Positions 1 through 23,183 of a stretch of DNA of 23,183 nucleotides are shown here, piece after piece (positions within the stretch are counted from its first letter, which is position 1; every line of letters begins with the position of its first letter). The DNA is from a virus. A program made the translations under genes and the position numbers. The stretch is taken from IMG/VR virus record IMGVR_UViG_3300034407_001878, positions 1 to 23,183 of that record; one strand, given 5' to 3'. The notes under the pieces are model-generated. The model was given only the letters and a program-made list of their open reading frames with translations, did not search any database and was not told where the DNA came from.

Positions 1-1059
1 GCTGATTTACATTTTAATGATGACGGCGTGCAGAGTACCGTTCGATTCCGTTTGCTTGATCCTTTGACATTTGCAGGCAGGGACAAAGTAGAAGAAGTTG
101 ATGTGTCAGTCGTTTACAAAGATTTAGACACCATGTGCCAAGAAATCATTAATGGCGATTCAGGATTAACTGCTGTTGCATTTCCTAAGTTCGGAGCAAC
201 GAACTCAACCGTAAGTTCTGTGAACAAGAAGAATGATAAACCGGCGGAAGCAACCGGAACAGTGCCAGAAGGATACGCAGGATTGATAGATGAGTTTGAA
301 ACAGGCTCAGCCAAAGACCACATCAATTTCCAAGTGCTACCAGCAGGACCAGCTATCGTCTACCCAACCGTTGCTGAGTATAATTCAGGCACAGCTAAAT
401 GGACACTCAATGCCGCCTACGTTAATCGCTTACTGACTAAAGGCACAGTTTCAAGCACCGATCATTTCCGCACCTACGAGTTTACGGAAACAGACACGGC
501 AGACAAGTTCGTGTTTCGAGACATTTCGGTTCAGTTTAACAATGATCAAGTAGTTAATGAAGCAGTCGTACAAGCCATCATTCCGGTAACAGGAGAAGGA
601 CCAAACACAAGTTCTAGCACAACAAGCCAAGAACAAGTAGGTATTCGTTCAGTTAATTATGACAAGCTCGTTGTCTTCAAATTTGGAGGAGCAACACAAA
701 CAGACAAAGCATTCATAGGAGACTTTTGGGTAAACAGATACAATACCGCTAACTTTACACCGCAGGAACTTTTCGTATCCGTTGAGGCTATGGCTCAGAA
801 CATTGACTCAAGCAGTCGGCAACTATTTGCTGACCTACTAGACATGCGAACAGGGTTATGGAATCTCGCAAAGATAAGTTACACGCCAACCGGCGCAGGA
901 AGTTCCCTCACCTACAAGTGCGTCATCATCGCCCGAACAATTACTGGCACACCAACAGAAACAAGAATCCGATATAAACTCAACTGCGCTGAAGATAACC
1001 AGTCGTTAAAGTTAGACGATACGAATATAGGACTGCTAGATAATAATAGGCTAGGATAA
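1..1059 (+). CDS. Phage tail/baseplate structural protein, 5'-truncated by window edge
   Basis: The frame is open from base 1 (ADLHFNDDGVQSTV...), so the GTG at 28 is probably an internal valine and the gene begins outside the window. The visible 352 residues are Thr/Ser/Asn-rich and beta-strand-like, with no signal peptide or membrane segment. The C-terminus ends in GLLDNNRLG, a short Asp/Leu-rich end that I associate with minor tail proteins of actinophages, from memory and without a search. The next gene starts 4 nt downstream, followed by a tail-assembly chaperone, which places this gene in a tail or baseplate operon. Its role is inferred from context and composition. It could equally be a fibre-attachment or neck-decoration protein. 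Confidence 0.6.
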   Translation, partial: ADLHFNDDGVQSTVRFRLLDPLTFAGRDKVEEVDVSVVYKDLDTMCQEIINGDSGLTAVAFPKFGATNSTVSSVNKKNDKPAEATGTVPEGYAGLIDEFETGSAKDHINFQVLPAGPAIVYPTVAEYNSGTAKWTLNAAYVNRLLTKGTVSSTDHFRTYEFTETDTADKFVFRDISVQFNNDQVVNEAVVQAIIPVTGEGPNTSSSTTSQEQVGIRSVNYDKLVVFKFGGATQTDKAFIGDFWVNRYNTANFTPQELFVSVEAMAQNIDSSSRQLFADLLDMRTGLWNLAKISYTPTGAGSSLTYKCVIIARTITGTPTETRIRYKLNCAEDNQSLKLDDTNIGLLDNNRLG

Positions 1060-1063
1060 AAGC

Positions 1064-1528
1064 ATGACCAGTTTCCCTTTTAGCACCGGACAAGTTCTGA
1101 CAGCGGCGCAACTTAACGAAATAGGCGAAAATGAATCATTCACGCCATCCTTTACGAACACAACACTTGGCAACGGTACACTAAATGGCGCAAAAATGCG
1201 GGTTAATGACATGATGTTATTACAAGTAAAATTTTTGCTAGGTAGCACAAGTGATGTTACAGGAACAGTACAGCTGACATTACCTGACAACGCATATTAT
1301 GATCACTGGCAAATGGCTGGTACATGTTGGTATCACGACACTTCAGCAGGAAAACTACACAATGGTCACGCAGTTGTAGTGAGTACAACAGCGTGTAGTT
1401 TCTATGGCTTTTTTGGTGGCACGTCCTCAACCGTCACATATTCACAGGGCGTAACGGCTACTACGCCTATGGATTGGTCTAGTGGTGACAGTTTGACAGC
1501 ACAAATTTTATACAGGGTCGGATCATGA
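1064..1528 (+). CDS. Putative tail fibre / receptor-binding structural protein
   Basis: This 154-residue protein starts MTSFPFSTGQVLTAAQLNEI. The F-x-x-GQVLTAAQLN opening is typical of the N-terminal virion-anchoring segment of many phage tail fibre and tip proteins. The rest is rich in Thr, Ser, Gly and aromatic residues and looks like a single beta-sandwich, with a possible jelly-roll head around residues 45-152. It starts 4 nt after the upstream tail gene and its stop overlaps the following ATG as ATGA (1525-1528), so the three genes are co-translated. I infer a small fibre or tip protein that contacts the host surface. The beta-sandwich assignment is by eye and was not modelled. Confidence 0.6.
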   Translation: MTSFPFSTGQVLTAAQLNEIGENESFTPSFTNTTLGNGTLNGAKMRVNDMMLLQVKFLLGSTSDVTGTVQLTLPDNAYYDHWQMAGTCWYHDTSAGKLHNGHAVVVSTTACSFYGFFGGTSSTVTYSQGVTATTPMDWSSGDSLTAQILYRVGS

Positions 1529-1761
1529 AAAATTTACGCACAGAATTTGACGCCGAAGAAATACCGGAAAGTTTTTTACTTGAACGAATGCGACAATGGC
1601 GAGACATTCTTTTAGCGCAATCTGACTGGACACAAATGGCAGACAGCCCACTATCAACTCAGAAGAAAACAGAGTGGGCAACATACCGGCAACAGTTAAG
1701 AGACTTTCCTGCTGGGTGGACACCGGCAGACACCGCAAACTTTCCAGACCCACCGAGTTAG
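1525..1761 (+). CDS. Phage tail assembly chaperone (APC-like)
   Basis: The 78-residue protein contains RDILLAQSDWTQMADSPL, then W-x-x-YRQQLRD and a Trp/Pro-rich end. This is the signature of the small tail-assembly chaperone family (Pfam Phage_tail_APC) commonly found just after tail fibre genes. Such proteins assist folding or assembly of the preceding fibre protein and are usually absent from the virion. The ATG overlaps the stop of the fibre gene (ATGA), indicating translational coupling. It is the last gene of the tail operon and is followed within 25 nt by a terminator hairpin. Family assignment is good; the exact client protein is inferred from adjacency. Confidence 0.75.
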   Translation: MKNLRTEFDAEEIPESFLLERMRQWRDILLAQSDWTQMADSPLSTQKKTEWATYRQQLRDFPAGWTPADTANFPDPPS

Positions 1762-1763
1762 AA

Positions 1764-1805
1764 AAAGAAAGAAACCCCCCATCTTTCGATGAGGGGTCGC
1801 TTTGT
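1764..1805. terminator. Bidirectional terminator between tail operon and early gene
   Basis: The arms at 1774-1783 and 1788-1797 pair around a TTTC loop with one C/A mismatch. An A-rich tract lies on the left and TCGCTTTGTTT on the right, so either transcript reads hairpin then U-rich tail. It sits at the convergent junction of 1761 (+) and 1814 (-). The core CATCTTTCGATGAGGGG recurs in the terminator at 6181. Confidence 0.8.
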
Positions 1806-1813
1806 TTAGGTTA

Positions 1814-2122
1814 TTAGCCGAGTGTTAATGTCCATTCGGGGCTAGTGATATTTCCTGTAACGGTGAATGTGGCTTTGTTGAATACTTCGTTGTCAATGTT
1901 TGCGTTTAAGAAACTGTAAAATTCTCCTTCGCTTTTGTGAAAAGTTTTTCCTTCAACGTTTATGTAAACCATTTCGTAATCAACTTCTGTTACGAATTTT
2001 GCTACTACGTATGCACCGTTTCTGCCCATACTTTCAAGAATGAACTGTCCTTTCATGAACTGTCCGTCTTGTGTTTGCATCCGGTATATACCTGATGTCT
2101 TGATGTGTGTTTCATAATTCAT
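1814..2122 (-). CDS. Hypothetical early phage protein, single-gene unit
   Basis: No family was recognised. The 102-residue product begins MNYETHIKTSGIYRM and looks like a small beta-rich cytoplasmic protein, with no membrane segment or Cys cluster. I chose the ATG at 2122 because it follows the Shine-Dalgarno ACGAAAGGA at good spacing. An in-frame ATG at 2152, ten codons upstream, coincides with the predicted transcription start and would add MEQTNTKGKS. The gene has its own early-type promoter and ends at the bidirectional terminator, so it is a self-contained minus-strand unit between the tail and head operons. I infer an early host-takeover or accessory role from promoter class only. Confidence 0.75.
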   Translation of the reverse strand: MNYETHIKTSGIYRMQTQDGQFMKGQFILESMGRNGAYVVAKFVTEVDYEMVYINVEGKTFHKSEGEFYSFLNANIDNEVFNKATFTVTGNITSPEWTLTLG

Positions 2123-2198
2123 GGATTTTCCTTTCGTGTTAGTTTGTTCCATAGGTTCACCATAACTGGATTATTTCAGAAAGTAAACATTATCTTAC
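2123..2198 (-). promoter_or_regulatory. Early promoter and leader copy 1
   Basis: The -35 TTTACT is at 2187-2182, followed by a 17-bp spacer, -10 TATGGT at 2164-2159, 6 nt, and a leader starting ATGGAACAAACT at 2152. ACGAAAGGA precedes the gene ATG. The dyad GTAA-N8-TTAC (2183-2198) overlaps the -35. The leader is 30 nt, in frame and stop-free into the gene. Confidence 0.85.
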
Positions 2199-2223
2199 AT
2201 ATTTCTATATTTTTTTGTAACGT

Positions 2224-2258
2224 CTGACACAGCTACAAATATCCGTTATGCTCACAGC
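2224..2258 (+). promoter_or_regulatory. Late-type promoter for head operon, leaderless
   Basis: The -35 CTGACA (2224-2229), 17-bp spacer, -10 TATGCT (2247-2252) and exactly 6 nt lead to the ATG at 2259. The start codon is therefore the predicted +1, and no Shine-Dalgarno is present. It lies back-to-back with early promoter copy 1. Confidence 0.75.
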
Positions 2259-2942
2259 ATGGCTAATTTATTCAAACGGCGTGTTAAAAAGCTGACCGGA
2301 TTATCCCTCAAGGAAATATCTGGCGTTGATCACCCAGCCTCATTGCATGAAGGATGGGCGGTTATTAAATCAAGTGATAACGAACTTGAATCGGCGTTAA
2401 TAGATGCCATAACAGAAACAGTCCCCGAACCTTTGGAGAAAAACGTGGAAACAGAAACCACTGACACAGAGGTCGAGGTCATTGAAGAAACTATCATTGA
2501 TGAGGCACCAGTAATTAAAGAACTCGAAGACGTCCGCAAGGAACTAGAGGATGCAAAAGCTGTAGTCGCAAAGATGAAAGAAGATGCAGAAATGGAAAAA
2601 GCTGTGCGTGACTCCCAAAAATGGGCAGTAGTACCGCAACTTGACCCAGTAGAATTTGCACCAGTTCTTCGATCACTTCGAACCGCTGACGCAGAATCAA
2701 CCGAAAAGGTTGAACACATACTGGATGCCGTAGCTATCGCATTAGGCGAGGCTGGCATTCTTAAAGAAGTAGGCTCAGACGGTAGCCCAGAAGCAGATGA
2801 CGCTTACGGACAGATCGAAGCCATTGCAAAATCAATGGTCGAGAATGGAACCGTAGGTAGCCTTGCAGAAGGAATATCAAAAGTAGCCGTAGACCAACCA
2901 GAACTGTACAGCGCCTATGTAGCTGAACAGAGAGGAGCCTAA
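2259..2942 (+). CDS. Putative capsid scaffolding protein
   Basis: The 227-residue product lies directly before decoration and major capsid genes. Residues 1-38 are basic and contain LKEISGVDHPASLHEGWAVIK, a V-D-x-P-A motif often seen at the start of scaffold or prohead-protease-associated proteins near XkdF-type proteases. Residues 60-125 form a highly charged Glu/Lys helix with coiled-coil character (ELEDVRKELEDAKAVVAKMKE). The C-terminal third is helical and acidic. This architecture fits an internal scaffold that is removed during capsid maturation, presumably by the protease at 6700-8268. It starts at the predicted transcription start and is thus leaderless. Function is inferred from position and composition rather than a diagnostic domain. 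Confidence 0.65.
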   Translation: MANLFKRRVKKLTGLSLKEISGVDHPASLHEGWAVIKSSDNELESALIDAITETVPEPLEKNVETETTDTEVEVIEETIIDEAPVIKELEDVRKELEDAKAVVAKMKEDAEMEKAVRDSQKWAVVPQLDPVEFAPVLRSLRTADAESTEKVEHILDAVAIALGEAGILKEVGSDGSPEADDAYGQIEAIAKSMVENGTVGSLAEGISKVAVDQPELYSAYVAEQRGA

Positions 2943-2944
2943 CA

Positions 2945-3331
2945 ATGGCATACGAATCAGTAGGAACAGATCTCGGCTTCTTCACAGCCGCCGCTGATCT
3001 GTCATCAAAACAATATTATTTTGTAAAGCTGGCAAGTTCCACCACTGTAAATGTTTGTGCGGCAGTAACCGATAAACCAATCGGTGTACTTCAGAACAAA
3101 CCAGCATCAGGGGAACAAGCAATTGTTCGTGTATTCGGAGTTTCCAAGATTTCTGCTGACGCCACATTGGCGGCAGGCGATGTTATTGGAACTTCAGCAG
3201 ACGGACAAGCACAACCAATAACACTCGGTTCAGAAACAACCGTACACGTTTGCGGTCAAGCTATCGAGGCTGGTGCGGCTGGGAACATTTTGGCGGCTTA
3301 CGTTAACGTAACAAACGGTAGAGGAGCTTAA
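2945..3331 (+). CDS. Capsid decoration protein, DUF2190-like
   Basis: This 128-residue Ala/Gly/Val-rich protein reads as a compact beta-barrel. The motifs DKPIGVLQNKPASGEQAIVRV and AGAAGNILAAYV are typical of the DUF2190 family of small capsid decoration/stabilisation proteins. In that family a turn of the form 'PIGVLQN.PA.GE.A.V...G' is characteristic. It begins 3 nt after the scaffold stop and ends 3 nt before the capsid start, with a GAGGAG-type ribosome site at each junction. The position between scaffold and major capsid protein is the usual one for such proteins. It is expected to bind the outer face of the mature head. Confidence 0.8.
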   Translation: MAYESVGTDLGFFTAAADLSSKQYYFVKLASSTTVNVCAAVTDKPIGVLQNKPASGEQAIVRVFGVSKISADATLAAGDVIGTSADGQAQPITLGSETTVHVCGQAIEAGAAGNILAAYVNVTNGRGA

Positions 3332-3333
3332 CC

Positions 3334-4290
3334 ATGCCATCACCAACAACATCAGATGTACATGTAGACGCAGTATTGACAAATATGTCGATTGCATACA
3401 TGCAGGACCAAGACCACTTCGTAGCCGGTAAAGTCTTTCCGACAGTACCAGTTCAGAAACAAAGTGATCTTTATTACACATACACACAAGCAGACTTCTT
3501 CCGAGATGCCGTTGAATTACGAGCAGACGGAACAGAGTCAGCAGGAACCGGATACGGTCTTAGCACTGACAGCTACAGCGCACTCGTATATGCCCTCCAT
3601 AAAGATATTGGAGATCAAGTTCGAGCTAACAGCGATGCACCTTTGTCACCAGACCAAGACGCAACCCGATTCCTTACACAGCAAATGCTACTTCGTCAAG
3701 AAATTGACTGGGCTAGCAAATACTTTGGAACATCAATCTGGGGAACCGATAGCACACCATCTACCCTATGGAGTGCGGCATCAGGTTCTGACCCAATAGG
3801 TAATGTTCAAACAGGAATAAATACTGTACTAACCAACACAGGTTACAAGCCAAACGTGATGGTTATGTCTTACGCAGTATTTAGTATTCTCAAAAATCAT
3901 GCTGACATCGTTGACCGATACAAGTACACATCTTCATCATCAATCACAGAAGACCTTTTGGCTTCCGTTCTTGGTGTTGAACGAGTGCTTGTCATGGGTG
4001 GAATCAAAAATAGTGCGGCTGAAGGCGCAAGCGCATCATACGCACAAATTGGCGATAAAGATGCTCTGCTAGCCTACGTTGCACCAAACGCTGGAATCAT
4101 GGCACCATCCGCTGGTTATAATTTCTCATGGACAGGGCTAGCCCAATCCGGTGGGATAGGAACTAACACAGCAATCAGTAGATTCAGAATGGATTCATTG
4201 CGAGCAGATAGGATAGAAATCGAATCCGCATGGAGCTACAAAGTAGTTTCAAGTGCACTCGGTTATTTCTTCTCTAACTGCGTAAGCTGA
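3334..4290 (+). CDS. Major capsid protein
   Basis: The 318-residue protein has the length and gene position of an HK97-fold major capsid subunit without a long N-terminal delta domain. That fits with the separate scaffold gene two positions upstream. Recognisable capsid features are an N-terminal segment with FVAGKVFPTVPV, a helical stretch LTQQMLLRQEIDWASKYF, and P-N-V-M-V-M-S near the centre. These resemble gpE-type/HK97-like coat proteins of actinophages. Its ribosome site is GAGGAG. A strong terminator hairpin follows 15 nt after the stop, so capsid transcript is likely made in excess over the connector genes. I am confident of the role and less so of the exact capsid subfamily. Confidence 0.88.
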   Translation: MPSPTTSDVHVDAVLTNMSIAYMQDQDHFVAGKVFPTVPVQKQSDLYYTYTQADFFRDAVELRADGTESAGTGYGLSTDSYSALVYALHKDIGDQVRANSDAPLSPDQDATRFLTQQMLLRQEIDWASKYFGTSIWGTDSTPSTLWSAASGSDPIGNVQTGINTVLTNTGYKPNVMVMSYAVFSILKNHADIVDRYKYTSSSSITEDLLASVLGVERVLVMGGIKNSAAEGASASYAQIGDKDALLAYVAPNAGIMAPSAGYNFSWTGLAQSGGIGTNTAISRFRMDSLRADRIEIESAWSYKVVSSALGYFFSNCVS

Positions 4291-4304
4291 TAAGTGAGCA
4301 AAGG

Positions 4305-4348
4305 CTTGGTGAGGGTTTGGGTGTTCTCCGACCCTCACCAACTTTTTT
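4305..4348 (+). terminator. Terminator/attenuator after major capsid gene
   Basis: TTGGTGAGGGT (4306-4316) pairs perfectly with ACCCTCACCAA (4331-4341) around a 14-nt loop and is followed by CTTTTTT. This is a canonical intrinsic terminator inside the head operon. The connector genes downstream have no visible promoter of the local class, so they probably depend on readthrough. Confidence 0.9.
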
Positions 4349-4361
4349 ATAGGGAGCAATG

Positions 4362-4853
4362 ATGACGTGGAGTTACAGCGGTGACCCAGATTCAAGTGCT
4401 TTGGATAGCATTCGATTTCTGGTTGGTGACACAGACACAAATGACCAGTTATTAGCCAACGAAGAAATTAGTTGGGTTAATAAACAGATCAGTGGCAGTA
4501 CAACATCAACAGATGCCATTTACACCGTTGCGTACCGTTGCATGGTTACCATTGCTTCGAAGTTCTCAAGACTAGCCGATCAAGCCGTAGGTGATATGCG
4601 TGTAAGTATGTCGCAGAAAGCAAAAGGCGCTAGAGAACAAGCCAGAGAATTATTAACGTTGGCGGCTCAAGAAGGTGGCACACCAACACCGTATGCTGGT
4701 GGCATAACAATAAGCGATAAAGAATTGGATTTGGACAATTCAGATTTAGTCAAACCATTCTTCAGGTCCGGTCAATTTGCGAACACTTCAGATTGGGGGG
4801 CTGGACCAGCTCAAGCACCAGCAGACATGCTTGATGATGGGTGGGCATCGTGA
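4362..4853 (+). CDS. Head-tail connector/adaptor protein (gp6-like)
   Basis: The 163-residue product begins with TWSYSGDPDSSALDSIRFLVGDTD and continues NDQLLANEEISWV. This pattern (short helical start, 'D..R...GDTD....LL.DEEI') is characteristic of head-tail adaptors just downstream of phage capsid genes. A helical middle with many Ala, Arg and Gln residues follows. The C-terminus is Gly/Asp-rich and ends DDGWAS. The ribosome site AGGGAG ends at 4356, so the ATG at 4362 has better spacing than the ATG at 4359, which would add one methionine. It lies after the capsid terminator and starts a run of four overlapping connector genes. Confidence 0.75.
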   Translation: MTWSYSGDPDSSALDSIRFLVGDTDTNDQLLANEEISWVNKQISGSTTSTDAIYTVAYRCMVTIASKFSRLADQAVGDMRVSMSQKAKGAREQARELLTLAAQEGGTPTPYAGGITISDKELDLDNSDLVKPFFRSGQFANTSDWGAGPAQAPADMLDDGWAS

Positions 4854-5215
4854 CAGGTGCCAGTCCATCAGCCGTCTTTGCTACCGACTTGAAAGTCAAT
4901 ATGACACCGACTTCGGTTAGTATTCGAACGTCATCAACTGTTAATAGTTACGGTGAAAGGTCATACAGTGGTGGCGCTACTGCCTATCCTGCCTATGTTC
5001 GCAGAGTCACACAAGCTGAACGTGACACCAGCGAAGACCTTGAACGGTGCGATTATGTCGTGTACATACCCGATCAAACATTAACTATGGAAATAGATGA
5101 CCAAGTAACACTACCGGCACCGATCTCAGCAACTCGACCAATAACCAAAGTCGATATTCGAAGTGACGCATTAGGGCAAGTCGGTTTGGTTTTATTCATC
5201 GGGCGGCGACCATGA
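4850..5215 (+). CDS. Putative head-tail connector / stopper protein
   Basis: The product is about 121 residues and beta-rich, with VSIRTSSTVNSYGERSYSGG near the start and a C-terminal ITKVDIRSDALGQVGLVLFI. The length, beta content and position second after the capsid match head-closure/stopper proteins of siphophages. I chose GTG at 4850 because it overlaps the upstream TGA as GTGA; an in-frame GTG at 4841 would add three residues. The stop overlaps the next ATG (ATGA, 5212). The function is inferred from gene order; no catalytic motif is expected or seen. Confidence 0.65.
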   Translation: MTGASPSAVFATDLKVNMTPTSVSIRTSSTVNSYGERSYSGGATAYPAYVRRVTQAERDTSEDLERCDYVVYIPDQTLTMEIDDQVTLPAPISATRPITKVDIRSDALGQVGLVLFIGRRP

Positions 5216-5634
5216 AAATAGAAATCCAAAACCTTGAACAGTTACAACGAGAAATGGAGAACCTTAACTTAAAGGTTCTTGATGCTGTACACGATGCCGT
5301 AACCGATTTAACAACAGACGTTATGAAACAGTCAATGGATTTGGTTCCGTTTGATACAGGTAATCTGCGCCGTTCTATCGTGGTGAAATACCCGAAACTT
5401 CGAAGCCAACAACCGGAAGGCGAAATCAGTTACGGAGGGGCGGCGGCTCCATACGCAGTCGTTCAACACGAAAACGAAAAGCTATTCCATCCGAGCAAAG
5501 CTAGAGGCGGAACCGGACCGACTCAACCACCGACACAAGGGTCACCTAAATACCTTGAATACCCAGTCAAACAAATAGCTGGCAAAAAGTTCGAAAAAAC
5601 AATTATTGAGAAAGTGAACAAGTTTCTGCGATGA
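5212..5634 (+). CDS. HK97 gp10-like neck/tail-completion protein
   Basis: The 140-residue product contains the family signature of HK97 gp10-like proteins. An N-terminal helix (NLEQLQREMENLNLK) is followed by LVPFDTGNLRRSI around residues 45-57 and then a YAVVQHENE segment. The 'P-x-DTG-x-L-x-x-S' motif followed by 'YA..qE' is diagnostic. Such proteins help join the tail to the neck. It overlaps both neighbours by ATGA start/stop junctions, which implies translational coupling across the four connector genes. The family call is confident; its exact ring position in the neck is not visible from sequence. Confidence 0.85.
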   Translation: MKIEIQNLEQLQREMENLNLKVLDAVHDAVTDLTTDVMKQSMDLVPFDTGNLRRSIVVKYPKLRSQQPEGEISYGGAAAPYAVVQHENEKLFHPSKARGGTGPTQPPTQGSPKYLEYPVKQIAGKKFEKTIIEKVNKFLR

Positions 5635-6035
5635 GTATGCTAACCGATGTCGGCACATATCTAGCGGCGGCTTCGATTAGCACGCAAGATTTAACACTCG
5701 GCACTAATTTATTTCTAGGTCGTTTACCTGATTCACCCGATACTTGTGTTGGTTTAGTTCAAACCGCTGGCGTTGCACCAACGGATACATTCGGTACAAG
5801 TTTTCCTCCGGTTGAGACACAGGGTCTACAAGTTCTATCGAGGGCTGGCGCCTATGTCACGGCTGAAGCATTGGGTGTCGATATCTTCAAAAGCCTCACC
5901 GCTGTGGATAACCAAACATTAACTAGCACGCTGTACCTTAAAATTGAGGCTACGCAGTCACCGTTCGCCCTTGAAAGAGACACACAAGAAAGAGTGGTTA
6001 TTGCGTGCAACTATCTGATAGTCAAAGCGGTATAG
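5631..6035 (+). CDS. Putative tail terminator / minor capsid-like protein
   Basis: This 134-residue protein begins MSMLTDVGTYLAAASISTQD and continues with N-L-F-L-G-R-L-P-D-S-P-D and GLQVLSRAGAYVTAE. The arrangement of an N-terminal helix, 'G.LPd.PD' and 'glqv.vRg..y..A' matches tail terminator/minor capsid proteins that follow gp10-like genes. These form the ring that ends tail polymerisation. The start overlaps the preceding stop as ATGA. The last 31 nt overlap the GTG start of the zinc-ribbon gene in another frame. The assignment rests on motif recall and conserved gene order. Confidence 0.72.
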   Translation: MSMLTDVGTYLAAASISTQDLTLGTNLFLGRLPDSPDTCVGLVQTAGVAPTDTFGTSFPPVETQGLQVLSRAGAYVTAEALGVDIFKSLTAVDNQTLTSTLYLKIEATQSPFALERDTQERVVIACNYLIVKAV

Positions 6036-6178
6036 ACCCCTACGCAGAAATGCCCTCAGAGGCGCCAAAAACACTGTTTAACGCACGCTGTACAAAATGT
6101 GGTAGATTATTCGCTGAAAAGATAACAACGCCCTACAGAGTCGCCTGTATTCGCTGTAAAGCAATCAACGAACAATAA
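6005..6178 (+). CDS. Com-like zinc-ribbon small protein
   Basis: This 57-residue ORF starts with GTG inside the end of the tail-terminator gene and stops just before the terminator hairpin. Residues 29-32 (CTKC) and 48-51 (CIRC) form two CxxC knuckles separated by 15 residues. That spacing closely matches the zinc finger of phage Mu Com, a translational activator of the mom DNA-modification gene (CxxC, 16 residues, CxxC). The residues between, GRLFAEKITTPYRVA, also resemble Com's layout. A weak ribosome site (AAGAAAGAG) lies about 13 nt upstream; an in-frame ATG at 6050 is an alternative start. RNA binding is an inference. No mom homologue is visible in the window, though another DNA-modification module starts at 21531. 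Confidence 0.7.
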   Translation: MQLSDSQSGIDPYAEMPSEAPKTLFNARCTKCGRLFAEKITTPYRVACIRCKAINEQ

Positions 6179-6179
6179 G

Positions 6180-6209
6180 AAACCCCTCATCTTTCGATGA
6201 GGGGTTCCT
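6180..6209. terminator. Bidirectional terminator between head operon and early gene
   Basis: AACCCCTCATC (6181-6191) and GATGAGGGGTT (6196-6206) form a perfect 11-bp stem with a TTTC loop. TCCTTT follows on the plus strand and an A-rich tract on the left gives U's to minus-strand RNA. It separates the convergent genes ending at 6178 (+) and 6219 (-). Confidence 0.85.
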
Positions 6210-6218
6210 TTGCTAATT

Positions 6219-6548
6219 TTAGAGGTAGCTTGTTAGTGCTTTGATAAGTGACTTTGCATCTTCTCTTGTGATTACCAGACTTTGAGTAGTGCTAAATCCG
6301 TGATCCCATTCATCTTCTGTGATTACTAGATTTTGATGTGCTCTAATTCTCAAGTCACCATCTTTATTGGTTCCTTGTACGGTAATACTGTTTGAGGTAA
6401 AGTAATCCTCTTCATCGAGGGCAGCCACTCCGGTTGTCATGGTGTTGTAAATTACTCTGTTTCTGCCATCTACTGTGGTTACTGCTCTCCCGTAGTGAGT
6501 TTGGTTTCCTTCACTATCGAGGGTTTGTTTTATTATTTCTTGTTCCAT
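6219..6548 (-). CDS. Hypothetical early phage protein
   Basis: No family was recognised. The 109-residue product starts MEQEIIKQTLDSEGNQTHYG and is beta-rich and acidic. The C-terminal part, NLVITEDEWDHGFSTTQSLV followed by a helix ending KALTSYL, resembles the ends of the small proteins at 8474-8764 and 8312-8464. They may be distant paralogues. I chose the ATG at 6548, preceded by ACGAAAGGA; the in-frame ATG at 6584 at the predicted +1 would add 12 residues (MEQTLNNERINS). It is a single-gene unit with its own early-type promoter and a perfect terminator. Its function is unknown. Confidence 0.75.
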   Translation of the reverse strand: MEQEIIKQTLDSEGNQTHYGRAVTTVDGRNRVIYNTMTTGVAALDEEDYFTSNSITVQGTNKDGDLRIRAHQNLVITEDEWDHGFSTTQSLVITREDAKSLIKALTSYL

Positions 6549-6630
6549 GGAATTTATCCTTTCGTTGTTTAGTGTTTGTTCCATATGTTCACCTTAACTG
6601 GCTTTTTGGTAAAAGTAAACATTATCTTAC
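6549..6630 (-). promoter_or_regulatory. Early promoter and leader copy 2
   Basis: The -35 TTTACT is at 6619-6614, with a 17-bp spacer and -10 TAAGGT at 6596-6591. After 6 nt the leader starts ATGGAACAAAC at 6584, is 36 nt long and in frame, and has ACGAAAGGA before the gene ATG. The GTAA-N8-TTAC dyad is at 6615-6630. Confidence 0.85.
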
Positions 6631-6664
6631 ATATTTCTTGGTTTTTTCTTAAATTTCTTTTGTT

Positions 6665-6699
6665 CTGAAAAACAACGGTACAAATGGTAACCTACGGTA
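6665..6699 (+). promoter_or_regulatory. Late-type leaderless promoter for prohead protease gene
   Basis: CTGAAA (6665-6670), a 17-bp spacer and TAACCT (6688-6693) are followed by 6 nt and the ATG at 6700. The -10 is weaker than in its siblings but keeps the TAnnnT pattern and exact spacing. It lies back-to-back with early promoter copy 2. Confidence 0.6.
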
Positions 6700-8268
6700 A
6701 TGGTTGAAAAGCAAGTATCTGCACGTGTTCGTGAAGCCCTAGAACGAAAGGTTGAAGAACACAACGAGAAATATGGAGACAGCAAAACCAAACGTGCCAA
6801 TATTCGTATGCTTGAAGCAGTCTTTAGGCGTGGCGTTGGTGCGTATCGAACGAACCCACCGAGCCGAGCGGATAGACCCACCGTCACCGGAGCAGACCAG
6901 TGGGCGTATGCTCGGGTTAATAGTTTCTTGTATGTTCTGAGAACAGGCAGGTTTCGTGGCGGCAAATTCGACCAAGACCTTTTACCCAAAGGTCACCCTC
7001 AATCAACAAAGAAAGCCGTAACCAAAGCAAGTTACAAGCCAACGCAAGGCATGGTTGCGTCAGCCAAACGAGGCTTGGAAATGCGCCGTGAGTTCGGCAG
7101 AGGTGGAACAGCAGTCGGTGTCGCTAGAGCAAGAGACATCGCCAACGGTAAAGAATTATCCGAAGATACTGTTCTCCGTATGCACTCTTTCTTCAGCCGA
7201 CATGCGGTTGATGCACAAGCAGAAGGCTTTGAACGTGGCGAAAAAGGCTACCCATCGGCAGGGAGAGTTGCTCACGAATTGTGGGGAGGGAACAGTGGTC
7301 GCACATGGGCAGAAAAATACAGAAATCAAATTATGAGACAACGGAGTAAAAAAGAAATGTACGAATATGATAAAGCACGCAACGCAATGGACCACTTATT
7401 GATGGCTTACTCGTCAATGATGTCGTATCGGTTCGAAGGCGCACATGAACTGCGAGCCAAAACAATGGAGATCATTCATGGTTTAGAACATCACCTTATG
7501 GAGAATCCGAACCAATCAATGGAAGTTGAGAAACCATACCACGATGATGAAGAAGAAAAAGGTTATGAGGATTACAGCAAAGAAATCGTGATGGAAGATG
7601 GACAATATTGTGTCAGATCAAAAGACGGTACGAGAAACTTCGGTTGTTACATATCTCAAGAACGAGCCGGAGAACGCTTACAGCAGATAGAGTCATTCGC
7701 CAAAATGTTGAAGGAAATGGAGATCGAAGATTTGGAACTTGCGTATGAAGCCACAACCAAAGCATTGAAGAACGACCCAACCAACTTGGTGAAACAATTA
7801 ACCAGTGAAGAAATCTTTGCGCGATTGTCACACCCTACTGCTAAACAAGCAAGTACAGATGTTAGTTTGACCACAGTTCTGAAAGCAGAACAACGGTACA
7901 CGATGGGACCAGTGTATGTACCTAACTTCGAAGATGCACACGGTGAAACTATCGAAGCCGATGAGCTACAGAAAGCCATCTGGGATTGGGTGCGTAAAGG
8001 TGATCGCCGAATCTTTCTACAGCACAGCGATAAAGTAGCCGGAGAAATGGTAGAAGTATTGACATGGCCCATGCCGATTGAAACTTCTTTGATGGTGCCG
8101 AATGAAGGTGTTACCAAGTATCAGTTCCCAGCGGATACACCTTTTATGGGGGTTATCTGGGAAGATTGGGCTTGGAATCTTGTGAAGGCTGGTGAACTGC
8201 GTGGCTATTCGATAGGTGGTCAAGCGTCACGAATTGAGGTTGAACTGCCCGATGAGGTAAGTGTTTGA
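6700..8268 (+). CDS. XkdF-like prohead serine protease with long N-terminal extension
   Basis: The 522-residue protein has two parts. Residues about 395-515 match the XkdF-type prohead protease: MGPVYVPNFEDAHGE, then FLQHSDK (His about 442), GEMVEV, and near the end GELRGYSIGG (Ser about 504). These are the expected His and nucleophilic Ser of the family. Residues 1-300 form an extension with SFLYVLRTGRFRGGKFDQDL, a basic GMVASAKRGLEMRREFGRGG segment, and YPSAGRVAHELWGG. I recognise the extension as a phage-conserved region but cannot name its function. An acidic linker (HDDEEEKGYEDY) precedes DGQYCVRSKDGTRNFGCY. It would cleave the scaffold during head maturation. Unusually, it is a monocistronic leaderless unit after the connectors rather than before the scaffold. 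Confidence 0.8.
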   Translation: MVEKQVSARVREALERKVEEHNEKYGDSKTKRANIRMLEAVFRRGVGAYRTNPPSRADRPTVTGADQWAYARVNSFLYVLRTGRFRGGKFDQDLLPKGHPQSTKKAVTKASYKPTQGMVASAKRGLEMRREFGRGGTAVGVARARDIANGKELSEDTVLRMHSFFSRHAVDAQAEGFERGEKGYPSAGRVAHELWGGNSGRTWAEKYRNQIMRQRSKKEMYEYDKARNAMDHLLMAYSSMMSYRFEGAHELRAKTMEIIHGLEHHLMENPNQSMEVEKPYHDDEEEKGYEDYSKEIVMEDGQYCVRSKDGTRNFGCYISQERAGERLQQIESFAKMLKEMEIEDLELAYEATTKALKNDPTNLVKQLTSEEIFARLSHPTAKQASTDVSLTTVLKAEQRYTMGPVYVPNFEDAHGETIEADELQKAIWDWVRKGDRRIFLQHSDKVAGEMVEVLTWPMPIETSLMVPNEGVTKYQFPADTPFMGVIWEDWAWNLVKAGELRGYSIGGQASRIEVELPDEVSV

Positions 8269-8274
8269 GAACAT

Positions 8275-8311
8275 AAAGAAACCCCCCACCGAAGTGAGGG
8301 GTCGCTTTGTT
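8275..8311. terminator. Bidirectional terminator after protease gene
   Basis: ACCCCCCAC (8281-8289) and GTGAGGGGT (8294-8302) pair around a CGAA loop with one mismatch. GAAAGAAA lies on one side and CGCTTTGTTT on the other. The gene ends 8268 (+) and 8312 (-) converge on it. It shares CACCGAAGTGAGGG with the terminator at 15431. Confidence 0.8.
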
Positions 8312-8464
8312 TCAGGCTGTCTTTATGTCTCTGACAGTTTCAGGGCTTATGTTTATCTCAAAGCAACCTTCATCTGTTTCTATTGTTAGCCTTACACTTT
8401 CATCTTCCATCTTTCGGATGAATGAGTCATGTTCTTCTGTGTTTAGTTTAATTGGCTTGTTCAT
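8312..8464 (-). CDS. Small hypothetical early protein (50 aa)
   Basis: This short ORF reads MNKPIKLNTEEHDSFIRKME and continues to a TGA at 8312. It has a good ribosome site (AAGGAAA) and begins 9 nt after the stop of the upstream gene at 8474, so the two form an operon under early promoter copy 3. The sequence is acidic and appears to form an alpha-beta unit: RLTIETDEGCFEINISPETV. The pattern 'V.hDE.....hsI..E....I' also appears at the ends of the proteins at 8474 and 6219. No family was recognised. The tight spacing, ribosome site and terminator directly after the stop support it as real. Confidence 0.75.
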   Translation of the reverse strand: MNKPIKLNTEEHDSFIRKMEDESVRLTIETDEGCFEINISPETVRDIKTA

Positions 8465-8473
8465 TATTTTTCC

Positions 8474-8764
8474 TTAGCTTTCTGCTGGTCGGGAGTAACC
8501 GCCATCTTTCTTGATGGCTTTGTCAAGTTTTACAATTTCAGCAATCATTTCTGCATTAAGCGTGATATCTAAAATTCCGCCGTCCCACTCGTCTTGTATT
8601 ACTACGTGGATTTCGGTTGGAATTTCTTGGCAGTATTCCCTACCTTCAGTTGCACTGATGTATGTGTGATATCGTTCGAAGATGCTCCGAACTTTGCGTG
8701 ATTCGGCAGACTTTCTCATTAATCTACGATATTTCCGTGTTTGTGTTTCTCTAAATTTACTCAT
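8474..8764 (-). CDS. Hypothetical early phage protein
   Basis: No family was recognised. The 96-residue product has a strongly basic N-terminus (MSKFRETQTRKYRRLMRK) that could touch nucleic acid. Its C-terminal half includes IHVVIQDEWDGGILDITLNA, echoing the NLVITEDEWD segment of the protein at 6219. The start at 8764 follows ACGAAAGGACAAATTCC. An in-frame ATG at 8800, at the predicted transcription start, would add MEQTLNNERTNS. It is first in a two-gene early operon with 8312-8464. DNA or RNA binding is a guess from charge only. Confidence 0.72.
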   Translation of the reverse strand: MSKFRETQTRKYRRLMRKSAESRKVRSIFERYHTYISATEGREYCQEIPTEIHVVIQDEWDGGILDITLNAEMIAEIVKLDKAIKKDGGYSRPAES

Positions 8765-8846
8765 GGAATTTGTCCTTTCGTTGTTTAGTGTTTGTTCCAT
8801 ATGTATAACCTATCAGGACTTTTGGTAAAAGTAAACATTATCTTAC
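8765..8846 (-). promoter_or_regulatory. Early promoter and leader copy 3
   Basis: The -35 TTTACT is at 8835-8830, with a 17-bp spacer and -10 TAGGTT at 8812-8807. After 6 nt the 36-nt leader begins ATGGAACAAAC at 8800, in frame, with ACGAAAGGA. The dyad GTAA-N8-TTAC is at 8831-8846. Confidence 0.82.
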
Positions 8847-8870
8847 ATATTTCTATATTTTCTTTGTTGC

Positions 8871-8905
8871 TTGAAAACAGCATATTTCTGCCCTATTCTT
8901 TACAT
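8871..8905 (+). promoter_or_regulatory. Late-type leaderless promoter for lysis operon
   Basis: TTGAAA (8871-8876), a 17-bp spacer and TATTCT (8894-8899) are followed by 6 nt and an in-frame GTG at 8906. It supports GTG as the endolysin start, at the predicted +1. It lies back-to-back with early promoter copy 3. Confidence 0.75.
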
Positions 8906-9661
8906 GTGGATAACCTTCCTACAACTAGCAAGCGTGTGCGTGTAGATTTACTGCACCCAACATTCAAGGCACGCCTATCGGCTTTACTGAATAACGAACC
9001 GACAATACAAGGGCGAGCCAAGATAGTTTCCGGTGTGCGTTCTTTCGCCGACCAGTTATATTTCTGGAACGGCTACCAAAATAAACTCAAAGGTAAAGCA
9101 GGGTATGGGCATTTTAATTTAGCGGCGAACCCTCATCGTAAATTTGGCGGTGGTTCTTTTCAAGGGTCATGGCATATGCAACAACCATTCGATAATTATG
9201 GGCACGCTGTTGATATTCGACTATCAGGTGGCTTGACTTGGGCGAAGTTTGTGCCAATCGCAAAAGAATACGGTGTCTGTCAAACAGTTTTCCGACCTCA
9301 ATACGAACCGTGGCACTATCAGTGGCGAAACAGCAACGGTATCTTTCAAGCACCAGCAATGAAAGGCGAAAAGACCGAAACCAAAACAGCGAAGAAACAA
9401 AAGGTTGATCTCAAGGGAGTGGCGGCGGCGCTTGCAACATTAGGTGAGCAAGTAGCCAGAAGACCGTTGCGTAGGGGTAGCCGTAGTTCAGCAGTAAAGG
9501 TTATACAAGAACGACTAGCATCGAAAGGTTATAAGTGCGGATACCCCGATGGTATCTTCGGTAGAAAAACCGACAGAGCGGTGCGAACATATCAACGAGC
9601 CAATGGTTTAGTTGTTGATGGCATTGTAGGGCGTAACACTTGGAACCGTTTACTTAAATAG
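8906..9661 (+). CDS. Endolysin: M15 (VanY-like) peptidase plus peptidoglycan-binding domain
   Basis: The 251-residue protein has an N-terminal zinc peptidase of the M15 D,D-carboxypeptidase/L-alanoyl-D-glutamate type. SGVRSFADQLYFWNGY (about 42-57), NYGHAVDIR (His100, Asp103) and EPWHYQW (His137) give the three zinc ligands. A Lys-rich linker (about 153-170) leads to a PG_binding_1 repeat at 187-250 (SSAVKVIQERLASKGY ... DGIFGRKTDRAV). The enzyme should cleave cross-linking peptides of the host wall. There is no signal peptide, so it needs a holin, and an r1t-like one follows 8 nt downstream. I set the start at GTG 8906, the predicted +1. Longer in-frame starts would run back through the divergent promoter, and the nearby ATG at 8904 is out of frame. 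Confidence 0.88.
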   Translation: MDNLPTTSKRVRVDLLHPTFKARLSALLNNEPTIQGRAKIVSGVRSFADQLYFWNGYQNKLKGKAGYGHFNLAANPHRKFGGGSFQGSWHMQQPFDNYGHAVDIRLSGGLTWAKFVPIAKEYGVCQTVFRPQYEPWHYQWRNSNGIFQAPAMKGEKTETKTAKKQKVDLKGVAAALATLGEQVARRPLRRGSRSSAVKVIQERLASKGYKCGYPDGIFGRKTDRAVRTYQRANGLVVDGIVGRNTWNRLLK

Positions 9662-9668
9662 GAGCAGA

Positions 9669-9944
9669 ATGAGATTAAACAAAGAACAGTTCATGGATAT
9701 TGTTGAAAGGGCTTTGTTCACATATGTGCAAACCTTTCTCGGCTTGTTGAGTGCGTCTGGTTTAGGCGTAGACATGGGTGGGTTATCAACGTTGAAGATG
9801 GCGGCACTCGGTGGATTACCAGCGGCTATATCCGTAATCAAAGGGGCGCTATGTACTCTTGCACCAATCGGTGATGAGACAGCATCCGTAATACGACAGA
9901 AACAACCATTGCCCGAAGACGGCGATGAACTCTTGTACGAATAG
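9669..9944 (+). CDS. r1t-like holin
   Basis: The 91-residue product has two hydrophobic segments, about residues 12-34 (VERALFTYVQTFLGLLSASG) and 42-68 (LSTLKMAALGGLPAAISVIK), and an acidic C-terminal tail. The 'ERA..TF.Q...' start and 'a...a..Aal.a..s.lK' second helix match small r1t-type holins common in actinophages. It follows the endolysin by 8 nt with the ribosome site AGGAG, forming an endolysin-holin pair. It should open the membrane to release the endolysin. The short acidic tail (PLPEDGDELLYE) is in the usual place for a cytoplasmic regulatory tail. Confidence 0.8.
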   Translation: MRLNKEQFMDIVERALFTYVQTFLGLLSASGLGVDMGGLSTLKMAALGGLPAAISVIKGALCTLAPIGDETASVIRQKQPLPEDGDELLYE

Positions 9945-9952
9945 GAGAAGAA

Positions 9953-10264
9953 ATGCCAAACACGAATTTATCAAGAACAAATAACGCTGATGCCAAAGGC
10001 GTTCGAGAATTACAAACAGCATTGAATGAACACGGTGCAAGTTTATATGTTGATGGCAGATTTGCGAGGGGAACCGATCTAGCATTGGCGAAGTTTCAAA
10101 ACGACAATGGGTTAGACGTTACCGGCGTAGCTGATGAAGCAACATGGGCGAAGTTACAGCCTAAGAAAAAAGCACCAGCGAAAAAGAAAACCACAGCGAA
10201 GAAAGCCCCAGCAAAAAAAGCCCCAGCAAAGAAGGCTTCCCCAAAATCGAAAACCAAAAAGTAA
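9953..10264 (+). CDS. Peptidoglycan-binding protein with Lys/Ala-rich tail
   Basis: Residues 14-70 form one PG_binding_1 unit (GVRELQTALNEHG ... VDGRFARGTDLALAKFQNDN), related to the endolysin C-terminus. Residues 71-103 are almost only Lys, Ala, Pro, Thr and Ser (repeats of KKAPA), like histone H1 or HupB tails. No catalytic domain or signal peptide is present. It follows the holin with the ribosome site AGGAG. The basic tail may bind nucleic acid or anionic wall polymers. The zero frame contains C CCA AAA (10240-10246), a classical -1 slippery heptamer, and the -1 frame continues without a stop through the WhiB domain. This ORF may therefore be the short product of a frameshifted gene. Confidence 0.8.
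   Translation: MPNTNLSRTNNADAKGVRELQTALNEHGASLYVDGRFARGTDLALAKFQNDNGLDVTGVADEATWAKLQPKKKAPAKKKTTAKKAPAKKAPAKKASPKSKTKK
10240..10246 (+). promoter_or_regulatory. Candidate -1 ribosomal frameshift site
   Basis: In the frame of the peptidoglycan-binding gene the bases read C CCA AAA, fitting the X XXY YYZ rule. After slippage the reading frame is open from here to the WhiB stop at 10479. A small hairpin (GGCA/TGCC) follows about 31 nt downstream, longer than the usual spacing, so a stimulator is not clear. Confidence 0.45.
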
Positions 10265-10479
10265 TTCTCAAGGACTGGCATTTACTTGCCGCTTGTCGTG
10301 GGTTGCCTACTGAATGGTTTTATCCGATCAACAAAAATAAGGCTGAGATACGCAAAGCTGTTCAAGTTTGTAACCGTTGCGTGGTTCGTCTTGATTGTTT
10401 GAATACTGCAATAGAGAACGGTGAAGAATGGGGGGTATGGGGGGGACTTTCCCCCACCATACGGTTGAAGAACTTTTAG
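10264..10479 (+). CDS. whiB: WhiB-family Fe-S transcription factor without a standard start codon
   Basis: The frame encodes DWHLLAACRG, then VQVCNRCVVRLDC and EEWGVWGGLSPT. Counting from the ATT at 10264, four cysteines at 11, 36, 39 and 45 (C-x24-C-x2-C-x5-C) and a G-V-W-G-G turn at 57-61 identify WhiB, an actinobacterial family that binds a 4Fe-4S cluster and sigma factor. Between the upstream in-frame stop (10162-10164) and the first cysteine there is no ATG, GTG or TTG. Either ATT at 10264, overlapping the previous TAA, is used, or -1 frameshifting in the previous gene produces a fusion. The listed start is the ATT. An assembly error in the A-rich tail is a third possibility. Phage WhiB proteins can interfere with host WhiB function and septation. 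Confidence 0.85.
   Translation: MLKDWHLLAACRGLPTEWFYPINKNKAEIRKAVQVCNRCVVRLDCLNTAIENGEEWGVWGGLSPTIRLKNF
10435..10462. terminator. Stem-loop inside the end of whiB at a convergent junction
   Basis: GTATGGGGGGG pairs with CCCCC and CCATAC with one bulged A and a 5-nt loop. It is the only strong hairpin at the convergent junction of 10479 (+) and 10481 (-), where other junctions have terminators. U-tracts are poor: only CTTTT some 10 nt later on the plus strand. It overlaps the codons of the WhiB G-V-W-G-G turn, so coding constraint may explain part of it. Confidence 0.4.
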
Positions 10480-10480
10480 G

Positions 10481-10942
10481 TTATAGTTCTCCTGCTTTTT
10501 TTAGAATCACTCGTAGGTCTTGTTCTTTGCGAAGATTAGGACCAAACTCGGTGCTCCATTTGTGTAGCGTACTCATTGGCGCTGGGTTTCTTCTTGCGTA
10601 GGAGCTACGTTCACGGTATTTCCAAATGTAATCGTTGAGTGATTCTTCCCTTCTGTGGTTCTCAATTTCTCTGGCTCTTGTTTTCTGTTCTGCTGTGAGT
10701 TTTACTTCCCACCAAGGTACGAAGGTTCTTTCCCTTTCTTCGTATGCTTCGGCTCTTGTAATGTGGTAAGTATCCCAGAAGATGTTTGCTGGTGTTCCTT
10801 TTTGGCTTCGTTCTGGTGATCCTCCGCTGAAGGTGATTCCGGTTTCTTGCTCAAGTTCTAATGCTCTGTCTTGAACTTCATCCGTTGAGGCGAAGGCTCT
10901 CCCTAATCTTTTTGCTTCTTTGATTATTTCTTGTGTGTTCAT
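10481..10942 (-). CDS. Hypothetical early phage protein, charged helical
   Basis: No family was recognised. The 153-residue protein is helical and rich in Glu, Arg and Lys, with a central W-W-E-V-K-L-T-A-E-Q motif and many Arg-Glu pairs (ENHRREESLNDYIWKYRERS). No membrane segment or Cys cluster is present. The ATG at 10942 follows ACGAAAGGA; an in-frame ATG at 10972 on the predicted +1 would add MEQKLTKGKS. It is a single-gene early unit whose stop lies 1 nt from the whiB stop on the opposite strand. Its promoter faces the small-RNA locus rather than a plus-strand gene. Confidence 0.75.
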   Translation of the reverse strand: MNTQEIIKEAKRLGRAFASTDEVQDRALELEQETGITFSGGSPERSQKGTPANIFWDTYHITRAEAYEERERTFVPWWEVKLTAEQKTRAREIENHRREESLNDYIWKYRERSSYARRNPAPMSTLHKWSTEFGPNLRKEQDLRVILKKAGEL

Positions 10943-11018
10943 GGATTTTCCTTTCGTTAGTTTTTGTTCCATAGGTTCACCATAACTGGATTATTTCAGA
11001 AAGTAAACATTATCTTAC
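10943..11018 (-). promoter_or_regulatory. Early promoter and leader copy 4
   Basis: The -35 TTTACT is at 11007-11002, with a 17-bp spacer and -10 TATGGT at 10984-10979. After 6 nt the 30-nt leader begins ATGGAACAAA at 10972, in frame, with ACGAAAGGA. The dyad is at 11003-11018. The upstream transcript terminates 26 nt away at 11044. Confidence 0.85.
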
Positions 11019-11040
11019 ATATTTATTTAATTTCTTTTGA

Positions 11041-11082
11041 AACAAAAAAACCCCTCACCGCCCATGAAAAACGGTGAGGGGT
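11041..11082 (-). terminator. Strong intrinsic terminator of the early operon and small RNA
   Basis: On the minus strand ACCCCTCACCG and its exact complement form an 11-bp stem (11082-11072 with 11060-11050) and an 11-nt loop, then UUUUUUU and GUU. There is no U-tract on the plus strand, so it acts on minus-strand transcripts only. Confidence 0.92.
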
Positions 11083-11169
11083 GGGCGCTAGGGGTTGTAA
11101 ATTTATGGAACAAACTACCCCTAGCTGATGTGACGTAGGTACGAAAGGTAACCCTACGCCACTATGTTC
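11041..11169 (-). ncRNA. Candidate antisense small RNA with two leader-complementary loops
   Basis: Three stem-loops follow each other on the minus strand with 4-nt linkers. Hairpin 1 (11162-11130) has a 10-bp stem with one G-U pair and a 13-nt loop GUUACCUUUCGUA. Hairpin 2 (11125-11087) has a perfect 9-bp stem GCTAGGGGT/ACCCCTAGC and a 21-nt loop starting AGUUUGUUCCAU. Hairpin 3 (11082-11050) is a perfect terminator with a U7 tail. Loop 1 is complementary to ACGAAAGG, the Shine-Dalgarno core of all early leaders, extending to UACGAAAGG in copies 6 and 7. Loop 2 is complementary to the leader 5' end: 12 nt in copy 1, 11 in copies 2, 3 and 8, 10 in copies 4, 6 and 7, and 11 with one G-U in copy 5. 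It could be the processed 3' end of the 13032-11174 operon. Alternatively it starts near 11169 from a TACAAT -10 at 11181-11176 whose -35 is poor. Confidence 0.65.
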
Positions 11170-11173
11170 TTAT

Positions 11174-11650
11174 CTATTGTATCCTAACTGATGGCTTCCC
11201 CCATGTTGTTGCACAATACTCGTCTGTATCCACACCGATTTCTGTGAGGTCTGTCTTGCGCCAGTAACTAACTTTGGCACACTTCTCGATCAGTCTGCGT
11301 ACTGCGGCGGCTTCACTTTCAACCATGAGAACTTCACCAGTTGTTTCATCAACCTTTTTGATTCTCGTATCTTTGGCGATAGCCGAAATCACATTAAATA
11401 CTTCGTCATCATCCCATTTGTTTTTCGCTGAAACTGTTCGAGTGACGTAACCAATACCACCGATTGATAGTTCTTTATTCGGCATGAGTTCTGCGACTCG
11501 TTCGACCACATCTTTTTCCCATTCTCTCATCTCTTTGATTCTGCCTCGGCAGTCTTGAAGTTCTGCTAAGGCTTTTAGTAGATCATTGTATTGGGCTGGG
11601 TTGTTCTCCTTGAACTGGTCGCTGACTTCACAATTAATTGTTTCACTCAT
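11174..11650 (-). CDS. Conserved-looking hypothetical phage protein
   Basis: No family was recognised. The 158-residue protein has a helical N-terminal half (LLKALAELQDCRGRIKEMRE) with coiled-coil character, a middle beta segment around VTRTVSAKNKWDDDEVF, and a C-terminal DDE-rich segment with a conserved-looking WGKPSVRIQ end. Small helical proteins with this layout are common next to phage recombination genes, but I see no catalytic motif. The ATG overlaps the previous TAA (TAATG, 11650). It is the last gene of the early operon that begins at promoter copy 5; the three-hairpin RNA follows 12 nt after its stop. Confidence 0.75.
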   Translation of the reverse strand: MSETINCEVSDQFKENNPAQYNDLLKALAELQDCRGRIKEMREWEKDVVERVAELMPNKELSIGGIGYVTRTVSAKNKWDDDEVFNVISAIAKDTRIKKVDETTGEVLMVESEAAAVRRLIEKCAKVSYWRKTDLTEIGVDTDEYCATTWGKPSVRIQ

Positions 11651-11838
11651 TAAAAAGGGTCCTTCGTGCTTAAGTATTGTTCCATTTGGTTTTCATAATA
11701 CTTCACGAGTGTGACAAGCAGGTCGATATGTACTTGGCATTCATCAACGTTTGTTAAATTTTTTCCATCGGTGTAACCGTAGAGAAATCCTTTGATCTTG
11801 TTCTTTGCTTCTAACTCGGTGATTTCTTTATAACCCAT
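11650..11838 (-). CDS. Small hypothetical early protein (62 aa)
   Basis: No family was recognised. The product is MGYKEITELEAKNKIKGF followed by a helical segment with VHIDLLVTLVKYYENQMEQ. It is soluble and acidic. I chose the ATG at 11838, six nt after GGAG; the codon before it is TTG, which gives a one-residue longer frame. The gene overlaps the 3' end of the winged-helix gene by 11 nt and its stop overlaps the next start as TAATG. The tight overlaps imply translational coupling in the 13032-11174 operon. Confidence 0.7.
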   Translation of the reverse strand: MGYKEITELEAKNKIKGFLYGYTDGKNLTNVDECQVHIDLLVTLVKYYENQMEQYLSTKDPF

Positions 11839-12268
11839 CAAACGCTCCTTCTTGCGCTAGTTGAAAAAGTGTTTTTGGTTTATCAGTGGGTTCGCTCATG
11901 TATCTATCGAAGGCACGAAATGCTTCGAAGTATGCTGGTCCGACTATCTGATAATAGGCTTGTCGCCTACCGTTCTCATCTATAACCATTTTTACTTCGA
12001 TAGGGACTCCGTATTCATCACGAAGTTGTCTTGCTCGTCTAGCACCATCACCGCCGTTGAGTTCACGGCTTAGTCTGTCTCGGCTAACCCAACCATTACC
12101 TATGCGTTTGGCTTTCAGTAGCAGTTCATATATTGTGTTGCACGCTTTTCCCATATCGCCAAGTGATCGAGCCACTTGCTGTTCGTGTCCTGTGCCAGCG
12201 TTGCTTCTGGCTCGTTCATGGTTCGCCAACTTCTTGTAAGGTCGCTGACATGTAGGGCATTTATCCAT
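11828..12268 (-). CDS. Zinc-finger / winged-helix DNA-binding protein
   Basis: The 146-residue protein starts MDKCPTCQRPY, a CxxC half of a zinc knuckle, followed by Lys/His-rich residues that could complete the metal site. Residues 40-105 look like a winged helix: a helical ACNTIYELLLKAKRIGNGWV, then VSRDRLSRELNGGDGARRAR as the likely recognition region, and a beta wing with VPIEVKMVIDENGRRQAYY. This is typical of phage regulators or replication-origin binding proteins; which one cannot be told. Its ribosome site is ACGAAAGGA, the same as in the early leaders, so it may be a target of the small RNA encoded at the end of its own operon. A structured 100-nt spacer precedes it. Confidence 0.7.
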   Translation of the reverse strand: MDKCPTCQRPYKKLANHERARSNAGTGHEQQVARSLGDMGKACNTIYELLLKAKRIGNGWVSRDRLSRELNGGDGARRARQLRDEYGVPIEVKMVIDENGRRQAYYQIVGPAYFEAFRAFDRYMSEPTDKPKTLFQLAQEGAFDGL

Positions 12269-12303
12269 AAGTTTATCCTTTCGTTGTTTTATTTTTATGG
12301 CGT

Positions 12304-12352
12304 GGGCTGTTGAGTCGTGAACTCCGTGCCGGTCCGTTACTCCGGTCAGCCC
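12304..12352 (-). ncRNA. Compact three-way-junction RNA element in a 5' leader
   Basis: Three stems nest in 49 nt: outer GGGCTG/CAGCCC (12304-12309 with 12347-12352), GAGT/ACTC (12312-12315 with 12321-12324) and CCGG/CCGG (12329-12332 with 12342-12345). It lies in the only sizeable gap (12269-12367) within this operon, just before the ribosome site of the winged-helix gene. No known riboswitch or ribozyme core was recognised. The inner stems are short, so the structure is tentative. Confidence 0.4.
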
Positions 12353-12367
12353 TTGTCTTATTGATTT

Positions 12368-12511
12368 CTATTCTTCTACCCTGCTTGTCAATGCTTCACG
12401 CTTAAAACCCATACTTAGGTATACGTTGATCTCGTGTTGTAGTTCTTCCTCTGAAAGCCCTTCTTGATCTACTTGACCATTTATTAATAATTCATAAGTT
12501 GTTTCCCACAT
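12368..12511 (-). CDS. Small hypothetical early protein (47 aa)
   Basis: The ORF reads MWETTYELLINGQVDQEG, then EEELQHEINVYLSMGFKREA, and stops with TAG at 12368. It has one of the best ribosome sites in the window (AAAGGAG, 7-8 nt before ATG), placed directly behind the stop of the preceding gene. The protein is acidic and likely an alpha-beta hairpin. No family was recognised. Operon position and ribosome site are the evidence for it being real. Confidence 0.72.
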   Translation of the reverse strand: MWETTYELLINGQVDQEGLSEEELQHEINVYLSMGFKREALTSRVEE

Positions 12512-12524
12512 TTGAGTTTCTCCT

Positions 12525-12698
12525 TTAGTTGTAAATTACTACTGTTTGTTTTGCTTTGAGATCGAACTGCATGATGTTCGTTGTGACTACCACACGGTTC
12601 AGTGTCTCATAGTTACTGACTTTGACTAGCTTGCCAAACTCGGTGCTCATTCCGGCTTCGAGTTCTTGGGCTTGTACTCTTACTATTTCTTTAATCAT
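12525..12698 (-). CDS. Small early protein, paralogue of the 21223-21396 product
   Basis: The 57-residue ORF starts MIKEIVRVQAQELEAGMSTE and continues with FGKLVKV, then NIMQFDLKAKQTVVI. The gene at 21223-21396 encodes the same layout: QAKDLQIGMYTEFGKLVEV and VLQFDIKKNKPVEI. They are clearly paralogous small beta-barrels, each in a different early operon. The start follows ACGAAAGGATAAATTCC, the common ribosome-site block of early genes but without a promoter here. Function is unknown. The shape 'L..GM.tefGklv.v' followed by 'l.fd.k....v.i' is reminiscent of small nucleic-acid-binding or SH3-like barrels, but this is only a shape analogy. Confidence 0.78.
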   Translation of the reverse strand: MIKEIVRVQAQELEAGMSTEFGKLVKVSNYETLNRVVVTTNIMQFDLKAKQTVVIYN

Positions 12699-12747
12699 GG
12701 AATTTATCCTTTCGTTGTTAGTTGCTTAGTTTGACGTATTTGCTTGT

Positions 12748-13032
12748 TTATAGCCCTAGATGTCCGACTGTGTGTCCGATTGCGCTTGCTCGACCTATTT
12801 TATTTTGTGCGTACGTTCCGAGTAAAGATTGGAGATTGTTCTTCCAGTTTGTTATAGATGCTTCGTTCCATATTCCTCGGTAGTCGAAGTATTCATTTGC
12901 ATGGTCGTCTAATTTGTATTCCATTGTTTCAAACTCTGCTTGGCTCATTTGATCTTTTGCGCTGTTTAGTCTTTCCCACGCTGTCCAAATTAGGGCTTCT
13001 GCTTCTGTCATTTTTTGTATTTCTAAATTCAT
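12748..13032 (-). CDS. Hypothetical early phage protein, first gene of operon
   Basis: No family was recognised. The 94-residue protein is helical and aromatic-rich (EALIWTAWERLNSAKDQMSQ, then YFDYRGIWNEASITNW). No membrane segment or metal site is present. The ATG at 13032 follows ACGAAAGGACAAGCACC. An in-frame ATG at 13068 on the predicted +1 would add MEQTINNERTST. It is the first gene downstream of early promoter copy 5 and heads an operon of six genes that ends with the three-hairpin RNA. Confidence 0.72.
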   Translation of the reverse strand: MNLEIQKMTEAEALIWTAWERLNSAKDQMSQAEFETMEYKLDDHANEYFDYRGIWNEASITNWKNNLQSLLGTYAQNKIGRASAIGHTVGHLGL

Positions 13033-13114
13033 GGTGCTTGTCCTTTCGTTGTTTATCGTTTGCTCCATATGTATACCATATCAGGACTTTTTCAGAATGT
13101 AAACATTATCTTAC
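13033..13114 (-). promoter_or_regulatory. Early promoter and leader copy 5
   Basis: The -35 TTTACA is at 13103-13098, with a 17-bp spacer and -10 TATGGT at 13080-13075. After 6 nt the 36-nt leader begins ATGGAGCAAACG at 13068. This copy differs from the others by A to G at leader position 6, which would give a G-U pair with the antisense loop. It drives the operon that carries that RNA. Confidence 0.85.
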
Positions 13115-13138
13115 ATATTTCTTCCTTTTTTTTGACAT

Positions 13139-13173
13139 CTGATAACAGCTACCGTTTACAGTAAAATTGGGTT
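13139..13173 (+). promoter_or_regulatory. Late-type leaderless promoter for secreted-protein operon
   Basis: CTGATA (13139-13144), a 17-bp spacer and TAAAAT (13162-13167) are followed by 6 nt and the ATG at 13174. A consensus TTGACA (13132-13137) lies 7 bp further upstream but at a 24-bp spacing. It lies back-to-back with early promoter copy 5. Confidence 0.7.
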
Positions 13174-14613
13174 ATGTCTGCTACCCCCTTGTTTGTTTTC
13201 AGTAGAGCCATGTTGGCTGTGCTACTTATCGTGGCGTGGTTAGCTCCTGCGAGGGCGCAAGCAACGACTTGTGAGACAACAGAAACAGGTTGGGACTGTT
13301 CGATAAATATCACCACATACGGTGAAGGACCACGCTTTACATTCACTATCACAGAAGACCAAACAGTAGTCGAGATAGTTACTTATACAAGTTTGACTTG
13401 TGACGACCATGCCACAGGGCAAAACACTGACACTTATGCGGCTGACCCATACCTAAAACTATATGATGACGGTGAGACACTTCTGTTTGAAGATGACGAC
13501 AGCGCCTCACATAACGATGGCACAAATCTATGTTGGGACTCATACCTTAATGTGACCTTAGACAGTGGCGACTATGAACTGTATGCAACAGCCTATGATG
13601 CGGACACCATTGGGGCGTACACGCTTGAAGTATCAGGTGGTGAATGGGATATGGAAGAAGAAGAACCAGAACCCACCCCGACTCCTACACCAGAACCGGA
13701 ACCAACTCCTGAACCGACACCCGAACCTGATCCCAGTCCAACTCCGACTCCAGAGCCGACACCCAATCCAACTCCTGCGCCAACGCCTCAGCCAACACCA
13801 GATGAAGATCCAGAACCAGAGGAACCACCACAACCCGTTCAGCCACCAGAACCTGCACCAACGCCAGAACCTTCACCTCAACCTACTCCGACACCAGTAC
13901 CGCCACCGACTTTTGAATTTGATTTTGACTTTGACATTGATGACATCCTAATCCCAGATGGTGATGTTACAGACGATGACCTTATTTTTATTCTGCCAGA
14001 TGACTTTGACTTTGACGAATTAGAAATTGATGAACTGTTTATTGACGACTTAGAAGGGAACAATGATGAAGAAGATATTGACGAATTACCAGAGATTGAA
14101 GATTTCGAAGATGAGGAAGAAGAACCAACTGATAATAATGAAGAACCATTTGATGAAGAAGAACCAGAAGAAATAGAGCCGGAAGAACCGGACCCAGATT
14201 TGGAAGATTTAGGAATACAAGAATTGATTGAAGATGATGAACAGTTACAAGAACTGATTGAAGAATTAGAAACCGAAGATGTATTGGAAGAAATACTTGA
14301 GGACAATACAGACTTCTTCGAAGAAGCAGAAGACGAGGAATTAGAACAGATATTTGAAAAAGCGCCAGAGATATTCAATGAGGCACCAAAGGAAGTCAAA
14401 GAAGAATTTGAAGCAGAGGTTAATGTGTTTAGTGGTGCATTTGATGATTACGAAGCAGAAGGGCAGAACGTTACCGTTGGTGAACGGCGAACAATCGTGG
14501 CGGCAACAGCAGTAGTTAGTGCAGTTGCTATTCAAGCACGACCGACACCAACGCAGATTATGAGCGGACCGAGTAGCGGTCCATCAACAGGAACAGTACG
14601 CAGAAGGAGGTGA
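13174..14613 (+). CDS. Large secreted protein: PPC-like domain, Pro/Thr/Glu repeats, acidic tail
   Basis: The 479-residue product begins with a clear Sec signal peptide (hydrophobic [13 protein letters not shown], cleavage likely after ARA, residue 28). Residues 30-150 contain Cys pairs and a beta-sandwich with [19 protein letters not shown] and [11 protein letters not shown], like bacterial pre-peptidase C-terminal (PPC) domains. Residues 155-245 are a Pro-rich linker of PTPEP-type repeats. Residues 246-420 are extremely rich in Asp and Glu. Near the end, [18 protein letters not shown] is a hydrophobic stretch, followed by a basic RRRR. It heads a late-type operon with small membrane proteins and a nuclease. 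It may act at the cell surface, in lysis or in superinfection exclusion; this is inference. Repeat-driven length variation is likely. Confidence 0.75.
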
Positions 14614-14614
14614 T

Positions 14615-14800
14615 ATGTTCCAAAGATTAAGTAAAGAGATTTTGTTTTTGTCGCTAACGATAGGCGGAACACTTTTGGTTCTCATTACACTATCGGGTAG
14701 CACGCTAGAAAAAGGTATATACATTTCTGCAATTTCTTTAGTCGCTCATCTGTTGGGTGTAGCTATTGAAGATTGGCAAGAACGGAACCCGAATGAATAA
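14615..14800 (+). CDS. Small two-helix membrane protein, holin-like
   Basis: The 61-residue protein has two membrane segments: about residues 9-29 (ILFLSLTIGGTLLVLITLSG) and 34-51 (GIYISAISLVAHLLGVAI), with a charged C-terminus (EDWQERNPNE). It has the strongest ribosome site in the window (AGAAGGAGGTGAT), immediately after the stop of the secreted-protein gene. Size and topology fit class II holins or small phage membrane effectors. Together with the next gene it could form a second holin pair, separate from the one at 9669. No family-specific motif was recognised. Confidence 0.68.
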   Translation: MFQRLSKEILFLSLTIGGTLLVLITLSGSTLEKGIYISAISLVAHLLGVAIEDWQERNPNE

Positions 14801-15059
14801 AACCGCATCCACTATTATGACGGTCATTGGCAGGATATTCGCAACGTTCGTTTATCAAGCGATGGCTGTCATAGGTGGGGCGTCAATTATTGGCGGTATA
14901 GATACAACCAAGGCGGCGTTACTTTCTGGGATTACTGCTGTCGCTACTGTGTTGCAAAAGCTGGCGGCGGCGTATGCTGACGATGGTAAAATAACATTAG
15001 AGGAATTGGATGCGGCGTTCAGAATGAACTCTGCTCCTTCATCAAAGGAAACAGAATGA
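14793..15059 (+). CDS. Holin-like small membrane protein
   Basis: I chose the ATG at 14793, which overlaps the end of the preceding gene by 8 nt; the frame also extends to a TTG at 14766. The 88-residue product contains the segments TVIGRIFATFVYQAMAVIGG and AALLSGITAVATVLQKLAAA, followed by DDGKITLEELDAAF. The first two resemble r1t-like holins, with the 'TkaallSgitAv.tvlq' second helix. The last has the D-x-G-x-I-x-x-x-E pattern of an EF-hand-type calcium loop, but a single loop in a phage protein is weak evidence. The context is a possible second lysis cassette or membrane-effector operon. Confidence 0.68.
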   Translation: MNKTASTIMTVIGRIFATFVYQAMAVIGGASIIGGIDTTKAALLSGITAVATVLQKLAAAYADDGKITLEELDAAFRMNSAPSSKETE

Positions 15060-15421
15060 GCAAAAATAATTTATACCATTACCGAGCGGAACTTGACCGT
15101 GTTGTTGATGGAGATACAATCGATGTAGTTCTTGATCTCGGCTTTGACTTACATCTGAAAGCACGCATTAGGTTTGTTGGGATTAATGCACCGGAATCGA
15201 GAACAAGGGATTTGGTTGAGAAGCAGAAAGGTCTTGAAGCAAAAAGGTTTGTTGAAGATTGGTTAGGTAACTGTGACACTATTATTGTGCAAACACAGTT
15301 GGATAAGAAAGGTAAATTTGGGCGCATACTCGGCAACATTCTAAACGCTGATGGCGCTTGCTTAAATGACGAAATGGTTTCCTTGGGTCACGCTACTCCC
15401 TACGATGGGGGTAAACGTTAA
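15056..15421 (+). CDS. Staphylococcal nuclease-like (thermonuclease) protein
   Basis: The 121-residue protein has the SNase core: DRVVDGDTIDV (residues 14-24), ARIRFVGINAPES (36-48) and KFGRILGNI (87-95). Arg39, Glu47 and Arg90 correspond to the catalytic Arg35, Glu43 and Arg87 of staphylococcal nuclease. The calcium ligand Asp40 is replaced by Asn44, as is seen in other phage and bacterial members. There is no signal peptide, so it acts in the cytoplasm, plausibly on host DNA or RNA. The start overlaps the upstream stop (ATGA) with AAAGGA ahead of it. It is the last gene before a bidirectional terminator. Degrading host nucleic acid late in infection is inferred. Confidence 0.85.
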   Translation: MSKNNLYHYRAELDRVVDGDTIDVVLDLGFDLHLKARIRFVGINAPESRTRDLVEKQKGLEAKRFVEDWLGNCDTIIVQTQLDKKGKFGRILGNILNADGACLNDEMVSLGHATPYDGGKR

Positions 15422-15423
15422 AA

Positions 15424-15460
15424 ATAAAGAAAGCCCCCACCGAAGTGAGGGCTTCTTCTG
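15424..15460. terminator. Bidirectional terminator after nuclease gene
   Basis: AAGCCCCCAC (15431-15440) and GTGAGGGCTT (15445-15454) pair with one mismatch around CGAA. A-rich AAATAAAGA lies left (U's for minus-strand RNA) and CTTCTTCT right. It separates 15421 (+) from 15471 (-). Confidence 0.82.
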
Positions 15461-15470
15461 AGAGTCTTTC

Positions 15471-15764
15471 TTACTCGCTCCACCCTTCGCCATTAAGTTC
15501 TGTTAAGACTTCTTCGAGATCTCGGATGCTATCAACTTCTCCTCGAAGGAACTTCATTTGCCTTCTTGAATGCTCTGCATCTGCTTGTAATTTATTAAGT
15601 TCTGCTTGTAGTTCTCGGATTTGATTCTTTCTATTAACTTGCTCTTGCTTAACGGTTAGATACTTTAGATCTGTTTCGTTAAACTCTGGGCGAAGGTTCT
15701 TTACTGCCTCTATGTTTTTCTTTACGTTAATAATTAATTTGTAATAAATTATTTGTGTGTTCAT
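15471..15764 (-). CDS. Hypothetical early coiled-coil protein
   Basis: The 97-residue product begins MNTQIIYYKLIINVKKNIEA and is almost wholly helical, with heptad-like spacing over residues 38-80 (QIRELQAELNKLQADAEHSR). A short coiled coil or helical hairpin is expected. No enzymatic motif is present. The ATG at 15764 follows ACGAAAGGA, and an in-frame ATG at 15794 on the predicted +1 would add MEQNTTKGKS. It is a single-gene early unit ending at a bidirectional terminator. Such small coiled-coil proteins often bind and inhibit host proteins, but that is speculation here. Confidence 0.75.
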   Translation of the reverse strand: MNTQIIYYKLIINVKKNIEAVKNLRPEFNETDLKYLTVKQEQVNRKNQIRELQAELNKLQADAEHSRRQMKFLRGEVDSIRDLEEVLTELNGEGWSE

Positions 15765-15840
15765 GGATTTTCCTTTCGTAGTATTTTGTTCCATAGGTTC
15801 ACCATATCAGGACTTTTTCAGAAAGTAAACATTATCTTAC
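15765..15840 (-). promoter_or_regulatory. Early promoter and leader copy 6
   Basis: The -35 TTTACT is at 15829-15824, with a 17-bp spacer and -10 TATGGT at 15806-15801. After 6 nt the 30-nt leader begins ATGGAACAAA at 15794, in frame. Its TACGAAAGG matches loop 1 of the antisense RNA over 9 nt. The dyad ends 5 nt before the stop of the upstream operon, so that operon probably reads through. Confidence 0.85.
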
Positions 15841-15844
15841 ATAT

Positions 15845-16084
15845 TTATCTAATTATTTTGTACCAGTTATCCCATATCAAAGCTGGGTGCGCCCCAAGAT
15901 TAACGGCGTAACGGTCAGCCATAACCCAATTTATTCGACCACGTTGTAACAACTTAACGTAGCTGTCTCTTGAGATGCCGAGTGCTTCTGCTCGTATCCG
16001 ATCATTGTTGGGGAGGTTCCTGTCATCAAAATACTGGTCGAGTGGTTCAGTAGGTAAATAAGTTCGTGTATATGTTTCAGGCAT
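15845..16084 (-). CDS. Small HTH (Cro/XRE- or excisionase-like) DNA-binding protein
   Basis: The 79-residue protein has a helix-turn-helix at about residues 31-70: RIRAEALGISRDSYVKLLQR, then ADRYAVNLGAHPALIWDNW. The 'lGis...v.k...rg.i....ADryA..lG.HP..iW..W' pattern is typical of small phage DNA-binding proteins that pick a site on DNA. It overlaps the DUF2958-like gene by 8 nt and ends the operon from promoter copy 7. It is a candidate for binding the early-promoter dyad GTAA-N8-TTAC, though nothing in the sequence proves this. The other candidates are the HTH proteins at 17279 and 11828. Confidence 0.72.
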   Translation of the reverse strand: MPETYTRTYLPTEPLDQYFDDRNLPNNDRIRAEALGISRDSYVKLLQRGRINWVMADRYAVNLGAHPALIWDNWYKIIR

Positions 16085-16409
16085 AAATGCGACCTTCGTT
16101 TCGTGCTTTCTTTGCGTATTCTCCTATGGTTCTGTCGGCTTCGAAATATTTGTCTTTCTGAATACCGCCCCATGATCGGCAGTTGTTTAATTCTTCTGCG
16201 TCTATGTAACCAAGTTCTGGGAATCCTGCTCCGAGATCACAGAGGGCGAATCCTTGCCCGTTCTCGTCTAGTTCAGTGATGAGCCACGTTGCTTGCATGT
16301 AAAAGTATTTGACGACTGGTTTATGGTCGATACCTCCATGATGTGCGGCTGACTCTTTACTGTTCAGTAATAGTTGTTGTGTTTCTTTCTTCGTTAACCC
16401 TTTCAACAT
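16077..16409 (-). CDS. DUF2958-like protein
   Basis: The 110-residue protein contains KPVVKYFYMQATWLITELDE, GFALCDLGAGFPELGYIDAE and a following EL with a charged end. The order 'pvvK.F......WL.tE.d....fgl.DLG.g.pElGY....EL' is the signature of DUF2958, found on mobile elements and phages and of unknown function. I chose the ATG at 16409 after GAGGGG; the upstream in-frame ATG at 16430 would add seven residues and lies inside the preceding gene. Both ends overlap neighbours by 7-8 nt, typical of this compact operon. Confidence 0.78.
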   Translation of the reverse strand: MLKGLTKKETQQLLLNSKESAAHHGGIDHKPVVKYFYMQATWLITELDENGQGFALCDLGAGFPELGYIDAEELNNCRSWGGIQKDKYFEADRTIGEYAKKARNEGRIYA

Positions 16410-16609
16410 TGTTGCCCCTCTCGTTTCCATTGTTCTTCTTCTCGTTGTCCCATTAAGGCGTTTGTTTCTCTTTCTAGCTGTTCATGGAAACCCTTTTCTT
16501 GTTCTTCTGTGAAACCGATTAGGGTAAATTTGGTTTTGAACTCGCCACGTTCATCTGCTTCACCGTAATGTTCTATTTCGAAAAGTTTGTTTTCTTCGTT
16601 GTCGCTCAT
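16403..16609 (-). CDS. Small hypothetical early protein (68 aa)
   Basis: No family was recognised. The start chosen is the ATG at 16609 (MSDNEENKLFEIEHYGEADE), which overlaps the stop of the membrane microprotein as ATGA and follows GGAG. A longer frame back to 16696 would cover that gene and is less likely. The product is acidic at the N-terminus with an alpha-beta pattern (GEFKTKFTLIGFTEEQEKGF) and a charged C-terminal helix ending QREEEQWKREGQQC. The stop overlaps the ATG of the DUF2958-like gene. It is cytoplasmic and of unknown function. Confidence 0.68.
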   Translation of the reverse strand: MSDNEENKLFEIEHYGEADERGEFKTKFTLIGFTEEQEKGFHEQLERETNALMGQREEEQWKREGQQC

Positions 16610-16713
16610 AGCTCCACTCCTTCTTCTTCTAACCACATGTTCATTATGTAGAGTAGGGAACCAGTGAAGAAGATTAACTCGACTGCGTATCCCCAATGTA
16701 ATCCGTTAAGCAT
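16606..16713 (-). CDS. Membrane microprotein (35 aa)
   Basis: The ORF reads MLNGLHWGYAVELIFFTGSL and ends ...MNMWLEEEGVEL. Residues 7-28 form one hydrophobic segment flanked by an acidic C-terminus. It is embedded between two genes with overlaps: the ATG lies inside the end of the 16706 gene (8-nt overlap) and its stop overlaps the next ATG as ATGA. A good ribosome site, AGAAAGGA, lies 5-6 nt upstream. The exact fit between neighbours and the ribosome site make it credible despite its size. Its role is unknown; single-helix phage proteins can modulate host membrane enzymes or exclusion. Confidence 0.7.
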   Translation of the reverse strand: MLNGLHWGYAVELIFFTGSLLYIMNMWLEEEGVEL

Positions 16714-16897
16714 GGTGTTCCTTTCTTTTCATCTCTTCGATGCGTTCGCCAGCCCAAGCTAACCGACCTTCTATGTTCCATAAAACTTTGAGGTAATCGG
16801 TTTCGCTGTGGTCTTTCATTGTGTTCTCCACCATTTCTCCAAGGTCGGTGTAGAACCCATCTGCTATTTCTTCTATCTGTTCATCTGATAGTGCCAT
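16706..16897 (-). CDS. Small hypothetical early protein (63 aa)
   Basis: The product MALSDEQIEEIADGFYTDLG continues to RLAWAGERIEEMKRKEHHA. It is helical, acidic at the start and basic at the end, with no recognised family. The ribosome site is AACGAAAGGATAAATT, the block shared by early genes. The gene follows the stop of 16937-17206 by 39 nt without its own promoter, so it depends on promoter copy 7. Its last 8 nt overlap the membrane microprotein. Confidence 0.7.
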   Translation of the reverse strand: MALSDEQIEEIADGFYTDLGEMVENTMKDHSETDYLKVLWNIEGRLAWAGERIEEMKRKEHHA

Positions 16898-16936
16898 AAT
16901 TTATCCTTTCGTTGTAGTTGTTTATATGAGACTTGC

Positions 16937-17206
16937 TTAGGCTAGTTCTTCTTTGGTGATTACGAAATCGTTTTTGATGTTTGTGTAAACTCCGGCGCAC
17001 CGTTCATATGCTTTGAATACTTCATCGTCGGTGTCTTTATCAAATTGGGCATCGAAAATTGTCTTGCTATATTCTGCGTTTGCTTTTCCCAGTTTTTTAA
17101 GAATTGCTATTGCATCTTCTCTGGGTGTGTCGTCTACTGTTGGGTAGATTATCTCGTAGTGATCTGCAAGGTTGTTAAATAGCTTGGTTATTTGTTCTAT
17201 GGTCAT
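16937..17206 (-). CDS. Hypothetical early phage protein
   Basis: The 89-residue helical, acidic product starts MTIEQITKLFNNLADHYEII and contains DDTPREDAIAILKKLGKANA. No family was recognised. The ATG at 17206 follows ACGAAAGGA; an in-frame ATG at 17236 on the predicted +1 would add MEQNTTKGKS. It is the first gene of the operon driven by promoter copy 7 (six genes to 15845). Confidence 0.72.
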   Translation of the reverse strand: MTIEQITKLFNNLADHYEIIYPTVDDTPREDAIAILKKLGKANAEYSKTIFDAQFDKDTDDEVFKAYERCAGVYTNIKNDFVITKEELA

Positions 17207-17282
17207 GGATTTTCCTTTCGTAGTATTTTGTTCCATAGGTATACCATATCAGGACTTTTTCAGAAAGTAAACATTATCTTAC
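17207..17282 (-). promoter_or_regulatory. Early promoter and leader copy 7
   Basis: The -35 TTTACT is at 17271-17266, with a 17-bp spacer and -10 TATGGT at 17248-17243. After 6 nt the 30-nt leader begins ATGGAACAAA at 17236. The stop codon of the upstream HTH gene (17279-17281) lies within the dyad at 17267-17282, showing how tightly the two units abut. Confidence 0.85.
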
Positions 17283-17479
17283 ATATTCTTTTCATATTTT
17301 CTTATTTCAATAATCACCGTTTGACGAGTCACACCACACAGTTCTGCTATCTGTGTTTGAGTTAGTTTTTTGTTCTTCCAACATTCAAACCAAATGCGTC
17401 TGCGTTCATTCATTAACTCGGTTAGTTTGCTTTGTGTTTCTTGTAGTTGTGTTGTGTTTGTTTTTACTGCTTCGACCAT
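17279..17479 (-). CDS. Small HTH protein (sigma region 4 / resolvase-type helix-turn-helix)
   Basis: The 66-residue protein has an N-terminal coiled-coil-like helix (TTQLQETQSKLTELMNERRR) and a C-terminal HTH: KKLTQTQIAELCGVTRQTVI. The Q-x-x-I-A-x-x-x-G-V-x-x-x-x-V pattern is a standard HTH, like that in sigma region 4 or recombinase HTH domains. The basic C-terminus (EIRKYEKNM) may add DNA contacts. It starts as TAATG overlap with the RusA-like gene and ends the long 21396-17279 operon. It is a candidate regulator of the early promoter family or a small helper of replication. Confidence 0.75.
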   Translation of the reverse strand: MVEAVKTNTTQLQETQSKLTELMNERRRIWFECWKNKKLTQTQIAELCGVTRQTVIIEIRKYEKNM

Positions 17480-17880
17480 TAGATATTCTCCTTTGATTTA
17501 AGGTCGGTTATTACTAATCGGAGTCCGTCATCTTTCCACTTCACGGATTTCCAAAACGTGATGCTTTCAATGTATTTGTCATTGTCGTCATCAAGAATGT
17601 TTGCGTCAACTAAACCATCGATAGCGGCTTTTGCTGTTGGGTATACTGCGGCTGGGTCTGCTGACTGTTTCAGATTCACCACTAGCGGCACAATATCAAT
17701 ACTGACGTATTCAAGTTTCGGTATTTTCTTTGATAACGCTAACCAAGCAAAGCGTTCTCGTACTGCTTTGACTTCTTTCGCCCTTGTGTAGTAATGCATT
17801 GTGCGTTCTTTGTTCATCGTGAATGGTCGCACCATGTCATCTATCGCCCATCGGCGTGGGACTTTCTCATTCTGTTCCAT
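17479..17880 (-). CDS. RusA-like Holliday junction resolvase
   Basis: The 133-residue protein fits the RusA endodeoxyribonuclease family in length and motifs. A conserved Asp at about 75 (DPAAVYPTAKAAIDGL) and the acidic cluster DDDN at 97-100 correspond to the catalytic carboxylates; 'D..N..K...DgL...g.i.dDd' is the family pattern, with Lys84 and Asp88 in place. RusA cuts branched DNA during phage recombination and packaging. Its ATG overlaps the HNH gene by 14 nt. The first codons MEQN resemble the early leader peptide but arise in a different context (see rejected items). Confidence 0.8.
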   Translation of the reverse strand: MEQNEKVPRRWAIDDMVRPFTMNKERTMHYYTRAKEVKAVRERFAWLALSKKIPKLEYVSIDIVPLVVNLKQSADPAAVYPTAKAAIDGLVDANILDDDNDKYIESITFWKSVKWKDDGLRLVITDLKSKENI

Positions 17881-18199
17881 AGGCGCTCCGTATCAGTCCT
17901 AGTTTCATTGCTTCAGCCACATTGTCGTGAACCCAACGGTGACACATTCTGCAGATAGCTACACTGTTCGCCCTATCGAGTATTGAACCACCTTGTGACC
18001 GTAGATGCGGTTCATGTATTTCTGTTGAGTATCTTGTGCAGACGTTCGGTATTTTTGCTTCACACCATTTTCGGTTCTCTAGTTCTTCTTTGACGAACGT
18101 TCGGCGCTGTCGTTGTGTTCTCGCTCTGCGTTTGCTAATTGGGGCTAGTGACCCTGTTCTCTTTAATGGTGTGTTTCGTTTAAGCGGTGTCCGTTTCAT
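17867..18199 (-). CDS. HNH endonuclease-like protein
   Basis: The 110-residue protein has a basic N-terminus (MKRTPLKRNTPLKRTG), then WCEAKIPNVC (Cys46, Cys54), EIHEPHLRSQGG (His62), NSVAICRMCHRWVH (Cys83, Cys86, His87, His91). These give a treble-clef HNH with zinc-binding cysteines and the central His. The start is the ATG at 18199, overlapping the upstream stop as ATGA; an ATG at 18220 would add seven residues and lies inside that gene. In phages such proteins act in packaging with the terminase or as recombination nucleases. Here it sits with a RusA-like resolvase, pointing to DNA recombination or processing. Confidence 0.83.
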   Translation of the reverse strand: MKRTPLKRNTPLKRTGSLAPISKRRARTQRQRRTFVKEELENRKWCEAKIPNVCTRYSTEIHEPHLRSQGGSILDRANSVAICRMCHRWVHDNVAEAMKLGLIRSAYGTE

Positions 18200-18792
18200 T
18201 GGCACACCCAATGTTTCCAACCACCAGCAACGTGTTCATACAGTAACCAAGCTGAAGTATTAATATTTGCTATAGGGTCGAATGGGCTAGCGCCATCATG
18301 ACCTGCCATCTTTGCTCGCCACGGAAAGTAATTGTTAAGGTGTTGCATGAGTCCTGATGCTCCGCTTGCTTGATTGTAAGCATCTGGGTCACCACCACTT
18401 TCACACTTCATCACCCGAAGAAACTTCGGTATATCTGTCGCTGGTCCACCATAACGTGCTATTGCTGTTATTACTTCTGGTCGCCATCGTTCAACGTCTG
18501 GTCCGAAGTCACGATCAGGCACCGTATATTCGTGTATCGGTACTGTTATGTTCAGTTCCATTGCTCGCTGTCTGTGTGCTCGATTAGTGTTCGGTCCGTA
18601 AATGCTGTCACGTTCTTCTCCAAGCCAGTACTGCAACCAGTTCACAGCCGATGAGTTCTCATACAGTTCGTATTCGTAACTGTATGTCCATTCTTCTACT
18701 GCTTCCCAATCAATTGCTGGCATCAACATCGCTGATGCGGTTCCTGTCATCAAGAACCAAAAGATTATTGTTGTGGTAATTCTTCGACCCAT
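18196..18792 (-). CDS. Secreted lytic transglycosylase-like protein
   Basis: The 198-residue protein begins with a signal peptide (MGRRITTTIIFWFLMTGTAS, cleavage near Ala21). Residues 58-83 resemble a phage lysin wall-binding motif (DSIYGPNTNRAHRQRAMELN). Residues 104-195 form an SLT-like domain with the catalytic Glu in MKCESGGDP (Glu131), followed by QASGASGLMQH and a C-terminal AWLLYEHVAGG. The E-S-G-G, G-x-x-G-L-M-Q pattern is that of soluble lytic transglycosylases. It overlaps the replication-type HTH gene by 28 nt in an early operon, unlike the lysis genes on the plus strand. It may remodel wall peptidoglycan early, or contribute to lysis when exported. Confidence 0.82.
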   Translation of the reverse strand: MGRRITTTIIFWFLMTGTASAMLMPAIDWEAVEEWTYSYEYELYENSSAVNWLQYWLGEERDSIYGPNTNRAHRQRAMELNITVPIHEYTVPDRDFGPDVERWRPEVITAIARYGGPATDIPKFLRVMKCESGGDPDAYNQASGASGLMQHLNNYFPWRAKMAGHDGASPFDPIANINTSAWLLYEHVAGGWKHWVCQ

Positions 18793-19325
18793 GCGCCCTG
18801 TTCCTTGTCGTAAATAAATCCATCAACTGTTTTCTTAATTACTTCTTTTTGTTCTTCTTCTTTCTTTGCTATTTGCCCTGTGTAACCTATATCTGAGAAG
18901 GCATCTTTGTCTCCTTTGATTACCCTAATATCATTTTTATTTCTTATGGTTTTATTTTGTGTAACATCCTCGTTACCCTCGAGGGTGATGGTTTCGTTAC
19001 CCTCTATGGGGGGTTGTATGACTGTACCTTCCGGCGCAATGAGGTAATATATGGAACTGGTTTCTCGACCATCCATGAATCTACGCTGACGCTTGATTAG
19101 CCCTTTCTCTTCTAACTCACGTTTGGCGGCTTTCACTGTGTTCAATGCTGTACCGGCTGGCATTCTTTCAAGCAACGAATTGTTTGAGGGCCAACACTCG
19201 TCACTGTCGTAACAGAAACTTGCTAATGCTATCCATAGCCGTAAAGCTGACGGTGATATTTTCTGTGTCAGTATGCTTCGAGGGATAACCACGTAGTCTC
19301 TTGCTCGCCATCGTTGTTTCTTCAT
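18765..19325 (-). CDS. HTH-domain protein, replication-initiator-like
   Basis: The 186-residue protein has an N-terminal winged HTH of the HTH_36 type: YVVIPRSILTQKISPSALRL, WPSNNSLLERMPAGTALNTV, and KRELEEKGLIKRQRRFMDGR. Such domains occur in replisome organisers and initiators of phages and plasmids. Residues 110-186 are low complexity and charged (NETITLEGNEDVTQNKT), with a short terminal motif KTVDGFIYDKEQGAWVEELP. Its 3' end overlaps the transglycosylase gene; it lies 3 nt after the 19329 gene. Initiation or loading function is inferred from the domain and from neighbours. Confidence 0.7.
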   Translation of the reverse strand: MKKQRWRARDYVVIPRSILTQKISPSALRLWIALASFCYDSDECWPSNNSLLERMPAGTALNTVKAAKRELEEKGLIKRQRRFMDGRETSSIYYLIAPEGTVIQPPIEGNETITLEGNEDVTQNKTIRNKNDIRVIKGDKDAFSDIGYTGQIAKKEEEQKEVIKKTVDGFIYDKEQGAWVEELPQQ

Positions 19326-19328
19326 AAC

Positions 19329-19994
19329 TTAAAATGCTTCTTCCTGTTCTTCAGGTTGCCAGTCTACTATATTGTCAATGTATGTATACACTTGCTCCAG
19401 TTGTTCATCGTTAAGGAACTCAAGTTTAGGTAACCGAGCGTCTTTCCATAATTCTTTGACTTGCATGTTCTGTTCATGTGTTAGATGGTTTAATTTGTCT
19501 CGCAGTTTTACTTTCTGGTCGTCACCGATGTACATTGCGTTCCGGTCTATTTCTTCGGCGCTAACTTCACCCATCCCAAATAGGTCTGCGGCGGCTCGAT
19601 TCTTTGCCCTTGTTTCAGCCGTTGCTGGTATATCGTGGTCTGCTTTGCGACCTGCGTTGCGTTCAGTAACCGAGCAGGCTCCCCACCCGTCACTGTGTCT
19701 ACCGTTAGGGGCTGTTGCTCTAACAATAAATATGGCTGACTTAAGGTTACCGTCATCATCTCTTACCATTTCCGCTGACCGTATCTCGAACGAAACACCG
19801 TAGGCTACGGCGAGTTTGCGCCACGCTGAACGTTTAGGGAATCGTTTACCTTGTATTGTTTGCCAGTCGTTGTCGTCTAGTAAAGCCACGCACAGTTCTT
19901 GATATGATTGCATGTTCTCTACTAAGTCTGCGGTTGAACCTGTCGGTTTCACCAAGCTGACTGTGTGTTGTTGTATTTCTATTTCTTCACTCAT
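19329..19994 (-). CDS. Conserved phage DNA-metabolism candidate, family unknown
   Basis: The 221-residue protein starts MSEEIEIQQHTVSLVKPTGS. It contains FPKRSAWRKLAVAYGVSFEI (about 53-72), GWGACSVTERNAGRK and DIPATAETRAKNRAAADLFG with GMGEVSAEEI directly after. This arrangement, an 'R-K-L-A' helix, beta strands, and 'H-D-I-x-A-x-A-x-T-R-A-x-N-R-A', looks like a conserved nucleic-acid-binding fold. The position upstream of HTH, HNH and RusA genes suggests recombination or single-strand annealing. I cannot assign it to RecT, Erf or Rad52. A profile search would be decisive. The start overlaps the 3' end of the preceding small gene by 8 nt and has the ribosome site GGAGGGA. Confidence 0.75.
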   Translation of the reverse strand: MSEEIEIQQHTVSLVKPTGSTADLVENMQSYQELCVALLDDNDWQTIQGKRFPKRSAWRKLAVAYGVSFEIRSAEMVRDDDGNLKSAIFIVRATAPNGRHSDGWGACSVTERNAGRKADHDIPATAETRAKNRAAADLFGMGEVSAEEIDRNAMYIGDDQKVKLRDKLNHLTHEQNMQVKELWKDARLPKLEFLNDEQLEQVYTYIDNIVDWQPEEQEEAF

Positions 19995-20142
19995 AATCCC
20001 TCCATATCACCACATCACCCTCGATGATGTGCGACCTAGTTTCTAGTTCGCTTTTCTTTGTACTACTTAACCATTCCCAATCGTTGTGATTGTACATTTG
20101 GTCACAGTAGTCATCTATTGCTTCTGTTATGTCTCCTGCCAT
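19987..20142 (-). CDS. Small hypothetical early protein (51 aa)
   Basis: The ORF reads MAGDITEAIDDYCDQMYNHN and continues WEWLSSTKKSELETRSHI to a TGA at 19987. It has a strong ribosome site AAAGGAG and its end overlaps the next ATG by 8 nt. It is acidic and Trp/Tyr-rich. No family was recognised. Operon position, ribosome site and gene-end overlap support it. Confidence 0.72.
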   Translation of the reverse strand: MAGDITEAIDDYCDQMYNHNDWEWLSSTKKSELETRSHIIEGDVVIWRDYE

Positions 20143-20158
20143 TGTTCTCCTTTATTTG

Positions 20159-20299
20159 TTAATTTATTGTGTGGCATTTGGCTTGGCATACTTGTTTCTG
20201 CCTGTATTTAACTACCTCATAATTGCTCTCACTAGCGCCAGTGGGTAGTACCACATCCCATGCCGTATCCCGAAGGACGTGAATGCTGGGAACATTCAT
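20159..20299 (-). CDS. Small hypothetical early protein (46 aa)
   Basis: The ORF reads MNVPSIHVLRDTAWDVVLPT, then GASESNYEVVKYRQKQVC and ends QAKCHTIN. It starts 3 nt after the stop of the 20303 gene and stops 16 nt before the next ATG. A C-x3-CH cluster near the end could bind metal but is too small to prove it. The ribosome site is weak (AAAG), so coupling with the upstream gene is likely. It is the least certain gene of this operon. Confidence 0.55.
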   Translation of the reverse strand: MNVPSIHVLRDTAWDVVLPTGASESNYEVVKYRQKQVCQAKCHTIN

Positions 20300-20302
20300 G
20301 CT

Positions 20303-20497
20303 TTATACCGAACTTTCATCCTCATCGATGTTGATTGGGTTAGCGTCTATTGCTTCCGCTATACCTTCACGATGTTGTAGTAGAAATCCTTTGCTTTCGA
20401 TTAGCTGAATAAGGTTGCTGATATCGTTACCGATGTCTTTATCGTCTACAGCCTCCTCTGTCATTATGATTTCTAATACGTTTATTTTTTTGCTCAT
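20303..20497 (-). CDS. Small hypothetical early protein (64 aa)
   Basis: The product starts MSKKINVLEIIMTEEAVDDK and is acidic and helical, with NDISNLIQLIESKGFLLQHR at the centre. No family was recognised. The ATG overlaps the upstream stop as ATGA (20494-20497) with GAAGGAGA just ahead. It is co-translated with its neighbours in the long early operon. Confidence 0.7.
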   Translation of the reverse strand: MSKKINVLEIIMTEEAVDDKDIGNDISNLIQLIESKGFLLQHREGIAEAIDANPINIDEDESSV

Positions 20498-20820
20498 GCA
20501 ATCTCCTTCTCTATTTCTTCTTGGCAGTAAGTATTAATGAGGTTGTCTTTTTCTCTCAGTAACCCATCGATTAGTTGGTCAATGAACGTAACACCGTCTG
20601 CGATTTCTTCCGGTGTAATGTGATGTTCGGAGATTACGAGTTCGGTCTGCGAATAATGAGGGTAAACCCCATCTTCAAATCCTAGTTTTATGGTTACGGC
20701 ATCAGCTGATTCGGTATAACTGCTCCTTACCTCTACCCTTTTCTTTCTCATCTCGTTGCCTTCATCATCTGTCACCAGTGAATCACTGACCATAGATACT
20801 CGCATTGTGTTGGTTATCAT
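20494..20820 (-). CDS. Hypothetical early phage protein (108 aa)
   Basis: The protein starts MITNTMRVSMVSDSLVTDDE and has a beta-rich N-terminal half (KKRVEVRSSY, DAVTIKLGFEDG) and a helical end (FIDQLIDGLLREKDNLI). The segment TELVISEHHITPEEIADGVT recalls the short motif in the proteins at 6219 and 8312, so it may belong to the same loose family. The start overlaps the upstream stop (ATGA) and the stop overlaps the next start (ATGA). Function is unknown. Confidence 0.72.
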   Translation of the reverse strand: MITNTMRVSMVSDSLVTDDEGNEMRKKRVEVRSSYTESADAVTIKLGFEDGVYPHYSQTELVISEHHITPEEIADGVTFIDQLIDGLLREKDNLINTYCQEEIEKEIA

Positions 20821-21194
20821 CTGATCGCCTCCTTTGCGATATCCGAGAACTCTGCCACAAATTCTTCGAGTGTGTATGTTTGATTGTTACGGCGTATTTC
20901 TAAACCGTGTGTTCTGAAATTAATAAATATCATGTGGTTCGAGTCGTCATGGTCTTGCGGTATTTGACTTATTCCGAACCCTGTGGTTCCGTCTAAATCT
21001 TCTCGCAATAAATCGCTGACGATTATTCTTGTTAAATAGGCTGAATCGTTACGGCGTGATCGCCCTCGATTCAATGCTGTCGCCACTACTTGGTCAAGTT
21101 CTTGACCATGCCAGTGACTGTATAAGTAAAGCGGATTCGCATCCACTCCGTAGGCATCCTGTTCTTGGATGACTATGCTGTTTCTGTTTCCCAT
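20817..21194 (-). CDS. Conserved-looking phage protein (125 aa)
   Basis: The protein starts MGNRNSIVIQEQDAYGVDAN and contains PLYLYSHWHGQELDQVVATA, followed by Arg-rich RGRSRRNDSAYLTRIIVSDL and FGISQIPQDHDDSNHMIFIN. The 'lYsHW.G.el...l..al' motif recurs in small phage proteins of unknown function; I know it from memory as conserved but cannot name a function. The ribosome site is ACGAAAGGAAGAAATT, the shared early-gene block. It is the second gene of the long operon from promoter copy 8. Confidence 0.75.
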   Translation of the reverse strand: MGNRNSIVIQEQDAYGVDANPLYLYSHWHGQELDQVVATALNRGRSRRNDSAYLTRIIVSDLLREDLDGTTGFGISQIPQDHDDSNHMIFINFRTHGLEIRRNNQTYTLEEFVAEFSDIAKEAIR

Positions 21195-21222
21195 AATTTC
21201 TTCCTTTCGTTGTTTTATTTAT

Positions 21223-21396
21223 TTAGAGATTCACTCTTATTTCAACTGGCTTATTCTTTTTGATGTCAAACTGTAGAACTCTTGTTGCTATCCACATGGT
21301 TTCACCTTCGTCAATTACTTCAACAAGTTTTCCAAACTCTGTGTACATTCCTATTTGTAAATCTTTGGCTTGGATTGTTTCTGTTTCTAAATTCAT
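21223..21396 (-). CDS. Small early protein, paralogue of the 12525-12698 product
   Basis: The 57-residue product (MNLETETIQAKDLQIGMYTE ... FGKLVEV ... VLQFDIKKNKPVEI) matches the 12525-12698 protein in nearly every core position. The ATG at 21396 follows ACGAAAGGACAAATTCC; an in-frame ATG at 21432 on the predicted +1 would add MEQTLNNERTNS. It is the first gene of the early operon that runs to 17279 and encodes recombination proteins. A small SH3-like barrel is suggested by the alternating hydrophobic pattern only. Confidence 0.78.
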   Translation of the reverse strand: MNLETETIQAKDLQIGMYTEFGKLVEVIDEGETMWIATRVLQFDIKKNKPVEIRVNL

Positions 21397-21478
21397 GGAA
21401 TTTGTCCTTTCGTTGTTTAGTGTTTGTTCCATATGTACATCGTATCAGGACTCTTTCAGAAAGTAAACATTATCTTAC
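21397..21478 (-). promoter_or_regulatory. Early promoter and leader copy 8
   Basis: The -35 TTTACT is at 21467-21462, with a 17-bp spacer and -10 TACGAT at 21444-21439. After 6 nt the 36-nt leader begins ATGGAACAAAC at 21432, in frame. The dyad is at 21463-21478. It drives twelve genes, the longest early operon here. Confidence 0.85.
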
Positions 21479-21495
21479 ACATTTCTTGTAAATGT

Positions 21496-21530
21496 TTGCT
21501 TACGTCACAAGCTCCTATTAAACTTCTGTC
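21496..21530 (+). promoter_or_regulatory. Late-type leaderless promoter for DNA-modification operon
   Basis: TTGCTT (21496-21501), a 17-bp spacer and TAAACT (21519-21524) are followed by 6 nt and the ATG at 21531. No Shine-Dalgarno precedes the ATG. It lies back-to-back with early promoter copy 8. Confidence 0.68.
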
Positions 21531-22202
21531 ATGCCACTTTTTAACAAAGACAAAGAAACAGTAATTGAAACCAATGCCGAAGTCGAAACCGTAAACGTGA
21601 ATGACCTCGTTGTTCACCCAGCGAATCCGAGAGTCGGTAACATAGATGCAATAAAACGAAGCATAGAAACCAACGGTTGGTGGGGTACGCTTGTAGCTCA
21701 GAAAACAACCAAGCATGTTCTAGCTGGTAACCATCGACTCATAGCGGCGAAGGAACTTGGTTTGGAAACAGTGCCAGTGTATTGGGTAGATGTAGATGAC
21801 CAACACGCTTTGCGAATACTGCTCGCTGATAACCGCACATCTGATCTCGGTGACTACAATGACGGCGTTCTCGCAACATTACTGCATGAGTTCTCAGCCG
21901 ATGACGAATTATTGCAAGGCATGGGTTACGACTACGGCTATGTTGAAGACCTACTGCGACTCGTTAATGGTTTACAAGATGACGGCACTGACCAGTTCGA
22001 AGAATGGACAGATATGCCAGAGTTCGAACAAGAAGACAAAATGTCGGCGTTCAGAACCGTAATACATTTCGCCACTGAAAAAGACGCAGACGACTTCTTC
22101 GAACTCATTGAAAGAACAAAGCAATCGAACATGTGGTATCCGGAACATGACGGACATACAGGGGCTGACCCAGACCATCATTACGTTAATGTAACCGACT
22201 AA
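21531..22202 (+). CDS. ParB/sulfiredoxin-fold protein of a DNA-modification module
   Basis: The 223-residue protein has a ParB-like N-terminal domain: VNVNDLVVHPANPRVGNIDA, then IKRSIETNGWWGTLVA and VLAGNHRLIAAKELG, with the family's G-N-H-R motif at 66-69. A second part contains ADNRTSDLGDYND, LLHEF and a C-terminal DFFELIERTKQSN. ParB-like proteins without a partner ParA are common in phages beside methylases and base-modification enzymes, where they may act as nucleases or NTP-dependent DNA-binding factors. The next gene is a TAGT-type glycosyltransferase starting 3 nt after the stop. A role in DNA modification is inferred from that linkage. Confidence 0.8.
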   Translation: MPLFNKDKETVIETNAEVETVNVNDLVVHPANPRVGNIDAIKRSIETNGWWGTLVAQKTTKHVLAGNHRLIAAKELGLETVPVYWVDVDDQHALRILLADNRTSDLGDYNDGVLATLLHEFSADDELLQGMGYDYGYVEDLLRLVNGLQDDGTDQFEEWTDMPEFEQEDKMSAFRTVIHFATEKDADDFFELIERTKQSNMWYPEHDGHTGADPDHHYVNVTD

Positions 22203-22205
22203 CAC

Positions 22206-23105
22206 ATGACCACGAAGCCTCGTTTTCCGATATACATACCATCGAAGTCAAGAGCAGACACCGCCAAAACACCTTCAGAACTTGACCGCATCGGTGTGCC
22301 GTACAGAATCATTGTTGAAGAACAACAGTATGACTCATACCGAGAAAACTACAGCGAAGATAAACTGTTGATACTGGACAAAACTTTTCAGGACGAATAC
22401 GAAACCCTTGACGAACTCGGAGATACCATATCAAAGGGTGCTGGTCCTGCACGCAACTTTGCATGGCAACATTCCATCGATGAGGGACACAAATGGCACT
22501 GGGTAATGGACGATAACATTAGAATATTTGCGCGACTTCACAAGAATAAGAAACTGCGAGTCGGTGACGGCACCATGTTTTATGCGATGGAAGATTTCGG
22601 TTTGCGCTATACAAACATAGGAACGCTAGGTCCACATTATTGGATGTTCGCCCCAAGCAGAACGAAAAGACCGCCGTTCATCGTGGGAACAAGGGTCTAC
22701 TCATGCAACCTTATCCGAAATGATCTACCGATGAGATGGCGTGGCAGACACAACGAGGACACAATCTTAAGCCTCGATATGTTAAAGAAAGGCTGGGCAA
22801 CAATACAATTCTATGCGTTCATACAAGACAAACTAACAACTCACTTGATGAAAGGAGGAAACACCGAAGCATTCTACGCAGATCAACCAGACCGCTATCG
22901 AAACACAAGAATGCTATACAACGCACACCCAGATGTAACCCGAATAGTACAGCGCTATGGAAGAATCCATCACCACGTTGATTACGGCAAATGGAGAGGC
23001 ATGAAACTTATCAAAGACCCAAACTACAAACCACCAGACAAGAATCCCTACAATCTACAACTCGTCAAACGACCAAAACACGAAATTTCCACCTCTGAAC
23101 ACTAG
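22206..23105 (+). CDS. TET-associated-type glycosyltransferase (TAGT-like)
   Basis: The 299-residue protein begins FPIYIPSKSRADTAKTPSEL and continues GVPYRIIVEE, the start of the TAGT family of nucleotide-sugar transferases. Residues 79-87 (AGPARNFAW), 96-104 (KWHWVMDDN, the metal-binding acidic pair at 102-103) and 177-191 (RWRGRHNEDTILSLD) are the other core motifs. TAGT proteins were described computationally beside TET/JBP dioxygenases and are proposed to glycosylate oxidised 5-methylpyrimidines in phage DNA. No TET gene is in the window, but the operon continues off the end. It starts 3 nt after the ParB-like gene. Confidence 0.8.
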   Translation: MTTKPRFPIYIPSKSRADTAKTPSELDRIGVPYRIIVEEQQYDSYRENYSEDKLLILDKTFQDEYETLDELGDTISKGAGPARNFAWQHSIDEGHKWHWVMDDNIRIFARLHKNKKLRVGDGTMFYAMEDFGLRYTNIGTLGPHYWMFAPSRTKRPPFIVGTRVYSCNLIRNDLPMRWRGRHNEDTILSLDMLKKGWATIQFYAFIQDKLTTHLMKGGNTEAFYADQPDRYRNTRMLYNAHPDVTRIVQRYGRIHHHVDYGKWRGMKLIKDPNYKPPDKNPYNLQLVKRPKHEISTSEH

Positions 23106-23119
23106 CCTCTGAACATTTT

Positions 23120-23183
23120 ATGATTGAACGTATTTATATTCCGACTATTAAAAGACCGAAACTGCAGGTCACATACCAAAATT
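23120..23183 (+). CDS. Second glycosyltransferase-like protein, cut by window end
   Basis: Only 21 residues are visible: MIERIYIPTIKRPKLQVTYQ and one more. The 'I-Y-I-P-T-x-x-R' opening resembles residues 8-16 of the upstream TAGT-like protein (PIYIPSKSR), so this is probably a paralogous sugar transferase. It begins 14 nt after the upstream stop. The call rests on a short segment and needs the adjoining sequence. Confidence 0.5.
   Translation, partial: MIERIYIPTIKRPKLQVTYQN

Follow-up and report, generated by a model that had tools for sequence, protein, structure and literature searches.

The locus lies in the lysis region of a 23,183-nucleotide viral DNA (IMG/VR record IMGVR_UViG_3300034407_001878), the whole of which is referred to here as the window. 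An endolysin gene, whose exact start is uncertain, opens this region on the plus strand at 8894–9661 (PHROG endolysin, 3e-26; Pfam PG_binding_1 at the C-terminus), and a holin gene follows on the same strand at 9669–9944 (PHROG holin, 3.2e-10; a weak Pfam r1t holin match is under its cut-off). The next plus-strand gene (9953–10264) encodes a 103-aa protein that consists of a peptidoglycan-binding-type domain (PGBD; PF01471, 1.2e-14) and a Lys/Ala-rich tail of PAKK repeats, and its stop codon, TAA, occupies 10262–10264. The end of this gene overlaps a second open frame on the same strand, displaced by -1, which encodes a WhiB domain (about 10276–10464). The gene after WhiB, at 10481–10972, is on the opposite strand; hence the rightward gene row ends with WhiB. 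In three other phages (L026, L028, and L031), PGBD-Lys/Ala genes without WhiB sit immediately 5′ of a holin-like gene, and the PGBD-Lys/Ala gene is therefore a recurring lysis-region gene.

The assignment to the WhiB family is based on four cysteines, the G[V/I]WGG motif (GVWGG in the window), and profile matches in both Pfam and PHROG; the Pfam match (PF02467, 4e-18) is well past its cut-off, and the domain also matches the solved WhiB1, WhiB3, and WhiB7. The initial annotation described the WhiB frame as open from 10165 to 10479 with no ATG, GTG, or TTG before the codon for the first cysteine (10294), and both statements were confirmed. The openness of the frame 5′ of about 10237 carries little weight, because the Lys/Ala tail is nearly T-free and hardly any stop is possible there.

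Relatives were sought by eight scans of IMG/VR, and all of the sequences are metagenomic. Ten distinct lineages share a layout in which WhiB, in the -1 frame, follows a PGBD-Lys/Ala gene: window/L001, L035/L036, L037/L038, L039+L148 (the two overlapping ends of a single contig, counted as one lineage), L040, L024/L041, L042, L048, L049, and L153. L048, L049, L148, and L153 were recovered by later scans, at a time when the first cases were known, and all fit the pattern; this includes L153 from the last scan, for which the pattern was already known beforehand. The WhiB identity between lineages is 40–71% for the pairs compared, and in 10/10 lineages the second ORF is in the -1 frame and overlaps the end of the first. 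ATG, GTG, TTG, and CTG are absent between the slip site (see below) and the first cysteine in all ten, while L024, L035, L037, and L048 have zero start-like codons of any sort in this interval. The WhiB frames of L035 and L040 do have ATG or TTG codons, but these are 5′ of the slip site, within the PGBD gene. Hence, a normal whiB start was found in none of the PGBD-linked relatives when homologous loci were compared, as the initial annotation had proposed to do.

Among the 86 distinct WhiB sequences in the loci found, 72 have an ordinary start codon no more than 35 codons away from the first cysteine, and a Lys/Ala-rich ORF precedes none of these 72. The other 14 comprise 12 PGBD-linked sequences, a contig-end fragment (L188), and the WhiB of an unrelated phage (L009), which appears to use ATT. 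In L009, TAATT overlaps the stop of the previous gene (4004–4030), and this arrangement could be due to initiation at AUU or to an error of one base. As to the host of this phage family, an actinobacterium is likely, since phages of freshwater actinobacteria commonly carry WhiB (PMC10202952, PMC6802176).

The initial annotation pointed to C CCA AAA at 10240–10246 of the plus strand as a potential slip site. This heptamer is indeed in frame 0 of the PGBD ORF, and a -1 slip on it enters the WhiB frame, which then runs through a linker and the WhiB domain to a TAG stop (10246–10479). A canonical X_XXY_YYZ heptamer is present in every one of the ten lineages in the usable stretch, which extends from the last stop of the -1 frame to the stop of frame 0. 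It is C_CCA_AAA in four (window, L039/L148, L040, and L049), G_GGA_AAA in five (L024, L035, L037, L048, and L153), and A_AAA_AAA in one (L042). The distance from the heptamer to the frame-0 stop is 2–6 codons, except for 23 codons in L040, where the tail is longer 3′ of the site; in L039, a productive slip is confined to about 10 codons. The heptamer covaries with the silent wobble base that precedes it (TCC or GCC with CCA, TCG or GCG with GGA), and both main kinds of heptamer are found in each of the PGBD subgroups, PNxNLSRTNN and xPPLSxTNN. To pass from one kind to the other takes several base changes, including the silent one, and for this reason the slipperiness itself looks to be under selection.

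How much weight the heptamer can bear depends on its context. When the codons of the A-rich tails are simply shuffled, a heptamer of one sort or another often arises, and significance was not reached in this test; the presence of a heptamer alone, which is expected by chance in such a tail, is thus no proof, and the evidence resides in its position, type, and conservation. A comparison of how tripeptides are encoded was used in place of the shuffle. At other places in these loci, comparable tripeptides are encoded by a heptamer in 0/32 cases, with 1.4% expected per site, whereas at the slip site all are. Moreover, the heptamer is absent in 5/5 PGBD-type controls without WhiB (L025, L026, L028, L031, and L054), of which L026 and L054 have less similar tails; the lineages are related, and Fisher tests therefore overstate the significance.

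Between diverged lineages, the pN/pS of the WhiB frame is 0.25–0.5 with a saturated pS of 0.83–0.99. Purifying selection on this frame is thus strong, and the frame is therefore translated. Because silent sites are saturated, the conservation of the slip site is all the more telling.

Collectively, the relation between the two frames, conservation of the slip site, the absent start codons, and the purifying selection on the WhiB frame make it very probable that WhiB lacks its own start and that its synthesis depends on programmed -1 ribosomal frameshifting at the 3′ end of the PGBD-Lys/Ala gene. The initial annotation had offered this frameshift and an AUU start as alternatives. Conservation of the slip site in 10 lineages strongly supports the former, while the latter gains no support, the ATT being seen only in the window and L001. 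With an AUU start, ribosomes would reinitiate after the PGBD gene at the ATT in the WhiB frame (10264–10266, plus strand), which overlaps the TAA, and produce a free 71-aa WhiB. The codon is placed 10 codons ahead of the first cysteine, which is the usual distance, TAATT is like the stop-start overlap TAATG, and the unrelated L009 has TAATT where its relatives have TTG or ATG. However, nine other lineages are missing the AUU, four of them (L024, L035, L037, and L048) have nothing start-like where it would act, it has no good Shine-Dalgarno sequence before it, and it leaves both the conserved slip site and the open -1 frame from this site to WhiB unexplained. The lineages without a start-like codon rule out AUU initiation as the general mechanism, and we regard it as improbable for the window too; it may contribute some free WhiB in the lineage to which the window belongs.

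An RNA polymerase that slips on the A-runs of the tail would give some mRNAs of altered length in which the two frames are fused. The tails are A-rich, with A7 at 10213–10219 in the window and A7 at the site itself in L042; however, at the position of the window's A7, L001 has A6 only, and the conserved site mostly has just AAAA (L024, L035, L037, L048, and L153). A run of four is too short for the usual polymerase slippage, and the absence of a long A-run at most sites disfavors this explanation to the point of making it very improbable. The chance that a sequencing error or a decayed WhiB gene accounts for the arrangement is negligible. A-rich stretches are in principle prone to single-base errors, and the initial annotation had raised a missing base in the tail that would restore one frame. 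No such base was found in L001 or in the nine more diverged lineages, and the -1 relation is kept. L001, a separate IMG/VR record with 96% identity, matches the window base for base from 10214 to 10284; together with the nine further lineages, which come from many separate metagenome records, it refutes a read error. Further 5′ in the Lys/Ala tail, L001 and the window have two differences that are silent in frame 0 and alter the reading of the WhiB frame, as expected if just frame 0 is translated there. Decay is countered by the purifying selection and by the WhiB cysteines, which are intact.

In the proposed frameshift mechanism, the majority of ribosomes would end at the TAA and release the 103-aa PGBD-Lys/Ala protein, while a minority would slip back one base on C_CCA_AAA and go on in the WhiB frame to give a 175-aa PGBD-Lys/Ala-WhiB fusion. 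What might stimulate the slip is less uniform. A stem-loop is predicted downstream of the site in some lineages, among them the window (10251–10320, plus strand; -19.2 kcal/mol, z -2.1), L042 (z -3.3), and L035 (z -2.8), but not in others; z ranges from -3.3 to +0.6, and no consistent downstream RNA structure was found across the lineages. Directly 5′ of the slip site, the window has the weak Shine-Dalgarno-like AAAGAAGG (10228–10235, plus strand), a possible stimulator, and about half of the lineages carry AAGAAGG at this place. The ribosome may also be slowed by the positive charge of the nascent chain.

WhiB proteins are ligands of a [4Fe-4S] cluster; several of those from mycobacteria associate with the principal sigma factor, and WhiB7 alone has a recognized DNA-binding motif (PMC6282962). 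By analogy with the cellular proteins, the WhiB part of the fusion would bind such a cluster and dock on the principal sigma factor of the host. The window WhiB stops ten residues past GVWGG and has no long basic tail; therefore, the Lys/Ala arm may supply the DNA affinity that the short C-terminus is missing. The arm of L049 resembles the histone H1-like HC2, below the Pfam cut-off. The fusion is probably a WhiB regulator of low abundance whose Lys/Ala arm binds DNA and whose synthesis accompanies that of the lysis genes, and late in infection frameshifting would hold the regulator at a fixed low level relative to the lysis-region protein. It is also possible that cleavage inside the Lys/Ala linker frees WhiB. 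For the phage family as a whole, we tentatively suggest, at somewhat less than even confidence, that a frameshift-made transcription factor extends a lysis-region protein at a fixed ratio and that the DNA-tethered WhiB reshapes late host or phage transcription.

The nearest parallel is gpG/gpGT of phage lambda, with the slip site G_GGA_AAG: this is likewise a dsDNA tailed phage with the same heptamer type near the end of the first gene, a startless second gene, and a low-level C-terminal extension as the expected product (PMC5009743, PMC7618472). Since gpG and gpGT are produced at 30:1 (PMC5009743), a slippage rate of a few per cent would be plausible here. The lambda proteins are tail-assembly chaperones, whereas the frameshift predicted here joins a lysis-region PGBD protein to WhiB. 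The identity of a G/GT tail-assembly chaperone was rejected for the present locus, as the domains are PGBD and WhiB and lie beside endolysin and holin. Phage WhiB-like regulators, such as the mycobacteriophage WhiBs and TM4 WhiB, share the four cysteines, G[V/I]WGG, and the Pfam and PHROG matches; in the other loci surveyed, WhiB has its own start (72/86 distinct sequences) instead of a predicted frameshift junction to PGBD-Lys/Ala. WhiB7/WblC with its AT-hook combines a WhiB domain with a basic DNA-binding arm (PMC6282962), to which the Lys/Ala tail would be the counterpart, although the arm here is N-terminal, of the PAKK-repeat type, and supplied by another gene through the putative frameshift. 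Standalone PGBD-Lys/Ala proteins (L025, L026, L028, and L031) have the same order of PGBD and PAKK-type tail, some of them beside a holin-like gene, but their loci have neither a downstream WhiB nor a slip site.

The initial annotation held that a frameshift-made WhiB fusion was undescribed, and none was found in the literature searched, which consisted largely of sources other than subscription journals; the search for CCCAAAA or GGGAAAA together with frameshifting also gave nothing. In the sections consulted of two reviews, frameshifting in dsDNA tailed phages is described for tail-assembly chaperones (PMC5009743, PMC7618472). Among the matches listed from 50,697 described phage records, there are only partial WhiB or PGBD matches, none of which covers 80% of the query in one place, and the matches from cellular genomes are remote and confined to the PGBD. 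If the proposal is true, a conserved family of uncultured phages employs this device for a gene regulator, and the reason for linking a lysis-region domain to WhiB becomes a testable question. Gene callers that need a start codon would miss such a WhiB. Because WhiB is used as a marker to recognize actinobacterial phages in metagenomes (PMC6802176), startless WhiB genes could be overlooked there.

Elsewhere in the window, eight leftward genes on the minus strand (starts at 2152, 6584, 8800, 10972, 13068, 15794, 17236, and 21432) have a common repeated leader of roughly 90–100 bases, AAATATGTAAGATAATGTTTACTTTCTGAAA... ATGGAACAAA...AACGAAAGGA...ATG. This leader looks like a repeated promoter or operator plus a ribosome-binding site, and translation of these genes probably begins at the second ATG. 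Positions 13174–14613 encode a 479-aa protein that has a signal-peptide-like start and low-complexity stretches rich in Pro, Glu, and Thr; it has zero Pfam or PHROG matches and a counterpart at 5942–7573 of L024. A staphylococcal-nuclease-like protein (PF00565, 2.7e-8) is encoded on the plus strand at 15056–15421, and the minus strand at 18196–18792 encodes an SLT transglycosylase (PF01464, 2.2e-10) whose start resembles a signal peptide.

Follow-up and report, generated by a model that had tools for sequence, protein, structure and literature searches.

The 23,183-bp virus record analysed here in its entirety (the window) very probably encodes, on its minus strand at 11043–11162, a multi-target antisense RNA that represses early translation of the phage. 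Loops of the predicted RNA are complementary to a leader segment common to eight genes, and loop and leaders change together across related phages, which makes it most likely that the RNA switches off many early genes at once. We hold with still greater confidence that base pairing is the selected function. Matching changes at two places argue for selection on the pairing, and ancestry alone is insufficient to account for them. The terms 'early' and 'late' are used here for putative gene classes distinguished by gene content and strand.

The element comprises two hairpins and an intrinsic terminator, all on the minus strand. Hairpin 1 (hp1, 11162–11130) has a 10-bp stem and the loop GUUACCUUUCGUA (11152–11140), and hairpin 2 (hp2, 11125–11087) has a 9-bp stem and the loop AGUUUGUUCCAUAAAUUUACA (11116–11096). 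Linkers of 4 nt, AUCA and GCCC, separate hp1 from hp2 and hp2 from the terminator (11043–11082), which consists of a stem (11082–11050) followed by a U tract and serves both the RNA and the operon upstream. The predicted fold of the 119-nt RNA has an energy of −60.7 kcal/mol (z = −9.1), a stability reached by none of 200 shuffled sequences. Coordinates and fold agree with an earlier, sequence-only reading of this DNA, which had placed two hairpins and a terminator, joined by 4-nt linkers, 3' of the gene at 11174–11650. No ORF of at least 40 aa runs across the element. Membership of a known RNA family was rejected, as no Rfam covariance model (C4 included) matches the window at the gathering score.

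Eight minus-strand genes in the window begin with a nearly identical 5' segment, ATGGARCAAA..., followed by ACGAAAGGA and then by a second ATG. The Shine-Dalgarno (SD) segment ACGAAAGG is present in all eight leaders. Its complement, CCUUUCGU, lies in the loop of hp1 (loop 1), which complements 8–9 nt around the leader SD. AUGGAACAAACU is the 5' end of the leaders; its complement opens the loop of hp2 (loop 2), which complements the first 10–12 nt of seven of the eight; in the eighth (ATGGAGCAAAC) the match is interrupted by one G-U wobble. When the element is compared with leader nt 1–16, the match is 13 nt for the leader at 2152, where it reaches one base into the stem; three leaders have matches of 11 nt and three more have matches of 10 nt. 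The sequence ATGGAACAAACT occurs only twice in the record, in the leader at 2152 and as the antisense copy in the element.

All eight leaders are in frame with their genes. Leader 1 (ATGGAACAAACTAACACGAAAGGAAAATCC, 2123–2152; gene 1814–2152) has matches of 13 and 8 nt; leader 2 (6549–6584; gene 6219–6584), leader 3 (8765–8800; gene 8474–8800) and leader 8 (21397–21432; gene 21223–21432) have matches of 11 and 8 nt; leader 4 (10943–10972; gene 10481–10972) has matches of 10 and 8 nt; and leader 6 (15765–15794; gene 15471–15794) and leader 7 (17207–17236; gene 16937–17236) have matches of 10 and 9 nt. Leader 5 (13033–13068; gene 12748–13068) is the one with the G-U wobble to loop 2, and its gene is the first of the operon that ends in the RNA element. 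The promoter of leader 4 begins directly past the terminator of the RNA. No plus-strand gene in the window has the leader, as had been said of the plus-strand heads.

Among 2000 dinucleotide shuffles of the element, none reached the mean 5'-end match (10.1 nt), 21 reached the SD match (8.2 nt) and none reached both. The sequence-only reading had described loop 1 as holding the exact complement of the SD core of all eight early leaders and loop 2 as the complement of the leader 5' end (12 nt in the first copy, 10–11 nt in most others), and had judged a 12-mer match improbable by chance; the counts given above sustain all three statements. Apart from the element's own complement, a sliding duplex scan of both strands ranked all eight leaders among the top 14 sites for loop 2; loop 1 by itself proved not specific. 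Loop 1 is the less specific of the two because ACGAAAGG also lies upstream of four minus-strand genes without a leader. These genes, at 21209, 16911, 12714 and 12283, have the SD segment CGAAAGGA in common, and loop 1 could reach all four.

The genes that carry leaders probably begin at a leaderless AUG and have a second, internal start. Among 52 distinct leaders, the distance from the first ATG to the SD-led ATG is a multiple of three in 50 (27, 30, 33, 36, 39 or 42 nt), and no stop codon intervenes in any of the 52; the exceptions are leader 24225 of genome G007, which is in frame with the next ATG, and leader 4386 of G009, which is not in frame. This count excludes G009 site 11135, where the ORF stops ahead of the SD-led start. 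Non-leader ATGs in a comparable setting, taken as a control, were in frame in 35 of 109 cases. A TAnnnT element ends 5–7 nt upstream of the ATG in all 52 leaders. By sequence, the leaders therefore have the features of leaderless mRNAs, a −10 element about 6–7 nt before the start and an ORF open from the first AUG. Since it is in frame with the genes, the 5' AUG probably serves as a genuine start codon, and the two loops thus cover both candidate initiation sites. The description of a common early mRNA leader in the sequence-only reading stands as regards the common 5' segment, but this segment is probably a leaderless coding start and not merely an untranslated leader; the leaderless in-frame starts are new relative to that reading. 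The in-frame first ATG in 50 of the 52 leaders also suggests that each gene yields two isoforms, one of them by leaderless translation.

Relatives were sought by capsid, by the protein encoded next to the element, by a 91-aa protein encoded nearby and by loop patterns. Element and leaders were both present in 11 genomes or contigs, with eight leaders in the window and up to nine in relatives, and the leaders carry five codewords, ATGGAACAAAC, ATGGAAGCAAC, ATGGAAACAAC, ATGGAGTTAAC and ATGGAGTCAAA, which diverge at codon 3 (MEQ, MEA, MET, MEL and MES). In the window and in L003, leaders with ATGGARCAAA occur with the loop AGTTTGTTCCAT. G001 has leaders with ATGGAAGCAA and the loop TGTTTGCTTCCAA, and G005 (G010 and G011 have the same element) has leaders with ATGGAAGCAA and AAAGGAGA and a single loop, TTGCTTCCAAAATCTCCTT. 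Leaders with ATGGAAACAA or ATGGAAACGA are found together with the loop TGTTTGTTTCCAA in L117 and L146, and leaders with ATGGAAACAAC and AAGGAGAT together with the single loop CGTTGTTTCCAAAATCTCC in G008 (also in L180 and L337). The leaders of G004, G006 and G007 contain ATGGAGTTA and an SD segment that is CCAAGAAAGG or related to it; three of the four leaders in G004 have CAAGGAGA. The loops in these three genomes are TTAACTCCA or TAACTCCAT, and TCTTGGTTT or TTCTTGGTTT. G009 combines leaders containing ATGGAGTCAAA and CCAAGAAAGG with the loops TTTGACTCCA and TTCTTGGTTTG.

Codeword and loop form compensatory pairs: ATGGAACAAAC with GTTTGTTCCAT in the window, ATGGAAGCAAC with TTGCTTCCA in G001 and G005, ATGGAAACAAC with TTGTTTCCA in L117 and L146 and with CGTTGTTTCCA in G008, ATGGAGTTAAC with GTTAACTCCA in G007, and ATGGAGTCAAA with TTTGACTCCA in G009. 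The SD loop covaries as well, a CCTTTCG loop occurring with CGAAAGG leaders and a TCTTGGTTT loop with AAACCAAGA leaders. Loops match the codeword of their own genome in 11 of 11 genomes, and the longest exact complement to leader nt 1–14 averages 9.0 nt for the same codeword against 5.3 nt for the others. The observed sum was reached by none of 100,000 label permutations for the 5' part of the leader and by two of 100,000 for the SD part; this test counts related genomes as separate, and the safer figure is that from one genome per lineage, for which the true loop-leader assignment ranked first of 5040. Loop differences within close pairs (window and L003; L117 and L146) are confined to positions outside the complementary cores. 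Both leader segments are matched by loops in most genomes, the SD match in G005 and G008 being 5–7 nt only. Several genomes, G001 and G005 in particular, contain non-leader sites with predicted duplex energies as favourable as those of the leaders, and specificity would therefore depend on accessibility. In a tree of the neighbour protein the two GAAGCAA genomes do not group (moderate support), which suggests more than one codeword switch.

The stems of the element are unrelated in sequence across genomes, and the number of hairpins and the order of the loops vary, yet complementarity to the leaders is kept. The sequence-only reading had looked to compensatory changes in relatives as a check on the pairing. 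Such changes are found: over five codewords the loop tracks the leader and the stems do not, and we saw neither leaders that change over fixed loops nor conserved stems with loops that are not, the complementarity of the loops being conserved. The coevolution of loop and leader thus supports its core claim, that of an RNA antisense to the common early leader. Its further statement that pairing needs the SD loop to precede the AUG loop does not hold, since the order is reversed in G004, G006, G007 and G009, in all of which the last hairpin itself supplies the SD loop, and a single loop combines both matches in G005 and G008. The first hairpin of G005 (25029–25062; L101 near 5229–5262) has a loop, GGATATAAGGGTAGAA, that is unrelated to the leader; a portion of this loop, GGGATATAAG, is found again, in sense orientation, within the next leader's promoter region.

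These comparisons bear on two readings in which the RNA would not act by pairing. It is scarcely credible that the element is a tandem terminator or 3' stabiliser only, with matches due to chance or low complexity. Strong stems and a terminator are indeed present, but the shuffle and permutation controls and the way loops follow the leaders over unrelated stems speak against it, and we rejected chance or low-complexity matching on the shuffles (0 of 2000 for both matches) and the permutations (0 of 100,000). It is also very improbable that the matching segments are recognised as duplex DNA by a protein that binds at the early promoters, their inverted orientation being due to chance. The 5' end of the leader does adjoin a conserved promoter that a DNA-binding protein could recognise; against this, the matching segments lie in hairpin loops in every genome, separate or combined and in either order, and the conserved upstream promoter is not copied whereas the SD segment is. 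The operator reading was rejected on these grounds, that the promoter part is uncopied and that order and architecture vary.

One further contig, L016, has the triple-hairpin architecture with an anti-SD loop (3235–3338, minus strand) and a second loop, ACGTTAAACC; no leader matching the second loop was found among the known leaders or by scan, and the contig has no recognised leader. Two fragments, G003 (14.7 kb) and L014 (5.6 kb), showed no element. Two more G008-type contigs came from a scan for GTTGNTTCCAAAATCTCC, in which the remaining new contigs with those letters had neither hairpin nor leader, and a scan for more GAGTTA-type elements gave nothing clear among the matches listed. De novo detection of loop-leader matches in other genomes at 9 nt failed to recover several true elements and, in GC-rich phages, gave many hits that resembled chance matches, and for these reasons we make no claim from it.

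Immediately upstream of the element in the window lies a gene (11174–11650, minus strand) for a 158-aa protein with no PHROG match. Homologues of this gene directly precede the element in L003, G001, G005, G006, G007, L016, L117 and L146 (nine cases with the window), and in G004 one extra gene lies between the two. The G004 element (2889–2978; L169 9705–9795), although further downstream of the usual neighbour gene, keeps the match to its own leaders. Searches of isolate phage records and of bacterial and archaeal genomes yielded no relative of the neighbour protein. The best relatives of the major capsid protein among isolate phages are those of Arthrobacter phages (46–48% identity), and an ORF at 10303–10479, which has relatives in other loci examined, is WhiB-like, a name given from its sequence; together these make an actinobacterial host likely, and the carriers probably form a family of uncultured phages of Actinobacteria. 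On the minus strand between 10400 and 13200, the terminator of the element is the only terminator-like site, and a promoter (TTTACA-17-TATGGT, 13103–13075) heads the operon from 13068 to 11043, which itself bears a leader. The element had been placed at the 3' end of an early operon, and this arrangement agrees. No convincing dedicated promoter was found upstream of the RNA, which may therefore be released by processing or stay a 3' UTR.

We propose that the segment encodes an antisense RNA of ~120 nt that would end at its own terminator. Its exposed hairpin loops would pair in trans with several early mRNAs of the same phage, one site being their common 5' end and the other the ribosome-binding segment. 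The target mRNAs would start at or beside the AUG and have a second, SD-led start 27–42 nt downstream in the same frame, and loops on both segments would block both modes of translation start. Because an early operon of the window that bears the same leader ends in this RNA, accumulation of the RNA would give delayed negative feedback and close early synthesis, which the plus-strand late genes, having no leader, would escape. The simplest reading is that the RNA would exert feedback both on the operon it ends and on the remaining early units.

A different outcome of the same pairing, activation or redirection, seems improbable: the RNA would shield the 5' AUG, or protect the mRNA 5' end from decay, and shift initiation between the two starts, giving a choice of isoforms or a stabilised mRNA. 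Nearly all leaders do have two in-frame starts, and the loops of G005 and G008 match the 5' start over a far greater length than the SD. In most genomes, however, both segments are matched, so that both starts would be blocked rather than one chosen, and pairing over an SD as a rule represses.

By analogy with known phage immunity, the RNA could instead serve mainly to silence the early genes of superinfecting or resident phages with the same codeword, and selection for immunity would then explain the diversity of codewords. In keeping with this, related phages carry five codewords and appear to have switched more than once, and c4 RNA has a reported part, by loop pairing at a ribosome-binding site, in P1/P7 heteroimmunity (PMC12197685). 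We nevertheless consider immunity unlikely as the main role, since the RNA and its targets belong to one class of operon, which feedback fits equally well. A broader scheme, though doubtful, would combine the two roles: one codeword on most early leaderless mRNAs would be read by one RNA that blocks both starts, codewords would diverge like immunity groups, the RNA might be at once an early-to-late switch and an immunity determinant between related phages, and a related arrangement might explain the start-associated sequences of cluster K1 phages.

Repression by this RNA would be of interest in several respects. Known phage antisense RNAs mostly govern one or two genes, and the window RNA would use a common code to silence an entire class of viral genes. 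It seems to be aimed at leaderless 5' starts, the antisense control of which is, to our knowledge, little known. Since one loop coevolves with many leaders, the pairing can be tested directly by swapping codewords between phages.

Cluster K mycobacteriophages offer a lead in this direction. Their Start-Associated Sequences (SAS), a motif with an SD core present in 11–19 copies per genome, lie before non-structural genes, and four K1 phages carry one reverse copy (PMC3203893). In Adephagia we find that the gene 92–93 interval contains a strong hairpin with the reverse SAS in its loop, CCTCCTATCC (L200 33683–33695; JF704105 near 58682–58694); late transcription has been reported to begin in this interval (PMC11373665). 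DNA similar to this hairpin occurs in 134 phage records; an alignment of nine sequences shows pairing in 95% of stem cells, two doubly changed pairs and a loop core that is intact in eight. The hairpin loop is altered in Ekdilam, and the stretches examined of Pixie, SirPhilip, ZoeJ, Kratio and Unicorn lack the full antisense loop and keep the motif, so that we do not accept cluster K as a second proven case. The hairpin region is annotated with hypothetical ORFs in some records (L204 94–417, L205 114–444) and is intergenic in others. The SAS motif GGGATAGGAGCCC lies a few nt upstream of the start codon, whereas leaders of the window group begin with the ATG and use CGAAAGG, CCAAGAAAGG or AAAGGAGA in place of that motif. 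The single reverse copy in cultivable K1 phages nonetheless gives an experimental entry to the role of SAS, a question since 2011.

Our search of the open-access literature turned up no phage RNA that targets a common leader. Repression of phage mRNAs by pairing, proposed here for the window RNA, is the action of lambda OOP, P22 sar and other cis-antisense phage RNAs, but they lie opposite a single target with long perfect matches, whereas the window RNA is encoded elsewhere and has short loop matches to many targets. Trans-acting bacterial sRNAs, including those derived from 3' UTRs, resemble the proposed RNA in their short seeds, structure, own terminator, many targets and blocking of start sites. 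Like a trans-encoded sRNA, the window RNA has its matches (8–13 nt) away from the element, in eight leaders spread over 19 kb, and the loops and leaders of its relatives show compensatory RNA-target evolution. It differs from bacterial sRNAs in that one virus holds both the regulator and the code common to all targets, with loops for two starts, and in that no Hfq dependence is implied.

In its predicted action the window RNA comes closest to c4 of P1/P7, a phage antisense RNA reported to pair around the ribosome-binding site of a phage mRNA through complementary segments in loops (PMC12197685). The complementary segments of the window RNA also lie in predicted loops and are aimed at a phage ribosome-binding site. 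While c4 governs synthesis of the antirepressor (ant), the window RNA faces many separate mRNAs, including their leaderless 5' ends; it is located at the 3' end of an operon and has no match in Rfam, which holds a C4 family. P1 c4 is processed from a transcript common with its target, upstream of the antirepressor gene, whereas the window element lies downstream of its operon and seven of the eight leaders head other transcripts. The window RNA thus resembles P1 c4 in its predicted action without belonging to c4.
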